Shown here: piece by piece, positions 1 to 64,000 of the stretch
Layout of the letters: every line of letters starts with the position of its first letter
How positions within the stretch are numbered: position 1 is the first letter of the stretch
Source of the DNA: Acidobacteriaceae bacterium
GTDB taxonomy: Bacteria; Acidobacteriota; Terriglobia; Bryobacterales; Bryobacteraceae
Direction of reading: 5' to 3'
NCBI GenBank assembly: GCA_019240405.1
Contig: JAFAYL010000057.1
Coordinates: 1-64,000, forward strand
DNA: 64,000 bases
Program-made: the position numbers and the translations under genes
Notes under the pieces: generated by a model
Told to the model about the DNA's origin: nothing
Database searches by the model: none
What the model saw: the letters and a program-made list of their open reading frames with translations, nothing else

Positions 1-1473
1 ATCGGTTCCGAATTTCTCCCGCATTTGGACGAGGGCGCGCTGTGGGTGCGCGGCTCTCTCGCGCAAAGCGCTGGACCCTCGGAAGGCATCAGGGTGGCGA
101 ACCAGGCGAGAATAGTGCTTTGCTCTTTTCCGGAAGCGACGGATTGCACCAGTCAAGCCGGCCGGGCTGATGACGGCACAGATCATACGAGCTTTTTCAA
201 CACCGAGTATTTCGTGGGCCTGAAGCAGAAAGAAGAGTGGCGGCCCGCGTTTCATCAGAACAAAGACGAGCTGATTGCCGCTATGAACCGCGAGCTAGAG
301 AAAATCCCTGGCGTGGTCTGGGGTTTTTCGCAGCCGATCGAAGACAACATGGAGGAAGCGGTCAGCGGGGTGAAGGGCGAGCTTGCCGCTAAGGTCTATG
401 GCGACGATTTGCACGTTCTTGAAGACAAAGCCGATCAAGTCGCCTCGGTCATGAGCCGCGTCAACGGTATTGCCGATCTCGGAGTCTTTCAGGTCACCGG
501 GCAGCCCGACCTCAACTTCGTGGTGGATCGGAAGAAAACCGCGCGATATCAAATTAACGTCGCGGATGTTCAGGACGCGATTCAGACTGCCGTGGGAGGC
601 AACGCCCTCACTCAGGTTCTGCAGGGCGAGGCGCGCTACGATCTCGTGGCTCGCTATCTGCGCCCGTATCGCGACACCGGCGAAGCGATCCGGAATATTC
701 GCTTACTATCGCCATCAGGCGAACGCGTTTCATTGGCGCAGCTATGCAAAGTGCATGAAGCGGACGAAGGCTCTGAAATCTATCGCGAAGGAAACGAGCG
801 GTACGTCGCTATCAAGTACAGCGTGCGCGGCCGTGCCCTCGGTGATGCCGTGCGAGAGGCCATCCAGAAAGTAGGAGCGCAGGTAAAGCTTCCCCGTGGT
901 TATCACATTAATTGGGAGGGCGAATACCAGAGTGAATTGCGGGCGGAAGCACGGCTGCTGATTATCGTGCCGCTCACGGTCCTGCTGATCTTCATCATTC
1001 TCTACACGATGTTCCGCTCCTTCAAATGGGCGCTGCTAATTCTCGTTAACGTCATGCTCGCTCGTATTGGCGGTTTGCTGGCGCTCCTCATCACCGGCAC
1101 AAATTTCAGTGTCTCCTCGGGTGTGGGCTTTCTTGCCCTCTTCGGCGTATCCGTGCAGACTGGCGTCATCATGCTGGAATACATCAACCAATTGCGCGCG
1201 CGCGGAAATTCCGTAGAGGAATCGGCAATCGAGGGCGCAGTCTTGAGACTGCGTCCCATCATGATGACCATGCTCGTGGCCACCCTGGGCTTACTTCCCG
1301 CTGCGCTCTCTCACGGCATCGGATCCGATTCCCAGCGACCATTCGCAATTGTGATCGTAGGCGGTTTAATCTCGGATCTGCTCATGAGCATTTTTCTGTT
1401 GCCGACGCTCTACGTGTGGATGGCGGGGAAGCATGACACTTTGCCGGCAATAGAAACGGCACAAGAGGTGTGA
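1..1473 (+). CDS. CzcA-type RND efflux transporter, C-terminal half (5' partial)
   Basis: This is the C-terminal half of a heavy-metal or cation RND inner-membrane pump, a proton antiporter that works with a periplasmic adaptor and an outer-membrane channel. The frame is open from base 1, and the first residues read IGSEFLPHLDEGALWVR, the conserved CzcA segment, so the gene starts upstream of the window. Visible parts are the periplasmic porter region with 'GFFNTEYF'-like text (here SFFNTEYFVGLK), then the C-terminal membrane bundle from about residue 325 with hydrophobic segments near LLIIVPLTVLLIFIILY, GGLLALLITG and GFLALFGVSVQTGVIMLEY. About 490 residues are present, against roughly 1030 in the family. 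The metal specificity cannot be told from this half. Confidence 0.93.
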   Translation: MGSEFLPHLDEGALWVRGSLAQSAGPSEGIRVANQARIVLCSFPEATDCTSQAGRADDGTDHTSFFNTEYFVGLKQKEEWRPAFHQNKDELIAAMNRELEKIPGVVWGFSQPIEDNMEEAVSGVKGELAAKVYGDDLHVLEDKADQVASVMSRVNGIADLGVFQVTGQPDLNFVVDRKKTARYQINVADVQDAIQTAVGGNALTQVLQGEARYDLVARYLRPYRDTGEAIRNIRLLSPSGERVSLAQLCKVHEADEGSEIYREGNERYVAIKYSVRGRALGDAVREAIQKVGAQVKLPRGYHINWEGEYQSELRAEARLLIIVPLTVLLIFIILYTMFRSFKWALLILVNVMLARIGGLLALLITGTNFSVSSGVGFLALFGVSVQTGVIMLEYINQLRARGNSVEESAIEGAVLRLRPIMMTMLVATLGLLPAALSHGIGSDSQRPFAIVIVGGLISDLLMSIFLLPTLYVWMAGKHDTLPAIETAQEV

Positions 1474-1554
1474 CCCGGCCATGCCGGTGAGCTCAGCACC
1501 GTAACGGGCGAAAGTGGACACGCCAGAGGCGATGTGATTCAATGCACAGGAATC

Positions 1555-2256
1555 ATGCACGTTTTGGATTTTGCTATTCGCTTGGGCTCAGCTTTGCTTC
1601 TCGGGACGGTCGTGGGCTTGGAGCGGCAGTGGCGCCAGCGCATGGCAGGCACAAGAACGAATGCACTGGTTGCTGCCGGCGCTTGTGCGTTCGTAATGTG
1701 TGCCTTTTTGGTCCGTGACAATTCACGCGGCGAGGCGCAGATTGTTTCCTACGTAGTCTCGGGTGTCGGTTTCCTGGGGGCGGGGGTAATTTTCAAGGAC
1801 GCCGGAAGTGTTCGCGGCTTGAACACGGCTGCAACAATATGGTGTTCCGCCGCCATCGGGGCGATTTGCGGGTTGGGGCACATGGAACTTGCCGCTGTTT
1901 TGGGAGGTGCAGTTCTCCTTGCGAACGTTGCGCTCAGGCCGCTTGCATATAGACTTCATCCAATTCAGCAGGTCAGTGGCGACCAAGAGGTCACATACGC
2001 ATTCGAACTGGTTTGCCGCGTCGAAGACGAGGCGCATATCCGAGCTCTACTTCTGCAAGCCCTGGCCCAGACCTCGCTGACCCTTACATCTCTTCGTAGC
2101 GAGGACATCGAGGGAACTCCCAAAATGAAAGTGTCCGCTCAGATCCGAGGGTTGGGCCGGCAAGACGAGCCCCTGGAAAGAATGGTCGGTCGCTTATCAC
2201 TTGAAGCCGGAGTTACGGCCGTTAGCTGGGCCGTCAGCGCTCAGTCAATCGAGTAG
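1555..2256 (+). CDS. MgtC/SapB family membrane protein
   Basis: This is an MgtC/SapB-type inner-membrane protein of about 233 residues. The N-terminal half carries family signatures: LGTVVGLERQWRQRMAGTRT near residue 15, then VVSGVGFLGAGVIFK and VRGLNTAATIWCSAAIGAICG. Four or five hydrophobic segments come first, and a soluble ACT-like tail follows from about residue 140. Relatives affect magnesium homeostasis, ATP synthase or membrane potential, but the role here is unknown. The ATG at 1555 is preferred because the family starts just before the first helix; a GTG at 1534 would add seven residues. It follows the RND gene by about 80 bp and could be co-transcribed. Confidence 0.88.
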   Translation: MHVLDFAIRLGSALLLGTVVGLERQWRQRMAGTRTNALVAAGACAFVMCAFLVRDNSRGEAQIVSYVVSGVGFLGAGVIFKDAGSVRGLNTAATIWCSAAIGAICGLGHMELAAVLGGAVLLANVALRPLAYRLHPIQQVSGDQEVTYAFELVCRVEDEAHIRALLLQALAQTSLTLTSLRSEDIEGTPKMKVSAQIRGLGRQDEPLERMVGRLSLEAGVTAVSWAVSAQSIE

Positions 2257-2385
2257 TATTCGGCGTTGATGAGGTCGGAAGCGGTGCATTATTTCAAAAG
2301 CGTGACAGGCACTCGTTGAATTCACAGGCTCCTGGCGCGAAACGCCTCCTGCATGATGTGTGTCATTGGCTTATAAGGGGATCAC

Positions 2386-2835
2386 ATGCCAGGTCAACAA
2401 GGAACCAGCCAAGATCAAACTGTCAATCCCGGAATCGATTACAAGCTGCAAACTCGTACGATTGCCGAGACCCTCGCCGACATCGAAGAATGTTCTTGGT
2501 TTTGGAGACTGATTGAAAACGCAGATCTCACCTACCTGTTACGGCGGAGCGGGTTGCATACTCTTCTCGCGCCTCGCAATCAAGCCCTTGATCCGAGTTC
2601 GGCCGATCAGGTATCGGGAAACGCCGAAGACTTTTTGAAACGGCACCTGCTGGCGGGTGGCGTGGAGTCCTTCGATTTGCGCCGATGCCAAACGGTGAAA
2701 ACACTCGCGCAGCGAATACTCGCTGTCACTATTCACGATGGAAATGTGCGAATTGGAAGTGCACAAATCGTGAGGTCCGATATCGCTTGCACGAACGGCG
2801 TCATTCATGTGATTGATCGCCTACTCGCCGGCTGA
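2386..2835 (+). CDS. Fasciclin (FAS1) domain protein
   Basis: This 149-residue protein is essentially one FAS1 domain. The domain begins near residue 27 (TIAETLADI), has the first conserved block as LHTLLAPRNQAL (usually TLFAPTNEAF), the middle block LKRHLLAGG, and ends with TNGVIHVIDRLLAG, the classic FAS1 H2 box. FAS1 domains mediate adhesion or protein contacts. No signal peptide is visible, which is unusual because most bacterial FAS1 proteins are secreted. The start is supported by AAGGGGAT just upstream of the ATG. Confidence 0.85.
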   Translation: MPGQQGTSQDQTVNPGIDYKLQTRTIAETLADIEECSWFWRLIENADLTYLLRRSGLHTLLAPRNQALDPSSADQVSGNAEDFLKRHLLAGGVESFDLRRCQTVKTLAQRILAVTIHDGNVRIGSAQIVRSDIACTNGVIHVIDRLLAG

Positions 2836-3034
2836 ACGCACCACCACACACGTCATATCGTTTTGCTGGCTCGCGCCAGCCGCGAAGCGATCAGCGGTGT
2901 CCATAGCGCTCGATCATACGGCTTGCTGTCAATCCCAATGATTCTCGGATCGTCTGAATCAGGTTCTCTTCGTCCCATTCCTCGTTCGCAGCCGCCTTGC
3001 CAATCTCCGGGATATGTACACTGGAACCAAAACC

Positions 3035-3961
3035 ATGCTACGAAACTGCTGTTTCGCCGTACTGGCGGCCATCATCGGGGCCACTCGCGTATACTGTCAA
3101 TCCTCTGCCCCAGCCCCGAAGATGGACAAGCAGAAAGTTGAAACTTACGTGCGTTATGCCGAAGCGTTTACGCCAGAAGTGAAAATTGCGATCGATGACC
3201 CCACACCGAGTCCCTTTAAGGGCTATTTCCGGGTCTTGGTCCATCTCAGCGCGGGCACCCACAAGCTGGACCGCCTCTACTACGTCACCGCGGACGGCCA
3301 GCAGTTTCTTACGGGCAACATTTGGAACCTGAACGCTAGCCCGTTTATTGATACCCTCCAACATCTGCCCACAGCCGGTCCTTCGTTCGGTCCATCGAAC
3401 GCGCAAATCACATTGGTAATTTTCAGCGATTTCGAATGTCCCTACTGTCGTGAACTCGCCAAGACCATCCGGGACAATATCCCTCAAAAATATCCAAATG
3501 AAGTGCGGGTTATATTTGAAGATTTTCCGATCGATTCCATTCACAAGTGGGCGCGAGCAGCCTCTGAAGCCGCTCACTGCGTAGAGAGCCAAAAAACAGG
3601 CGCTTTCTGGACCTTTCACGATTGGATTTTCGAGCACCAGCAGGAAGTAAACGAAACCAACCTGCGCGATCAAGTGCTCGCTTTTGCTAAACAACAAAAT
3701 CTGGACAGCCTGCGGGTTTCCGCGTGCATGGAAACCCATGCCACGGCCCAAGAAGTGAAGCAGAATGAGATTGCAGGCGCCGCGCTACAAATCTCGAAGA
3801 CTCCCACTCTCTTCATCAACGGCCGGATGGTGGACGGCGCGGTTCCATGGACCACGCTCGACAGGATTATCAAAATCGAATTGAACCGCCCGAAGGAGAT
3901 CGCGGCTCCTGTCATCGAGAAATGCTGCGAAGTGACTATTCCCGCAGCCGTTCAGAAGTAA
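3035..3961 (+). CDS. DsbA-family thiol:disulfide oxidoreductase, secreted
   Basis: This is a periplasmic thioredoxin-fold protein of the DsbA/DsbG-like thioredoxin_4 group. The N-terminus is a signal peptide (MLRNCCFAVLAAIIGATRVYC) when the ATG at 3035 is used; the in-frame ATG at 3014 would add seven residues ahead of it. The thioredoxin core starts near residue 125 with VIFSDFECPYCRELAKTI, so the active site is CPYC. The cis-Pro loop is ISKTPTLFINGR and a helical insertion lies between them. A region of about 100 residues precedes the core and may be a dimerisation or substrate domain. It probably acts in disulfide formation or isomerisation in the cell envelope. Confidence 0.9.
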   Translation: MLRNCCFAVLAAIIGATRVYCQSSAPAPKMDKQKVETYVRYAEAFTPEVKIAIDDPTPSPFKGYFRVLVHLSAGTHKLDRLYYVTADGQQFLTGNIWNLNASPFIDTLQHLPTAGPSFGPSNAQITLVIFSDFECPYCRELAKTIRDNIPQKYPNEVRVIFEDFPIDSIHKWARAASEAAHCVESQKTGAFWTFHDWIFEHQQEVNETNLRDQVLAFAKQQNLDSLRVSACMETHATAQEVKQNEIAGAALQISKTPTLFINGRMVDGAVPWTTLDRIIKIELNRPKEIAAPVIEKCCEVTIPAAVQK

Positions 3962-4102
3962 GGCGCCTACGCGGTACCGTTACGTATGAGTCTGCCTGCC
4001 CGTAAATTCTCGCTCTCACAACGGTTTGGCCGCCGATACGATACATTGGGTGCATCGTGATCGCCGCGCCCGCAGAGAAACGATTAAAGTAGGTGAAGCG
4101 AC

Positions 4103-4762
4103 GTGCGAACAACGATGGGAAACCTGATGGAACCTTGTGGCGTAAATGCTTTTCGGCTGCCGCCATTGATTCTGCACCCCTTTTCTAGCCCCGAAGATAG
4201 TTCTGTCCTGATGGAGAGCTCGCGCGCGAGCCTTGCGCTCCAAGGGTTTCTGCCGCGAGAAGACGTGCCTTCCGAAGAGCTTGATCAGCGTCTCGTCCGT
4301 GGCCGGTATGCCGAAATTCGCATGCTTTATTACATCGGCAAAGACTTAGTTCGTTGGATGGAGCAATGCGCTGAAACCGCCATTGCGTCCGGCGCTTTTG
4401 ATGGCCGCCGCCTCAGGCCGGAAACTTTCGCAATAGTCGTGGTGAAAGAGATTCCTGCGCACGTACGTACGAAACTCGAAGCTTGGGGAGTGCTGGACTA
4501 CTGTTCTTTATTCCGCCGCGCCATTGGATTGCACGCTGTCTTTCATGAAATTCCCGAAACCGAAGGCTTTAATGCGGATTTCTTGCGCCGATATCACCGG
4601 TACGTAGATCAATGGTATGAGCAGCGCCTTAAAGATTCTGGCTGCGATGCGCCTCAACCAGGCGAGTTTACGTTTGACCTCTACGCATCGGGTGAGTACA
4701 CGCTCATGCTCGAACAGACTTGGGGCACGGACGCGCACGGCGAGCCTCGCATGCTTGAGTAG
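4103..4762 (+). CDS. Hypothetical protein, 219 aa
   Basis: I do not recognise a family. The protein is soluble with no signal peptide or membrane segment, and is acidic in the last third (YASGEYTLMLEQTWG). The start is uncertain: GTG at 4103 has AGGTG upstream, and ATG codons in frame at 4115 and 4127 are alternatives. Its stop lies 30 bp before the CTG start proposed for the downstream deformylase, so the two are probably one transcript. Regular reading-frame texture and codon use like the neighbours support a real gene. Confidence 0.7.
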   Translation: MRTTMGNLMEPCGVNAFRLPPLILHPFSSPEDSSVLMESSRASLALQGFLPREDVPSEELDQRLVRGRYAEIRMLYYIGKDLVRWMEQCAETAIASGAFDGRRLRPETFAIVVVKEIPAHVRTKLEAWGVLDYCSLFRRAIGLHAVFHEIPETEGFNADFLRRYHRYVDQWYEQRLKDSGCDAPQPGEFTFDLYASGEYTLMLEQTWGTDAHGEPRMLE

Positions 4763-4791
4763 GCGCAAACTCGAGGGGCCGTCAAATTCGA

Positions 4792-5379
4792 CTGAAAATC
4801 GTTCAAGTTGGAGATGCCGTACTAAGAGAGCGCGCCCGGCCGCTAGCCGAAGCCGAGATCCGCAAGCCAGAAACTCAAGAGCTCATTGATTGGATGCGCG
4901 AAACTATGCATGACGCGCCTGGCGTCGGCTTAGCCGCCCCGCAAATCGGTCTCTCCTTGCAGCTTGCCGTCATCGAAGATAAGCCGGAGAATATCCGCGA
5001 TTCCGCGCCAGAGGCGATCAGGGAACGAGAGAGAGAAGCAGTTCCGTTTCATGTCATCGTGAATCCTAGGATTTCGTTGCACGCCGGCTCGCCCGTCGAG
5101 TTCTTTGAAGGTTGTTTGAGCGTGGCCGGATTCACGGCCCTGGTTTCCAGAGCGCGCGAGGTTACAGTCGAGTGTCTCGATCATCGCGGAGAGTCGAAGG
5201 TAATCAGAGCGTCCGGCTGGTATGCTCGGATCCTGCAACACGAGATCGATCATCTGAATGGCGCGCTATACATCGATCGCATGCATCCGCGCACATTCAT
5301 GACCAACGACAACTACAATCGCCATTGGAAAGATAAATCGATCCAACAAGTGCGCGAACTAACTGGTCTCAAGCGATAA
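4792..5379 (+). CDS. def: Peptide deformylase, apparent CTG start
   Basis: This enzyme removes the formyl group from the N-terminal methionine of nascent proteins and uses a metal ion. All three family motifs are present: GVGLAAPQIG, EGCLSV and QHEIDHLNG; the Cys and the two His residues bind the metal and the Glu is catalytic. The first ATG in frame (4894) would cut off the conserved N-terminal helix. Upstream of it the same frame encodes KIVQVGDAVLRERARPL, the usual deformylase N-terminus, and the codon at the expected Met is CTG (4792). A stop at 4756 limits the frame. GAGGGG at 4773-4778 could be the ribosome site. A second deformylase, next to fmt, is at 53650-54165. Confidence 0.88.
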   Translation: MKIVQVGDAVLRERARPLAEAEIRKPETQELIDWMRETMHDAPGVGLAAPQIGLSLQLAVIEDKPENIRDSAPEAIREREREAVPFHVIVNPRISLHAGSPVEFFEGCLSVAGFTALVSRAREVTVECLDHRGESKVIRASGWYARILQHEIDHLNGALYIDRMHPRTFMTNDNYNRHWKDKSIQQVRELTGLKR

Positions 5380-5544
5380 TCAGGAGGGTTCGAGGCAGAG
5401 GCGGTGAAAGCAAAGCACCAATAGAGTCCAGGGCTGGCCAAGCAGGAAAATAGCTCGGATCGGAAATGAAAGGACCGAAGCATTCCTGTCAGTAATGTTT
5501 CTGAGAAAGGTCAATTCTCGCACAGCTTGATAGCCTGCCGGAGT

Positions 5545-5575
5545 TTGTCTGGTACTAACGGTTCGATGTCATACT
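5545..5575 (+). promoter_or_regulatory. Putative rnpB promoter
   Basis: TTGTCT at 5545-5550 and CATACT at 5570-5575 are separated by 19 bp, and the -10 box ends seven bases before the predicted RNase P RNA 5' end. The spacer is longer than ideal, so this is only a candidate. The stretch 5380-5544 holds nothing else I can recognise. Confidence 0.35.
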
Positions 5576-5582
5576 GAAAGAT

Positions 5583-5998
5583 GCCTGCGCGGTCAGGCAA
5601 TCGCTGGACGAGCTCGGCGACGAGTGAGTCGAGAGGAAAGTCCGGTCTTCACAGGGCAGCATGCCGGCTAACGGCCGGGGGTTCACGTTTTTCTTGAGTC
5701 TTCACGGACTCATCGAAGCGCGCGCTACGGAAAGTGCCACAGAAAAGATACCGCTTGCCGGCGACGGCGAGTAAGGGTGAAAAGGTGCGGTAAGAGCGCA
5801 CCGCGGTTTGAGTAATCAGACTGGCAGGGCAAACCCCATGCGAAGCAAGACCAAATAGGGGAGCAGGAGTGGCCCGCTCCGTTACGACTTCCGGGTAGGT
5901 CGCTCGAGCCTTTCAGTAATGAAGGGCCTAGACGAATGGTTGCCGCCCGCCGTTTACATGACAGCGGGTACAGAAACCGGCTTATCGACCGCGCGGGC
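5583..5998 (+). ncRNA. rnpB: RNase P RNA, bacterial type A
   Basis: This is the catalytic RNA that trims tRNA 5' leaders. Diagnostic conserved blocks appear in order: GAGGAAAGTCCGG (from about 5631), the AGGGCAG...GCCGGCTAACGGCCGGGGG segment, AGTGCCACAGAAAAGATACC, GGGTGAAAAGGTGCGGTAAG with AGCGCACCGCG, GAAGCAAGACCAAATAGGG, CCTAGACGAATGG and ACCGGCTTATCGACC. The ends are set by helix P1: GCCTGCGCGGTC (5583-5594) pairs with GACCGCGCGGGC (5987-5998), 12 bp with one G-U. Length is about 416 nt, normal for type A. The last 45 bp overlap the convergent phosphatase gene on the other strand. Confidence 0.97.
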
Positions 5999-7168
5999 AA
6001 CCGGTTCGCCGACAGGGAGGGATTCCGCAACCGTCCTCAGCACGAGGCAGGTGATGTCATCATGCTGACGCGCCGATCCCACGAATGTGTCCACAGATGC
6101 CATTAGTATGTTGAGAACGTCTGCCGCGTTTTGAGCGAGAGGATCGCGCATAATCCCGAGCAGGCGTGCTTCGCCATATTCCTCCTCTTTGTCGTTTTCT
6201 GCTTCGATCACGCCGTCGGTAAAGATGAGCAACAAATCACCTGTGCCGATGATCGCCTCGCCGCATTCGTATTGAGCGCCCGGACGAATGCCGAGGGGCA
6301 ATCCTCCTACCTGCAATCGCTCGATGACGCCGGAGGCGCGCCTCAGCGCAGGCCAGTTATGACCGGCATTTATATAGTTGAGGCGTCCAGTGGCTGGCTG
6401 TAGCTCGGCGAGAAATGCAGTGATGAATCGTCTGCCGCCCAAGTTCTGCCCACATACGTACTGATTGAGGCGTTCCACAAGCTGTAATAAGGAGGCTGGA
6501 AAGGTGGCTAGAGTCCGCAGACTTGCCTGTAGCGTTGCCATCAACAGCGCCGCGGGGACACTCTTACCGGCAACATCGGCGACAACAAAAAGAAGCGGGC
6601 CATCGCCGTTTGCACCATGCGGGTCTTTATCTGTGGCGGTTGCGCGCAAGAATGCATCGTAGTAATCTCCGGCCACAGTATTCGCGGGTCGAGTTGCGAA
6701 CACGATTTCCACGCCAGGAATGCGCGGAGGAGCCTCGGGCATGAGCCAGCTTTGAATCTCGCGCGCAATCTCGAGATCGCGTTTCATGGTGACGCGATCG
6801 GCTAGCTCAAGAGTGAGTAACACGAGCAGCCCAAGACAACCGAAGAAGGCTAGATTGGGCGTGTCAATCGCGAAGTCTCGATAGCGCATGGTGAATCCCG
6901 GGAACGCAATCAGAATCAGGGCGATGAGAAGTATCGCGCGACGCTGCGGGGATAACTTCAGCATCATCGCCCAGAACAGGCCTTGAGCCACTCGCGCGGC
7001 TCGTCTCATCCGGGATTCTCCTTGTCCCCGCGTCCAATCGACTTCTTTCGAATAGAGTTCGTACCCTGTACGGGCTTCCGCGCGAAATTGCGCCCAGAGC
7101 TGCTGAACGGCCATTCCTTCGCTGATACGCTGCCAGAACGCCTTTAGGGAGCGAATCATATTTTGCAA
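5954..7168 (-). CDS. Membrane-anchored SpoIIE/PP2C-type serine phosphatase
   Basis: This is an RsbU-like protein phosphatase that probably dephosphorylates an anti-anti-sigma or other signalling protein. Two hydrophobic helices near residues 80-122 anchor it. A linker with REIQSWLMPE precedes the SpoIIE core from about residue 150: NTVAGDYYDAF, VVADVAGKSVPAALLM, NAGHNWPA, IFTDGVIEA and the terminal HDDITCLVLR supply the metal-binding Asp residues. The TTG at 7168 or the ATG at 7159 may be the start; neither has a clear ribosome site. It follows the LysR gene by a few bases. The last 26 residues extend past the usual PP2C end, and part of their coding DNA is antisense to the rnpB 3' end. Confidence 0.9.
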   Translation of the reverse strand: MQNMIRSLKAFWQRISEGMAVQQLWAQFRAEARTGYELYSKEVDWTRGQGESRMRRAARVAQGLFWAMMLKLSPQRRAILLIALILIAFPGFTMRYRDFAIDTPNLAFFGCLGLLVLLTLELADRVTMKRDLEIAREIQSWLMPEAPPRIPGVEIVFATRPANTVAGDYYDAFLRATATDKDPHGANGDGPLLFVVADVAGKSVPAALLMATLQASLRTLATFPASLLQLVERLNQYVCGQNLGGRRFITAFLAELQPATGRLNYINAGHNWPALRRASGVIERLQVGGLPLGIRPGAQYECGEAIIGTGDLLLIFTDGVIEAENDKEEEYGEARLLGIMRDPLAQNAADVLNILMASVDTFVGSARQHDDITCLVLRTVAESLPVGEPVARAVDKPVSVPAVM

Positions 7169-7171
7169 GGG

Positions 7172-8074
7172 TCAAGTATACGAATAGGCCGACTTCCCGG
7201 CGTTCTCGATAGTAACGTTGATGAACCCGAGCGCTGCCTTGGATAGCGACTTATCCTTTCTATAAATTAAGCCGATTTGGCGGATCATGGGTTCCGGGCC
7301 GAGGGAGACAGCAGCCAATTTTTTTGCCCCGACTTCTTCGAGACAGTGAGAGGCAGCGAGAAACGATAAGCCAAGATCGGCCATGACGAAGCGCTTGATC
7401 ATCTCTGTGGAATCGAGTTCCATTGAGATAGTCAGCTCGTCGTGGACGGAATCGAGCCATGCGTTCAGACGCGCTCGAGTGGTTCCGGTTTTTGGCAGCA
7501 GTAATTGCTCTCCGATAAGATCTTGCGGAGTGATCTGGTTTTTAGCGGCAAACTGATGGCCGGGAGGAACAAGAAGTTTGATCTCGTCAGTGTGAATTTT
7601 TGCGACCTCGAGCTTGCGCTCTTCTAGCGGGAGTTGAGTAATACCGAAATCGGCGAGGTTATCCAACACGGCTTGGACGACACGGCTTCCGTAGGATCGA
7701 TCGACGAGAAGCTCGACTTTCGGGAACTGCTTTTTGAATTCGGCGAAGACGCGCGGTAGGACGTAAATGCACGTTGCTTCGTTCGCCGCGATCAGCAACT
7801 CGCCGCGAGGAACTTTTTCCAGCTCATTGAGGGCGTCCTGGGCGCGGCGGCGTAAGGCGAGGATTTGCTCTGCATATTCGGCAAAGATTCTTCCTGCGAT
7901 GGTCAGCGAAATCTTGCTTCCGAAGCGCTCAAAGAGCGTTGTATTCAACTCCTGCTCTAACTGGCGGACTTGGGCGCTAATCGCGGGCTGTGTGCGGAAG
8001 CAGGTTTGCGCGGCCTTGGAGAAGCTCTTGAGGCGAACGATCTCGAGAAATGTATGAAGCTGGTCAAGATCCAT
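7172..8074 (-). CDS. LysR-family transcriptional regulator
   Basis: This 300-residue protein has an N-terminal winged helix-turn-helix (residues 1-60; FLEIVRLKSFSKAAQTCF and QPAISAQVRQLE) and a two-lobe effector domain that starts near residue 90 (GELLIAANEATCIYVLPRV). The length is typical. It begins six bases after the hisA stop and ends just before the phosphatase, so it is probably read through from the his operon. The effector is unknown; a link to histidine supply is only suggested by position. Confidence 0.93.
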   Translation of the reverse strand: MDLDQLHTFLEIVRLKSFSKAAQTCFRTQPAISAQVRQLEQELNTTLFERFGSKISLTIAGRIFAEYAEQILALRRRAQDALNELEKVPRGELLIAANEATCIYVLPRVFAEFKKQFPKVELLVDRSYGSRVVQAVLDNLADFGITQLPLEERKLEVAKIHTDEIKLLVPPGHQFAAKNQITPQDLIGEQLLLPKTGTTRARLNAWLDSVHDELTISMELDSTEMIKRFVMADLGLSFLAASHCLEEVGAKKLAAVSLGPEPMIRQIGLIYRKDKSLSKAALGFINVTIENAGKSAYSYT

Positions 8075-8080
8075 GGCGGG

Positions 8081-8785
8081 TCACTGGGTGGTTTGGAAAG
8101 CTCGAAGATCGTGTAAAGAGAGCCTGCCCGTGTAGAGCGCCATACCTATGGCGCAGTGAACATCGATGCGCGACAGAACGCGCACTTCATCGAGAGAGGT
8201 AATGCCACCTGCAGCGATCAGCTCATGTTGCGTGCCAGCGCGCAATGTTTTGAACCAGTCGAGATCGGTGCCTTCCATGAGACCCTCCTTGTCGACATAA
8301 GTGCAGAGAAAGCCGGAGCAATAAGGCTCAAGCTCTGAGATCACATCAGTAGCCCGCAAAGCGGTGGACGCTTGCCAGCCTTTGACAACGACGCGATCGT
8401 CTTTGCTGTCGAGAGCAATGGTGATGTGGTCGGGACCGATCGCTTCAGTAAGGGCGGCGAGGAACGGAAAATTAATTCCGTCTGAAGAGAAGGCGGACGT
8501 TCCGACGATGACTCGAAAGGCTCCCTGGCCGATGAGCTGGCGAGCTCGTTCGACTGTACGCACCCCGCCGCCCACGCGAATGGTTGCGCGGCCGGCAAGG
8601 TACCGAACGATTCGATCGTTTGAGCCATTGCCTAATGCGGCATCAAGATCGATTACCTGAATCTGAGGAAAGTCTGCAAAGAAGGCGAGCATTTCTTTAG
8701 GGGACTTTCCTTCGAGAATTTTGGTGCGACCTTGGGCGAGCTGGACCACCTTACCATCCATCAGATCAATACAGGGGATGATCAT
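8081..8785 (-). CDS. hisA: ProFAR isomerase HisA
   Basis: This is the fourth enzyme of histidine synthesis, an Amadori-type isomerase that acts on ProFAR (5-ProFAR to PRFAR). It is a TIM barrel of 234 residues. The catalytic Asp pair is visible as Asp7 in [15 protein letters not shown] and the Asp in [10 protein letters not shown] (about residue 129). Phosphate-binding GGGVRT and AAGGI loops are present. The ATG overlaps the hisF stop in ATGA, so translation is coupled. The order hisF before hisA differs from the common hisA-hisF order. Confidence 0.95.
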
Positions 8786-9549
8786 ACGCAGGTCCTTACG
8801 GGGATGCCGGCGATTTGGAGGGCGCGCTTCAGATCGGTGACTGTGTATTTGCCGTAGTGGAAGATGGAGGCGGCGAGCGCGGCATCCGCGGCTCCTTCCT
8901 TAAAGATGGTGACGAAATCCTGAGGCGTTCCCGCGCCTCCGGAAGCGATCACGGGGAGCGTAGTTGCGCAAACAATGGCGCGAGTCAACGCGCAATCGAA
9001 GCCGCGCTGGACGCCGTCGGTATCCATCGAGGTAATGAGGATCTCGCCGGCTCCGAGGGATTCGCCGCGTTGCGCCCATTCAACGGCGTCGATGCCTTCG
9101 TCGCGACGACCGCCGTTTGTGTACACGTGCCATTTCGCGCCATTAGGAGAGCGCTTCGCGTCGATGGCCAGAACGACGGCTTGTGATCCGAATTCCTGGC
9201 TCAACTCATGAATCAGCTCCGGGCGCCGGACGGCGGCTGTATTAACGCTCACTTTGTCGGCGCCGGATAAGATGACCCCTCCCGCATCGGCAACGCTACG
9301 AATGCCACCTCCTACGGTGAGCGGGATGAAAACTTTGCGGGCGGTTCGGGCGACGACGGACGCCATAATATCCCGCGCGTCGCTTGATGCAGTGATGTCG
9401 AGAAAAACGAGCTCGTCCGCACCTTGGGCGTTGTAGCGCTCGGCTAATTCGACGGGATCACCCGCATCGCGAAGACCGAGGAAGTTTACGCCTTTGACAA
9501 CACGACCGCCGGTAACATCGAGGCATGGCACAATTCGCTTCGTCAACAT
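8782..9549 (-). CDS. hisF: Imidazole glycerol phosphate synthase cyclase subunit HisF
   Basis: HisF is the cyclase half of IGP synthase; it uses ammonia channelled from HisH to convert PRFAR to IGP and AICAR. It is a 255-residue TIM barrel. Catalytic Asp11 lies in [20 protein letters not shown] and the second Asp in [10 protein letters not shown]. Phosphate loops VGGGIR and ASGGAG are present. It lies 12 bp after hisH and overlaps hisA by four bases. Confidence 0.97.
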
Positions 9550-9561
9550 CGAAGTTCTGTT

Positions 9562-10155
9562 TCAGAGATCGAGAAAGTTCTTCATCACGCGCAGACCCGC
9601 AGATCCCGACTTTTCAGGATGAAATTGAACAGCGTAAATATTGCGGTCGTGAAGAATCGCGGAATAGGGATGAATGTAAGTGCAGATTGCTGCCGTGGCG
9701 GTTGTAACTGGAGCGTAATAACTATGAGCAAAATACATGAACGTATCGCCGGGGAGGCCTTCCGTTAACTCACAGGGCTGGACCGGAGAGAGCGAGTTCC
9801 AGCCCATGTGGGGGATACGCGCGTTGCCCGCGAAACGTTTCACAAGGCCAGGAAAAATGGCGAGGCCGGTGCTTTCGGGTGACTCTTCGCTTCCTTCGAA
9901 AAGGCACTGCAGGCCGACACAGATACCAAGAAAGGGAACACCAGCGTAAATTCGTTGAGTAAGAATCTCTCGCAATCCGAGTTTGTCGAGTGCGCTCATC
10001 ATCTGACCGAAACATCCGACGCCCGGAAGAATTAGTTTATTGGCTCGGCTTACGGTGCGAGAACCGGATGTTACAAGATAGCTGGCACCTAACTCTTCGA
10101 GAGCGTTCTGCACGGACCGGAGGTTGCCTGCACCGTAGTCGACGATTACGGTCAT
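9562..10155 (-). CDS. hisH: Imidazole glycerol phosphate synthase glutaminase subunit HisH
   Basis: HisH is the class I glutamine amidotransferase that supplies ammonia to HisF. The nucleophile is Cys79 in [12 protein letters not shown], and the His179-Glu181 pair is in FHPEKSG. The opening [17 protein letters not shown] is typical and the length of 197 residues is normal. The ATG overlaps the hisB stop by four bases. Confidence 0.97.
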
Positions 10156-10739
10156 AGCAAACCCTTAGTTGAAGGCAGTAAGTCTTTCATGCGCTCATCG
10201 GTTGAGCATGCGTAGCGCATAGCTCGACCGAAACATTTGAAGATGGCTTCGATTTTGTGATGATTCGAGCGGCCGTATAAAAGCTTGGCGTGGAGGTTCG
10301 CGCCCGCGTGCTGGGTGAAACCGGAAAAGAAATCTTCGAGCAGCTCGGTTTGCAAATCGCCGACGTGGACGACGGTAACTTGATGATCGAAAACCAGAGC
10401 GGGGCGGCCACCGAGGTCAACTGCGACGACCCCGAGGGACTCGTCCATGGGCTGCACGAAGTAGCCGCAACGGTTGATGCCCCGGCGATCGCCTAACGCT
10501 TTTGCAAAAAGCTCGCCCAAGACGATGCCGGTGTCTTCTACGGTGTGGTGCTGATCCACATCGAGGTCTCCGTGCGCTGTGAGATCCAGGTCAAACGCGC
10601 CATGTTTCGTAAAGAGCTCGAGCATATGGTCGAGAAACCGGATGCCGGTCGAGATCTGATAGCGGCCCGTTCCGTCGATTGACAAAGATCCCCGGATTTG
10701 GGTTTCTTTGGTGTTGCGCTCGATGACGGCGTGTCGCAT
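10152..10739 (-). CDS. hisB: Imidazoleglycerol-phosphate dehydratase HisB
   Basis: This is the single-function IGP dehydratase, step six of the pathway, without the HisB phosphatase domain found in enterobacteria. Metal-binding His-rich motifs are clear: [24 protein letters not shown] and [12 protein letters not shown]. The length of 195 residues matches the single-function class. A histidinol-phosphate phosphatase must be encoded elsewhere, since none is visible in this operon. Confidence 0.97.
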
Positions 10740-10780
10740 TTAGTCAGGTAATTGGCATTGAGCCGGGCATGGCCGGCCTC

Positions 10781-11839
10781 TTACCAGATCTGTTGTAACT
10801 CTTCGAGAAAATATTTGACGTGATCGCGGGTGCCGATGGTTACTCGAACACAGCCAGGGATTTCGTAGCTGCGATCTCGAACAAGGAGCCCGCGCGTTCG
10901 TAGCTTTTCACAGACCTCGCGGGCGCGAGAACCAGCTTGGAATAAGACGAAATTCGCTTGACTGTCAAAATGCGGAATCGCTAACCGCTTCAGGCCTGCA
11001 TACAGTAACTCGCGAGCAGCGAGAACCTCCTTAACATAATTGTCAGTGAATTCCCGGTCGGTTATTGCGACCCGGGCCGCCATAACTGCGAGAGAATTCA
11101 CGCTGCTTGGCGGTTGTGCCTTTTTGATCTGAGTGATGTTAAATGAATGCGAAAAGAGACACCCGCAACGGAGGGCCGCCATGCCGAAGGCTTTCGAGAA
11201 GGTGCGGCTGACAAAGAGATTCGGATACTCGGTGATTAAGGGGAGCACCGTTATGCCGCTGAACTCGTAGTAGGCTTCGTCTACGAGTACCGCGGCGTTA
11301 ACGGCGCGGGCGAGAATGCGCTCGATCGCCTGGACAGTTGTTCCAGTTCCAGTTGGATTATTGGGATTGCTGATCAGAATGGCGCGTGTGGAGTTTGTGA
11401 TCTGATCGAGCAATTCTTCGAGAGGAAATGCGAGAGTTTCCGGGCGGTACGGAATTTCGGCGATGGCTGCGCCAGCGAGCTGGCTATAAAACCGGTACAT
11501 GGCGTAAGAGGGCTTGAGAACGATTACTTCATCGCCCTGATTGACGTAGGTATTTATGAGCAGGTGGATCGCCTCATCAGTTCCGTTCGTCAGGGTAAGT
11601 TGCTGGGTAGCTACAGAGAAGTAGGTGGCTAACTCTTCGAGAGCATGGTCGTACTCGGGATAAATAGCCAAGTCGGCCGCAGTTACATATCGTTGGAGTA
11701 AGTCGAGCACACGAGGCGAGGATCCGACCAGATTTTCATTGAAATCAAGGCGAAGTTTGTTGCGGCGGCCTCCGGTCGGCGGGTGGTATGGGTCCATGCG
11801 CAACACAGCGGCACGTGGAATCAGCGAACTAGCAGCCAT
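10781..11839 (-). CDS. hisC: Histidinol-phosphate aminotransferase HisC
   Basis: This PLP enzyme converts imidazole acetol phosphate to histidinol phosphate. It is a fold-type I aminotransferase with RLDFNENLVGSSP near the N-terminus, ISNPNNPTG, the DEAYYEF loop and the PLP lysine in FSKAFGMAALR. The ATG at 11839 is preferred: it has GGAAT upstream and overlaps hisD by 11 bp. The longer start at 11875 would overlap by 47 bp and adds residues not usual for the family. About 352 residues. Confidence 0.94.
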   Translation of the reverse strand: MAASSLIPRAAVLRMDPYHPPTGGRRNKLRLDFNENLVGSSPRVLDLLQRYVTAADLAIYPEYDHALEELATYFSVATQQLTLTNGTDEAIHLLINTYVNQGDEVIVLKPSYAMYRFYSQLAGAAIAEIPYRPETLAFPLEELLDQITNSTRAILISNPNNPTGTGTTVQAIERILARAVNAAVLVDEAYYEFSGITVLPLITEYPNLFVSRTFSKAFGMAALRCGCLFSHSFNITQIKKAQPPSSVNSLAVMAARVAITDREFTDNYVKEVLAARELLYAGLKRLAIPHFDSQANFVLFQAGSRAREVCEKLRTRGLLVRDRSYEIPGCVRVTIGTRDHVKYFLEELQQIW

Positions 11840-13085
11840 GACGTGATTCCATTCGGAATTCGACCGAGCGAGCATGCGCTTCGAGACCTTCGGCGCGAGC
11901 GAGCGCCGTGATTACAGGAGCGAGGTCTGCCAGTGCAGATGGCGAAAGCTCTTGAACGGCGATGAGCTTGACGAAATCGGCGGTCGAGAGGCCGCCACGA
12001 AGGCGCGCAATACCTCCGGTTGGCAAGACGTGACTGGGACCCGCGGCATAGTCGCCGGCAGATTCGGGCGAGGTTTGCCCGAGGAAAATGGTTCCGGCAT
12101 TTCTGATTTGCGGCAAAAGATGGGCATCGTAAAGAGCGAGGTGCTCGGGAGCGATGCGGTTCGCAAGCTCGACGGCGATGTCCAGATCAGGCGTGATAAA
12201 GATGGCGCTTCCGTTATCGATTGCTTGTGCGGCGGTGGGGGCGGTGGGGAGAGTGCGAAGCTGGGCTTCTAGTTCAGATGATACGGCGTCAGCGAGCGAT
12301 TGAGATGTGGTGATGAGAATGGCGGAAGCACTCGGATCGTGCTCTGCCTGGGCGAGCATATCGGCGGCAATGATGCGCGGATTGCCATCACTCGCGACGA
12401 TTACGATTTCGGTGGGACCCGCGATAAAATCGATTCCTACCTCGCCCGCAAGGAGCTTCTTCGCAGCGGAAACGTAGAGGTTGCCGGGACCGACGATGCG
12501 ATCGACGCGAACGATAGTTTCCGTGCCGAAGGTCATGGCGGCGATTGCGTGAGCGCCGCCGATTCGGTAAATCTCGCGCAAGCCTAAGAGATGCGCACAA
12601 CCTAAAATTTCGATGGAAGGCTTGGGCGAAGCAACGCAGATTCTCGAGACGCCGGCGGTTTGAGCGAGCACGGCAGTCATGAGCAACGTGGATGTTAGAG
12701 GATAGCGTCCGGAAGGGACATAGCAACCGACCGCTTCGAGAGGCTTAACGATCCAGCCTAATTTGCGTCCGGGCGAGAACTCCTCGAAATATTCGCGCGG
12801 CAGTTGCGCTTCGGCGAATTGGCGGATATTGCGAATTGCCAACTCCGAGGCTTTGCGCACTTCGGGACACATGCGTTCGGCCGCTTCCCGAAGCTCATCG
12901 CCGGTGACACGCAAGGGCAGATCGCCGAGCGCATCGAATTGGCGGGCGTATCTAAGCAGCGCCGAATCGCCTTGCTTCCGGATCGCGTCGAGAATTGAGC
13001 GAACGGCCTTCTCATATTCGGCGAGATCAGCGCGGCGGTTGAATTTGGCTTGCTCGGCGCTGTTGATGGAGTGAATTTTGATCAT
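11829..13085 (-). CDS. hisD: Histidinol dehydrogenase HisD
   Basis: HisD carries out the last two oxidations from histidinol to histidine with NAD and zinc. The 418-residue protein contains GCYVPSGRYPLTST, IVGPGNLYVSAAKKLL, DFIAGPTEIVI, the zinc-site segment AEHDPSASA and the catalytic Glu-His in IAPEHLALY, then the C-terminal GPSHVLPTGG. Length and order are normal. It starts 8 bp after hisG. Confidence 0.97.
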   Translation of the reverse strand: MIKIHSINSAEQAKFNRRADLAEYEKAVRSILDAIRKQGDSALLRYARQFDALGDLPLRVTGDELREAAERMCPEVRKASELAIRNIRQFAEAQLPREYFEEFSPGRKLGWIVKPLEAVGCYVPSGRYPLTSTLLMTAVLAQTAGVSRICVASPKPSIEILGCAHLLGLREIYRIGGAHAIAAMTFGTETIVRVDRIVGPGNLYVSAAKKLLAGEVGIDFIAGPTEIVIVASDGNPRIIAADMLAQAEHDPSASAILITTSQSLADAVSSELEAQLRTLPTAPTAAQAIDNGSAIFITPDLDIAVELANRIAPEHLALYDAHLLPQIRNAGTIFLGQTSPESAGDYAAGPSHVLPTGGIARLRGGLSTADFVKLIAVQELSPSALADLAPVITALARAEGLEAHARSVEFRMESRHGC

Positions 13086-13093
13086 TGCCGGGC

Positions 13094-13963
13094 TTAGATG
13101 ATGATCTTGTTCAACGGGTATTCGACAATCCCCTGCGCCCCGGCTTCTTTGAGCCGCGGAATGATGCTCCGGACGGTGACTTCTTCGAGGATGGTGTTAA
13201 CCGCGACCCAAGCGTCATCACTGAGCTGCGAAATGGTGGGATTCTTGAGCGCCGGGAGAACCGAGATGACGCTGGCGAGATCGTCTTTTCGGACGTTGAG
13301 CATGAGGCCCACTTTTCCGAGAGCGTTCATGGCGCCTTCAAGGAGCATTTTGATGTCGGCGAGCTTGCGGCGCTTCGTGTCGTCGGCCCACGCGTTTCGG
13401 TTTGCGATGAGCTGGGTGTTCGATTCGAGAACGGTATCGATGATGCGGAGTTTGTTCGCTCGCAGCGATGAGCCGGTTTCTGTTACTTCGACGATGGCAT
13501 CGGCGAGCTCCGGCGGTTTGACTTCTGTTGCGCCCCAGCTAAATTCAACGTTCGCGGTGACCCCTTGGGAGGCGAGGTAGCGTTTGGTGGTACAGACAAG
13601 CTCGGTAGCGATAATTTTTCCTTGGAGATCTTTGACGCTGCGGTAAGGTGATGCTTCGGGAGCGGCGAGCACCCAGCGTACTTTTCCGAAGCTCTGTTTG
13701 GCATAGATCAGCTCGGCGACAGTTTCGACTTGCGCTTCGTTTTCTTGGACCCAGTCGCGACCGGTGAGCCCTGCATCGAGAACACCGTCTTCCACGTAGC
13801 GCGGCATTTCTTGAGCACGGATCAACATGCACTCAATTTCGGGATCGTCGATGGCGGGGAAATAACTCCGGCTGCTTGTGGCGATGTTGAAGCCGGCGCG
13901 GCGGAACAGATCGATGGTCGCATTTTCCAAGCTGCCTTTCGGGATTCCGAGCTTGAGGATCAC
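13094..13963 (-). CDS. hisG: ATP phosphoribosyltransferase HisG, long form
   Basis: This is the first and feedback-regulated step: ATP plus PRPP gives PR-ATP. The start is the GTG at 13963, which gives [21 protein letters not shown], the standard HisG N-terminus. An upstream in-frame start (14122) would run inside hisI and encode Arg-rich text unlike the family. Conserved parts are [10 protein letters not shown], the PRPP-binding [18 protein letters not shown] and a C-terminal ACT-like domain (about 210-289). At 289 residues it is the long form, which does not need HisZ. GTGA overlaps the hisI stop. Confidence 0.95.
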
Positions 13964-14346
13964 GGCTTGGCTCCATAGACTGCATCTGGATCGTAGGCTT
14001 TGGCTTCCGTTTCGACCCAGACGCCGTTTTTCCAGGAGCGGTAAAAACAGCTTTCGTATCCTTTGTGGCAGACGCCGGGGCCGATTTGCTCTGCTTCGAC
14101 GAGCAGCGCGTCTCCGTCGCAATCGATCGCGACGGATTTCACCATGAGGTAATGACCCGAGCTTTCGCCCTTCGTCCAGAGCTTTTTGCGCGAGCGGCTG
14201 AAGAAGGTGACACGGCCGGTGGAGATGGTTTTTTCGAGAGCCTCACGATTCATGTAGCCGAGCATCAGCACACGATGAGTTCGGGCGTCCTGCACAACGG
14301 CGGGAATGAGAGCACCCGGTTTGTCGAACTGTAAAGATGCAGCCAT
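13960..14346 (-). CDS. hisI: Phosphoribosyl-AMP cyclohydrolase HisI
   Basis: HisI opens the purine ring of PR-AMP, the third step. The 128-residue protein has [14 protein letters not shown], the metal-binding [17 protein letters not shown] and [12 protein letters not shown] with zinc-type Cys residues. There is no fused HisE domain, and no hisE (PR-ATP pyrophosphatase) gene is seen in the operon. It is the first structural gene after the leader-terminator region; its ATG lies about 15 bp after the terminator T tract and has no strong ribosome site. Confidence 0.95.
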
Positions 14347-14361
14347 CGAGCCAGCGGAAAC

Positions 14362-14388
14362 AAAAAACCCGCCTTTTTGTGGCGGGTC
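14362..14388 (-). terminator. Intrinsic terminator of the his attenuator
   Basis: Read on the minus strand, ACCCGCC (14387-14381), loop ACAAAAA and GGCGGGT (14373-14367) form a 7-bp GC-rich stem followed directly by TTTTTT. It sits between the His-rich leader peptide and hisI. Placement upstream of the first structural gene, not after the operon, fits premature termination when histidine is plentiful. Confidence 0.9.
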
Positions 14389-14431
14389 CTACGATACAGA
14401 AACTAGATGATTTCGAACGCAGGCGCCGTCA

Positions 14432-14479
14432 TTACACCATTGGGTGATGGTGATGATGAAGATGCGCGTATCGAATCAT
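14432..14479 (-). CDS. hisL: his operon leader peptide, MIRYAHLHHHHHPMV
   Basis: This 15-codon frame, ATG to TAA, encodes six His codons within seven positions (CAT CTT CAT CAT CAC CAT CAC). It resembles the enterobacterial HisL peptide in composition and place. Within it, CACCAT (14452-14447) and ATGGTG (14440-14435) can form a 6-bp hairpin with loop CACCCA; a ribosome stalled at the His codons would block it. No Shine-Dalgarno lies upstream. A TATACT box ends 7 bases before the ATG, so the RNA may begin at or next to the start codon. Confidence 0.9.
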   Translation of the reverse strand: MIRYAHLHHHHHPMV

Positions 14480-14486
14480 TAGTGGC

Positions 14487-14492
14487 AGTATA
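14487..14492 (-). promoter_or_regulatory. his operon promoter, -10 box TATACT
   Basis: On the minus strand TATACT ends seven bases before the leader ATG, so the expected transcription start is about 14480. No good -35 hexamer is found at 16-19 bp. The position implies a leaderless or nearly leaderless leader-peptide mRNA. No other promoter-like match was seen between 14480 and 14571. Confidence 0.5.
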
Positions 14493-14571
14493 CAACAGGC
14501 CGGCGGCGGGCTGGATATCCGGGCAAGGCTGCCTCGCCCTACAGTTAGAACGGGCAGGTCCGGCCTCTACA

Positions 14572-15246
14572 TCAGGCGGCGCGTTTTTTGTCGTAATACG
14601 TGTGGTTATAGATGGCCATCTTCTTGCTCACCTCGGCGGCGTGACGCGCGACTTCTTCAGTTGAAAATTCGAACCCAAATTCGGCGGCATCGAATACCGC
14701 GCCGGCTTTTTGGGCCTGATGATAAAGCTGCCAAGCTTGCGTCATCTGATTCTCGCGGCGCTGTTTACGTTCGTGTTGCAGCTTCTGTAGCTCGGCTTGA
14801 TCCTTTTCGCGCTGCTTGCGCAGGCGGGCTTCCTGAATGCTCAGGTTGTTGAGGTCTTTTCGATAGGTGAGAAAGACTTGCGCTTCGATTAATGAGGCGC
14901 GGACTTGCGGATCTTCCTCGTGCTCGAATTGTTTGGCGAGCGCGAGACGGCCGATGGCGTAGATGCCCATTTCAAGTGACGGGATGCGGAGCAAGCGCCA
15001 TTCGGTGTCGGCGAGAGATTGCGTAAGAGCGGATTCTTCATCTCCAGTGGGCTTGTATTGATCGAAGAAGCGTTGGACGTGCTTCTGGTAAGCGGCGGCA
15101 TCGTCGCTTGGCAGCAGGACGGTGCGTCCGGTGAGCCCGGTTTTGACCGCATTTAATGAGGATTTGGCTTTACCTTCCGGCGTTTTCGGACCGGTAGAGA
15201 GGTGACTGTTGGCACGGTTAGCCTCGATTTGTGCGTGGGATGACAT
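14572..15246 (-). CDS. Hypothetical protein with STGPKTPEGK N-terminal motif
   Basis: The protein opens with a motif, RANSHLSTGPKTPEGKAKS then SLNAVKTGLTG, that from memory recurs in multi-copy proteins of Acidobacteriota and Planctomycetes with no known function. Residues 110-190 are a charged coiled coil (KQREKDQAELQKLQHERKQ). No signal peptide is seen. The ATG at 15246 is chosen because it places the motif near the N-terminus; a start at 15291 would add 15 residues. About 224 residues. Confidence 0.78.
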   Translation of the reverse strand: MSSHAQIEANRANSHLSTGPKTPEGKAKSSLNAVKTGLTGRTVLLPSDDAAAYQKHVQRFFDQYKPTGDEESALTQSLADTEWRLLRIPSLEMGIYAIGRLALAKQFEHEEDPQVRASLIEAQVFLTYRKDLNNLSIQEARLRKQREKDQAELQKLQHERKQRRENQMTQAWQLYHQAQKAGAVFDAAEFGFEFSTEEVARHAAEVSKKMAIYNHTYYDKKRAA

Positions 15247-15358
15247 GGTTTGGGAAAAGATCATCGAGAGCACAGTAGCATGGCGGAACAAGCGTTTCGG
15301 GTTAAGTTGTTGAAGGGATTAAGTGAGATTGTTGTGAATGTACGTTTGAGGGGGACTA

Positions 15359-15877
15359 ATGGCAGATGCTCTGAAATCGTGGCTCTGGTGTGTGATGTTG
15401 GCGGGGGCGTGGGGCGACCTTTCGGGCGGCACCCACCGGTCCACAGATCCGGTCGCCAGCATTCTTCGACTGCATGCAATCGAGCGCGAGGGACATCTGA
15501 AGGGCGATGCAAATCTGGTGAGCTCGGTGCTCGCGGATTCGGTGGTTAGCATTCAAAACGGCGATGTCGAGGTGCGAAGCCGGGATCAGATGCGGCGCGG
15601 TTTTGCGGAATACTTTTCCGCCGTGGCTTACGCGTCGTGGGAGGACATTATCAAGCCACTTGTCCATATATCGCGCGACGGAGGCATGGCGTGGTCGGTG
15701 ATCCGAATCCGAGCGCAGTTTCGCGAAAAGAGCGACCCATCAGGAAAGGTTCAGGAATTCACGAGCTCCTGGATCGCGACTTACGAAAAGAACAAGTCCG
15801 GCTGGCACATGTCTGGAATTTCATCGGGATGTGATCCGCCCTGCGGTCCGCCTCCTGAATCAAGCAGTAGGGAGTAA
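15359..15877 (+). CDS. Secreted NTF2/SnoaL-like protein
   Basis: A short hydrophobic N-terminus (LKSWLWCVMLAGAWG) suggests export. The body fits the DUF4440/SnoaL-like fold: ILRLHAIEREGHLKGDANLVSSVLADS, then a beta-rich half ending in WIATYEKNKSGWHMSGIS. No catalytic set is evident. The start has GAGGGGGAC just upstream. Function unknown. It lies 130 bp before the TonB receptor in the same direction. Confidence 0.72.
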   Translation: MADALKSWLWCVMLAGAWGDLSGGTHRSTDPVASILRLHAIEREGHLKGDANLVSSVLADSVVSIQNGDVEVRSRDQMRRGFAEYFSAVAYASWEDIIKPLVHISRDGGMAWSVIRIRAQFREKSDPSGKVQEFTSSWIATYEKNKSGWHMSGISSGCDPPCGPPPESSSRE

Positions 15878-15941
15878 CTGAAATGCCTGCCGATTATACG
15901 CGGATTAACCGTAACTTATCGACTTGATAGCAATTTGTAGC

Positions 15942-15970
15942 TTGACACCTCGGTAGGGCAGAGCCATACT
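15942..15970 (+). promoter_or_regulatory. Sigma-70-type promoter of the TonB receptor gene
   Basis: TTGACA (15942-15947), a 17-bp spacer and CATACT (15965-15970) precede the receptor ATG at 16005, with GGAGAGGGG as ribosome site. The spacing and -35 box match consensus. Confidence 0.8.
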
Positions 15971-16004
15971 ATCCGAAATTAGTTGTTTGCGGAGAGGGGA
16001 AGCT

Positions 16005-19000
16005 ATGAGACCTATATTCAGTATCTTGGCGACGTTAGCGGTTGCCGCAGGAGCTTACGGGCAGACGTTCCGGGGCGCAATTGACGGCACGGTGACAGAC
16101 GCGACAGGCGCTGTGGTCCAAGGCGCGCAAGTAACCGCCACGAATACAGCAACGAGTGTAAGTCAAACAACGGTCAGTACGACCAGCGGCGAATTTTCGT
16201 TTCAAGATATGCCGCTCGGAACGTACACCGTGACAGTTACGGCGTCGGGTTTCGAGCAGACGACGGTTTCGAATGTTGTGGTGACTGCGGGAAACGTGTA
16301 TACCGTGCCGATTAAGCTGCAGGTCGGGCAAATGACAACCAAGGTGGAAGTATCGGCTGCTGCGATTGAAGTAGACACGACGAGCGCGACGCAGAGCGAC
16401 ACAATTCCGAGCAAGGCATTGCAGGACCTTCCACTAAACGGCCGCGATTTTTCGCAGCTTATTGCGGTGGCGCCCGGTTATGGAGGGTACGCGGTGAGCG
16501 GTTTCGGGTCGCTGAACGGAACGCGCGCCAACCAGATGAACTGGCAGATTGACGGGACGGATAACAATGACTTCTGGCATAACATTCCGGCGGTGAATCA
16601 GGGGGGTGTATCGGGAATCGCGGGCGTGGTGATGCCGATCGATGCGATCGATGAGTTCTCGGCGCAAACGCAATCGAACGCAGAAGCGGGACGCAATGCA
16701 GGCGGCACAGTAAATCTCGTGATCAAATCGGGCACGAACCAGTTACACGGCAGCGCCTATTACTACAACCGGAATGAATTTTACGCGGCGCAATCTCCGT
16801 TCTTCGTGCCTACGCCACAGTTTCCGAAAGCGCCGGAGCTTAGGAACTATAACACCGGATTAACGGTGGGCGGGCCGATTATCCGGGACAAGACATTTTT
16901 CTTTTTGGGCTTTGAAAAGCAGCAGTACATTTTCGGTCTGACCGGCTTGTCGACGGAGCCGTCGGCGGCATGGGTCAGCCAGGCGCTCAGTTTACTTAGC
17001 AATCCGGGTGGCAAATATGGGCCTTATGCGCCGGTAACGCCAAGCCCGCTTTCGGCGACTTTACTTTCAAGTTTGTGGCCGAGCTCGATTGTGAGTCTTC
17101 CCGGAACGATCAATAACTATTTCGCGACGGTTCCGGGCACGGGTTACAGCTACAACGGAGTGGCGAAGATCGATCACAATTTCAACGATAAGGAACATCT
17201 ATCCGTTCACTGGTTTGCGGGACAGGGAAGCCAGTCACAACCACCGGGTGCGAGTCTTGCGCTGGCGACGGCTAGCTCGAATTTGGGTTATTACTTTGAG
17301 GTCGCGCCCATTCATGTGCAGAATTACTCCGTTGTTTTGAATTCGCTGTTATCAAGTAAGTTGAACAATCAGTTACTTGCGGGAGTGAGTTACTTCAACC
17401 AGGTTTTTCATGATGCGAACAACAGCTTCAACATGGCGGCATTGGGCCTGAACCTTAGCCCGGACGCGACAATCGCGGGGAAGCCGATTTTAGGCGCATC
17501 GAACATTGCGATCACGGGGTTCGATCAGGTTGGAATCACGCCGCCTGAAGGCCGCAACGATGTTACGGGTCACTTGACGGATATTGTTTCCTATACGACC
17601 GGCAAACATGAGTTTCGATTCGGCGGAGAGTTCCGGCAGGGGCGAGTAAACGAGTTTTATTTCCGGCGCTCGACCGGGGCGTTTACGTTTGACGGGACGC
17701 AGGGACCCTGGGCGACGCCTTACTGTGCTCCGAATTCTTCAAATTCTGTGATAGCGGCCACGTGCGGTCTTGCCGACTTTCTGGCGGGCGATGTGAGTAC
17801 GTCGTCGATCGCGGTGGGAGACGCGGAACGGTTTGTGATCGTTAATGGCTACGATTTGTTCGTCCAGGATGCGTGGCGGCTCACGCCGAAGCTGACACTG
17901 AATTTCGGGCTGCGCAATGATTATTTCGGGCCGATTTCAAGCAATGGGCCGAAGGACCTGGGCGTGTTTGTGCCCGGACGCGGGTTGGTGATTCAGGGCA
18001 ACGGAATCGGGTCCATCTTCCCGCCGGATCACCATAATTTCGCGCCTCGTTTTGGCTTCGCGTACCAGCCGTGGGGCGGATTTGTGGTGCGCGGGGGAAT
18101 CGGCGTGTTCTTCGATCAGATCAACATTAATCCGTTTTTGGATTATCGCCCGCCGATCAGCGCAGCGGATGGGCTTGAAGACAATCCCGTGGGTCAGCAT
18201 CCGGTGGATAACTACGCGAGAAATGGATATAACTGGCAAACGGCACAGGCGGGCGGGGCTTCCATTTTTCCGGGAGTAACTACATGCTCTGGAAATTTTG
18301 CCACGGATCCGGGATGTCTTAGTTCGACACAGATCTTCAATGTTTTTTCCGTGAACCAGAATTTCCGGACGCCATACTTTTATAACTACAACGTAAATGT
18401 CGAGAAGAGCCTGGGTAACTCTGCTGTCTGGCAGATAGGTTATGTGGGCAGTGACGGGCACAAGCTTTCGGTGATGGAGAACATTAATCAGAATGGCACG
18501 TTCACGGCGCAGTATCCGAACTTCGGGTCGATCATTCAGCTCAACAGTGTTGGAACATCGAATTACAACTCGCTGCAAACAACGTTGAAGATCCGGTCGT
18601 GGCGCGGGTTCAACGCGCAATTCGCTTACACATGGGCGCACGCGCTGGACGAAATGACGGAGTATCGAGGGGCGATGCCACTGGACAGTTTCAATCTGCA
18701 GCAGGAATACGGAAGCAGCGATTTCGATACGCGACATAACTTCACTGCATTCTTGAGCTGGGACGTGCCGGGCTCCTCGCATTTTCGACTGCTGACTAGT
18801 GGATGGCAAGTTACCAGCGCATGGTCATTCCACAGTGGACAGCCTTTCTGCTTGGGTCTTGCCAATTCCTGGTGCTCTGTTTCTGGAACCCAGCGGCCGG
18901 GGCTGAATCTGATCGGCGATCCGTTCGCGAGTGTAAATCACAATTTTGTCGCAGGGGTGGGCGAGCAATGGGTGAGTCCGGCAGCGTTCTGTGTTTCCGG

Positions 19001-19298
19001 CACGACCGGCTGTCCGGGAAGCCCGAACGGCGATGTTAGCCGCAATCTGTTTGCCGGCCCAGGATTTGCGGACGTCGATTTATCGGTGTTCAAGAACATT
19101 CCGATTCGAGAGCGATTGCGAATCCAGCTCCGGGCAGAGATGTTCAATATCTTTAACCGGAAGAACCTCGCGACGGGAGCCGGCTCTGTGGGCTCCAATG
19201 GCGTGGTCGGCGATACGATCGGCGACTTCAACGGAGCTCCGGGGTTGGGACCGGGCGAGCCGTTCAATATGCAGTTAGCGGCGAAGATTATTTTTTAG
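16005..19298 (+). CDS. TonB-dependent receptor with N-terminal carboxypeptidase-regulatory domain (Oar-like)
   Basis: This is an outer-membrane receptor of about 1097 residues. A signal peptide (IFSILATLAVAAGAYGQ) is followed by a CarboxypepD_reg-like beta domain (about 22-105; GAIDGTVTDATGAVVQGAQV), a plug with LPLNGRDFSQLIAVAPG and IDGTDNND, then a large beta-barrel ending in aromatic AAKIIF, as expected for BAM-assembled barrels. Such Oar-type receptors are expanded in Acidobacteriota and are thought to import large ligands; the ligand here is unknown. The ATG at 16005 has a strong ribosome site and promoter; the TTG at 15987 is less likely. Its 3' end overlaps the convergent arsM-like gene by 11 bp. 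Confidence 0.95.
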   Translation: MRPIFSILATLAVAAGAYGQTFRGAIDGTVTDATGAVVQGAQVTATNTATSVSQTTVSTTSGEFSFQDMPLGTYTVTVTASGFEQTTVSNVVVTAGNVYTVPIKLQVGQMTTKVEVSAAAIEVDTTSATQSDTIPSKALQDLPLNGRDFSQLIAVAPGYGGYAVSGFGSLNGTRANQMNWQIDGTDNNDFWHNIPAVNQGGVSGIAGVVMPIDAIDEFSAQTQSNAEAGRNAGGTVNLVIKSGTNQLHGSAYYYNRNEFYAAQSPFFVPTPQFPKAPELRNYNTGLTVGGPIIRDKTFFFLGFEKQQYIFGLTGLSTEPSAAWVSQALSLLSNPGGKYGPYAPVTPSPLSATLLSSLWPSSIVSLPGTINNYFATVPGTGYSYNGVAKIDHNFNDKEHLSVHWFAGQGSQSQPPGASLALATASSNLGYYFEVAPIHVQNYSVVLNSLLSSKLNNQLLAGVSYFNQVFHDANNSFNMAALGLNLSPDATIAGKPILGASNIAITGFDQVGITPPEGRNDVTGHLTDIVSYTTGKHEFRFGGEFRQGRVNEFYFRRSTGAFTFDGTQGPWATPYCAPNSSNSVIAATCGLADFLAGDVSTSSIAVGDAERFVIVNGYDLFVQDAWRLTPKLTLNFGLRNDYFGPISSNGPKDLGVFVPGRGLVIQGNGIGSIFPPDHHNFAPRFGFAYQPWGGFVVRGGIGVFFDQININPFLDYRPPISAADGLEDNPVGQHPVDNYARNGYNWQTAQAGGASIFPGVTTCSGNFATDPGCLSSTQIFNVFSVNQNFRTPYFYNYNVNVEKSLGNSAVWQIGYVGSDGHKLSVMENINQNGTFTAQYPNFGSIIQLNSVGTSNYNSLQTTLKIRSWRGFNAQFAYTWAHALDEMTEYRGAMPLDSFNLQQEYGSSDFDTRHNFTAFLSWDVPGSSHFRLLTSGWQVTSAWSFHSGQPFCLGLANSWCSVSGTQRPGLNLIGDPFASVNHNFVAGVGEQWVSPAAFCVSGTTGCPGSPNGDVSRNLFAGPGFADVDLSVFKNIPIRERLRIQLRAEMFNIFNRKNLATGAGSVGSNGVVGDTIGDFNGAPGLGPGEPFNMQLAAKIIF

Positions 19299-20109
19299 GC
19301 GCAGCGAGCGGTGGAACAGCAGGAAGCGGTTTGGTTGCGCGGATGAAGGCGCTCATGAATTGGCCACTCACTGCCGGGCCAAACGCGTTGCTGTCGTAAA
19401 CGCGGGTGGGTTCGATTTCGATAGAAGAGAATCCGGCTGCCGAGAGTTTTCCGGTATATTCGGAATCGCGGAGCGCGCCAGCGACGCAGCCGATCCATTG
19501 CTCGATATTGTTGCGAAGGTCAGCCGGGACCTCGCCGCGGACGACAATATCGGAAACGGCGAAGCGGCCGCCCGGCTTCAGCACGCGAAAGGCCTCACGG
19601 AGCACGCGATCTTTATCGCACGAGAGATTGATAACGCAGTTGCTGATGATCACATCGACTGAATTATCAGGAAGCGGAATGTTCTCGATCTCGCCTTTCA
19701 GAAATTCGACATTCTCGATACCAGCTTTGCGCTGATTTTCGCGAGCGAGGGCGAGCATGTCGTCAGTCATGTCGAGTCCATAGGCCTTGCCTTTTGGCCC
19801 GACGCGCCTCGCGGAGAGCAATACGTCAATTCCACCGCCGGAACCGAGATCGAGGACGGTTTCGCCCGGCTTGAGTTCTGCGAGCGCAGTTGGATTGCCG
19901 CAGCCGAGCGATGCTTTCAGCGCTTCGCCGGGGATCTGATCTGCTTGGGTGTCGTCGTAGAGATTGGAGGTGATCGGATCGCACGACGGCGCGGCAGAAC
20001 CAGCGCAGCAAGAAGTTGCAGTACAGCAATCCGCAGGAAGACCTTCGCCTGTTGAGACGCGGCGGGCAGCTTCACCGTATTTTTCTTGGATGGCTTCTTT
20101 GAGTTCCAT
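19288..20109 (-). CDS. arsM: Arsenite methyltransferase (ArsM-like)
   Basis: This 273-residue SAM-dependent methyltransferase converts As(III) to methylated arsenicals. The SAM motif is [16 protein letters not shown]. Conserved cysteines proposed to bind arsenic can be seen: the N-terminal cluster [27 protein letters not shown] (the ArsM hallmark) and WIGCVAGAL. No arsR or ars pump is adjacent, so the call rests on sequence motifs. Confidence 0.9.
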
Positions 20110-20187
20110 AGATGTGTCTTATTTCAGGTTCTCACGCGAAGCGCATGGCCCAGGAGGGGATTGGGGCCGGCCGGCAAGCCGCGGCTT

Positions 20188-20703
20188 TTACGAGAGAGGA
20201 ACCGAACCTGTAGCGGAGTCAGGGCGCAGGCGATTAGGTGTGCCGAAGCCGGATTCTGTACGGGAGCCTGCTGACGCAAGGGCAGGTATGAGGTCTCTCA
20301 GCGCACGATTTTTGAGGACGTATCCGTCGGCTCCGCGGCGGAACGCTTCCTCAACGTAAGGCTTGCTCGAAATTGTCGTGAGTATGACGATGCCTGCAGA
20401 GGGCAGCTCCGCGCGGAGTTCCGGTAACGCCATTAAACCGCTCAAACCAGGTATGGAGACATCGAGGGTAACTAAATCAGGGCGGAGATTGCGCGCGATA
20501 GTCACGATTTCATCCCCATGTTCAACGTAACCGATGACCTCAAAATCGATTTCAAGAATGCGAGTAATCGCGTCGCGCCACTCAGCATTGTCTTCGACAA
20601 CGAGAACGGTTCGCCTTTCTATGCGCCTAGTGAGGGTGGCAATCTCGGTCACAGCTTTGACTTGGGACAATTTCAGTAAAACAAAGGAAGCCTGACTCAA
20701 CAA
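20188..20703 (-). CDS. Stand-alone response-regulator receiver protein
   Basis: The receiver fold spans about residues 31-150: VLVVEDNAEWRD (acidic pocket), LVTLDVSIPGLSG with the phospho-acceptor Asp, ILTTIS (Thr switch) and YVLKNRA (Lys). No output domain follows; the tail is a short Gly/Ser-rich stretch. It may act as a CheY-like or phosphorelay protein. The true start may be internal, since the first 25 residues are not part of the domain. No histidine kinase is near. Confidence 0.85.
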   Translation of the reverse strand: MLSQASFVLLKLSQVKAVTEIATLTRRIERRTVLVVEDNAEWRDAITRILEIDFEVIGYVEHGDEIVTIARNLRPDLVTLDVSIPGLSGLMALPELRAELPSAGIVILTTISSKPYVEEAFRRGADGYVLKNRALRDLIPALASAGSRTESGFGTPNRLRPDSATGSVPLS

Positions 20704-20811
20704 ACTGGAGACATTTCTAGGAGGAGCGGCGGTGGTTCGAGGTGCCCGAATGGAGTGGGACCGTAGTAATACGAGGGCGGGCCGTACGGGCGAATGTAGG
20801 GTCTGGGCTAG

Positions 20812-21312
20812 TCAGGGAATGAGCTCGCGATAGTAATAGACCAGGTCGAGGATGGGCGGCGTGTGGCCGAGGCTGCGAAGGAATCCGGAAACCTGACCGC
20901 GATGGTGAGAGCCATGATTGACGACGTGCAATACGAGCTGCCAGAGCGGCTGCGTCCACTCATTTCCCTTCAGATCTTTGTAGGTGAGCGCGGAGCTGAC
21001 GCTGTCATTTCTGAGTGAGCGCGCCCACTCTTTCCAGTTGTTGTGGAGCTGGGGCCAAGCGTCCTGTAGAAACGTGAGCGAGCGGTCAGAATCGGTCACG
21101 AAGACGCTCTGAGGAGCTCCGGTCAAGCGGGCTAGCCAGATGCGGTCGGCCGCGAAGATGTGAACGAGCGTTTCGAGGATATCGCGGTGCGCGGTTCCGA
21201 AGTCGTGATGGAGATGCTCAGGCGAGAGTTGAGCCGCTGCGGCTATGAGTCTTTGACTCGCCCAGGCAGTGTAATCGAGATGAGTTCGCAGAACCTCGGC
21301 GGAAACGAGCAT
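20812..21312 (-). CDS. DinB-family protein (putative metal-dependent hydrolase fold)
   Basis: This is a four-helix DinB/YfiT-like protein of about 166 residues. The metal-binding His set is visible: TLVHIFAADRIWL and VVNHGSHHRGQV. RTHLDYTAWASQRL at the N-terminus is typical. Family members include thiol transferases and DNA-damage-induced proteins; the role here is unknown. The ATG at 21312 is preferred over 21339. Confidence 0.87.
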   Translation of the reverse strand: MLVSAEVLRTHLDYTAWASQRLIAAAAQLSPEHLHHDFGTAHRDILETLVHIFAADRIWLARLTGAPQSVFVTDSDRSLTFLQDAWPQLHNNWKEWARSLRNDSVSSALTYKDLKGNEWTQPLWQLVLHVVNHGSHHRGQVSGFLRSLGHTPPILDLVYYYRELIP

Positions 21313-21413
21313 ACAGCGATTATGGCAGCGCGGGGTCACTGGCGAGGCATGCCTCGCTCGTACGGCTCCGGTGACGTAGCTAAGCTCCTTTGTAATCGGC
21401 TAAATGTAAAGTG

Positions 21414-21635
21414 ATGGGTGAATCGACTCTTTCTACGAAGAATCAGATTGTGGTGCCGAAGGAGGCGCGGCAGGCGCTTGGGTTAAAACCCGGCGACAAG
21501 CTCTTAGTCGTGGCGCGAGGAACCAGAGTGATTGTTCTTCAAAAGCCGGAGCGTTATCACACCGCCCTCCGACGTTTAAGTAAACGATCTTACTCAGCCA
21601 AATATCTCGCTAAGGAGCGCAACAGTTGGGAGTGA
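21414..21635 (+). CDS. AbrB/SpoVT-family antitoxin (VapB/MazE-like)
   Basis: This small DNA-binding swapped-hairpin protein has STLSTKNQIVVPKEARQALG and LKPGDKLLVVARG, the AbrB signature. The C-terminal tail (about residues 45-73) would bind the toxin. The stop overlaps the GTG of a truncated PIN toxin gene in GTGA. ATG 21414 or GTG 21411 is the start. Confidence 0.88.
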   Translation: MGESTLSTKNQIVVPKEARQALGLKPGDKLLVVARGTRVIVLQKPERYHTALRRLSKRSYSAKYLAKERNSWE

Positions 21636-21751
21636 CTTGGCTCGAAGGCTTTTTGCGCCGTCACCGGCGGATTGCGCTCGACACGAGTATTTTCATTTAC
21701 CAGTTGGAGGCGAATCCTCGTTACGCGGATTTGGAACCGACTAGCCTCTAG
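21632..21751 (+). pseudogene. Truncated PIN-domain (VapC-like) toxin remnant
   Basis: The frame reads VTWLEGFLRRHRRIALDTSI and FIYQLEANPRYADL, a PIN-domain start with the first acidic residue (LDTSIFIY), then meets TAG after 39 codons; PIN toxins have about 130-150. In another frame, LERAMPDRSV and QLLRDN downstream to about 21815 look weakly like the next PIN segment, which suggests a frameshift near 21735 and then deletion. The rest is replaced by the convergent gene at 21824. The toxin is almost certainly inactive. Confidence 0.78.
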
Positions 21752-21823
21752 CGTCCTCGAACGCGCGATGCCCGACCGAAGCGTCAATCTCCCTCACCAA
21801 CTGCTCAGGGATAACATGCCCAA

Positions 21824-23314
21824 TCAGTATCGGGTACCGCGCTCTTCGAATAGCTTCACCAGTGCTGCATAGCTAGCGGCTACCGGTTCAGGTGAGGCGC
21901 TCAAAGGCTCAACTGCGACCGGTTCGGCGAAGGATCTCAAAAGAGATCTTACTGGAGCGAACCACAGAGCGCGTCGCCGATTGTAAACTAGTCTTGCCGT
22001 CGGCCCGTCAAAGAAGTTCACCGTGGCTTGAGCAACAGCATCTCGGGCGGGAACGTCCGCAAGTGGCACTGCTCTCTGCAAAGACTGCCATTCCCCCTGA
22101 GTTAAGTGCGTCGTCGAAACTTGCAGTTTTTGTGTTGATAATATACTGCGCATGAGCGCCGATTTCTCGACGTAGTATCGTGCTCGTTCAGATTCACTCA
22201 GTTGACCGTCGCTCCATTGCAACACGTCCTCGACGAATTTGTTCATGTCGCTCTGCCATGTTGCAGATCTTTGAGCCTCCGGAGTAGCTAAGATCTCATA
22301 CGTATTCTCTAGCTCCAAATAGCGGTGAGAATGTCGTTCGCTGTCAGGGGTCGTAGCAGTTGGGCTGTTTTCAATTCCGGTTGAGCGAATGATGAGCGCG
22401 CCATTAGCCGAGGAGGCAAAGCGCTGATTGAAGAAATCGACCGGGCTTAATGGCTCGAGGTGAGCTTGACTGCCGTCAAGTCTAGCAACGGTTCCGCCTT
22501 GGATCGTACAAAAACCGGCTTTCATCTCCTTCAGCAGCCATTTCCGCGATTGTTGGGCTACATAGTCAGTATCAATAACTGAGAGAGCATCAATGTCCGA
22601 CATCGCCGAGAGTACGTTCACGGCATCAAAGGAAAAGATGCGCGGGTCGTGATCAAGGTTTGGTAGCTGGGTAACGACTGTTTTCAAAACGTCGTTTAAG
22701 TCGCTATGAGCTTGCCGAAGGTTCAGCACGATACGAACGGTCGGTGCAATTTGTGCGATGGAGCGGAGTTGGCTTGCCTGGTGCTGCAAGAAGTGTTCAA
22801 GCATTTGCCGGTCAGGAAGGGTATTCGCGATGTCCAACATCGCGGCATAGTAAATCGAAAGATCGTAGTACAGCGGGTCCGTGCACGTGAATGTCGTGCC
22901 GAGCGGTAGGCTCATGTGCTCAAATAGTTCCCGGGCACGCGCCGGATCAGAGCGAGCGAACAAGCGAATTGTTCGTGATTCAAGCGATACTTCGTCCAGA
23001 CCTTCCTTGAAAACGTCGTTCAATGCATTCGAGACAGGCCCGGGCTGCTCGGCGCGTTGAAGAGCGACCGGCTCCTGGGCGGATGCTGCGAGTGAGAACG
23101 CCTTTTCCAAGAGGATATTCCGAGAGGCATGGTCAGGAACAAAGCCATACTCAATAAGTAGCAATATGATGTCGGCCGCAAATTCGGGTGGTAATTGGTC
23201 AGCCTCGCGGATTAATGACTCCGCTTGAGGATGCTTGGGAACCTCTATCTCGTGGGGTTCTCCCGAAAGCATGACCGCCGCTGTAACGACCAGCAAAGCT
23301 GACTTGTAGTTCAT
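21824..23314 (-). CDS. Hypothetical secreted protein, 496 aa
   Basis: No family is recognised, though I recall similar 'SLIREADQLPPEFAAD' openings in Acidobacteriota proteins. An N-terminal hydrophobic segment (ALLVVTAAVMLSG) suggests export. The body is helical and charged, with repeats of alpha-solenoid-like texture (ALNDVFKEGLDEVSLESR, ARARELFEHM). No transmembrane segment follows. It is transcribed alone. Confidence 0.75.
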   Translation of the reverse strand: MNYKSALLVVTAAVMLSGEPHEIEVPKHPQAESLIREADQLPPEFAADIILLLIEYGFVPDHASRNILLEKAFSLAASAQEPVALQRAEQPGPVSNALNDVFKEGLDEVSLESRTIRLFARSDPARARELFEHMSLPLGTTFTCTDPLYYDLSIYYAAMLDIANTLPDRQMLEHFLQHQASQLRSIAQIAPTVRIVLNLRQAHSDLNDVLKTVVTQLPNLDHDPRIFSFDAVNVLSAMSDIDALSVIDTDYVAQQSRKWLLKEMKAGFCTIQGGTVARLDGSQAHLEPLSPVDFFNQRFASSANGALIIRSTGIENSPTATTPDSERHSHRYLELENTYEILATPEAQRSATWQSDMNKFVEDVLQWSDGQLSESERARYYVEKSALMRSILSTQKLQVSTTHLTQGEWQSLQRAVPLADVPARDAVAQATVNFFDGPTARLVYNRRRALWFAPVRSLLRSFAEPVAVEPLSASPEPVAASYAALVKLFEERGTRY

Positions 23315-23811
23315 GTCTTACACCCACCCGCCGCGAACGCGCGAACACTGCCCTAGTGGCAAAAAAACCACTCGGTTACATAAATTCAGATGCATCTCGC
23401 AACCCACTGAAAGAGGGCACAGAATTCAGTCGGGAAGATAGCACTCCCCGGCACATGGCTTCTGTCCACAATTCTGTGTTGTCGTACATTTTGGAATATT
23501 GGGAGGATTGGTACAGATCCAGTTGCTTGTCCTGCTGATACGACAGTAATCATCCCTGCCGAGTCTAGCGTACAGACGCACTTGTCTGCTGCCGTTCCCT
23601 GTGTCTGACCACCTTGACTGCCATACGGCAATTGCTGCCACAAAACTGGGCCACGTACTCCGGGACGTTCTGGGCGACACAACTAATCGTTGAAGTACCG
23701 GGAGACATTCCGGTGACGCCACCGCCCGAGGCGACGCTCATTACAGCGGTAACCGAGGAGTTCCAGCTGGCCGAGGAAATATAGCCGGGCCACTGATGCT
23801 GAAGTTTTGAC

Positions 23812-23840
23812 TTGACTAATGTCCGCGTTTCGCCTAATAC
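23812..23840 (+). promoter_or_regulatory. Promoter of the AHSA1-ArsR pair
   Basis: TTGACT (23812-23817), a 17-bp spacer and TAATAC (23835-23840). The start of transcription would fall inside the palindrome that follows. The ribosome site GGAAAGG lies before the ATG at 23874. Confidence 0.65.
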
Positions 23841-23861
23841 TGAAGTATAGACTTCACTATT
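23836..23861 (+). promoter_or_regulatory. Palindromic operator candidate, TGAAGT-N4-ACTTCA
   Basis: TGAAGT (23841-23846), ATAG, ACTTCA (23851-23856) is a perfect dyad. It extends on both sides to AATA/TATT with one mismatch per arm, making an 11-bp inverted repeat. It overlaps the -10 box and start site. This is the expected place and form for an ArsR-type repressor site, most simply for the ArsR protein at 24378. Confidence 0.6.
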
Positions 23862-23873
23862 GGAAAGGCAACG

Positions 23874-24353
23874 ATGCAAGAACCGTCAGTTATTCACAAC
23901 ACATTTGTAATTGAGCGCAGCTATCCGGTGCGGCCGGAGCGCGTCTTCTCTGCGTTTGCGGACCCCGCTAAGAAGCGCCGCTGGTTTGGGGTGGAAGGCA
24001 AAGAAGCAGCAATGGAGCAGTTTGACATGGAATTTCGAGTCGGCGGCGCAGAGCGAGCGCGGTATCGGTTCAAGGAAGGGTCGCCATTTCCGGGGGTTGC
24101 GCTTGCGAGTGAGGGAAGTTATCAGGATATTGTCGCGAACCGGCGGATTGTGATCGCTAGCACGATGGCCCTCGGCGACAAACGAATCTCGGCCTCGCTG
24201 GTGACAATTGAGTTGTTGCCGACGGACCAAGGAACCGATCTCATCTGCACACATCAGGGAGCATTTTTTGAAGGCGCGGATGGTCCTCAAATGCGCGAGG
24301 CGGGATGGCGCGGATTGCTCGATCAACTGGGGACCGAGCTGACGCGGGACTAG
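23874..24353 (+). CDS. SRPBCC (AHSA1-like) protein
   Basis: The 159-residue protein has the AHSA1/START-like fold: IERSYPVRPERVFSAFADPA and KRRWF at the start, the FRVGGAERARY strand and a C-terminal helix GWRGLLDQLGTEL. Such proteins often pair with ArsR regulators and may bind hydrophobic ligands. It is followed 24 bp later by an ArsR gene. The ligand is unknown. Confidence 0.88.
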   Translation: MQEPSVIHNTFVIERSYPVRPERVFSAFADPAKKRRWFGVEGKEAAMEQFDMEFRVGGAERARYRFKEGSPFPGVALASEGSYQDIVANRRIVIASTMALGDKRISASLVTIELLPTDQGTDLICTHQGAFFEGADGPQMREAGWRGLLDQLGTELTRD

Positions 24354-24377
24354 CGAGCGCCGGGAAAGGGCGCGGGG

Positions 24378-24707
24378 ATGCCCCGTTCAAGAGTAAGCGC
24401 CGAGACGGTACTTCATGCGCTGGGCGATCCTACCCGGCGGGCGATGGTGGAGAGGCTCAGCCGAGGACCGCTGACAGTCTCGCGATTAGCGGCGCCGCTT
24501 AACATTACTCTGACCGCTGTTGTTCAGCACCTTCAAATATTGGAAGCGAGCGGGCTCGTGCACACCGAGAAGCTCGGAAGGGTGCGCACGTGCCGGCTCG
24601 AAACGTCGGGGCTTACGGTGCTGGAGCAATGGATTCACGACCGGCGATCACTGTGGGAGCGGCGGTTGGATCGGTTGGGCGATTTGCTGGCCGAGGAACA
24701 GGAATAG
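24378..24707 (+). CDS. ArsR-family transcriptional regulator
   Basis: This 109-residue winged-helix repressor opens with ETVLHALGDPTRRAMVERLS. The recognition-helix region is SRLAAPLNITLTAVVQHLQI, then EASGLVHTEKLGRVRTCRL. Cys residues for a metal site of the ArsR type are not evident. It probably autoregulates its operon through the dyad at 23836-23861. A second ArsR (45178) has the opposite order with its AHSA1 partner. Confidence 0.92.
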   Translation: MPRSRVSAETVLHALGDPTRRAMVERLSRGPLTVSRLAAPLNITLTAVVQHLQILEASGLVHTEKLGRVRTCRLETSGLTVLEQWIHDRRSLWERRLDRLGDLLAEEQE

Positions 24708-24765
24708 GCGCGAAAAAGCAAATGGCTGCGTTCAGTAAGACTGACTAGTCTTGCAAGCGGCGGCC

Positions 24766-25623
24766 CTACCTCTGATCCTTTAGGAAATCCAGGATCACCG
24801 CAATGGTGGCCTTAGGGCTTTCCTCCATGAGCCAATGGCCGGCGCCGGGAATCACTGCTTCACTCACGTTGACCGCGACGTTACGCGTGACGGCAGCCTC
24901 TGTCGCGCCGAAGGATTTCTCGCCGCCAATGGCGAGTACGGGCATTGTCAACTTGGTTTTTTGAAAAACTTTGTTGTCTTCCGCATCCTGAGCGAAGGCG
25001 GTGAATTGCGCAAAGCCAGCACGCATCGCGCCAGGCTGAGCGTATTGCGAGGCGTAGAACGCGCGTGTGGCCTCGTCAGGCTTCGTGGGATCGCCAGTGA
25101 AGTCGTTCCAGATGCGATCCAGATAGATTCGCTCGCGGCCTTCGACCAGGCGCTCGGCATCGGGACCATGGAAAGAGAAATGCCACAGCGCGGGATTTCG
25201 CAGGATTTCATCCCAAGGCGCGATACCCGGGAGCGGAGCGTCCATCACGACGAGGCGATTGACTTTATCTGGATGACGTGCGGCATACGCATAAGCAACC
25301 ATGATGCCGATGTCATGGGAGACTACCGATGTCCGATCTTGCCCAAGCGCCGTCACTACTGCTCTGATATCCAGGGCCTGCGTTTTCTTGTCGTAACCTC
25401 CAGAAGGCCGAGACGAGCGGCCTATGCCACGCAGGTCCGGGACAATCACGGTGTAGCTTTTGACAAGCTCGGCGGCGAGCGGAGCCCAGGAATCGCTGGT
25501 TTCGGCGTACCCATGGAGAAGCACGACTGCGGGTCCAGAACCGCTTGAGCGAACAAAGACTTCGGCGCCTTCGGGGCTGGCAACTGTTTGCGCTTTAAAC
25601 GTCGCGGGCAGCGAAGGTCGCAT
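24766..25623 (-). CDS. Alpha/beta hydrolase, epoxide hydrolase/dehalogenase-like
   Basis: This 285-residue hydrolase has the oxyanion HGYAET motif, the nucleophile elbow SHDIG with Asp in place of Ser, and the catalytic His in GAGHWLMEE. An Asp nucleophile places it with epoxide hydrolases or haloacetate/haloalkane dehalogenases. The cap domain is about residues 135-215. No signal peptide. Its ATG lies back-to-back with an ATG on the other strand (CATATG at 25621-25626). Confidence 0.9.
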   Translation of the reverse strand: MRPSLPATFKAQTVASPEGAEVFVRSSGSGPAVVLLHGYAETSDSWAPLAAELVKSYTVIVPDLRGIGRSSRPSGGYDKKTQALDIRAVVTALGQDRTSVVSHDIGIMVAYAYAARHPDKVNRLVVMDAPLPGIAPWDEILRNPALWHFSFHGPDAERLVEGRERIYLDRIWNDFTGDPTKPDEATRAFYASQYAQPGAMRAGFAQFTAFAQDAEDNKVFQKTKLTMPVLAIGGEKSFGATEAAVTRNVAVNVSEAVIPGAGHWLMEESPKATIAVILDFLKDQR

Positions 25624-25710
25624 ATGCGAATGCTACTACGCGGCACCTCGCGAACACGGGACGTGAAGCGCCGTTCGGAAGTATGGCAGTTTGCTGCTAG
25701 TATTCCGTCA

Positions 25711-26898
25711 GTGAATCTTAAACAAGCCCTTGCGCAGTACCACAATCCGCTTTCGAGCCCGCACTGGCAAGAGGTCCCGCTCAGCCGATTACGCAATCTT
25801 GCGCTGGGCATTATGCTTACAACATCATCCGGCGGATTCGTAATGGACATCATCGCTATGGCGCTTGTGCGGCGCGGTGTTTTCCCGATCGGCATCTGGA
25901 GCGGCATTCCTGCGGGGCTACTCTTTGGAGTTGGAGTAACCGCACAAGTTCTTTCCAAAGTTCGTAAGCAGAACCGGAAACTGCTTTCGCTGGCAGGTTG
26001 GCCGATAGCGGCAGGCGTTTCCGTTTGCTATGTGATAGCAGTTACCCGGGGCGCATGGCCAGAGTTGTCGATTAAGGGCTCAAATCTAGCGATCGCGATT
26101 GACTGCATGTCGCTCGTTGTTTGCACGGTGACTGGCTACAACTGCTTACTGAGGTTCATCAATCACGAAGGGATGAGTTATGCGCGTGCAGCAACGGAAC
26201 TGCAGCATGCTTATCGCATTCAGAGCACGCTCGTGCCGCCGGTCAGCGCGCGATCGCATTTGGCGGAAGTTTTCGGCAGGACCAGCCCGAGTGAACAAGT
26301 CGGCGGCGACTTAGTGGATGTTGTCCCTTTGAGCGACTCTTCGGTGTTTGCTTATGTCGCCGACATTTCGGGCCACGGCTTGAATGCCGGCATTCTGATG
26401 GGGATGTATAAGACCGCCGTTCGCGTGGGATTGGAGGCGCATCAGGATGCCGGTTCACTATTGAATCTGCTTAACGATGTGATGCGGGTGATGAAGGACC
26501 CATCAATGTATGCCACCTTCGGTTGCCTGCGCTTCACTGACAAGGGTATGGAGTATGCACTGGCGGGGCATCCCGCAATGCTTCATTACAACGCTGCGGA
26601 TGACTAGGTCCACCGGCTTGCGATGGAGCAGCTTCCGGTGGGTCTTTTGCCTTCGATCCGGTTTGAGAGCGCGGCGATTGAGTGCAGATCCGGCGATCTT
26701 TTTGTGCTTGCGAGCGACGGTATTCTTGAGGTGATAAACGGCAACGGAGACGAGTTCGGGCTGGTTCGCTTAGGTGAAGTGATCCGGCGAACGGCCGCAA
26801 AGCCGCTTCCAGAAATCTATGAAGCCGTGACGGAAGCCGTTCGTCAACACGGGAGCCAAAATGACGATCAGACGCTCCTCCTGGCGCGAGTGCCGTAG
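25711..26898 (+). pseudogene. SpoIIE/PP2C phosphatase interrupted by in-frame TAG
   Basis: One reading frame encodes a membrane-bound phosphatase: three to four hydrophobic helices (about residues 28-160), a linker AYRIQSTLVPP, and a SpoIIE core with SEQVGGDLVDVV, VADISGHGLNAG and LAGHPAML. A TAG at 26605-26607 follows NAADD. The frame then continues without shift: VHRLAMEQLPVGLLP, LASDGILEV and the terminal NDDQTLLLARVP. Removing the one stop gives a complete domain. It may be a recent pseudogene, a read-through gene or a base-call error. The start is uncertain: GTG 25711 gives a sensible N-terminus; ATG 25624 is further up. It is 3 bp before the next phosphatase. Confidence 0.8.
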
Positions 26899-26901
26899 AT
26901 C

Positions 26902-29469
26902 ATGAACAGGCCGGCAGTTTCGACATTTTTTCTGGCTACTCTGGCGACGCTACTTGCGGCCGCCACAGCTCTTTATGCGGCGCTGTGGCTATATAACAAC
27001 CGGTCTCAACCGCAAGTGGAATTGGGCTTCGATAACCAGCATCTTGGGGATGCGCGCTGCGAGCTAGTCAGGAGCGTCCAACCAGGAAGCCCTGCAGCTC
27101 GGGCCGGATTACGCCCGGGAGATCGAATTATCGCGATCAACGGCCGGCCGATTGAGAACGCCTTCACGATCACGGATATCTGGGCGAAGCACCGTCCCGG
27201 CGATGTTGTCAAGCTAACGATCGAGCGGGCTCATTCCGCTTCGCCCTTAACGGTCAGGGGTGTGTTTCGCGCCACTCAGTCCAGCTCGAATGAAGCAGGA
27301 GTCGCGGTGAATCTCGGCCGAGACATCGCGAACACCTATTCTCTTGGGTTTTTGGTGGTCGGCATGACAGTTTTGTTTCTGCGCTTGAAAGACCCGAACG
27401 CCTGGCTGCTGGCTTTGATGTTTGCTGGATTCGTCGCGATACCGGGTCCGTGGAACTCATTCGCAGGCCTGAATCCACCCCTGCGATTGTTTGCGACGGT
27501 CTATCGGGGACTCTTCAACAACATGGTTACGCCGCTGTTCTATTTTTTCTTCGCGGTGTTCCCGACACGATCGCCGCTCGACCGGCGCCTTCCCTGGTTG
27601 AAGTGGGTCTTTCTTTCGATAGGAGCGTTGTTAGCGCTCCCCGCGATTTTTGGGACTTTGGGGCGGCTACTTGGGGTACCGCGCCTATTCGTGCTGTATT
27701 TTATATATGCGCTGATCCCGTTGGGCCTTGTGTCGCTCATAGGAAATGCCGTCAGCGCCAAGACGCCAGAAGCGCGGCGCAAGATTCGAGTGATTCTATG
27801 GGGGACACTCGCGGGCGTCGTGCCGGCCACGATAACGCTTGGGGTGGGTGATTTCTTTGGTCTTCGCGAGCCGCTTTTTCTCGATGCCGTGATCGTCATT
27901 TTGTTATGGCTCTTCCCGCTCTCATTTGCTTATGCCGTGGTCAAGCACCGGGTGCTCGAGATTCCGGTTCTGCTCAGGAGAAGCGCGCGTTATTTGCTGG
28001 TGCAACGCGGTTTCACGATTCTCCTATCTTTGTTCAGCATCGGCGTGACATTGATTTTTGCTCTCTCTTTCTCTCGTTATCTTGAAACGCTGACCGGGGC
28101 TGCAATACCTGGCGGGATCGCGTTGGGAACGGTCTTTGGCTCGGGTCTGCTTTGGACGGGCACGCGGGTGCACAGGCGTGTCGGCGCGCGGATCGATCAA
28201 GCTTTCTTCCGGAGTGCATACGACGCGCGCACGATTCTGGAGGACTTGGCGGAAAAGACTCGCACAGCGACTGACCGGGGCGGGTTGGCCACTCTGCTCA
28301 ACCGTCATCTCAATGAAGCGCTTCAACCGAGTTCTCTCGCGGTCTATCTTGAATCGCATGAAAATCAACTCTCCGCGGCAGCGGGAAACGTGCCGGTTGA
28401 GCTCGAGATCATTTCTGCAGGAACAATGCTGGGCGAGCTGCGGCGGCTCGGCCGTATGGATCGACACGCGCGGATTGCGCCGGTGTGGGATGTTTCTACC
28501 GAGAGCTCGAACGGTATGCCGCGGGCCGTTCTACTAGCGCCACTCCGGCCCGATTGCCTGGTGCCGATATTGGGACGCGATAGCCGCCTGGCGGGTTTAT
28601 TAGTGTTGGGCGCGCGCCTGTCCGAAGAGCCTTATTCGCGCGACGACCGGCAGTTACTAACTTCCGTAGCGAACCAAGCGGGCATCGCGCTGGAGAGTAT
28701 CCGCCTGGGCGAGAAGATTGCGGAGCAAATTGAGGCCGAGCGGCGCATTGCGCAGGAAATGGAGTACGCGAAACAAGTCCAGCTCCGGTTATTTCCCCAA
28801 AAAACTCCGCCCATGGAAACGCTCGAATACACGGGCGGGTGCATTCAAGCTCGTCAGGTTGGCGGGGATTATTACGATTTTCTCGAGTTGCGCCCGGGCC
28901 GGCTGGCGCTGGTGCTGGCGGATGTCGCAGGCAAGGGAATATCGGGCGCTCTTCTCATGGCTAACCTGCAGGCTAACTTGCGGAGCCAGTACGCCGCAGC
29001 CTTGGAGGACCTGCCGGGTCTGCTGCAATCGGTGAATCGATTGTTCTTTGAAAACAGCAATGAGAGCAGTTACGCGACGTTGTTTTTCGCCGACTACGAT
29101 GATTCGAGACGCCGGCTGCGATATGTGAATTGCGGGCACCTGCCGCCGCTTGTGCTGCGCACGGATGGATGCGTTGAGCGATTGACCTCTACTGCCACCG
29201 TGCTGGGATTGTTCGAGCGGTGGGAGTGTTCGGTTGCGGAGCTGATGCTTGCTGCGGGCGACGTACTCGTGCTTTACACGGACGGCGTGACGGAGGCGGA
29301 GAATGCCGCAGGCGAGCAGTTTGGCGAGTCGCGTCTGATTGAAACGATTCGTTCACAAGGGCGACGGTCTGTCTCTTGCTTGCTCAAGGAGGTCGTCAAT
29401 ACAGTGCAAAAGTTCGGTGATGGGGAGCAGGCGGATGACATCACGATGGTGGTTGCGCGATGTAGTTGA
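26902..29469 (+). CDS. PDZ-7TM-GAF-SpoIIE phosphatase, 855 aa
   Basis: This is a large membrane phosphatase. Domains in order: an N-terminal helix (about 9-30), a periplasmic PDZ domain (about 45-115; VQPGSPAARAGLRPGDRIIA), seven or more hydrophobic helices (about 143-415), a GAF-like sensor (about 445-610; LLTSVANQAGIALESIRL), then a SpoIIE/PP2C core (about 640-853) with RQVGGDYYDFLEL, VLADVAGKGISGALLM, VNCGHLPPLV, YTDGVTEAEN and ADDITMVVARC. The catalytic Asp set is intact. It probably senses an envelope or redox cue and dephosphorylates a cytoplasmic partner. It starts 3 bp after the interrupted phosphatase. Confidence 0.92.
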   Translation: MNRPAVSTFFLATLATLLAAATALYAALWLYNNRSQPQVELGFDNQHLGDARCELVRSVQPGSPAARAGLRPGDRIIAINGRPIENAFTITDIWAKHRPGDVVKLTIERAHSASPLTVRGVFRATQSSSNEAGVAVNLGRDIANTYSLGFLVVGMTVLFLRLKDPNAWLLALMFAGFVAIPGPWNSFAGLNPPLRLFATVYRGLFNNMVTPLFYFFFAVFPTRSPLDRRLPWLKWVFLSIGALLALPAIFGTLGRLLGVPRLFVLYFIYALIPLGLVSLIGNAVSAKTPEARRKIRVILWGTLAGVVPATITLGVGDFFGLREPLFLDAVIVILLWLFPLSFAYAVVKHRVLEIPVLLRRSARYLLVQRGFTILLSLFSIGVTLIFALSFSRYLETLTGAAIPGGIALGTVFGSGLLWTGTRVHRRVGARIDQAFFRSAYDARTILEDLAEKTRTATDRGGLATLLNRHLNEALQPSSLAVYLESHENQLSAAAGNVPVELEIISAGTMLGELRRLGRMDRHARIAPVWDVSTESSNGMPRAVLLAPLRPDCLVPILGRDSRLAGLLVLGARLSEEPYSRDDRQLLTSVANQAGIALESIRLGEKIAEQIEAERRIAQEMEYAKQVQLRLFPQKTPPMETLEYTGGCIQARQVGGDYYDFLELRPGRLALVLADVAGKGISGALLMANLQANLRSQYAAALEDLPGLLQSVNRLFFENSNESSYATLFFADYDDSRRRLRYVNCGHLPPLVLRTDGCVERLTSTATVLGLFERWECSVAELMLAAGDVLVLYTDGVTEAENAAGEQFGESRLIETIRSQGRRSVSCLLKEVVNTVQKFGDGEQADDITMVVARCS

Positions 29470-29508
29470 TGGGATAGAGACGTTACGGGCAAGGCAAATG
29501 CCTCCGCG

Positions 29509-29883
29509 CTACACAGTTTTCTCACGCGCGGCGATCTCTTTCGCGCGGAACTTTGCGATGCGTTCGATCAGCTTAATAGGCACGGGCTTCGAGAGAGGAA
29601 AGCGGATTGTGCTCTTGACGACCCGGTATGGTGCAAGCTCGTTTTTGAATGATGCGACGAGGCGCTCGCCGGCGGGGTAGAGCGAATAGTGCTGCTTCCA
29701 TCCAGCGACATAGAGCACCGCGCCGCCAGGCAATTTGTACGTTGGCATCTTGTATGAAATCACTTCTTCGGCTTCGGGCACGGCTTTTCGAATCGCGCTT
29801 CGCACCCGGCTGAGTGCTTCCTGTGCGGGTGGTGGCTGTGAGGCGATGTATTCGTCGACGGTCTTGAAGTCGGTCTTGGCCAT
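29509..29883 (-). CDS. DUF1801/YdhG-like protein
   Basis: This 124-residue protein fits the DUF1801 (frataxin-like, iron chaperone YdhG) group: TVDEYIASQPPPAQEALSRV, EAEEVISYKMPTYKLPGG, and YPAGERL with STIRFPLSKPVP. Role uncertain; relatives have been linked to intracellular iron handling. Confidence 0.86.
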   Translation of the reverse strand: MAKTDFKTVDEYIASQPPPAQEALSRVRSAIRKAVPEAEEVISYKMPTYKLPGGAVLYVAGWKQHYSLYPAGERLVASFKNELAPYRVVKSTIRFPLSKPVPIKLIERIAKFRAKEIAAREKTV

Positions 29884-30096
29884 TGTCAGTCCATTGTTAC
29901 AGCCGCAAGATCACGTTTCCAGCGCGGGCGCGTGAGGCGGTCCGATTTGAGCTGCGTCATCCGAAATTTGGCGTTAGAACTCGCCCCGGAAAACTGGATG
30001 ACTCAGGTAAGCTAACGTTGGTCAGAAGGCTCATGCGGGAGGGCTTGGTTGTCGTTCTGTCGGCCTGACTTTCGCTGATTGACCAAGGAGGGGGAG

Positions 30097-30948
30097 ATGA
30101 CCGCAATTTCGAGAAGAGAATTTTCAAAGATGGCAACGAATATCGCGGCAATTGGTGTACTTTCCGGTGGGCGGGAAGCGGGCGCGAATCCGCTGGGCTT
30201 GCCGATCGGATGCCAGACTTATCCCGTAAGAAAGAGCATTGCGCGGGACTTCCCCGGCGCGCTCAAGCAGCTCGCTGATGCTGGTTTTCAAGCCGTTGAG
30301 CTGTGCTCGCCTGTGGGATACGCGGAGTTTAGCGGCCTGGCGAAATACAAACCACCCGAGCTACGAAAGCTTTTGAGTGACATGAATCTGCAATGCGTGA
30401 GTTCTCATTTCGGCATTGACGAACTCCGTAAGGATCTACCGGGCAGAATTGAATGGGCAAAGGAACTAGGGCTAACGCAAATGCTGGTGCCGAGCCTTGA
30501 CGGACCGCGAAATCCGACTATGGACGACGTGAAGCGTGCGGCTGACGAATATAACAAAATGGCCGAGCAGTCGGCAAATGCGGGCATTCAGCAGGGTCTT
30601 CATAACGAGGATTTCGAGCTCTCGATGGTAAACGGCAGACGGACGTACGACGTACTGTTTGAGCTTCTAGATCCGAAGCTGGTTAAGTTTCAGTTCCAAG
30701 TCTCGACGATTAGTCGCGGCTACGATGCTGCTGAATACTTCACGAAATATCCGGGCCGCTTCATTTCTATGCACGCGCAAGGATGGTCGGACAAGACTAA
30801 AAAAATCGTCCCAATAGGGCAGGGCACACTCGATTGGAATAGAATCTTTGGGGCAGCGAAAACGGGCGGGATCAAGAATTACTTCGTCGAGATGGATCTG
30901 GACAAGATGAGAGCCAGCGTTCCCTACTTGCGTAGTCTGCAGGTGTGA
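30097..30948 (+). CDS. Secreted sugar phosphate isomerase/epimerase-like TIM barrel
   Basis: The N-terminus SRREFSKMATNIAAIGVL resembles a Tat signal. The TIM-barrel (AP endonuclease family 2) follows: PIGCQTYPVRK, AVELCSPVGYAEF, HFGIDEL, GLHNEDFEL and a metal-site end near YFVEMD. Such proteins often pair with Gfo/Idh/MocA oxidoreductases, and one is found convergent 37 bp away. The ATG at 30097 follows GGAGGGGGAG; the TTG at 30079 is rejected. The gap upstream (29884-30096) shows no recognisable feature. Confidence 0.88.
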   Translation: MTAISRREFSKMATNIAAIGVLSGGREAGANPLGLPIGCQTYPVRKSIARDFPGALKQLADAGFQAVELCSPVGYAEFSGLAKYKPPELRKLLSDMNLQCVSSHFGIDELRKDLPGRIEWAKELGLTQMLVPSLDGPRNPTMDDVKRAADEYNKMAEQSANAGIQQGLHNEDFELSMVNGRRTYDVLFELLDPKLVKFQFQVSTISRGYDAAEYFTKYPGRFISMHAQGWSDKTKKIVPIGQGTLDWNRIFGAAKTGGIKNYFVEMDLDKMRASVPYLRSLQV

Positions 30949-30984
30949 TCTGGTCTCGCCGGCATGGGCGGAATCCGCCAGGAT

Positions 30985-32553
30985 TCAGACCGTGTATTTG
31001 GAGCGGAGGACTGGATCCACTAAAGCGTTCGCCTTGTCCGAGCTTGTGATTCGCATCGCATCCGTGTCCCACGCGAGAAATTCACCCGGTAACCTCTGCG
31101 CAATGCAGCCGAGGAGAAACGCTTCCGTAACAGGGCTTTGACTTTCGAAGTTTGCGACCGCTGCGGGGCCGCCTCTGCAAGCTGCGATCCACTGTTCGAT
31201 GGCGATATCGGTGTGATGATTTGTTCGCTCAGGAGGGGCTGGCGTTTGATATTTGGGGGACTCGGGATAGACCCGTGGATGATCGCCGTTGAACTCAGCC
31301 AGCAGGATTCCCTTATCGCCGACATACATGATGCCCTCTCCGTCTTCCCCACCTTCGAACAGCCGTTGATCCTCAGAACGCAAACCTGCGGGACGAGGCG
31401 GTCGAAGGCCTCCGTCGTACCAGGACATGCGTAGCGCCGGCCGGCTGCCGTTCGCTGGAAAATTCAAATGCACCAGCGACGCTTTGGGAAACGTCTCGGC
31501 GTACGCTTCACTGGTGCTCGATTCGACGGATACGGGCGGTGTGAGATTCAGAATTTTGAAAACGCCTGCAAAACTGTAGCAGCCCATATCGCCAAAGGAG
31601 CCTGCGCCGAAGTCGTCCCATCCGCGCCAGACAAACGGGAGATAGGCTGGGTTGAACGGACGCTCCGGGGCTGGCCCGAGCCAAAGATCCCAGTCAAGAC
31701 CCGTAGGCACCGGCTCGACCTCTTTGGGACGCTCAATACCTTGCGGCCAGAACGGGCGACTAGACCAGTTATGGACTTCGCGCACCGGTCCGATCGCGCC
31801 GTCGCTGATCCAAGAAGCAATCAAATGCGTGATCTCCGTGGAAGGATTATTTACGGTGATTGATGTGGCGACTTTTGTTTCCCGGGCAACCCGTGCCACG
31901 CGCCGCGCTTCGGCAACGGTGTGTGTCATAGGCTTTTGACACAACACGTGTTTGTGTTGGCGCATTGCCGCTATAGAGATTGTTGCGTGCCAATGATCAG
32001 GCGTCGCGATGTAAACCGCATCCAAATCCTTTTCCTTAGCGAGCAGCTCTCGATAGTCGCTATACGCGTTGCATCCCTTGTAATCGCCTGAGGCCGAGCC
32101 TCTGCGCGACCCATAATATGCCTCAACCAGGCGGCGGGCCGGTTCACGCCCTCCCATGCCCAAACTGGTTCGGAATTCGTGTGTGAGTTGTACCTCGCCC
32201 GGCGAGGCCAGGTCCTCGCCCCACTGCTCATATCCAGGGCCAAGCAACTCACGGGCGGCTTTGAGCAGATCGTTGTCGCCATACTCGACGTAGTTCTTGC
32301 CGCTAGCATTGCAGTCGCAGACTGCCACCATCTGAACATCGGGGAGGGCCAATAACTCCATTGAGATGACAAGGCCTTGCCTCCCCAGTCCGATCGACGC
32401 AATGGTCACCTTGTCGCTCGGGGGCACGTACCCTGCGCCACCCAGGACATGACGCGGAACGATCAGGAAAGAAGCAGCCGATGTCGCGGTGCCTCGAATC
32501 AGATCGCGGCGGGAGATCATTTTTGTTTTATTCAAAGCTGTTTCGTCAATCAT
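30985..32553 (-). CDS. Gfo/Idh/MocA-family oxidoreductase with Tat signal
   Basis: An NAD-type sugar oxidoreductase exported by Tat: ISRRDLIRGTATSAASFLIV. The Rossmann part has ASIGLGRQG, ATPDHWHATISIAA and CQKPMTHTV (QKP in place of the common EKP). The C-terminal half (GWDDFGAGSFGDMGCY) is the usual substrate domain. About 522 residues. ATG 32553 is preferred with AAAAGG upstream; a GTG at 32559 is possible. The substrate is unknown. Confidence 0.92.
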   Translation of the reverse strand: MIDETALNKTKMISRRDLIRGTATSAASFLIVPRHVLGGAGYVPPSDKVTIASIGLGRQGLVISMELLALPDVQMVAVCDCNASGKNYVEYGDNDLLKAARELLGPGYEQWGEDLASPGEVQLTHEFRTSLGMGGREPARRLVEAYYGSRRGSASGDYKGCNAYSDYRELLAKEKDLDAVYIATPDHWHATISIAAMRQHKHVLCQKPMTHTVAEARRVARVARETKVATSITVNNPSTEITHLIASWISDGAIGPVREVHNWSSRPFWPQGIERPKEVEPVPTGLDWDLWLGPAPERPFNPAYLPFVWRGWDDFGAGSFGDMGCYSFAGVFKILNLTPPVSVESSTSEAYAETFPKASLVHLNFPANGSRPALRMSWYDGGLRPPRPAGLRSEDQRLFEGGEDGEGIMYVGDKGILLAEFNGDHPRVYPESPKYQTPAPPERTNHHTDIAIEQWIAACRGGPAAVANFESQSPVTEAFLLGCIAQRLPGEFLAWDTDAMRITSSDKANALVDPVLRSKYTV

Positions 32554-32588
32554 AATCACCTTTTGAAAACAGCAGCCGTGCGTTCGTC

Positions 32589-34337
32589 CTATTTCACTTC
32601 ACCAATATAGACACCGAAGGGCGGTAATTGAATTTTGTCGAGAGATGCGGGGTCGCGCGCGCCGGGTGATTTTAGCAACGTAGACGGGTGTTTGCCGGTC
32701 ACTCCGTCTTGCGCGAGATTGAACGAGACAGTCTGCGGGTTTGCAGTGAAGTTGCAAGCAATGAGCACGGGCGGGTGGCCCTCTGTTTGGCGGAGCCAGG
32801 AGAGGACGTGATTGTCGTTTGTGTTCAACATCATCTCTTTGCCGGAGTGCAGCGCCGGAACTTCGCGGCGCAACGCGATTAGCCGCTTGTACCAGCTCAA
32901 TAGTGAGTCGGACTTGGGTTTTTCGACGGCCACATTGATCGTCTTGTAATCGGGCGGGACGGGCAGCCAGGGATGATCACTCGTTGTGAAGCCGGCGTTC
33001 TTTGAGGTATCCCATTGCATGGGCGTGCGCTCGCCATCGCGACCCTTTTCTTTAGGCCAGCCGGTTTTTCCGATCGGGTCCTTGACATCTTCGACGCGAG
33101 TGGGAATTGTCGTTGTCATACCGATCTCGTCGCCGTAGTACATGAGTGCCGTAGCGCGCGACCCGAATAGGATTGCCGCCAGCATACGTTCGATTTCGGT
33201 GTTGTGCTTGCCGTCGCCGTAGCGATAATCGAGGCGCGGGTTGTCGTGGTTGTCGAAGACAAAGAGCGGTTGGTTATCGCCGATTTTCGTTTCCGCGTCG
33301 GTGATTTTTTTTCGGAACTCCGCGACATCGAGTTTATTGATGAAGCCGACCTGCATGTCCATAGGCAGTTGCAGCTCGTCGTGCCGGTCATCTCCGTACC
33401 ACTTGTAAAGTTCCTGCACATTGGGGAGGTACGTTTCGCCAATCAAGACGCGGTTGCCCGGATAGGAATCGATGAGCTTGCGGAGATCGCGCATCACATT
33501 GTGCACTTCGGGGAGGTTTTCTTGAAGTGAGGTGGATTCGTTTGGATCTCCGAACTTGTTGGTTCCGGGCTGCACCTCTTCATCTTTGAGGGACGGATCT
33601 TCGAAAAGCGTGGGAACGGCATCGAGGCGAAATCCGGCGACTCCTTTATCGAGCCAAAAACGTACTGCGCCGAACATCGCCTTCTGAACTTCGGGATTGC
33701 GCCAATTGAGGTCAGGCTGCTGAATGTAGAAGTAGTGGTAATAATACTGCTTCGTCTTGGGATCGTATTGCCATGCGGAGTGACCGAAGGTGGAGAGCCA
33801 GTTATTCGGCGGCTGTCCGGGGCTTTTGCCGTCACGCCAGATATACCAATCGCGTTTCGGATTGGTGCGCGAGCTCGCAGATTCGATAAACCAGCGATGC
33901 TTGTCTGAGGTATGGTTCATTACCATGTCCATGCAGATACGAATGTTGCGCTTCTTAGCTTCGTCGAGAAGACGATCGAAATCCGCCATAGTGCCGTACT
34001 GAGGATCAATGGCCTCGTAATCGGAGATGTCGTAACCGAAATCGACTTGCGGGGATGGATAGATGGGTGAGAGCCAAATCATATCGACGCCGAGATCTTT
34101 GAGGTGGTCGAGACGGCTGGTAATTCCGTTGAGGTCGCCGATGCCATCGCCATTCGAGTCTTGAAAGCTGCGGGGGTAGATTTCATAGATCACCGCGTGC
34201 TTCCACCAAACGTCTGACTGGTCCTGCGCAGATGGACTCTGCGATAACGCGGCGCTTCCGTGACGCGGCCCGCCCATAGCCGCAACGGTCAGTGTGAATG
34301 CGAGGAAGGCGGAACTGCGGAATCGTAGTGTGCGCAT
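32589..34337 (-). CDS. Secreted GH13 alpha-glucosidase
   Basis: This 582-residue protein is a glycoside hydrolase family 13 enzyme of the oligo-1,6-glucosidase or alpha-glucosidase type. Signal peptide: SSAFLAFTLTVAAMGG. Conserved regions: DMVMNHTSDKHRWF, GFRLDAVP (nucleophile Asp), LIGETY (acid/base Glu) and FVFDNHDNPR (transition-state Asp). The calcium-type loop DSNGDGIGD is present. The C-terminal beta domain ends in LPPFGVYIGEVK. It would hydrolyse short alpha-glucans outside the cytoplasm. CAGGAG precedes the ATG. Confidence 0.95.
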   Translation of the reverse strand: MRTLRFRSSAFLAFTLTVAAMGGPRHGSAALSQSPSAQDQSDVWWKHAVIYEIYPRSFQDSNGDGIGDLNGITSRLDHLKDLGVDMIWLSPIYPSPQVDFGYDISDYEAIDPQYGTMADFDRLLDEAKKRNIRICMDMVMNHTSDKHRWFIESASSRTNPKRDWYIWRDGKSPGQPPNNWLSTFGHSAWQYDPKTKQYYYHYFYIQQPDLNWRNPEVQKAMFGAVRFWLDKGVAGFRLDAVPTLFEDPSLKDEEVQPGTNKFGDPNESTSLQENLPEVHNVMRDLRKLIDSYPGNRVLIGETYLPNVQELYKWYGDDRHDELQLPMDMQVGFINKLDVAEFRKKITDAETKIGDNQPLFVFDNHDNPRLDYRYGDGKHNTEIERMLAAILFGSRATALMYYGDEIGMTTTIPTRVEDVKDPIGKTGWPKEKGRDGERTPMQWDTSKNAGFTTSDHPWLPVPPDYKTINVAVEKPKSDSLLSWYKRLIALRREVPALHSGKEMMLNTNDNHVLSWLRQTEGHPPVLIACNFTANPQTVSFNLAQDGVTGKHPSTLLKSPGARDPASLDKIQLPPFGVYIGEVK

Positions 34338-34406
34338 GAAGGCTCCTGCGGTGCCTAGTTTATCGCCTCCCTCTTAGGTAGGAATTGAAATCGGGCGACT
34401 TTCTGT

Positions 34407-34853
34407 TCATGCGATTTCTAGAACCGAGTTGAGGAAGTTCACGACATACTTCCAGATGAGATAGTAGATGGCGATTCCGATAGGGAGAATGATGGCGATG
34501 TAAAGATAAGGAACCTCGACCGTATTGAAATACAGAAGTCCGCGGGGAGCGGCGTTCGCAAAACCGAGTAATTCAGCGAGGAGGAAGCCGCCCGGCGCGA
34601 GAAGAAACGGAAGCAGCGCGCCGTGAAGTCCGATGTTCCAGCGATGCTGCTCGCGAATCGCGACATACAGCATGTTCCACGCGCCAAATATGTTGGGAGC
34701 GAGCGCCATAGGGAAGACGATGAGCCGCTCAATGGGAACTGGAACCTGGTAGGCGAATCGGGCTATACAAAACACAGTCAGGGCAATCAGAAGAAACGCG
34801 GCGGGCAGAGTGATTCCTGCCATGTAGGCGCGTAGATAACGGTGAGTTTGCAT
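34407..34853 (-). CDS. Hypothetical four-helix membrane protein
   Basis: This 148-residue protein has about four hydrophobic helices (ITLPAAFLLIALTVFCIARF, LPFLLAPGGFLLAELLGF and YLYIAIILPIGIAIYYLIW among them). No family is recognised. It follows the small membrane protein next to the sigma factor in the same direction, so it probably belongs to that operon. Confidence 0.72.
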   Translation of the reverse strand: MQTHRYLRAYMAGITLPAAFLLIALTVFCIARFAYQVPVPIERLIVFPMALAPNIFGAWNMLYVAIREQHRWNIGLHGALLPFLLAPGGFLLAELLGFANAAPRGLLYFNTVEVPYLYIAIILPIGIAIYYLIWKYVVNFLNSVLEIA

Positions 34854-34861
34854 GTGACCTC

Positions 34862-35095
34862 CTAGAGATGGAAAACAAACAACAGAATGAATTTGGGGAA
34901 GAGGGCGAGCACGCTCGCCGAACTGGCGATGAGAGCCCAGTCATACCAAGGGAGACGGCGCAAGGGCACTGCGGAGCGCGGCGCTTTAAGCTTGCGGACC
35001 ATATCAGGCCATAGGTCGCGGGGGAGAGCGGGATCGACAGGCGGAATGGCGTTCTTCAGCAATGACCGCAGTTCTCGATTATTTTGTTCAGTCAT
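34862..35095 (-). CDS. Small single-helix membrane protein, putative anti-sigma partner
   Basis: This 77-residue protein has a charged N-terminal half (NRELRSLLKNAIPPVDPALP) and one C-terminal helix (WALIASSASVLALF and PKFILLFVF). It overlaps the ECF sigma stop in ATGA, so the two are coupled. That arrangement is typical of a membrane anti-sigma factor, but it has no zinc-binding HxxxCxxC and is shorter than usual, so the role is inferred. Confidence 0.6.
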   Translation of the reverse strand: MTEQNNRELRSLLKNAIPPVDPALPRDLWPDMVRKLKAPRSAVPLRRLPWYDWALIASSASVLALFPKFILLFVFHL

Positions 35096-35610
35096 GGGGT
35101 CACCCCGAGACGCGCGAGTTGTTTGCGTAAGATGCGTGTAGCGCGAAACACGCGGGTGCGTATTGTGCCGGCGGCTGTGCCGAGCGCGGCGGCGATTTCG
35201 GAATACGATTTTTCCTCGATGAGGGCGAGAGTTGCTGCGGCTCGGAGCTTGGGCGGCAAGCGGAGGAATGCTCGTTTGATTTGATCGCGCGTTTCGTTCT
35301 CCAGCACCGGATCGTGACGATCAGTTTGAGCAGCGTTTTCAAAAAGTTCTTGATCGGAGCGCCGGTTTCGGAGGTGATCGATAGCAAGATTGGTTGCGAT
35401 CCGCCGGGCCCAAGCGCCGAAGGGTTTCTCAGGATTGAAGCGTGATCGCGCCTGATAAATACGCCAGAACGTTTCCACTGTTAATTCCTCCGCGATTCCG
35501 GTGTCGCGTACGATTCGGATGATCCAGGCATAGATGTCGTTTTGGAATTGCCGAAAAAGCGTCTCGAAGGCATCGATATCGCCTTGTACGAAGCGCTCCG
35601 GCAGCTCCAT
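35092..35610 (-). CDS. ECF-type RNA polymerase sigma factor
   Basis: This 172-residue factor has region 2 (about 15-80; ETLFRQFQNDIYAWI, ELTVETFWRIYQ, WARRIATNLAIDHLR) and region 4 (about 110-165; RLPPKLRAAATLALIEEKSY and SEIAAALGTAAGTIRTR). There are no regions 1 or 3. The ATG has AGAAGG upstream. It is divergent from the di-haem peroxidase gene and in one run with two small membrane proteins, which suggests control of envelope or redox genes. Confidence 0.93.
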   Translation of the reverse strand: MELPERFVQGDIDAFETLFRQFQNDIYAWIIRIVRDTGIAEELTVETFWRIYQARSRFNPEKPFGAWARRIATNLAIDHLRNRRSDQELFENAAQTDRHDPVLENETRDQIKRAFLRLPPKLRAAATLALIEEKSYSEIAAALGTAAGTIRTRVFRATRILRKQLARLGVTP

Positions 35611-35688
35611 TTTTTCCTTCTACTCCCTGTTACGGGTATGGGCGGCGGTTCATTACATTTCAGTGTTGCCGCGGTTTGAACCAGTACC

Positions 35689-35704
35689 GTACTGTCAGCA
35701 GTAC
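35689..35704 (+). promoter_or_regulatory. Palindrome GTACTG-TCAG-CAGTAC between divergent genes
   Basis: A perfect 6-bp dyad with a 4-bp centre lies 44 bp before the peroxidase ATG at 35748 and 78 bp from the sigma ATG. A further GTAC at 35684-35687 makes a direct repeat of CAGTACC. It could be an operator for either direction. Confidence 0.4.
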
Positions 35705-35747
35705 CCGAAGGTTTATTTCAAGCGGAACATTTTTAATGGGAGGCGAA

Positions 35748-37322
35748 ATGCGGAACTTGATCACCGTTGGGGCGCTGTTAGGTACGGGCCTTTTGTCGAT
35801 TGCAATTTTGTGCCGTACTGTATCGGCGCAAGGCGGAAGAGGAGCGAACGCGACCGATGACGAGAATCCTTGCGTGGGATATCCGTATCCGCCAGGGGTG
35901 GTCCCTTGTGATCTGGTTCCGAAGATACAGAAAGTCAGGGAAGAGATTGACCGGACGGAGGAGGAAACCCTTCGCTATGCGGAGCATTTGCCGGTCAACA
36001 ATGGGACGCGATTGAAGCGGATTCGGGTCTTGGGTAAGTTGTTGCTGTATGACGAGAACCTCTCGGTACGGAAAAATACGGCGTGCGTGTTCTGTCACAC
36101 CACAGAAACGGGATTCACCGGGCCGATCTCGGAGATCAATGAAAAGACCGTGGCGTATCCCGGGTCTGTACGATACCGGTTTGCGAACCGGAGGCCGATG
36201 AGTTATGCGTACGGGCCATATTCGCCTGTTTTTCATTTCGACGAGAGCCAGCAGGCGTTTTTCGGCGGAAATTTTTGGAGTAGCATGGCGACTGGCTGGA
36301 AATTACAGAATCCGAATTCAGAACAGGTGCAGTTTCCGTTCGTCGATTTCGATGAACAGGGCTTTCCCGATTCGGCTTGCGTGGTGCGGCGAGTTTCACA
36401 GGCAGCGTACGAGCCGATGTTCGAGGCGATCTGGTCAACCAAGTTGAAACTGATCCACTGGCCGTCGGACGTGGATCAAGTTTGCGGAACGCCGAGCATG
36501 CCTCCGATGATCCCGACGGACCCAGGTCCATTGAAGCTGGCCGAAGAGGATCGGATGCTTTCGAACATCGCGTACGATCAGATCGCGCAGTCGATCGCAG
36601 CGAACGAAGCGGGACCCGACGTGAGCCCGTTCACGTCTAAATTCGACTACGCAATCGCGCATTCAAATCAGCCGGTGCTGACAGCCGAGGAGCAGTTGGG
36701 TTGGGAACTGTTCCGAGGCAAGGGCAAGTGCAACCTGTGTCACGTGGACAGCACATCGGCGATTCAGATGGACACGCCCGAGACGTCGTTTAACGAAGTG
36801 CCGGATGCAGAGCCACTGTTCAGCGATTTCGAGGCGTTCAATCTCGGATTGCCGAGAAACACGCATATTCCGTATTACTACGAGTCGAAGCCCGACAAAT
36901 TCGACGTGACGCCTAACCCGATGGGCCTCGCATACATTGATCGAGGTTTGGGTGATTTTCTGCGCTCGGTGGTCAATCCCAATTCGAGGTGGACGAAATA
37001 CGCCGAGCAATCGGATGGCAAGTTCCAGACTGCGACGACAAGAGATGTCGATAAGCGTCCGTATCCGACGTTCATCAAGGCATACTTTCACAATGGAATT
37101 TTGAAGAGCTTGAAAGAGGTGGTTCACTTTTATAACACCAGAGACGTCTTGCCGAAATGCAAAAAAGGAATCGACGATCCGGGATTCGCGAAGACGTGCT
37201 GGGTAGCGCCGGAAGTGCGAGAAAACGTCGATCAGAGGATCGGTAATCTTGCGTTGTCCGATGCGGAAGAAGATGCAATTGTCGCGTTCATGAAGACGCT
37301 CACGGATGGATATACCAAATAA
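35748..37322 (+). CDS. Di-haem cytochrome c peroxidase-like protein
   Basis: This secreted protein (signal TVGALLGTGLLSIAILCR) has two c-type haem motifs, CVFCH near residue 115 and CNLCH near residue 327, as in the MauG/cytochrome c peroxidase group. The late region YFHNGILKSLKEVVHFYN and LALSDAEEDAIVAFMKTL is typical. At 524 residues it is longer than CcpA, with an insertion between the haems. It may reduce peroxide or oxidise a protein. GGGAGG precedes ATG 35748; the upstream starts at 35676-35739 are less likely. Confidence 0.9.
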   Translation: MRNLITVGALLGTGLLSIAILCRTVSAQGGRGANATDDENPCVGYPYPPGVVPCDLVPKIQKVREEIDRTEEETLRYAEHLPVNNGTRLKRIRVLGKLLLYDENLSVRKNTACVFCHTTETGFTGPISEINEKTVAYPGSVRYRFANRRPMSYAYGPYSPVFHFDESQQAFFGGNFWSSMATGWKLQNPNSEQVQFPFVDFDEQGFPDSACVVRRVSQAAYEPMFEAIWSTKLKLIHWPSDVDQVCGTPSMPPMIPTDPGPLKLAEEDRMLSNIAYDQIAQSIAANEAGPDVSPFTSKFDYAIAHSNQPVLTAEEQLGWELFRGKGKCNLCHVDSTSAIQMDTPETSFNEVPDAEPLFSDFEAFNLGLPRNTHIPYYYESKPDKFDVTPNPMGLAYIDRGLGDFLRSVVNPNSRWTKYAEQSDGKFQTATTRDVDKRPYPTFIKAYFHNGILKSLKEVVHFYNTRDVLPKCKKGIDDPGFAKTCWVAPEVRENVDQRIGNLALSDAEEDAIVAFMKTLTDGYTK

Positions 37323-37342
37323 GCTGCGGAGCTTACTACGGA

Positions 37343-38539
37343 TTAGCGGCGCTGCGCGTCGATGAAATTGTGGAGGCGGTCGAGACCGCGCTCGAGCTCC
37401 GACATCGAAGTTGCGTAGGAGATGCGGATGTGGTCGTTTGTGCCGAAAGCCTCGCCGGGAACAACTGCGACGCGCGCCTCTTTCAGGAGCTCAGCCGCAA
37501 ATTCGAGAGAGTTTCTGATCTCGCCATTTTTGTAAGCAATGCTGATGTTCGGATAAGCGTAGAATGCGCCCTTCGGCATGGTGATTGTCACGCCGGGGAT
37601 CTGACAAAGACGATTCACGACGAAATCACGGCGGCGACGGTATTCGGCCAGCATTTCGGGGACAGAATGTTGCGGACCACGCATGGCTTCAATAGCTGCT
37701 TTTTGGGCGATAGAAGTGGGGTTTGATGTCGAGTGGCTTTGCAGCTTGGTCATGGCGTTGATGATGGGAGCGGGAGCAAGCGCAAAACCGATCCGCCATC
37801 CGGTCATCGCGTACGTTTTCGAGAGCGACCCTGCAACCGCGACGGTTTCTTTTGCTCTGGGAGCGGCCGTGATAGAGAACGGCTTTCCGTCGTAGAGGAA
37901 ATGGCAGTAGCACTCGTCGGTTAGCAGAAAAATGCCTCGTTTCGATGTGAGATCGAAAATGCGGCGGAATTCTTCGGGAGACAGCACGGCGCCGCTGGGA
38001 TTTGAAGGCGAGTTCATGATCAGCAGTTTGGTGCGAGGCGTGATGTGGCGCTCGATCATCTCGGCGGTTACTTCAAAACCCGCCGCTTCATCGGTTTCGA
38101 CAAAAACGCAGACTCCGCCTGCGTAATTCACGACATCTTTATAAGTGACCCAGTACGGGACCGGGATGATGACCTCGTCGCCGGGATTGACTAGCGCCTG
38201 AGTCAGATTGAAGATAGCGTGCTTGCCGCCCACCGTGACCATGCATTCAGGAGCGGAGTAGTTGGTGCCGAAATCGAGGTGGTGACGCTCGCAAATGGCC
38301 TCGCGAAGCTCCTGAACTCCTGCAGTGTTCGTGTACTTCGTGAAATTTGAAGCGAGCGCGTCAATAGCGGCTTGTTTGATATTGGCGGGCGTTGGGAAAT
38401 CAGGCTCGCCGGCACCGAAATCAACGATGTCGAGCCCTTCACGCCGGAGGCGGTCGGCATCGGCGGCGACCTTCATGGTGGAAGAAACGCTGATGGTGGA
38501 GATGCGCTCGGCGATCTCTGCAGTCGCAGTAGCTTGCAT
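37343..38539 (-). CDS. aspC: Class I aminotransferase (aspartate/prephenate type)
   Basis: This 398-residue PLP enzyme of the bacterial I-gamma group contains FGAGEPDFPTPANIKQAA, YTNTAGVQELREAI, MNSPSNPSG, DECYCHFLYDG and the PLP lysine in SLSKTYAMTGWRIGF. It would transfer amino groups between aspartate and oxaloacetate; some members also use prephenate. The symbol is by family only. Confidence 0.92.
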   Translation of the reverse strand: MQATATAEIAERISTISVSSTMKVAADADRLRREGLDIVDFGAGEPDFPTPANIKQAAIDALASNFTKYTNTAGVQELREAICERHHLDFGTNYSAPECMVTVGGKHAIFNLTQALVNPGDEVIIPVPYWVTYKDVVNYAGGVCVFVETDEAAGFEVTAEMIERHITPRTKLLIMNSPSNPSGAVLSPEEFRRIFDLTSKRGIFLLTDECYCHFLYDGKPFSITAAPRAKETVAVAGSLSKTYAMTGWRIGFALAPAPIINAMTKLQSHSTSNPTSIAQKAAIEAMRGPQHSVPEMLAEYRRRRDFVVNRLCQIPGVTITMPKGAFYAYPNISIAYKNGEIRNSLEFAAELLKEARVAVVPGEAFGTNDHIRISYATSMSELERGLDRLHNFIDAQRR

Positions 38540-38644
38540 TTTAGGTGTCAGAATTCAATCCTTTTCATATTCTCGGTGAAGCTGAGTCGCGCAGCAAGGA
38601 TGCCAGGCTGAAAACAAATCGGGGTGGAGAAGGCCCCGTAGCGA

Positions 38645-39283
38645 TTACAGCGGATTTTGGGGTTTCTCGCCAGGTCGGTAAAGGGAGGGAACTTTCTTCT
38701 TCTGCTCGTCTTCCGATTGCGCGGCCTTTTTCCGCTCGGCGACTTCTTTGGAAGGCATCATGGCCTCGCGCTCTTTTTTCTCTTTCGCATCGGCAGCGCT
38801 TAGCTCAGCACCACGTTTTTTCGTATCTTCGAGGGCCAGCTCGCGGCTGTCCGTAGTGGCATCGATTGCCGCTTGAAGGACGAATTTGTAACGATCGAAA
38901 TCTCTCGGCTCGCTTTGCTGAATTTTATTGAGCTTATCGAGAAACTCTTTTTCCGCCTCGGTTACGCCCAACAGCCCTTTACCCAGATCGACATTGTGAC
39001 GCAAGGCATCATCCGAAACCGAGTCAATGGCTTCGATAATTTTGCTATAGTCTTCGAGCGTATTGTGGATAAAAATGCTCCGGCCGGGCTTGTCTTTGGC
39101 CAGGTATTGGTCCAACAAATCCATACGCAGCCTCGCGAATCGGACATAGAGGAGCAATCGCTCATTCGGCTCCTGCGCTTCGCGAACCTGGTCCACTTCG
39201 CTCGGCGTCAAAAAATCCCTATCCTGAGCGAACGCGGGCGAAACGGCGCAAATGGCCACGCAGAGCGCAATTCCCAACCTCAT
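38645..39283 (-). CDS. Secreted protein of unknown function
   Basis: Signal peptide IALCVAICAVSPAFAQ, then a helical, charged domain (FLTPSEVDQVREAQEPNERL, DDALRHNVDLGKGLLGVTEA). The C-terminal third is a low-complexity Lys/Glu coil (KEKKEREAMMPSKEVAERKK). ATG 39283 overlaps the previous stop in ATGA. About 212 residues. Part of a run with 39280 and the TPR gene. Confidence 0.72.
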   Translation of the reverse strand: MRLGIALCVAICAVSPAFAQDRDFLTPSEVDQVREAQEPNERLLLYVRFARLRMDLLDQYLAKDKPGRSIFIHNTLEDYSKIIEAIDSVSDDALRHNVDLGKGLLGVTEAEKEFLDKLNKIQQSEPRDFDRYKFVLQAAIDATTDSRELALEDTKKRGAELSAADAKEKKEREAMMPSKEVAERKKAAQSEDEQKKKVPSLYRPGEKPQNPL

Positions 39284-39723
39284 TTGCGCATGACTCCGTC
39301 CATGAGCTTGTCTTGAATTTCGTCCAATTTCCGCTGCGTGTACTCGGCCCATCCACGCTCCTGAACGCTCAATTCGTCAAGCAAGCCTTTCATGCGCCTT
39401 TGCAGGAATGCGACCCTCAGCTCAGCCTTTTTATAGAATCTCGCTTTGCGCGCCACTTCCAGAGATCCGACACATTCCTTCAGGGCATTGGTCATCTTTT
39501 CGAGCTCCGCGTCGCCCTTCTTGACTTCGCCTTTGGTGTAGAACTGGCGCGCATTATCAAAGGCCGCATCCGCAAATCCCAATGCCTTATCCGAGCGCCT
39601 GGCGGGATCGTGCTCGGCCTCAAGCTCGACCATGAACGATTGTTGAGCGTATACGAAAGATGCGAATCCAAAGAAGAGCACGCTGGACCAGATCAGCTTT
39701 GGCAGTTTCACGGAAACAGTCAT
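39280..39723 (-). CDS. Small secreted helical protein
   Basis: This 147-residue protein has a signal peptide (LIWSSVLFFGFASFVYAQ) and a helical domain with ALGFADAAFDNARQFYTKGE and KKGDAELEKMTNALKECVGS. No known family. ATGA overlaps link it to both neighbours, so the three envelope proteins are probably made together. Confidence 0.75.
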   Translation of the reverse strand: MTVSVKLPKLIWSSVLFFGFASFVYAQQSFMVELEAEHDPARRSDKALGFADAAFDNARQFYTKGEVKKGDAELEKMTNALKECVGSLEVARKARFYKKAELRVAFLQRRMKGLLDELSVQERGWAEYTQRKLDEIQDKLMDGVMRK

Positions 39724-40937
39724 CGATTGGCCTCTCTTTCGAGAATCCTGCTGCGCTGGCGGGCGATGAACTCCTGGTCGGGATGCTGCCCTTGACTTAA
39801 GGCGAGAAATCGCTGATAGCTAGCCAGCGCGGGCTTCACCTGATGTAACTTGTCCAGCACGATCGCTCGTAAATAGAAGTTACCAGCTTTTTCGGCGTTC
39901 AGGTTATGGACCTGGTCCAAGGCGGCCAGGGCCTGCGGGTACAGATCTGCTAGTACGTAGGAAGTTGCCGCCTCATTCCAAGCCTCGATGGAATCGGGCT
40001 TGAGCTTCGCCGCGGCTACAAATTCGCTAGCAGCAGCTGCATAATCGTGTTTATCCCGGTGAATGCGCCCGACCGCCATTCGCACGTCAAAATCGTTAGG
40101 ATTGCTTTTGAGCGCGTCTTCCAGAATCGGCGCGGCCAAATCATTCTGATTGTTCTTGAGGTAAGCGGTCGCGAGGGCCAATTTATTTGCTGGAGTGGGA
40201 GATAGCTCCGCAGCCGCCTGAAACTCCGGGACTGCGTCGGCGGGCCGGTTCGCAGTGAGGTAAAGGCGTCCGAGCTCCTCACGCGCGCCCGCATCGTTCG
40301 GAAACTGTTCGAGGAGAGAAATCGCGTCTTCTGGCCGATTTGCGGCGGAAAACGCAATGGCTATTTCTAATAAATACGACTTCAGATTCGGATCGAGGTT
40401 CGCCGCGGCTAGGTACTGCGTCCGAGCATCGTCCAATTTGCCCTGGCGCGCGAGACTTTGGCCCAGCCCCAGCTCCGCCGGGGCCAGCTTGGGATCGAGC
40501 GTCAGCGCATCCCGGTAGGCGGTCGCCGCTTGTTCGAAATCTCCCGTCGCGAAGAGAGCATCACCTAGATAGCGCTTGGGCCGCGTTTCATTCGGCTTTT
40601 GCTTCGTTGCTTCTTCAAGCAGTGGAAGCGCATCAGCCGGCCGCTTCTCGCGCAAATAGAGAATGCCGAGGTTGAGATCCGCTTCATACAAGCCCGGCTT
40701 TAGCGCAAGGGTTTGTTTGTAGTGATCGATCGCGCGATCGTTCTCGTTCAGCCCAGTCTCAGCAAGCGCCAGATTGAAAAGCGCGGAGTAATCTTTTGGG
40801 TCGCGGGCCGCGAGCTGCGAAAAAACCTGTTCAGCGGTTTTATAGTCGCGATGATCGAGGGCCTGCAAGCCTTGGGCTTGCGGATTTGTTTGTCCACTGG
40901 CGAGCGAGAACGCGGCAAAGAACAGCAGCGCGAACAC
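39720..40937 (-). CDS. Secreted tetratricopeptide-repeat protein
   Basis: Signal peptide FALLFFAAFSLASGQ, then about ten TPR units from residue 20 to 390 (DYSALFNLALAETGLNENDR, AELGLGQSLARQGKLDDART, AWNEAATSYVLADLYPQAL). TPR arrays bind other proteins and suggest a scaffold in the envelope. 405 residues. Confidence 0.9.
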   Translation of the reverse strand: MFALLFFAAFSLASGQTNPQAQGLQALDHRDYKTAEQVFSQLAARDPKDYSALFNLALAETGLNENDRAIDHYKQTLALKPGLYEADLNLGILYLREKRPADALPLLEEATKQKPNETRPKRYLGDALFATGDFEQAATAYRDALTLDPKLAPAELGLGQSLARQGKLDDARTQYLAAANLDPNLKSYLLEIAIAFSAANRPEDAISLLEQFPNDAGAREELGRLYLTANRPADAVPEFQAAAELSPTPANKLALATAYLKNNQNDLAAPILEDALKSNPNDFDVRMAVGRIHRDKHDYAAAASEFVAAAKLKPDSIEAWNEAATSYVLADLYPQALAALDQVHNLNAEKAGNFYLRAIVLDKLHQVKPALASYQRFLALSQGQHPDQEFIARQRSRILEREANR

Positions 40938-40956
40938 GGAAAGGAGCTCTTTTCAA

Positions 40957-42096
40957 CTATTGTATCGAGTCGACTGCGGCTTCTCCTCTGCGCTTCTTAG
41001 CGGCTGCGGTGGCGTCGCGGTGCAGGTGAGTCAAATTTACTCCGGTTATTGCCAGCAGCACGAATCCAACCACGACTAACGGAAGAGTGACGACGGCCCA
41101 TAACACAATCGAGAAGCGCCTCGCGTGCGCGGTAGGCAAGCCGAATAGCGTAAGCGTTCGGGCCGTCACCCAATTAAACAAGCCGAGATTGCCGGGCGCC
41201 TGTGGAACGATGCTGCTTAAGCGCAGCAGCACCATCATTACGAATGATGCGGTCCATGAGGCAACTGCAAGTTTATTGGCTCTTACCAGTGTATAAATCG
41301 GCAAGATCTGGCACAACATGAACGCGCCGCTCACAAAAAAAGAGAAATAGAGATAGCGCGAGTGGCCGATCATGTGCAGATCCTCTATTAGCGTGTTGAA
41401 CCAGCGCGGCCAAGCTAGCCCAAAAAATAGCTCCCACGATTGCTTCTTCGCATACATCGCGTAGCCGAGAATGGCCGCTAAGATCACAATCATGACTCCG
41501 AGTAGATAGCCGCCTTTCAGCAGAACGGAGGGGAATCGATGAAGGTGCAGGCAAAAGAGGAAACAGGCCATCAGCCAGGCACCGTCAAAAATGCGCTCGA
41601 TCAGCGCGGACGCAAACGCAACAGAAAGCGGGATATCGGTGGCGCTTCGCGAGAGCATGAAACAGCGGATCAGCTCTCCCGCGCGAAGAGGAAGCACCTC
41701 ATTCGCAAAAAGCCCTACGTATATTGCGCGCGTGGCCTGCCAGAAAGAAACGCGGCCGATGGGTTTCAGAAGTAGCGCCCAGCGCCAGCCTTGAAGCAGA
41801 AAAACGAAGACATTGGAGAGAGCCGCAACCAGAACCCAGGTCCAATTCATGTGGCGGATCTCGCCCCAGATATGGGAAAGCCCGGCGCCGTTGAGAACCC
41901 ACATCAGGCAGGCGACCGAGAGCAAATTCGTCAGAATGAAGAGGGCCCACGCCTTGATTCGGCGCGGGCGCTCGACGAGCCGCGGGGGCACGATCTGCGT
42001 GCTCAAGCCTTCATAATATCGCCGAATGTAGGATGTGAAGATGCGCACCAGCTTGCTTCTTGGAGTTGTGCTTGTGTCACTTTTTTCGTTCCGCAC
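40957..42096 (-). CDS. Lysylphosphatidylglycerol synthase-TM-like (UPF0104) membrane protein
   Basis: This protein has about eight hydrophobic helices and the flippase-like LPG_synthase_TM pattern: ATRAIYVGLFANEVLPLRAG, ELIRCFMLSR and SSIVPQAPGNLGLFNW. It may move lipid-linked sugars or lipids. The start is uncertain because ATG 42096 overlaps the divergent GGT gene. GTG 42048 or TTG 42006 would shorten the soluble N-terminus without touching the membrane domain. Confidence 0.85.
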   Translation of the reverse strand: MRNEKSDTSTTPRSKLVRIFTSYIRRYYEGLSTQIVPPRLVERPRRIKAWALFILTNLLSVACLMWVLNGAGLSHIWGEIRHMNWTWVLVAALSNVFVFLLQGWRWALLLKPIGRVSFWQATRAIYVGLFANEVLPLRAGELIRCFMLSRSATDIPLSVAFASALIERIFDGAWLMACFLFCLHLHRFPSVLLKGGYLLGVMIVILAAILGYAMYAKKQSWELFFGLAWPRWFNTLIEDLHMIGHSRYLYFSFFVSGAFMLCQILPIYTLVRANKLAVASWTASFVMMVLLRLSSIVPQAPGNLGLFNWVTARTLTLFGLPTAHARRFSIVLWAVVTLPLVVVGFVLLAITGVNLTHLHRDATAAAKKRRGEAAVDSIQ

Positions 42097-43762
42097 CAGC
42101 GCACAAACGAAGAGGGTGAATGAAACGCGGGGTCGTAATTACGGCCGTTCGATGGTCGTGAGCGGGTTAGGAATTGTCGCCACGAGTCAGACGCTGGCTT
42201 CTGCGGCAGGCGCGGACATCTTGCGCGACGGCGGGTCCGCAGTAGACGCAGCAATTGCGGCGAACGCTGTGCTGGGCGTAACGGAGCCCATGATGAACGG
42301 AATCGGCGGCGATCTCTTCGCGATTGTGTACGAAGCCGGGAGCAAGAAACTCTACGGGTTGAATTCGAGCGGCTGGGCGCCTCAAGGGCTCACCATCGAG
42401 TTTCTGAAATCGAGAGGCATCACAAAATCGCTTCCTGGCGGAAGTATTCAATCGACAACCGTGCCAGGAGCGGTGGCCGGCTGGGATGCATTGCATCAAC
42501 GCTTCGGTAAATTGCCGCTTGCGCGCGTGCTGGCGCCTGCTATTTATTACGCGAAGGAAGGTGTTCCCATCGCGGAGATGGTCTCGCGGGTCTGGGCGGC
42601 TGCCGGCCGCCAGCTTGAAAATCAACCAGGATTCCGGCAGGTCTTTCTTCCTGGAGGTCACGCTCCCAGAACAGGAGAAATTTTTCGCGATGCCGATTTA
42701 GCGCAATCGCTCGAGCTCATTGCCCTGCACGGCCGGGATGGCTTTTATCGCGGCCCGCTCGCGCAAAAACTTCTGCGGTTCTCACGCGAGCAGGGTGGAA
42801 CTATGTCCGAACAGGATCTCGCCGATTTCCAACCCGAATGGGTTACTCCGATCTCGACTGCCTATCGTGGCTGGACCGTCTCCGAGCTACCACCGAACGG
42901 GCAAGGTATCGCCGCGCTCTCGATGCTCAACATTATGGAGCAGTTTCCGCTGCCGGAATACGGACACAACAGCGTCAAAGCGCTGCACATCATGATCGAA
43001 GCGAAGAAGCTGGCGTACGCGGATTTGATGGAATACACCGGAGACCCGCGTTTCTCGCGCATTCCGGTTGATCAACTTTTGTCCAAAGATCTCGCGCGGA
43101 GACGAGCCGATTCGATTGATCCATCGCACGCCCATTGTACGGTTTTGCCTTCCGATTTTACGGCCAAACTCAACGCTATGGGGAGCGAGACGACATATCT
43201 CACGGCGATCGATCAAAACGGCAACATCGTCTCACTCATTCAGAGCAATTTCGCTTCGTTTGGCACGGGTCTTGTCGCGCCGGGAACGGGATTCGCTCTC
43301 CAGAATCGAGGCGAACTGTTTACGCTCGAGCCCGGCAAGCCCAATTCGCTCGCGCCGCATAAGCGGCCGCTCCACACCATCATTCCCGGGTTTATGCAGA
43401 AAGGCGAGGAGGTAATCGGCTTCGGCATCATGGGCGGTTTTAACCAGGCTCAGGCGCATGCTCAGTTCGTCTCGAACATCGCCGATTTCGGTATGAACAT
43501 CCAGGCGGCGCTCAGCGCGCCACGGTTCACAAAGCCGACGTTTGCCGGTTGCGATCTCATCATTGAATCGCGCATTCCCGAAGCCGTGCGCGATCAGCTC
43601 GCGGGCATGGGCCACCAGTTGGATCTGGTTCCTGAGTACTCGCCGGAGATGGGGCGAGGAAATGCGGTTATGACGGATGTGCGTGGCGTGAAGTACGGCG
43701 CTTCCGATCCCCGCGGGGACGGCGAAGCGATCCCGCAAACTCCGCGCGCTTACGCGCAATAA
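42041..43762 (+). CDS. ggt: Gamma-glutamyltransferase
   Basis: This enzyme hydrolyses or transfers the gamma-glutamyl group of glutathione in the periplasm. Signal peptide: RTSLLLGVVLVSLFSFRTSA. The large-subunit motif DGGSAVDAAIAANAVLGV is clear. The small subunit begins at the autocleavage Thr in GSETTYLTAIDQNGN, followed by IQSNFASFGTGLV. About 573 residues, normal length. ATG 42041 has AGGATGTG upstream; GTG 42035 would add two residues. Confidence 0.94.
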   Translation: MRTSLLLGVVLVSLFSFRTSAQTKRVNETRGRNYGRSMVVSGLGIVATSQTLASAAGADILRDGGSAVDAAIAANAVLGVTEPMMNGIGGDLFAIVYEAGSKKLYGLNSSGWAPQGLTIEFLKSRGITKSLPGGSIQSTTVPGAVAGWDALHQRFGKLPLARVLAPAIYYAKEGVPIAEMVSRVWAAAGRQLENQPGFRQVFLPGGHAPRTGEIFRDADLAQSLELIALHGRDGFYRGPLAQKLLRFSREQGGTMSEQDLADFQPEWVTPISTAYRGWTVSELPPNGQGIAALSMLNIMEQFPLPEYGHNSVKALHIMIEAKKLAYADLMEYTGDPRFSRIPVDQLLSKDLARRRADSIDPSHAHCTVLPSDFTAKLNAMGSETTYLTAIDQNGNIVSLIQSNFASFGTGLVAPGTGFALQNRGELFTLEPGKPNSLAPHKRPLHTIIPGFMQKGEEVIGFGIMGGFNQAQAHAQFVSNIADFGMNIQAALSAPRFTKPTFAGCDLIIESRIPEAVRDQLAGMGHQLDLVPEYSPEMGRGNAVMTDVRGVKYGASDPRGDGEAIPQTPRAYAQ

Positions 43763-43783
43763 TTCGCTACAGTAAACCTGAAT

Positions 43784-44170
43784 ATGCACTGTCCAAATTG
43801 TGGGCTGGCCAATCCAGACAACGCGAGGTTCTGCTCGAATTGCGGCACGCAGTTTTCTCCCGTTACAGGCGCGCAGCAACCCCCATATCAGCCTCAATAC
43901 CCACAGGCGCCTCCGCAATCGGTTCCCGGAGGGAGCCCCGTTATGAGGAACATCGCGCTTGGATGTTTAATCGTGCTGCTCATCTTTTTGCTTTTCGGGC
44001 TTTCCTGCACACGTGCCTGTTTTCGCGGCCGCCGCTATTACCGGCGGTACGGCGCGATTGTTCGGTCGATGGATTCGCAGTTCGCTGAGTCAATGCGTAC
44101 CGTCACACGTGATAAGCTGCGGGCCATAGGAGGAATGGAATGGATCACACCTCCCGACGCGATTTCTTAA
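43784..44170 (+). CDS. Zinc-ribbon membrane protein
   Basis: The N-terminus CPNCGLANPDNARFCSNCG is a zinc ribbon with four Cys residues. A Pro/Gln-rich linker (PPYQPQYPQAPPQSVPGG) follows, then one helix (CLIVLLIFLLFGLSC) and a basic tail. 128 residues. Function unknown. Its end overlaps the next gene by 31 bp in another frame. Confidence 0.78.
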   Translation: MHCPNCGLANPDNARFCSNCGTQFSPVTGAQQPPYQPQYPQAPPQSVPGGSPVMRNIALGCLIVLLIFLLFGLSCTRACFRGRRYYRRYGAIVRSMDSQFAESMRTVTRDKLRAIGGMEWITPPDAIS

Positions 44171-45024
44171 AGGCTGGGTTCGCCGCGGCCGCGCTCGCAG
44201 GGGCGGGAACGGTACCCATAAAAGCAGCTCGCGAAACGGCAACGGATTGGGTCACGCTCGGCAAATCGGGCGTGAAAGTAACACGCCTCGCACTGGGAAC
44301 GGGGAGTATCAGCGGGGAGGTCCAGCGCGATCTTGGACAGGACGGATTCACGCGCCTGGTGCGCCATGCATACGATCGCGGTATTCGCTTCTTCGAGACC
44401 GCTGAATCGTACGGCGAGATGCATAAGATGCTTGGGGTCGCACTGAAGGGTATTCCGCGCGATAGTTACCGCCTGATGTCGAAAGTGACGACGCGTGAAG
44501 GCGTGAATCCGCAAGAGAAGATCGATCAGTTGCGCAAGCTCGCGAATACCGATTATTTCGACATTATGCTTCTTCACTGGCAGCACGTTGCATCATGGCC
44601 GACCGATACGGTGAGATGGCAGGACGGCATCCTCGAAGCTGAATCGAGGAAAGCCGTGGTAGCTCACGGCGCATCCGTGCATGGGCTTCCCGCATTGCGG
44701 CGCTTCCCAGGCAACAAGTGGCTCGAGGTAGCGATGATACGGATGAACCACAACGGCACGAAGATGGACGCCGAGGATTATGCGACAAGCGGGCCGGGAA
44801 ACGTCGCCGAGGTGGTCCAGCATGTCAAGCAAGTCCGAAGCGACGGCATGGGCGTGATCAGCATGAAGCTGGTGGGAGAAGGCGCGTTCACGACTCGCGA
44901 GAACCGCCAAGCGGCGATGCGGTTCGCTTTTCGGAATGCGGGTGTCGATGCTGTGACAGTCGGCTACAAGAACACCGCAGAGATTGACGAAGCGATCGAG
45001 AATATCAATCTCGCCCTTGTGTAG
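44140..45024 (+). CDS. Tat-exported aldo/keto reductase
   Basis: Tat signal SRRDFLKAGFAAAALAGA. The AKR barrel has VTRLALGTGSISG, AYDRGIRFFETAESYGEMHK (Asp replaced by Glu; catalytic Tyr present), LMSKVTTRE with the Lys, and DIMLLHWQHV with a His. AGGAGG lies six bases before the ATG. The substrate is unknown. 294 residues. Confidence 0.88.
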   Translation: MDHTSRRDFLKAGFAAAALAGAGTVPIKAARETATDWVTLGKSGVKVTRLALGTGSISGEVQRDLGQDGFTRLVRHAYDRGIRFFETAESYGEMHKMLGVALKGIPRDSYRLMSKVTTREGVNPQEKIDQLRKLANTDYFDIMLLHWQHVASWPTDTVRWQDGILEAESRKAVVAHGASVHGLPALRRFPGNKWLEVAMIRMNHNGTKMDAEDYATSGPGNVAEVVQHVKQVRSDGMGVISMKLVGEGAFTTRENRQAAMRFAFRNAGVDAVTVGYKNTAEIDEAIENINLALV

Positions 45025-45128
45025 CCGAAAGAAGCGCATGGCAACGTACGCGCCGCTGGGCTCGAAACGCTATCTGAGATAGCCATCTTCACTCCCGATT
45101 ACCGGTTCCAGCCGTGTCTCGTCCAGCG

Positions 45129-45167
45129 TTGACAATAAGTCCAAGCTTATATAAACTGATACTTATT
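45129..45167 (+). promoter_or_regulatory. Promoter and dyad upstream of the second ArsR gene
   Basis: TTGACA (45129-45134) with TAAACT (45152-45157, 17-bp spacer) or TATAAA (45150-45155) is a good promoter. AATAAGT (45134-45140) and ACTTATT (45161-45167) are perfect inverted halves on both sides of the -10 box. It could be an ArsR-type operator. Confidence 0.55.
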
Positions 45168-45177
45168 AAGACTCTGG

Positions 45178-45552
45178 ATGCCGGACCTCAATGCCGCCTT
45201 CTCAGCTTTGGCCGATCCGACGCGACGGGCAATTCTTGCTCGACTCGCACGAGGCGAAGCTACAGTCATGGAACTGGCGGAGCCGTTCAAGATGACGCAA
45301 CCGGCCATATCTCAACACTTGAAGTTGCTGGAAATGGCCGGGCTGATTGATCGCCGAGTCGAGGGTACGAAACGTCCTCGCCGCCTCGCGAAGGACGGCT
45401 TAGAAAGCATCGATCAGTGGCTTGCAATGCTGCGAACAGGTTTAGAGAAAAACTATGACCGGCTGGATAGGGTTCTGGCCGCAATGGAACGAAAGCAAGG
45501 AAAACAATGCAAAGGAAAAAAGCACAATGAGCAAGTTGACGCTAAAGACTGA
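45178..45552 (+). CDS. ArsR-family transcriptional regulator
   Basis: This 124-residue repressor reads AFSALADPTRRAILARLARG, ELAEPFKMTQPAISQHLKLL and EMAGLIDRRVEGTKRPRRL. The C-terminal tail is charged and overlaps the AHSA1 start by 26 bp, so the pair is coupled. Confidence 0.93.
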   Translation: MPDLNAAFSALADPTRRAILARLARGEATVMELAEPFKMTQPAISQHLKLLEMAGLIDRRVEGTKRPRRLAKDGLESIDQWLAMLRTGLEKNYDRLDRVLAAMERKQGKQCKGKKHNEQVDAKD

Positions 45553-45991
45553 GGGTGACACGCAGGTTATTGTGACAAGGCACTTCGATGCGCCGCCGAA
45601 AGCTGTGTACCGCGCGCACACGGAGCCTGAACTGATCCAACAATGGTTGCTCGGGCCCGAGGGCTGGACCATGCCCGTTTGCATCAACGATGCACGGCCT
45701 GGGGGCAAGATTCGCTACGAGTGGTCCGACGGCAAAGGCCACGGATTCCATCTTACGGGTGAATATTTGGAACTGGAGCCCTATAACAGGACCGTGCACG
45801 TCCAGCGAATGCACCTGCCCGACCCCACGCCCGACAATCACATCGAAACAAGGTTTGATCCGGACGGTACGGGCACGCTGATGACAATGCGAATGACCCT
45901 GCCTGACGCTCAAACTCGAGCCGCTATGCTCGCCAGCAATATGGAAAGCGGCATGGAAGCGAGCTATGCCCGGTTGGAAAAGATGATCTAA
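45527..45991 (+). CDS. SRPBCC (AHSA1-like) protein
   Basis: The AHSA1 fold is clear: VTRHFDAPPKAVYRAHTEPE, WLLGPEGWTMPVC, GGKIRYEWSD and the final helix SNMESGMEASYARLEKM. ATG 45527 is preferred to 45455 because the extra residues come from inside the ArsR gene. 154 residues. Partner of the ArsR gene just upstream. Confidence 0.9.
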   Translation: MSKLTLKTEGDTQVIVTRHFDAPPKAVYRAHTEPELIQQWLLGPEGWTMPVCINDARPGGKIRYEWSDGKGHGFHLTGEYLELEPYNRTVHVQRMHLPDPTPDNHIETRFDPDGTGTLMTMRMTLPDAQTRAAMLASNMESGMEASYARLEKMI

Positions 45992-46040
45992 GTGCTACCT
46001 ATTCGGCTGGGGTTGGATTAAATATGCCTGGAACTAAAAT

Positions 46041-46337
46041 CAGATTCTGAGCTTTTGTGGCAGACCACGAACCTCGATGGTCTGCCCCACTGGCTAATGT
46101 CAAGCTGGACCCATTGTGAGCTTTTATGGCAGACCACGAACCCCGATGGCCCCCACTGGCTAATGTCAAGCTGAATCACATTCTGAGCTTTTATGGCAGA
46201 CCACGAACCTCGATGGTCTGCCCCACGGGCTAATATCAAGCTGAATCAGATTCTGAGCTTTTGTGGCAGACCACGAACCCCGATGGTCTGAGCTTTTGTG
46301 GCAGACCACAAACGCCGATGGTCTGCCCCACGGCTTC
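46041..46337. repeat. Tandem ~70-bp hairpin repeats (five units)
   Basis: Units begin with GAGCTTTT at 46049, 46118, 46185, 46255 and 46290, spaced 69, 67, 70 and 35 bp, so the fourth is a half unit. Each contains GGCAGACCA, a 10-base loop and TGGTCTGCC, a 9-bp perfect stem in the best copies; unit 2 has lost TCTG on the right. Loop bases vary (CCTC/CCCC) while stems are largely kept. A 73-codon minus-strand frame here repeats the same text and looks like a by-product. The array lies between the AHSA1 gene and acpP. From 46338 to 46422 only the acpP leader is seen. Confidence 0.85.
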
Positions 46338-46422
46338 TAGGACCAATGAGGTAGTTTAAAGAGTTGGACCCGCGACCTTTGCGGAGCGGCAGATGCCTTT
46401 ACGAGCACAGGAGGACAAAAGA

Positions 46423-46656
46423 ATGGCCGTAGCAGAAAAGGTAAAGCAGATTATCGTTGAACAACTTGGAGTGGATGAGAGCCAGGTTGATCCAAATGCG
46501 TCCTTCGTCGATGATCTGGGAGCTGACTCGCTCGATATCGTTGAGCTCGTAATGGCATTTGAAGAGGCTTTCGACATCGACATTCCGGACGAGGACGCGG
46601 AGAAGATCACGACTGTAAAGCAAGCGATCGATTACATCGAAGCCAAGAAGAAATAG
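46423..46656 (+). CDS. acpP: Acyl carrier protein
   Basis: This 77-residue acidic carrier holds the growing fatty acid on a phosphopantetheine arm. The attachment Ser is in [18 protein letters not shown], the standard motif. ATG 46423 has AGGAGG upstream; the longer frame from 46393 is not needed. It is followed by fabF. Confidence 0.98.
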
Positions 46657-46715
46657 CTCCAAGCGCCGTATGTTTCTTCTTTCGCTATGAAAGATGGAGC
46701 GAGCCGAAAGGATTC

Positions 46716-47957
46716 GTGCCAAGAAGAGTAGTTGTCACTGGAATTGGGTTGCTGAGCTCCGTTGGGTCCGGCACTGAGGAGTGCTGGTCGGCGATTCGAA
46801 ATGGGAACAACGGGATTGAGCTCATAACGCAGTTCGACGCTTCAGAGTTCAGTTGCCGCATTGCCGGCGAAGTGAAAAACTTTGATCCCTTGTTATATGT
46901 CGACAAGAAAGATGTCAAAAAGATGGGCCGGTTCATTCAGTTCGCCATGGCTGCGACGGAATTCGCGGTGAACTCGGCCAGCTTGAAAGTTACTCCTGCG
47001 GAGTCAGAGCGAGTTGGCGTGTATATCGGCAGCGGTATCGGCGGATTCGAAGTAATTGAGCGAGAGCATAAAACACTTCTTGAGCGCGGACCGAGCCGCA
47101 TCTCTCCTTTTTTTATTCCCTCATGCATCGTGAATTTAGCGAGCGGTTACGTATCGATTCGCTACGAAGCTAAGGGCCCGAATTCGGCGACTGCAACGGC
47201 ATGCACCACTAGCGCCCATTCCATCGGTGATTCATTCCGGCTGATTCAGCACAATTATGCGGACGTAATGATTTGCGGCGGGAGTGAAGCTTGTGTGACG
47301 CCGATGGGCATCGGTGGGTTCGCTGCCATGCGCGCGCTCTCGACGCGAAACGATGAGCCTCGCAAAGCATCCAGGCCGTGGGACAAGAAACGCGACGGCT
47401 TCGTTGTTGGGGAAGGTTCGGGCATTCTCATTTTGGAAGAGTTGGGTCATGCGAAGCGCCGCGATGCTCCGATTCTGACCGAAATCGTCGGATATGGGAT
47501 GAGCGCGGACGCTTTTCACATCACATCGCCGCCAGATGACGGCGAAGGCGGCTATCGCGTTATGCGCAACGCCTTATGCGACGCCCGCCTTGATCCGTCT
47601 CAGGTGCAGTATGTGAATGCGCATGGCACGTCTACGGGTCTCGGCGACCGGGCTGAGACGATCGCTGTGAAACGCGCATTTGGAGTTCACGCAGGTAAAG
47701 TCGCGGTCAGCTCGACCAAATCCATGACAGGGCATTTGCTGGGAGGCGCCGGCGGCTTGGAGGCCGGAATCACGGTTCTTGCGATTCGCGACCAGATCGC
47801 GCCTCCTACCATCAACTACGAGTTTCCCGATCCGGAGTGCGATCTCGATTACGTTCCGAACCACGCGCGCGCTATGCAGATTGAGTATGCGCTCTCGAAC
47901 AGTTTTGGATTCGGGGGCACGAACGGCTGCCTGATATTCAAACGCTTCGAGGAATAG
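46716..47957 (+). CDS. fabF: Beta-ketoacyl-ACP synthase II
   Basis: FabF extends acyl-ACP with malonyl-ACP. The catalytic Cys-His-His triad is in ATACTTSAHSIG, NAHGTSTGLGD and SMTGHLLGGAGG. 413 residues, normal. GTG start with AAAGGA upstream. It lies 59 bp after acpP and is probably co-transcribed. Confidence 0.97.
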   Translation: MPRRVVVTGIGLLSSVGSGTEECWSAIRNGNNGIELITQFDASEFSCRIAGEVKNFDPLLYVDKKDVKKMGRFIQFAMAATEFAVNSASLKVTPAESERVGVYIGSGIGGFEVIEREHKTLLERGPSRISPFFIPSCIVNLASGYVSIRYEAKGPNSATATACTTSAHSIGDSFRLIQHNYADVMICGGSEACVTPMGIGGFAAMRALSTRNDEPRKASRPWDKKRDGFVVGEGSGILILEELGHAKRRDAPILTEIVGYGMSADAFHITSPPDDGEGGYRVMRNALCDARLDPSQVQYVNAHGTSTGLGDRAETIAVKRAFGVHAGKVAVSSTKSMTGHLLGGAGGLEAGITVLAIRDQIAPPTINYEFPDPECDLDYVPNHARAMQIEYALSNSFGFGGTNGCLIFKRFEE

Positions 47958-47979
47958 GAGACCGGAAGCCTCTGCGCGT

Positions 47980-47998
47980 CCTGCATTGTTTGTGCAGG
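47980..47998 (+). terminator. Hairpin after fabF, weak terminator candidate
   Basis: CCTGCA, loop TTGTTTG, TGCAGG, followed by TTA without a proper T run. It could be a weak terminator or only a stem. Confidence 0.3.
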
Positions 47999-48046
47999 TT
48001 ACGATATAGATGCTCAGGCCTCCCAAGCCGGTGGCCCAAGTAATCA

Positions 48047-48814
48047 ATGAAAATTATTGTTTCCGTCAAGCAGGTACCAGCCCGCGATTCTACGCTCCGA
48101 GTGAACCAAAGCGGTAAGTGGCTGGAAACATCGGACCTCAGGTACGAGATGAATGAGCCGGACGCGTATGCACTTGAAGAAGCCCTGCAATTGAAAGAAA
48201 AATCGAGCGGCGAGGTGATCGTGATATGCGCCGGTCCGCAACGCGCGCTGCAGACCGTTCGCGAGGCGCTTGCGAAAGGCGCGGATCGCGCGATTCACGT
48301 TGAGACTGACGAGATTGCTTTCGATGCATTAGCGACGGCGCGCTTATTAGCGAAAGCTATTACTCCCGAGTCGCCGGATCTCATTTTGACCGGCCTTCAA
48401 TCCGATGATCTCGGCTACGGACAAACGGGCGTGATCTTGGCCGAACTACTTGGATTTGCGCACGCAACGATTGTCATGGAGGTGGAAGCGAAGGGCCAGA
48501 CGATACGCGTGAAGCGTGAGCTAGAGGATGGATGGTTCCAGAACGTCTCTCTCCCGCTTCCGGCAGTTTTGACGATTCAATCCGGTATCAAGAAGCTCCG
48601 ATACGCAACGTTGATGGGAATTAAAAAGGCCAAGACAAAAGAGGTAAAGACGATTCCGGCAACGCAGCTAGACGCCGATTCAACTGCCTCGATGCTGATT
48701 GAATGTGTGTACTTACCACAACGTCACAAGCAAACCCAGATCTTCTCGGGTGAAGCAAAGCAGGTTGCGAAACAGCTTGTCGAGAAGCTGAAATTCGAGG
48801 CTCGGGTCTTATGA
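48047..48814 (+). CDS. etfB: Electron transfer flavoprotein beta subunit
   Basis: EtfB carries electrons from acyl-CoA dehydrogenases with EtfA. Visible parts are MKIIVSVKQVPARDSTLRV, MNEPDAYALEEALQLKE, the signature LTGLQSDDLGYGQTG and IKKAKTKEVKTI near the end. 255 residues. The stop overlaps etfA in ATGA. Confidence 0.96.
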   Translation: MKIIVSVKQVPARDSTLRVNQSGKWLETSDLRYEMNEPDAYALEEALQLKEKSSGEVIVICAGPQRALQTVREALAKGADRAIHVETDEIAFDALATARLLAKAITPESPDLILTGLQSDDLGYGQTGVILAELLGFAHATIVMEVEAKGQTIRVKRELEDGWFQNVSLPLPAVLTIQSGIKKLRYATLMGIKKAKTKEVKTIPATQLDADSTASMLIECVYLPQRHKQTQIFSGEAKQVAKQLVEKLKFEARVL

Positions 48815-49785
48815 GCGTCCTAGTAGTTCTCGAGCAACGAAGCGGCAACTGGAACCGTATGTCCTTCGAGGCCCTTACGGCGGGGCAGAGAATTGGTGAA
48901 GCGCTCGGTATTCCTGTTGAGGGCGTGGTTATTGGCGCGGATATCGCGGAGCTTGCGAAAGAGGCTGCAAGCTATGGATTCTCTAAGCTTTTTGCGGCAA
49001 CTCATCCGCTGCTCGCGCAGTACACGCCTGAGGCCTATACAGCGGCCTTAGAACAACTGATCAAGGCGCAAAACGGGAAAGCTATCGTATTTCCCCACAC
49101 CTATCAAGTGCGGGATTACGCACCGAAGCTGGCGGCGCGATTCGGTCAGAGTCTCATCTGTGACGTGGTCGATCTGAAGCCGGATGGCGCGCAGCTCATG
49201 TATGTCCGGCAATTGTTCCAAGGCAAGCTGAACGCCGATGTCCGGGCGAGCAGCGATCCCCAATTCGTTTCTATCCAGGCAGGAGCGTTTCGGGCCGCCG
49301 AGCCGGGAACTGCGACCGCACCAATCGAGGATTTCGATGTTCAACTTGATTCGTCTCAAATCCGGAGTAAGCCGGAAGAGCCATTCCGGGAGGCGCAGCG
49401 TTCAGTCGATTTGAACGCGGCAGACGTGATTGTATCCGTGGGGCGCGGCATCAAGGAAAAGGATAATTTGCCTGTTGTTGAGGCGCTTGCGCGCGCGCTG
49501 GGAGCTGAGCTGGCTGCATCGCGTCCCATCTGTGACAACGGCTGGCTACCTATGGAACGTCAAGTCGGAAGCTCGGGTCAAACCGTTTCGCCGAAAGCGT
49601 ATTTCGCTGTGGGGATTTCCGGGGCGATTCAGCATCTGGTCGGCATGAAAGGCTCGAAAACGGTCGTGGCGATCAACAAAGACGAGAACGCGCCCATTTT
49701 CGAAACGGCTGATTACGGAGTAGTTGGAGATCTGTTCGAAGTTGTTCCTGCGCTCGTTGAAGAGATTGAAAAGGCAAAAAAATAG
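48811..49785 (+). CDS. etfA: Electron transfer flavoprotein alpha subunit
   Basis: EtfA binds FAD. The FAD region is clear: VSVGRGIKEKDNLPVVEALA, QVGSSGQTVSPKAYFAVGIS, GAIQHLVGMKGSKTVVAINK and DENAPIFETADYGVVGDLFE. 324 residues. Its pair is etfB. Confidence 0.96.
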   Translation: MSVLVVLEQRSGNWNRMSFEALTAGQRIGEALGIPVEGVVIGADIAELAKEAASYGFSKLFAATHPLLAQYTPEAYTAALEQLIKAQNGKAIVFPHTYQVRDYAPKLAARFGQSLICDVVDLKPDGAQLMYVRQLFQGKLNADVRASSDPQFVSIQAGAFRAAEPGTATAPIEDFDVQLDSSQIRSKPEEPFREAQRSVDLNAADVIVSVGRGIKEKDNLPVVEALARALGAELAASRPICDNGWLPMERQVGSSGQTVSPKAYFAVGISGAIQHLVGMKGSKTVVAINKDENAPIFETADYGVVGDLFEVVPALVEEIEKAKK

Positions 49786-49792
49786 CTCCAAG

Positions 49793-50824
49793 ATGAGGCC
49801 AGCGATTAGCCGCGTGCGGCCCCATATCGTACTTTTCGCGCTGCTTTCGCTCGCAGCCTGCAGGAGTGCGGTTTCAACAAACGTTGCCGCGGCTGTGAAC
49901 GGCCGGCCAGTGACCTACTCGGATTTGGATCGCGCAATCGCGGCTCAATTCCCGAACAGCAATCTCAAGCCGAACGACGATCAAACCATCCAGTTGCGGC
50001 TCGACACGCTTCGCGCTTTGATTGACAACGAAATCATGCTGCAGCGCGCGGAAAAAGAAGGCTTGCTTGCCGCTGACGGCGACGTGGAAGCTAAATTCAA
50101 TGAGCTAAAGGCGGGCTACACCGAAGAACAGTTTCAAAAGCTGCTGAGCCAGCGCAAAATGAGTGTGGCGGATTTTAAGGCTCAAATCCGCCGAGATCTC
50201 AGCGTCCAGAAGCTGTTCAACAAAGAGATCGGGTCTCACATTTCTATTTCCGACGCCGATGTCGCCGCGTTTTATAACTCCAATAAAGCGACTTTCAATC
50301 TGTCCGAAAACCAGGTTCGGCTTGCGCAGATCCTGGTTACACCCACGCCCGATGCGAACGTGCACAATCTGAAGAACGACAAAGCGCAAAGCGATCAGCA
50401 GGCGCGCAACAAAATTCAGATGATTGAATTGCGACTGCGGCAAGGAGAAGATTTCGGCGCTCTCGCCCAGAACTATTCGGAAGACGCCTCAGCGGCAAAT
50501 GGCGGCGATCTCGGTTTTGTCCCCGAGTCTACGCTCGATAAAGCCAATCCCGAGCTGCGCAAACTCATTCTGGACATGACGCCGGGGCAGGTCTCGCAAA
50601 TGATTCACACCGCCGAAGGTTACCGTTTGATCAAGCTGATCTCTAGAGAACCGGCCGGACAGCGCGAATTAAGCGATCCGCGTGTTCAAGAAAATATCCG
50701 GCGCGAGCTGTTTCAGCGCAAGGACCAGCTACTCAGGTCGGCGTTTTACGAGGTCGCGCGGAGTGAAGCCAAAGTGTCGAATTATTACGCCGAATCAGTC
50801 TTAGCAAGCAGAGATAAGAAGTAA
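49793..50824 (+). CDS. SurA/PpiC-type peptidyl-prolyl isomerase lipoprotein
   Basis: The N-terminus ends in a lipobox (LFALLSLAACRS), so it is probably a lipoprotein. A SurA-N-like region (RPVTYSDLDRAIAAQFPNS, LIDNEIMLQRAEKEGLLAA) precedes a parvulin domain (about 190-300; GEDFGALAQNYSEDASAANG, GGDLGFVPESTL). It probably helps outer-membrane proteins fold. ATG 49793 removes a 23-residue extension that would overlap etfA. Confidence 0.9.
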   Translation: MRPAISRVRPHIVLFALLSLAACRSAVSTNVAAAVNGRPVTYSDLDRAIAAQFPNSNLKPNDDQTIQLRLDTLRALIDNEIMLQRAEKEGLLAADGDVEAKFNELKAGYTEEQFQKLLSQRKMSVADFKAQIRRDLSVQKLFNKEIGSHISISDADVAAFYNSNKATFNLSENQVRLAQILVTPTPDANVHNLKNDKAQSDQQARNKIQMIELRLRQGEDFGALAQNYSEDASAANGGDLGFVPESTLDKANPELRKLILDMTPGQVSQMIHTAEGYRLIKLISREPAGQRELSDPRVQENIRRELFQRKDQLLRSAFYEVARSEAKVSNYYAESVLASRDKK

Positions 50825-50852
50825 GTAATCACCGCGATAAGTCGAGACAGGT

Positions 50853-52331
50853 TTATTTCTTGGGCTGTTTATGCACTTGTTCCATGTATTCGCGAACGTA
50901 TTGCTGATAAATCAACGGGATCTCGTCACGGTTGATTTCTCCGCCAAGATCGGAGTGGCGGCCCACTTGTTGTGAATATTGGGTTTTGAGCTGCTGTTTG
51001 CCTGAGCTCGTCTCCACCACGACCTCGCCCGTCAGGCTGGCTGACCGCTTCCCGATAATTTCGGCAAGCTTTCCCATAGCCCGAAGTTGCTCTGCCTCTT
51101 TCAATTGCTTGTCTCCATCCTGACTGCCAATCCCGGACTGGGCATCGGAACCGTGATTGGCCGATGAGCCGTTGGATCCACGGCCTCGGGAAGACTCGCT
51201 GGGCGCCGCAGCTTGAGGACGCTCTGTTGTTTCCGACGTTTGGTTCGGGGTAGTGCCATCGTTGTGATTTCCGCGCGCCGCTTGATTGTGGTCATTACTA
51301 CTTGCCTTGTCTGTAGAAGCGTTTTGAAACGGCTCCCGATCTCGCCGTGATGGATCTGAATTCCGCGCGTATCCCATCTTGCCGAGCAAGCCGGAAACAG
51401 CATCTTCCATTCGGTTCAAGAGACTGGCGGGGGGCCTCATTGCGTTTGTAGAGGGGTCGAGCGCATTGGAGGCCGCTTGTTGCTGAGTCATACTCTGCGC
51501 GCTTATGCTTTTCGCCGTATTCGCGTCGAGAGGAGAGCGCCCGGAAGTGCCGGAATTCTCGCTCTGCCCAGTTTCAGTATTGCTGTTCTGCGCAGCAACC
51601 GTTCTTTGATCTGCCGGTTGATCTTTGGGCTGGGCACTCACTCCCGCTGCTGTGTTTTGCCGCAGTGAGGCTTCATCAGCGGGATGTTGGTCTTCTTGCG
51701 CCACATCTAAGGCGTTGTGTCGTTGACCGGGAGCAGGCGAATTACCGGGCTGAGTCCTAGCTGAGAGTGACTCTTCCAGCCGCTCGATCGCAGCGCTCAG
51801 TTGAAACGGAATCAGGCTCTGCTCGAAATTGAGCCTATGCTGAACCACATACCGCGTGATGAACAGGCTGACAAAAACTGCGCTCAAACCTATCGCTAGC
51901 ACCCATCCGCGCTCGCGTCTAAGCGGAAATGCAATCGTTGGGTTTATCGAGTCTGCCAGTTGCTCAGCTTGCTTGATCTGAAGGCGGTTCATGCCGCGCT
52001 CGAGGTCGCAGCGCTCGGTCAATAAAAACCATGCCGTCGAAAGCGAGTCGTCGAGGCGCAGCCGTTCGTCGAGGACTTGGGCAATTTGATACCGGCTCAA
52101 CATTCGGTGGCGGATTCGTGTCACCGCGATCGCAATGCCAGCCACAACCGGCAGTTCCAGCCAGGGCCAATCGAGAATCTGCGTGCCCAAAAGCAAGATC
52201 ACAATGCCGCCGCCGACAACGACAGCGACAGCGAAAGCGAGTTGCTCAATGGTGAGCACCCAAAGCCGCCGCCAACTAGCCGAAACAATGACAGCCTTAA
52301 CTCGGCTCGGATCTGAGCCGTGAAGTCCCAT
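50853..52331 (-). CDS. Membrane protein with long disordered Gln/Ser/Asn-rich region
   Basis: No family recognised. Three hydrophobic helices are seen (AFAVAVVVGGGIVILLLG, WPWLELPVVAGIAIAV, LAIGLSAVFVSLFITRYVV). Residues of about 200-440 are low complexity, rich in Gln, Ser, Asn and Asp; the final 70 residues are more ordered (SLTGEVVVETSSGKQQ, YQQYVREYMEQVHKQ). ATG 52331 with GGAG upstream is favoured over 52382. Confidence 0.78.
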   Translation of the reverse strand: MGLHGSDPSRVKAVIVSASWRRLWVLTIEQLAFAVAVVVGGGIVILLLGTQILDWPWLELPVVAGIAIAVTRIRHRMLSRYQIAQVLDERLRLDDSLSTAWFLLTERCDLERGMNRLQIKQAEQLADSINPTIAFPLRRERGWVLAIGLSAVFVSLFITRYVVQHRLNFEQSLIPFQLSAAIERLEESLSARTQPGNSPAPGQRHNALDVAQEDQHPADEASLRQNTAAGVSAQPKDQPADQRTVAAQNSNTETGQSENSGTSGRSPLDANTAKSISAQSMTQQQAASNALDPSTNAMRPPASLLNRMEDAVSGLLGKMGYARNSDPSRRDREPFQNASTDKASSNDHNQAARGNHNDGTTPNQTSETTERPQAAAPSESSRGRGSNGSSANHGSDAQSGIGSQDGDKQLKEAEQLRAMGKLAEIIGKRSASLTGEVVVETSSGKQQLKTQYSQQVGRHSDLGGEINRDEIPLIYQQYVREYMEQVHKQPKK

Positions 52332-52451
52332 CAAATAATCTCCGCTTACACGAGTATTAGCACTTCTGAATCCGGCCGCCATTACAAGGCCGGGGAGGGC
52401 GCCGCCTCAAAGGCTCAGCTTCAATGGTTCCGCTAACATAAGCATTTACCG

Positions 52452-53624
52452 ATGCTGCGCTTTGAGACGGCGGGCGAGTCGCACGGAGAGTGCCTCGTGG
52501 CTACGTTGACCGGTCTTCCCGCTGGGATCCCCATATCGATTGAGTATCTCGATCGCCAGCTTTGGCGGAGGCAGCAGGGTTACGGCCGGGGTGGCCGAAT
52601 GAAGATCGAGGCGGATCGCGTTCACATCATTTCAGGAATCAGGCATTCGCAAACCATCGGATCCCCCGTTGCCATTCTTATCGAGAACAAAGATTGGAAG
52701 AATTGGACGGCCAGCCTTCCCGTTGAGTCTAAAGACGCCGAGCCTGGAAAGGACAAGCCGATTCACCGCCCAAGACCCGGTCACGCCGATCTTGCAGGGG
52801 CGATTAAATACAACCTGGCCGAAGCGCGCTACATTCTCGAGCGGGCAAGCGCGCGAGAGAGCGCTGCGCGTGTTGCTGTCGGCGCGCTTGCGAGGGTTTT
52901 CCTGAAGCAATTCGGCATCGAAGTTCTGAGTCACGTGATCGCGGTTGGACCTGTCCGCCTGGAACGCGCTGTCACGTGGGAAGAAATTGTAGCCGTGACC
53001 GAACGCGAAGAAATTTTGCTCGGGTGCGCCGATCGAGACACAGAGCAGCGCATGAAGGAAGCCGTCGATCATGCATATCGGACAGGAGACACTGTAGGCG
53101 GCATTTTTGAAGTAGTCGCGCGCGGTGTTCCGCCAGGATTGGGCTCGCATATCGCCTGGGACACGCGGCTCGACGGGAGATTGGCACAGGCTATTGTCTC
53201 GATTCAAGCTGTCAAGGGCGTGGAAATCGGATATGCGGAACAAGGCGCACTCTCGTATGGGTCGACCGTGCAGGATACGATTCATTACGATAAACCCCGG
53301 CAGGAGTTCTACCGTGGCTCAAATCGCGCTGGAGGCTTGGAAGGCGGCATCAGCAATGGACAGGATATTTTTGTGCGCGGCTTACTGAAGCCGATATCTA
53401 CTTTGCGCCGCCCTCTGGAGTCAGTCGATCTGCCAACTCGCGAACCAGCCCTTGCCGCATATGAGCGCAGCGATGTAGCTGTTGTTCCCGCTGCGGGCGT
53501 CATTGGCGAGGCCATGGTCGCCCTAGTGCTTGCGCAAGCCTTCCTGGATAAATTCGGGGGCGACTCCCTCCACGAGACGAGGCGAAACTTCGACGGGTAC
53601 GTCACCCAAGTGAGGAATTTCTAG
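52452..53624 (+). CDS. aroC: Chorismate synthase
   Basis: AroC makes chorismate from EPSP with reduced FMN. Conserved parts: LRFETAGESHGECLVATLTG, RRQQGYGRGGRMKIE, HRPRPGHADLAG, RASARESAARVAVG, GLEGGISNGQDI. 390 residues, normal. Confidence 0.97.
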   Translation: MLRFETAGESHGECLVATLTGLPAGIPISIEYLDRQLWRRQQGYGRGGRMKIEADRVHIISGIRHSQTIGSPVAILIENKDWKNWTASLPVESKDAEPGKDKPIHRPRPGHADLAGAIKYNLAEARYILERASARESAARVAVGALARVFLKQFGIEVLSHVIAVGPVRLERAVTWEEIVAVTEREEILLGCADRDTEQRMKEAVDHAYRTGDTVGGIFEVVARGVPPGLGSHIAWDTRLDGRLAQAIVSIQAVKGVEIGYAEQGALSYGSTVQDTIHYDKPRQEFYRGSNRAGGLEGGISNGQDIFVRGLLKPISTLRRPLESVDLPTREPALAAYERSDVAVVPAAGVIGEAMVALVLAQAFLDKFGGDSLHETRRNFDGYVTQVRNF

Positions 53625-53649
53625 CCTAGGCGCGCTTGCCATTCCGGGA

Positions 53650-54165
53650 ATGATTCGAAAAATTCTAAAGTATGGCGCACCCGTGCTTGAGCAAGTAGCC
53701 GAGCCAATCACCGATTTCGAAACTGCTGAGGTCAGCGAGATCGTCGTTGATATGTGGGAAAGCATGTATGCGGCAAAGGGCGTCGGCCTTGCTGCGCCTC
53801 AAATTGGAATTCCGAAGCGCATTTCTGTAATCGACGTCAGCGCCGGTGAAGACGAAACGAAAAAGCTCGTGATTGTCAATCCTGAGATCGTCGAGAAAAG
53901 CGGATCGCAAACCGGAGAGGAAGGCTGCCTAAGCGTGCCTGGGTTTCGGGAACCTGTGACCCGCGCCAATCATGTGGTTGTCCGGGCGAAAAATGAAAAA
54001 GGCGAGCCCATCGAGCTCAGCGGCGAGGAATTACTTGCCCGCGCCTTTCAGCACGAAATCGATCATCTGAACGGCATCTTGTTTATCAATCACCTCAGCC
54101 CGCTGAAGCGCGATATCATTCGCCGGAAAATCAAGAAATTGCAGAAAGCCGGCGAGTGGGAGTAG
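53650..54165 (+). CDS. def: Peptide deformylase
   Basis: The canonical deformylase: KGVGLAAPQIGIPKR, EEGCLSVPGF and QHEIDHLNGILF. 171 residues. Placed just before fmt, as is common; the pair adds and removes formyl groups on initiator Met. A second copy is at 4792-5379. Confidence 0.97.
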   Translation: MIRKILKYGAPVLEQVAEPITDFETAEVSEIVVDMWESMYAAKGVGLAAPQIGIPKRISVIDVSAGEDETKKLVIVNPEIVEKSGSQTGEEGCLSVPGFREPVTRANHVVVRAKNEKGEPIELSGEELLARAFQHEIDHLNGILFINHLSPLKRDIIRRKIKKLQKAGEWE

Positions 54166-54181
54166 AGAGCGGGCGGCTCGC

Positions 54182-55111
54182 ATGCGGGTTGTTTTTCTGG
54201 GTACCCCTGAATTTGCCGTTCCATCGCTCGAGACTCTCATTTCTTCTGGTCACGAGGTGGTCGCAGTTTTCACCCAGCCGGATCGCCCGAAAGGCCGCGG
54301 CAAGGAGTTGACTGAATCGCCTGTGAAAATCGCAGTGCGTTCCGCAGGATTGACAATTTATCAACCCGAACGGATCCGCCGTCCAGAAAATCTCGAGTTA
54401 CTAAAGAGTCTCGCCCCTGAGCTGATGATAGTCGTCGGTTATGGGCAAATCATTCCGCAAAGCATCATTGATACCGCGGCCCGCGGCATTCTGAATGTGC
54501 ATGCGTCGCTGTTACCGAAATACCGGGGAGCAGCGCCCATTCAATGGGCTATAGCGAATGGTGAGACCGAGACCGGCGTAACCATCATGCAGATCGATGC
54601 AGGCCTTGATACAGGAGACATGTTGCTGAAGGCCGCCGTTCCGATTGAGCCTGATGAAACTGCGCCGGAGCTGAGCGTACGCCTGGCTCGCCTTGGGGCG
54701 CAGCTCCTAATTAGGACCGTCGAACAAATGATCGCCGGAACTGTTCGGCGGGAACGTCAGGACGATACCGAGGCGACGTACGCGCCAATTCTAAAAAAGC
54801 AGGATGGCTTGGTCGATTGGTCCCTCAATGCGCGCCAAATCTATAACCGGCTGCGCGGATTCACACCCTGGCCAGGAGCGTACACGATGTTTCGCGGTCA
54901 ACAACTGCTGATATTGAAAGCGCGGATCGCCGAAGATTTGTGGATTCCATCCGCCACTCTGAAGCCTGAAAAGCGAAGACTCTTTGCGGGTTGCGGCGGG
55001 AATAGTACGTTGGAGCTTCTCGAATTACAACTGAGTGGAAACAAGCGAATGCCGGCGCAGGCATTTTTGAACGGCTACAAACCAGCGGAACATGAGAGAT
55101 TAGGAGACTAG
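54182..55111 (+). CDS. fmt: Methionyl-tRNA formyltransferase
   Basis: Formylates Met-tRNAfMet with 10-formyl-THF. MRVVFLGTPEFAVPSLETL, NVHASLLPKYRGAAPIQWAI and the DTGDMLL site are present; the C-terminal domain has RLRGFTPWPGAYT. 309 residues. It starts 16 bp after def. Confidence 0.97.
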   Translation: MRVVFLGTPEFAVPSLETLISSGHEVVAVFTQPDRPKGRGKELTESPVKIAVRSAGLTIYQPERIRRPENLELLKSLAPELMIVVGYGQIIPQSIIDTAARGILNVHASLLPKYRGAAPIQWAIANGETETGVTIMQIDAGLDTGDMLLKAAVPIEPDETAPELSVRLARLGAQLLIRTVEQMIAGTVRRERQDDTEATYAPILKKQDGLVDWSLNARQIYNRLRGFTPWPGAYTMFRGQQLLILKARIAEDLWIPSATLKPEKRRLFAGCGGNSTLELLELQLSGNKRMPAQAFLNGYKPAEHERLGD

Positions 55112-55112
55112 C

Positions 55113-56291
55113 TTGAATCTCCCCCGCGGCTACAGATACGCTGCCACGTATGCGGGCATCCGCAGTGAGCAGCGTGATGATATTGCGCTTATAGTGCCAG
55201 ACTCGCCCGCCGCGATCGCCGCTGTTTTCACGCGTAACCTGGTACAAGCTGCGCCCATTCGCATTTCGAGGAAACATCTTAAAGCTTCGAAGGGGAGAGT
55301 TGCTGCCGTATTAATCAATGCCGGCAACGCAAACTGCGCGACCCGAACGGGCGAGCGTGTGGCTCTCGCGTCCTGCAAAGCTGTCGCAAAGGAGCTCAGA
55401 ACCAAACCCAAGTACGTGATTCCGGCATCGACCGGCGTCATAGGAGTCGAACTAGATCCAACGCTGTTGATCAACGCGATTCCCGATCTTGTAGCTCGCC
55501 TTTCGCCTGATGCCTTTGAAGCTGTAGCTCAGGCCATGTTGACGACCGATACGCGTCTGAAAACGAGTTATGACGAGCTTCAATTCCGTGGCCACACTGT
55601 TCGAATCGCTGGAATGACAAAAGGAGCGGGGATGATTCACCCGAAAATGGCTACGACGCTGGGATTCGTAATGACTGACGCAGATATCGCTCCGAAACTT
55701 CTGCGCGAAATTCTTTTGTCCGCAGTGGATCGCTCGTACAATGCCTTGACCGTGGACGGCGACACGTCCACGAATGACATGGTTGCTTTAATCGCAAACG
55801 GCGCATCGGGCTTTGATCCGGGCCGCAAGCATCGCAGCGTACTTCAGGATTCGATCACGCGGGTGATGGAGAGTTTAGCCCGACAGATTGCCGCGGACGC
55901 TGAGGGCGCGCGGAAATTAATTATTGTGCGTGCGGCGGGTTTTAAATCTTATGAAGATGCATCCCGCGTTGCGAGATCAGTAGCTAACTCGTTGTTGGTG
56001 AAGACAGCTATCGCGGGCAGCGATCCAAACTGGGGCCGCGTGCTCGCTGCGGCTGGATACGCGGGCGTTGATTTTGATCCCTCGAAGGTAGACATTTACC
56101 TGCAAGACGTTCAAGTCTGTCGGGCTGGATTGGCTGCGAGTTTCGATGACGCAGAGCTCAAACAAAAACTCGATCAGTCCGAGGTGGATGTTCGCATTGT
56201 TCTAGAAGGGCGAAGCAGGCCCGAGGCTCGCTTTTTCACCTGCGACTTGACGGAAGGCTACATCCAAATCAATGCCAGCTATCGCACGTAA
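55113..56291 (+). CDS. argJ: Bifunctional ornithine acetyltransferase/N-acetylglutamate synthase ArgJ
   Basis: ArgJ transfers acetyl from acetylornithine to glutamate in arginine synthesis. Motifs: GMTKGAGMIHPKMATTLGFV with the autocleavage Thr, TVDGDTSTNDMVALIANG and GSDPNWGRVLAAAGYAGVDF. 392 residues. TTG start with AGGAG upstream, just after the fmt stop. Confidence 0.95.
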   Translation: MNLPRGYRYAATYAGIRSEQRDDIALIVPDSPAAIAAVFTRNLVQAAPIRISRKHLKASKGRVAAVLINAGNANCATRTGERVALASCKAVAKELRTKPKYVIPASTGVIGVELDPTLLINAIPDLVARLSPDAFEAVAQAMLTTDTRLKTSYDELQFRGHTVRIAGMTKGAGMIHPKMATTLGFVMTDADIAPKLLREILLSAVDRSYNALTVDGDTSTNDMVALIANGASGFDPGRKHRSVLQDSITRVMESLARQIAADAEGARKLIIVRAAGFKSYEDASRVARSVANSLLVKTAIAGSDPNWGRVLAAAGYAGVDFDPSKVDIYLQDVQVCRAGLAASFDDAELKQKLDQSEVDVRIVLEGRSRPEARFFTCDLTEGYIQINASYRT

Positions 56292-56736
56292 CCTTGCGCG
56301 ATGGCGCTGTTGTCTTGTCGCGTGCCTCGCGTTATTTATGCTCGCCTTACCTCTCACGGCAGATCGCGCCGATGATATCCTCGCGAGCCTGAACTATGTT
56401 GCAACCGCACTTGCCGACGAGAACCCGGATGACGCTATGGCGCGCTTCGACAAATCCTTCGTGAATTACTCCAAGCTGCGCGATTACTTTGCCGCGCTTA
56501 CGATTAGCTCGCAGGTTGTCAGCGAAATCGACATAGCAGATGAGCAGGATTCCGGCTCGGAGTCGAAGGCGACCGTCGAGTGGACTCTTAGCCTGACCAA
56601 TAAGACTACTCTCGAAACCGAGCGCCGTACGGGCGAAATTCAGGTCCGGCTCGTAAGCGAGAAGGGTAAATGGAAGATTGTCGATTTCTCTCCCATCGAA
56701 CTATTCAATCCGCGAGCAGGGAAGAAACCGAAATAA
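56272..56736 (+). CDS. Secreted protein, NTF2-like
   Basis: Signal peptide CCLVACLALFMLALPLTA, then a small domain with DDILASLNYVATALADENPD and the beta-rich end KGKWKIVDFSPIELF. No named family. 154 residues. It overlaps argJ by 20 bp and is probably part of its transcript. Confidence 0.75.
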   Translation: MPAIARNLARWRCCLVACLALFMLALPLTADRADDILASLNYVATALADENPDDAMARFDKSFVNYSKLRDYFAALTISSQVVSEIDIADEQDSGSESKATVEWTLSLTNKTTLETERRTGEIQVRLVSEKGKWKIVDFSPIELFNPRAGKKPK

Positions 56737-56762
56737 TTCGCTCCTGTGCAACACTTCTAGTT

Positions 56763-57218
56763 GTGCGGATAAATCGTTGGGTTTACGCTGTTATTCTTTG
56801 GGTCGGCGTCATTTTTTTCTCGTCGACATCGCTTGCCGCCGAGTGGTGCGAAAGGGCCTTTCACTTTTTGGCCGCAATTCTCTTTCGGGGTCTCCGCCCT
56901 GAGGACCCGCCGTTTGGATTTCTTCATCTGTTGGCGGACAAGGGATTCCATATCGCTTTGTTCTTAGTTCTCGCTGTCCTGCTTTGGAATGCCGTTCCAA
57001 ACACACCGAGGAAGATTGCCGTGATCCTTGTCTGCGGAGCGGTAGTCGGCTCCGCGAGCGAGTTCCTTCAGCGCTTTTTTCCCGGACGCGATCCCGCAAT
57101 TCGGGATGTGTTGATCAACATCGTGGGTACTGCTATTGGCGTTGCGCTCTCTGTCTCTTCGTTAAAAGACAAGATCGTGAGACACAAGACGCGCGGCGAG
57201 GCGCTCGCCTTAAAGTAG
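56763..57218 (+). CDS. VanZ-family membrane protein
   Basis: VanZ-like: DKGFHIALFLVLAVLLW, VVGSASEFLQRFFPGRDPAI and RDVLINIVGTAIGV. Four helices. GTG 56763 is preferred because 56670 would run far into the previous gene. 151 residues. Role unknown; relatives are linked to teicoplanin resistance. It overlaps the convergent GT2 gene by 9 bp. Confidence 0.85.
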   Translation: MRINRWVYAVILWVGVIFFSSTSLAAEWCERAFHFLAAILFRGLRPEDPPFGFLHLLADKGFHIALFLVLAVLLWNAVPNTPRKIAVILVCGAVVGSASEFLQRFFPGRDPAIRDVLINIVGTAIGVALSVSSLKDKIVRHKTRGEALALK

Positions 57219-58997
57219 CTTCCGAAGTTCCTCGTAGTTCCGTCTCGTCACTAGCTGAAACTCAACCGGCAATCGTGTGAAATTCTTTAGCTCTTCGAAG
57301 AGATTCAGAGGCGGCACTCGCGATCCAGCAACAAAAAGCCGCCCGTCCTGGAGCTCGAACGGCACGATACCAAAACGTCTCTCGACGTGAGCGGGCAAGC
57401 TTCGGACCACTCCCTTCCTGACATGTCGCGGTTCTATCCGGGCCGCCGGCACTCCCGATTGCAAGCTGATTGCTTTACACAAATCGTCATCGGAAATGAT
57501 GTTGTTTGCCAGGAGAAAGTCACCCAGATCGTCGCCAGGCCGCATCTCCGCTTGAACTTGAAGGCGTAATTGCTCAGTGAGATAACCCGAGCTTACGAGC
57601 ACATCGGCCAATTCGCGCCGGTGCATCAGAAGGGCGTCCCTGCTGGGATAGCTGTGCTCGGTTTTTATCCACACTAGAGGCCGCCCATGCAAGCGCGCGG
57701 AAGCATACCGGCACATGGCGGCGAACGAGGCCGCGCAATTGATCATGTTGCCGTGAAACATGCGCGCCGGAACGGCAAGCGCGAAAACGTAATCGAATAT
57801 TCTCCCGACGCAAATCATGCGGATGGCAATTCGTAGAGATTGCAGCGCAAGCGTTGCGGCGCATAGAGCCACAATTCTTGGATTTGCGATCGCGAACTGC
57901 CAGGGCCGCTGCTCTGTGATGCTGGCGACCCAATCCGTTGCGCCGATTATGAAGACCAGGTTTGTAACAAACGTAAGCGGGTTGGAAAGCAAGCCCTTAC
58001 GGTCCCGCCAGAACCAATATCGGGTCCGCCACGAGCCTCGCCAGCCGCTCCGTTCCCAGCACTGCAAAGCAATGCCTGTCACCCATCGCGTACGCTGGCG
58101 TATCGCCGATCGAATTTTGCGGGGAAAGTATTCGCGCGTTGCAATCCATCCTTTGTCACTGCATTTCAGAGGAGAGAACAATTGGCGGTATCCGCATTGA
58201 TGCACGTGCAGGCCGATTTCGTAGTCCTCTGTCAGGCTCGCGGGATCGAAGACGCGATTTCCGCGCTCGCGGGCCAGCTCTTCGAGAATCTCTCTAGCAA
58301 AACCGGTTCCCACTCCGTTCGAGGGAATAAATGAACCGCTGAATTGTCTGGCTGCCATGTCAATGATTTGAAACTCGGCGAATTCATCGCAGTAGATTCC
58401 GTGTGTAAAGTCCTTGAGTGAAGTCGCTAGCGGCAGTACGGGCATTTGCACCATCGCATACCTGCTCCGTTCCCGGTTGATTACCGCGAGCGCTTCCGGA
58501 TGGATCAAATCTTCCGCATCATGCAAAACGATCGTGTCGAAATAGACGCCGTGTTCCTCCTCATAGAGCAACATCCGCTGATAAATCCAGTTCAGGCAGT
58601 CCGCTTTCGAGGTAGGGCCGGGATGTGGACAGCCCGCGACATGCACATTGCGAAACGATTCGGCCAACCGGTCGGCGGCTCTGAGCGTCGGCTCATCGTT
58701 TGGATAGGCGCCGAGAAAAAAATCGAAATTGCTGTAGCAAATGGCCGCCATGTTATGGCGAACCATGTTGCCGATCACTTCCGATTCCTTCCAGCAAGGC
58801 ACGAATATCGCGATTCGCCGTTCCGCCTTGAGGAGTTCCTGCAGGATCGCGCTTCCGGACGGTTTTCGCGTTTTTAGCCAGTGCTTTACACAGATGATTA
58901 CCGGTATCAGGTCATCGATACCGCTAAGGAGTAGGAGCAGGGCTAAAACGGCCAGGATCGACGGCCAAATAAAGGAAAACTGGGGAAGAGACACCAA
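57210..58997 (-). CDS. Membrane glycosyltransferase (NfrB-like) with MshEN domain
   Basis: This 595-residue protein is a GT2-type inner-membrane glycosyltransferase: IAIFVPCWKESEVIGNM, VLHDAEDLIHPEAL (DxD-like), FDPASLTEDYEIGLHVH and RQRTRWVTGIALQ (Q/RxxRW). Hydrophobic helices flank it. The last 150 residues resemble a MshEN/GspE N-terminal domain (GYLTEQLRLQVQAE, GDDLGDFLLANNIISDDDLC), which in other proteins binds c-di-GMP. This fits the NfrB-type group, so c-di-GMP control is plausible. Confidence 0.85.
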   Translation of the reverse strand: MVSLPQFSFIWPSILAVLALLLLLSGIDDLIPVIICVKHWLKTRKPSGSAILQELLKAERRIAIFVPCWKESEVIGNMVRHNMAAICYSNFDFFLGAYPNDEPTLRAADRLAESFRNVHVAGCPHPGPTSKADCLNWIYQRMLLYEEEHGVYFDTIVLHDAEDLIHPEALAVINRERSRYAMVQMPVLPLATSLKDFTHGIYCDEFAEFQIIDMAARQFSGSFIPSNGVGTGFAREILEELARERGNRVFDPASLTEDYEIGLHVHQCGYRQLFSPLKCSDKGWIATREYFPRKIRSAIRQRTRWVTGIALQCWERSGWRGSWRTRYWFWRDRKGLLSNPLTFVTNLVFIIGATDWVASITEQRPWQFAIANPRIVALCAATLALQSLRIAIRMICVGRIFDYVFALAVPARMFHGNMINCAASFAAMCRYASARLHGRPLVWIKTEHSYPSRDALLMHRRELADVLVSSGYLTEQLRLQVQAEMRPGDDLGDFLLANNIISDDDLCKAISLQSGVPAARIEPRHVRKGVVRSLPAHVERRFGIVPFELQDGRLFVAGSRVPPLNLFEELKNFTRLPVEFQLVTRRNYEELRKLL

Positions 58998-59081
58998 TCC
59001 TCGCTAGAAAAAGTGCCCTTCTCATCCGCCCATTCGCAAAAAATTTCGTAGACTTTTGTGTTCTGCAACACACTTCTTTAA

Positions 59082-59405
59082 TTGACTCGCGCAGGATCAG
59101 AGCGGCCCAACTTCGTCTCTTTCAGCCAACTGGTTCAAGAGTTAATTAGCGGGACTGTCGACCGCCATGTCTTCACTCAATGGGAGTTAGAGTTACTGCT
59201 TGATCTTCAGACATGCGCTGTTCGAAAGTCTGCCAGACCGGATGTCCTACGGCGCTATTTGAAAGCTGTGCAGCAGAATTTCTCGCAAGATGCTTCCGCG
59301 CCATTGCGCCTTTCGGCATTTCTCGAACAGGAAATGCAACAGCGTGCCGGATCAGATGCTGTCGCTCAGCCGCGCCTTGCCGTCGGCGCCCGTGGATCGA
59401 GCTGA
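59082..59405 (+). CDS. Hypothetical protein, 107 aa
   Basis: Helical and soluble: FVSFSQLVQELISGTVDRHV, FTQWELELLLDLQTCAVRK. No family recognised; it looks like a small conserved protein. The TTG start at 59082 has no clear ribosome site. Confidence 0.55.
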   Translation: MTRAGSERPNFVSFSQLVQELISGTVDRHVFTQWELELLLDLQTCAVRKSARPDVLRRYLKAVQQNFSQDASAPLRLSAFLEQEMQQRAGSDAVAQPRLAVGARGSS

Positions 59406-59526
59406 GTCCAATTAGTGATGCGCGTCCTGGAGACTCGCAACGCGCCGGACTTTACAAGAAATTCATATTTCCGGGAGCGACTCCGTGCTGGGCTATTCTC
59501 AAGATAACGAGCAAGGAGATTTCGCT

Positions 59527-59832
59527 ATGGCAACCACAACCGGTTCGAGCCCCGCAACCGAGCGCAAGGTTTTTTGCGTGAAGCTGCACAAAGAACTCCC
59601 CGGCTTGGATGAAGTCCCGTTTGACGGCCACCCGCTTGGACAACGGATCTACGAGAACGTCTCGAAAGAGGCTTGGAGGATGTGGGTAGAGCAGATGAAG
59701 ATGATCATGAACGAGTACCGGCTCAATTTGGGAACGCCGGAGGCCCAGGAGTTTCTGCTCAAGCAAATGGAAGAATATTTCTTTGGCGAGGGCGCGGCTC
59801 ATCCGCCCGGTTACGTCGCTCCAGGACACTAA
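59527..59832 (+). CDS. YggX-like Fe(II)-trafficking/oxidative-damage protein
   Basis: This 101-residue protein matches YggX: KVFCVKLHKELPGLDEVPF, GQRIYENVSKEAWRMWVEQM and KMIMNEYRLNLGTPEAQEFL. YggX protects iron-sulfur clusters and moves Fe(II). The conserved Cys is present. ATG 59527 is used; 59485 would add 14 residues. Confidence 0.9.
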   Translation: MATTTGSSPATERKVFCVKLHKELPGLDEVPFDGHPLGQRIYENVSKEAWRMWVEQMKMIMNEYRLNLGTPEAQEFLLKQMEEYFFGEGAAHPPGYVAPGH

Positions 59833-59846
59833 GTACTTTCTCTTTG

Positions 59847-61568
59847 GTGCGCACTGCACGCTTTTCGTTAAATATTCGTCTTCAAAAGTTGAACCTTCGT
59901 TTACTGGTAGTAAATTTCTGCGCCTTAGCGTGCTTTGCGGCGAGTGACCCTGTTGCAGCCCGGCTGGCGCGAGAAGCCCGAGAAGCCCAAAATTCCGGCC
60001 AGTTGGTCCGAGCTTATCTGCTTTTCGCAGAAGCTGCGGCGCGCGAACCTGGTAATTCCACCTACCGTGCCAACCGTGACGCTCTGGCTCCAGTTGCGCA
60101 GCTACTCGCGAAAGCGAATATCGAGAACGCCGAGATTTCTAGCGATATCAAAGCTGCAGGAGCTACTAATCCATCTCCTCCGGCCACAGCCAAAGCCTCA
60201 TCGGAGTCGCCGCCTGCGGGAGAGCCTGGCCTTGGTACCGAGACCTCAGCCGATTCTATATCCGCGAAGCAGATCCGGCGAATCGAAGCTCTGGCTCCGC
60301 TCCCAAAGCTCATACCGGATTCGTCTCTTCATGACTTCGATTTGCGAGCGGATGAAAAGTCTTTGTTTCATACGGTCGCGTCCACGTACGGCATTCGCGT
60401 GATTGTAGACCCCGAGATGCAGCCTGAGCACCCGATTCACTTCCAAATCGATCAGGCCGACTTCCGTACTGCTATGGACGCGCTTACTGCTGCCACGAAC
60501 ACATTCGTTTTCCCTGTCAGTGCCGACACTGTTTTCTTTGCCCGCAACACCGCGTCCAAACGCTCCCAGCTCGAGCCGATGATTCTGCTTACCGTGCCTG
60601 TGCCCGATGCGCTCGATCAGAAAGAGCTCGCTGAGGCTGCGAATGCGGTTCGTGGCGCGCTGAACCTACGGTCCATGGCCTTTGATTCTGAGACTCGTGA
60701 AATCGTCGTGCGCGACCGAGTTTCGAAAGCGCGCGTCGCACGATCTCTTTTGCAAGCTCTCGTTTTACCGCGCGCGCAGGTTTCGATTGAGGTGCAATTA
60801 CTGACTGTGGACTCCGATCGCATTTACCACTATGGCCTCTCTCTACCAACCACTTTTCAGCTTCTTGATTTCGGGCATATCGGAGGGTTTCAAAACATTC
60901 TTGCGAGTGTAAGTACTCCTATGAATTTCTTGGCATTCGGTGGCGGCGCGACTCTCTTCGGTGTCGGCTTAGCGGACGCAACCATTTTTGCCATGTACTC
61001 GAAGTCATTTGCGACAAATCTTTACGATGCAGCTGTGGTTGTCGATAATGGCCAAGCTGCGAATTTTCACGTTGGAGATAAGTATCCGATTCCGCAGTCC
61101 CTCTACACCGGTTTCCAGCAAACAGGTTCGTCAGCTCTCTATAACCCGATTGGGGAAGTAACCATGGAGGACCTAGGCTTGGTACTGAAGTTGACACCTC
61201 GCGTGAATGGGGATTCCGAGGTTTCGCTAGACGTTGAAGCTCAATTCAAGGCTTTAGGTTCGCAAAAGCTTAATACCGTGCCGACCATCAATCAACGCGA
61301 ATTCAAAGGCGGCGTGGTCTTGCGGGAAGGAGAATGGGCGGTTCTCGCAGGCATTGATGAGGACACGCACACGGTCACCCGAAACGGCCTGCCGGGTATC
61401 AGTCAGATACCCGGACTCAATCAGCTTCTGAGCGAGAATACGCGCGAAGATAAGACCGAGAAAACACTACTCGTCATCAAGCCGACCATTACGCGCCTCC
61501 CCATGTCGGCGGGAATCAGTCCGCAATACTTGCTTGGGCCATCAGCAGGCCCGTCCGTTGTGTTCTAG
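59847..61568 (+). CDS. Secretin-family outer-membrane protein (GspD/PilQ-like)
   Basis: A signal-like N-terminus (LRLLVVNFCALACFAA) precedes a short TPR-like part, an STN-like domain (SLFHTVASTYGIRVIVD), an N-domain (LRSMAFDSETREIVVRDRV) and a secretin C-terminus: VLREGEWAVLAGIDE, LPGISQIPGLNQLLSE and KTLLVIKPTI. The GTG at 59847 or TTG at 59892 starts it. No other type II or type IV pilus gene is near. Confidence 0.85.
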   Translation: MRTARFSLNIRLQKLNLRLLVVNFCALACFAASDPVAARLAREAREAQNSGQLVRAYLLFAEAAAREPGNSTYRANRDALAPVAQLLAKANIENAEISSDIKAAGATNPSPPATAKASSESPPAGEPGLGTETSADSISAKQIRRIEALAPLPKLIPDSSLHDFDLRADEKSLFHTVASTYGIRVIVDPEMQPEHPIHFQIDQADFRTAMDALTAATNTFVFPVSADTVFFARNTASKRSQLEPMILLTVPVPDALDQKELAEAANAVRGALNLRSMAFDSETREIVVRDRVSKARVARSLLQALVLPRAQVSIEVQLLTVDSDRIYHYGLSLPTTFQLLDFGHIGGFQNILASVSTPMNFLAFGGGATLFGVGLADATIFAMYSKSFATNLYDAAVVVDNGQAANFHVGDKYPIPQSLYTGFQQTGSSALYNPIGEVTMEDLGLVLKLTPRVNGDSEVSLDVEAQFKALGSQKLNTVPTINQREFKGGVVLREGEWAVLAGIDEDTHTVTRNGLPGISQIPGLNQLLSENTREDKTEKTLLVIKPTITRLPMSAGISPQYLLGPSAGPSVVF

Positions 61569-61607
61569 CCGGCTTCCGTCTAATTTCGCTCTGTTATCGT
61601 CTCTAGC

Positions 61608-62678
61608 ATGTCCACCATGCGGGAGGAAATTCGCCAGCAGCCCTCTGCTGTTGAGCGTACTCTCAAAGCCGAGTGGAGAGCTGCCGAGAACTTGCGCAGC
61701 CATTTTGAACGGAATCCCGTCCGGCTAGTGATCCTGGTCGCGCGAGGCACATCGGATAACGCTGCTCAATTCGGCCGCTACTTGCTTGAAATCTCAACCG
61801 GAATTCCGGTGTCCTTAGCGGCCCCTTCTGTCTGCACTCTTTACCATTCCCAGCTCAAGCTCGACCATGTCGCTGTTATCGCTATCTCGCAATCGGGCGA
61901 ATCTACTGACACCAACCTCGTCCTGGAGCAAGCCAAAAAAGCAGGCGCCTTCACCATTGGCATAACAAATGAAAGTAACAGCACCCTAGCGCGTATTGCG
62001 GAACATATACTGCTGGTGCGCGCGGGTAAAGAAAAGAGCGTGGCCGCGACAAAAACCTACACCGGCCAGTTGGCCTGCCTTTATCTTCTCGCCCATGCGC
62101 TGGGTGCGTCAATTCGGCAGCAGGATCTCGCGCGTATTCCCGATTGGTGCTCAGAAGCGCTAAAGCTAGAGGACGAAATCCGCGGACGCGCGGAGCGTTA
62201 TTGTTTCATGCGCCACGCCGTGTGTGTGGGACGCGGGCTCAACTATTCGAACTCCTTCGAATTCGCTTTGAAACTGATGGAGACGTGCTATGTGGTAGCG
62301 GAACGTTTCTCTTCCGCCGATCTGCTGCACGGTCCTATCGCGATGCTTGAGACTTCGTTCCCCACGTTTCTGTTTTGCCCGCCTGGAGTGACATGGAAGC
62401 CGATGTGCGAGCTTCTGGAGAAGCTGAAAAACATTGGGGCCGAAACGCTTCTCATCACCGACCGGAGCAACCGAGCAATCTCGTCCTCGAGTGAGCTCGT
62501 CCAGGGGATTTTGACCATCCCGGCCACGCTTCCCATTAAGAATCAAGCGCCCGAGGATCTCTATACTCCGATTCCCTACATCATTCCCGCACAGCTCTTT
62601 ACCGCGAGTTTGGCTGAAGTGAAGCATCTCGATCCAGATCGACCACGCACTATTAGCAAGGTGACGCGGACGATTTGA
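61608..62678 (+). CDS. SIS-domain enzyme, GlmS C-terminal-like (glucosamine-6-phosphate deaminase type)
   Basis: Two SIS domains like the isomerase half of GlmS: MREEIRQQPSAVERTL, LVARGTSDNAAQFGRYLLE, ISQSGESTDTN, VGRGLNYSNSFEFALKLMET and DLLHGPIAML. No glutaminase domain. It may isomerise or deaminate glucosamine-6-phosphate (NagB-II type). 356 residues. Confidence 0.88.
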   Translation: MSTMREEIRQQPSAVERTLKAEWRAAENLRSHFERNPVRLVILVARGTSDNAAQFGRYLLEISTGIPVSLAAPSVCTLYHSQLKLDHVAVIAISQSGESTDTNLVLEQAKKAGAFTIGITNESNSTLARIAEHILLVRAGKEKSVAATKTYTGQLACLYLLAHALGASIRQQDLARIPDWCSEALKLEDEIRGRAERYCFMRHAVCVGRGLNYSNSFEFALKLMETCYVVAERFSSADLLHGPIAMLETSFPTFLFCPPGVTWKPMCELLEKLKNIGAETLLITDRSNRAISSSSELVQGILTIPATLPIKNQAPEDLYTPIPYIIPAQLFTASLAEVKHLDPDRPRTISKVTRTI

Positions 62679-62718
62679 GATGGCGAGAGAACCGCAGCCG
62701 ACGCAAACCCGGGGTACT

Positions 62719-62910
62719 TTACTTTCGTGCGCCCCGCGTAGTTCCCTTGACAGCAGATTGCCGTCGCTTCTTCTCCGTGCGTTTGGGTTTTACGATACGA
62801 AATGTGCCGCTTCCCAAGTACTCGGCTTCGTAGATGTTTTCTTTCTGCTGGATTTTGGGCGAAGCCGCATGCGCGACCTTGCCCGTCGAAGTTTGCTTAT
62901 TATTTGCCAT
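62719..62910 (-). CDS. Small basic protein of unknown function
   Basis: This 63-residue protein has a Lys/Arg-rich end (VKPKRTEKKRRQSAVKG) and no known domain. ATG 62910 has ACAGGT upstream. It is convergent with the SIS-domain gene and upstream of it on this strand lies the methyltransferase. Confidence 0.5.
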   Translation of the reverse strand: MANNKQTSTGKVAHAASPKIQQKENIYEAEYLGSGTFRIVKPKRTEKKRRQSAVKGTTRGARK

Positions 62911-62940
62911 ACCTGTTCTCAATTAAGTCTGACGTATTCA

Positions 62941-63693
62941 TCAGTTCGCGTTCACCGGCAACACGGCGCGATAGCTTCGATGTCCGCCTCGCGAGCCGTC
63001 GCCTCCGCTCGAGTCAATTACGGTTAGAAAGTCATACTCAGAGATCACAGATTCCAACGCTGGATGGGTGTAGATCATGTAGATCTCGCGCGGATTTTCT
63101 TGTAGCGATTGCCTCAGATTCTCGAGGACCAACCGCATGATTGGCTCCGGAAAGGAGTTGAAGCAGTAAATCACGAGTGGGGTTGAGGGAAACTCGTATG
63201 CTGTCGCGTCCGCCTCCACGACGTCAATGTCCTTGCATTTCAAATTGAAATTGCGCTGGGTCTGAATATTTTTTCGAGCAATCGTCACTAGCTTATGCGA
63301 AAGCTCCACGCCGATAACCTTAATGAACGGCAATTGCGCCGCCAAAAAAAGCGTTTTCCCTTTGCCGGCGCCCAGATCGACGTACGTGTAAAGCCTCCAG
63401 TCCAAATTCAACCGTTTTAGGCGCTCGGGGAATTTCCAGCTTGCGCTACTGCTGTAATCTCCATTCCAGCCCGGCGTGACGTACTGTTCAGGTGGTTGCG
63501 AATAGGACGAACCATCGAGGCCCAACTGCTTCAGGGCGACTTGGTGCCGCGTTTCGACTCCGTGCCAGACGTCCCAAGCCCAGTGCCTCACACTGTTCGT
63601 CAAAGACTGCCATATTGCCACAAGCACTCCCTTCCAGCCCAATCGGTCCAGGCTGGATGGAATCCTTGTGATTCTTCGCGCTATGTCCTTCAT
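62941..63693 (-). CDS. Class I SAM-dependent methyltransferase-like protein
   Basis: The SAM motif I is TYVDLGAGKGKTLFLAAQL, followed by VIGVELSHKLVTIARKN, and motif II near VVEADATAYEFP. An N-terminal helical part of about 90 residues precedes it. Substrate unknown. 250 residues. Confidence 0.85.
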   Translation of the reverse strand: MKDIARRITRIPSSLDRLGWKGVLVAIWQSLTNSVRHWAWDVWHGVETRHQVALKQLGLDGSSYSQPPEQYVTPGWNGDYSSSASWKFPERLKRLNLDWRLYTYVDLGAGKGKTLFLAAQLPFIKVIGVELSHKLVTIARKNIQTQRNFNLKCKDIDVVEADATAYEFPSTPLVIYCFNSFPEPIMRLVLENLRQSLQENPREIYMIYTHPALESVISEYDFLTVIDSSGGDGSRGGHRSYRAVLPVNAN

Positions 63694-63776
63694 TGCGCTA
63701 AACTAGTATCGCTAGCTCTTGGCGAGTTACACGCTGCAAACAATAATCCTCTCATAAGCTTAGCCCGCCGAAGCAC

Positions 63777-64000
63777 GTGAAAGAGACTATCGGACCAACT
63801 CCAGGACGCATTCCGCAGCTCGATGGCTTGCGTGCTATGGCGATGTTGCTTGTCTTCGTTCACCAGGCCCTCGATGTTCCTCTCTTGTGGATGGGCGTCG
63901 ATGTTTTTTTTGTACTTAGCGGATTTCTGATCACCGGAATCCTCATGCAGCGCAAGGAAAGTGGAGGTTCGTATTTCGGCCATTTTTATAGCCGGCGAGC
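63777..64000 (+). CDS. Acyltransferase 3 family protein, N-terminal part (3' partial)
   Basis: The frame runs off the window. It reads VKETIGPTPGRIPQLDGLRA, then AMAMLLVFVHQ and WMGVDVFFVLSGFLITGIL, the classic OafA/YrhL acyltransferase start (LDGLRA, H, GVDVFFVLSGFLI). Such proteins O-acylate polysaccharides. The GTG at 63777 is likely the start. Confidence 0.88.
   Translation, partial: MKETIGPTPGRIPQLDGLRAMAMLLVFVHQALDVPLLWMGVDVFFVLSGFLITGILMQRKESGGSYFGHFYSRR

Follow-up and report, generated by a model that had tools for sequence, protein, structure and literature searches.

The closest described system is hisL of Escherichia coli and Salmonella, in which a leader with His codons, alternative 1:2, 2:3 and 3:4 pairings and a terminator precede the first his gene (PMC9413887, PMC3896937). 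Leaders of this sort have been described for his genes of Proteobacteria and of some Firmicutes (PMC9413887). The predicted Firmicutes cases comprise the Bacillus cereus group, Peptostreptococcaceae and Erysipelotrichales, with hisS/hisZ as targets in bacilli (PMC9413887, PMC2965389). A leader peptide translated from an mRNA whose 5' end is the start codon itself is known from trpL of Sinorhizobium meliloti (PMC7298713), and leaderless genes have been predicted to make up 9.7-19.4% (average 13.3%) of the genes in three Acidobacteria genomes (PMC3160421). Our literature search, which left many subscription journals outside, found no report of his attenuation in Acidobacteria. Here we analysed a predicted his attenuator in the genome of an Acidobacteriaceae bacterium (GCA_019240405.1, contig JAFAYL010000057.1). 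The stretch of DNA analysed, positions 1-64,000 of the contig (64,000 nucleotides), is called the window below.

Results

All elements of the attenuator are located on the minus strand of the window (Table 1). The original prediction had described, without naming a strand, a 15-codon frame with six His codons, a CACCAT/ATGGTG hairpin inside its last codons and an ACCCGCC/GGCGGGT terminator with T6 ahead of hisI. Frame, hairpin and terminator are indeed present, and the coordinates given (14362-14492) are correct. The His codons read CAT CAT CAT CAC CAT CAC, and the frame is without a Shine-Dalgarno site. The seven bases GCCACTA separate the TATACT box from the leader ATG. An A/T-rich stretch followed by CGTAGG (14393-14388) connects strand 2 with the terminator, which ends 15 bases ahead of the hisI ATG (14346).

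Table 1. Positions of the attenuator elements and of the his genes in the window.
Feature	Position	Strand	Basis
-10 promoter box TATACT (putative)	14492-14487	minus	sequence; promoter activity predicted
Leader ORF MIRYAHLHHHHHPMV, 15 codons, six His	14479 (ATG) to 14432 (TAA)	minus	conserved His run in relatives
Strand 1, first leader codons	14463-14479 (boundaries approximate)	minus	minimum-energy fold and pairing in relatives
Small hairpin CACCAT-CACCCA-ATGGTG, over last leader codons, 3' of His run	14452-14435	minus	paired in minimum-energy fold
Strand 2 GGCGCCTGCG, antiterminator 5' strand, just 3' of leader stop	14427-14418	minus	folding
Strand 3 CGTAGGACCCGCC, antiterminator 3' strand, takes in terminator 5' arm	14381-14393	minus	folding
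Intrinsic terminator ACCCGCC-ACAAAAA-GGCGGGT + T6 (strands 3:4)	14387-14362	minus	sequence, fold
hisI, phosphoribosyl-AMP cyclohydrolase, operon gene 1	13960-14346	minus	NCBIfam NF000768 over cut-off
hisG, hisD, hisC, hisB, hisH, hisF, hisA, presumed co-transcribed	8081-13957	minus	NCBIfam

Genes hisI, G, D, C, B, H and F scored above their NCBIfam cut-offs, and hisA was a clear match below the cut-off. Within the operon (8081-14346, minus strand) hisI is of the single-function type, and hisE was not seen. Directly 3' of hisA on the same strand we noticed by eye two frames, one for a protein resembling LysR-type regulators (7172-8074) and one with the look of a PP2C/SpoIIE-like phosphatase (5954-7168); both (5954-8074) may be co-transcribed with his.

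Searches with known RNA families gave no match of Rfam RF00514 (His_leader) in the window even at an E-value of 10, and in 20 relatives none reached the gathering score (best scores 26.3 and 25.5 bits vs 49). No T-box or riboswitch was matched in the window or in the relatives searched. Thr_leader was rejected for the window with 24.7 bits against a threshold of 55, and anti-hemB stayed sub-threshold in relatives.

The original prediction had been staked on conservation of the His codons and the terminator in related genomes. Relatives were gathered via HisI; records labelled Bryobacterales and Bryobacteraceae are among the matches within the family. The family set consisted of 89 genomes with readable sequence 5' of hisI (loci L081-L170 except L093, which is truncated). 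A short frame with at least three His in eight residues, i.e. a His-rich leader, was present in 84 of these 89 genomes and one with at least four in 80. Nearly all of the 84 frames are followed by a GCCCGCC/GGCGGGC terminator. In a wider set of 97 upstream regions, made up of the family and a few loci outside it, at least four His in eight residues were found in 87 regions vs 8 of 1940 dinucleotide shuffles. Terminators of -10 kcal/mol or lower lay within 130 bases of hisI in 90 regions vs 23 of 194 shuffles; the 97 regions are no independent trials, because they are related to each other and include three duplicate loci.

The relatives' leaders are 13-26 residues long with 3-9 His (mean 5.3), encoded by both CAT and CAC. 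The position of the terminator is nearly fixed, at a median of 27 bases past the leader stop. The peptides diverge widely outside the His run and the spacing of His varies. A retained His run amid otherwise divergent residues fits a codon sensor rather than a conserved peptide. Folding of the window's leader RNA yielded a z of -3.8, which is beyond chance. In close relatives hairpins of other sequence (CCATC/GATGG and similar) replace CACCAT/ATGGTG, which possibly serves as an RNA polymerase pause hairpin.

Three relatives depart from this pattern and count against attenuation. Between the TATACT box and the GCCCGCC/GGCGGGC terminator, both of them retained, the leader ORF is absent from L089 (genome G166, of the same genus) and L116 (G001, of the same family), apparently after two separate deletions. 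Histidine-dependent control of this type should be lost from the two his operons. L117 carries 5' of hisI, in the position of the leader and with the right promoter spacing, a frame MQLPPVRTTRDSRPAGGHGCAMG without a His run.

All three pairings of an attenuator (1:2, 2:3 and 3:4) are present in the window. The original prediction had proposed pairing of GGCG with CGCC as a weak antiterminator. This pairing exists, but it extends by CCTGCG/CGTAGG behind a 3-base bulge to the helix GGCGCCTGCG/CGTAGGACCCGCC, so that the antiterminator is stronger than had been thought, while weaker than in most relatives. The 2:3 helix is the best fold of the window's RNA until strand 4 has been made. Once strand 4 exists, the terminator becomes the more stable fold at equilibrium, even with a stalled ribosome; read-through in the window would therefore depend on the order of folding during transcription.

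The stalled state was modelled for 82 relatives by folding the RNA 3' of a ribosome in the His run as far as the 3' edge of the terminator loop. The terminator 5' arm paired upstream in all 82, with a mean probability of 0.87 vs 0.64 after shuffling of the upstream sequence; the relatedness of the sequences makes p-values optimistic, and because of the high shuffle background (0.64) the argument leans more on the stop-codon state and on covariation. Placing the ribosome at the stop codon lowered the upstream pairing of the arm to 0.28 in the relatives, because strand 2 overlaps or directly follows the stop codon. In untranslated RNA of 79 relatives, strand 2 paired with the beginning of the leader, which the ribosome would otherwise cover, at a mean of 0.77 vs 0.55 for shuffled sequences. 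A 1:2 pairing is the usual protecting pairing in attenuators.

A free alignment of 79 leaders, analysed with RNAalifold, yielded the terminator but missed the antiterminator, since the register and spacing of strand 2 differ from lineage to lineage and the terminator arm hardly varies in the family. More distant relatives were therefore used to assess covariation. Across the phylum, strand 2 and the terminator arm covary from one lineage to the next. The 2:3 helix is CGGGC/GCCCG in most of the family, GCCGGG/CCCGGC in L171, GTGCCAGCGG/CCGCTGGCAC in L173, TAGCGG/CCGCTA in L174 and CCGGAGGG/CCCTCCGG in L202, with CCAGCGG/CCGCTGG as a further example from the phylum. Covarying stems in relatives, which had been suggested as a check, are thus found in the helix equivalent to the antiterminator. 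Leader, terminator and mutually exclusive pairings, with their conservation and covariation, can be read from the sequences themselves.

Next to the leader start the relatives show a striking regularity. A TANNNT hexamer, mostly TATACT, precedes the start by exactly 8 bases in 49 of 88 leaders and by 9 bases in 20. At distances of 5-11 bases it is found in 81 of the 88, spacings other than 8 and 9 being rare. An extended -10 motif (TGn) accompanies 61 of the leaders and a Shine-Dalgarno-like site only 4. The spacing in the window is 7 vs 8-9 in most relatives; in loci outside the family it is more variable, and an upstream TTGACA box is present in some of these. As a rule, transcription begins some 7 bases past the -10 hexamer. 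The mRNA is therefore expected to start at the AUG or within about 3 bases of it. This position of the -10 box together with the near absence of Shine-Dalgarno sites implies a leaderless or near-leaderless mRNA, from which the His leader peptide is probably translated.

Spread of the leader beyond the family was examined by scanning 40 longer loci of the class and phylum that belong to other families. A His leader with a terminator was found before hisI-first operons in ten loci of the class (L171, L173, L174, L177, L179-L182, L185, L189) and in five of the phylum (L195, L197, L199, L204, L205). In L202 it is placed immediately 5' of hisD, and a weaker one lies 5' of hisG in L209. Reading of loci that the strict scan had missed added leaders in L175, L176, L183, L184 and L194. 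Judged by these candidate leaders, his leaders recur in other families of Acidobacteriota and probably occur in other classes of the phylum, too. A similar scan of many non-acidobacterial loci of the first set revealed no His leader just 5' of hisI, which is no survey of other phyla as hisI is often not the first gene there.

Leaders for other amino acids were seen as well. 5' of ilvB relatives of the genus have Val/Leu-rich frames, MNRLQKVVVLLGAVAHRTA (L238, ~1303), MNRLSTVVALLGLVVTGSA (L243, ~1213) and MNRLYTVVALAVVVAVRSTA (L244, ~1301), each with a TATATT-like box just before the ATG and a strong GGGCCACC/GGTGGCCC terminator behind. They likely represent a branched-chain attenuator built like the his one. 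In L235, from the window's own genome, a comparable terminator-like stem is retained at ilvB, but no Val/Leu-rich leader was found. The order-level relatives L236, L240 and L241 show Ile/Val-rich frames 5' of ilvB that end in ...IIRISSAIIIAVGVSGPG* or similar and are followed by a terminator-like stem, probably another type of ilv attenuator. Searches with TrpE and LeuA in relatives gave no convincing leaders. The branched-chain leaders at ilvB in the same genus hint at a general mode of amino-acid sensing in the phylum.

Discussion

The conserved leader and terminator support the original reading as a his attenuator, which is refined in two respects: the antiterminator helix is longer than GGCG/CGCC, and the leader is probably borne on a leaderless mRNA, unlike in the enterobacterial model. 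On the strength of the comparative data we are highly confident that the hisIGDCBHFA operon is controlled by classic ribosome-mediated transcription attenuation. We infer the start of transcription, translation, stalling and the response to starvation as follows. RNA polymerase would start at the leader AUG or a few bases 5' of it, and a ribosome would load onto the leaderless or near-leaderless mRNA and synthesize the His-rich peptide. With ample charged His-tRNA it would reach the stop codon and cover strand 2, the 3:4 terminator would form and transcription would end before hisI. When charged His-tRNA is scarce, the ribosome would stall in the His run and cover strand 1, leaving strands 2 and 3 to pair and polymerase to read through into the operon. 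In the absence of translation 1:2 pairing would let the terminator form by default. With a leaderless start the ribosome would have to load at the very 5' end, immediately behind the polymerase.

The terminator might instead belong to an upstream gene, and the His frame be a product of chance. An open frame on the same strand does sit upstream (14572-15291). However, a promoter-like box is located between it and the leader, and a chance frame is at odds with the joint retention of His frame and terminator before hisI across family and phylum and with the yield of just 8 frames with at least four His in eight residues from 1940 shuffles. Conservation thus contradicts a terminator of the upstream gene with a fortuitous His frame, and we give this explanation practically no credence. 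Another view holds that the peptide itself is the active agent, by metal binding or as a regulator in trans, with attenuation being secondary or absent. A His run is able to bind metals. Leader peptides can have extra functions, and peTrpL of S. meliloti also acts in trans (PMC7298713). Yet peptide length, His spacing and the sequence outside the His run vary freely while the RNA pairings stay, and the leader was always sited before his genes in the loci seen; a peptide function of this kind appears very improbable to us.

A milder alternative accepts the attenuator and assigns it a normal 5' untranslated region, with the promoter further upstream and a fortuitous TATACT box. No clear -35 box was evident by eye in the window, and the box is further from the start in some relatives outside the family, as would suit a normal 5' region. 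Against it stand the sharp clustering of TANNNT at a distance of 8-9 bases ahead of the start (69 of 88 leaders), the extended -10 in 61 and the scarcity of Shine-Dalgarno-like sites (4 of 88). We consider a promoter further upstream rather unlikely and favor the view that the attenuator starts on a leaderless mRNA.

Taken together, the data make it fairly likely that a his attenuator structurally distinct from the enterobacterial family, with its peptide started on a leaderless mRNA, extends over much of the Acidobacteriota. Leader-peptide attenuation of his genes would thereby be extended to another phylum. An abundant and poorly studied soil phylum gains a concrete mode of gene control whose prediction can be tested, and the leader offers a natural test of the coupling between leaderless translation and transcription.

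Compared with known systems, the kind of attenuation is not new; its spread in Acidobacteriota, the absence of a match at the Rfam gathering threshold and the putative leaderless start are. The attenuator as such is well supported by the data. The predicted attenuator shares with hisL of E. coli and Salmonella the leader, the alternative pairings, the terminator and the operating logic. It differs in belonging to another phylum, in scoring below the Rfam His_leader threshold, in having hisI instead of hisG as the first gene and in its probably leaderless leader mRNA. The last would be its sole unusual feature. The Firmicutes his attenuators resemble it in their predicted His-codon leader, terminator and antiterminator, there by comparison only (PMC9413887, PMC2965389), and differ in lineages, downstream genes and structures, and in being confined to small groups vs much of a phylum here. 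The T-box his attenuators of Firmicutes and Actinobacteria likewise sense the charging of His-tRNA and control transcription termination, but bind uncharged tRNA directly and do without a leader peptide. S. meliloti trpL shares the mRNA that begins with the AUG of the leader peptide (PMC7298713), whereas it senses tryptophan and controls trpE(G) in an alphaproteobacterium.
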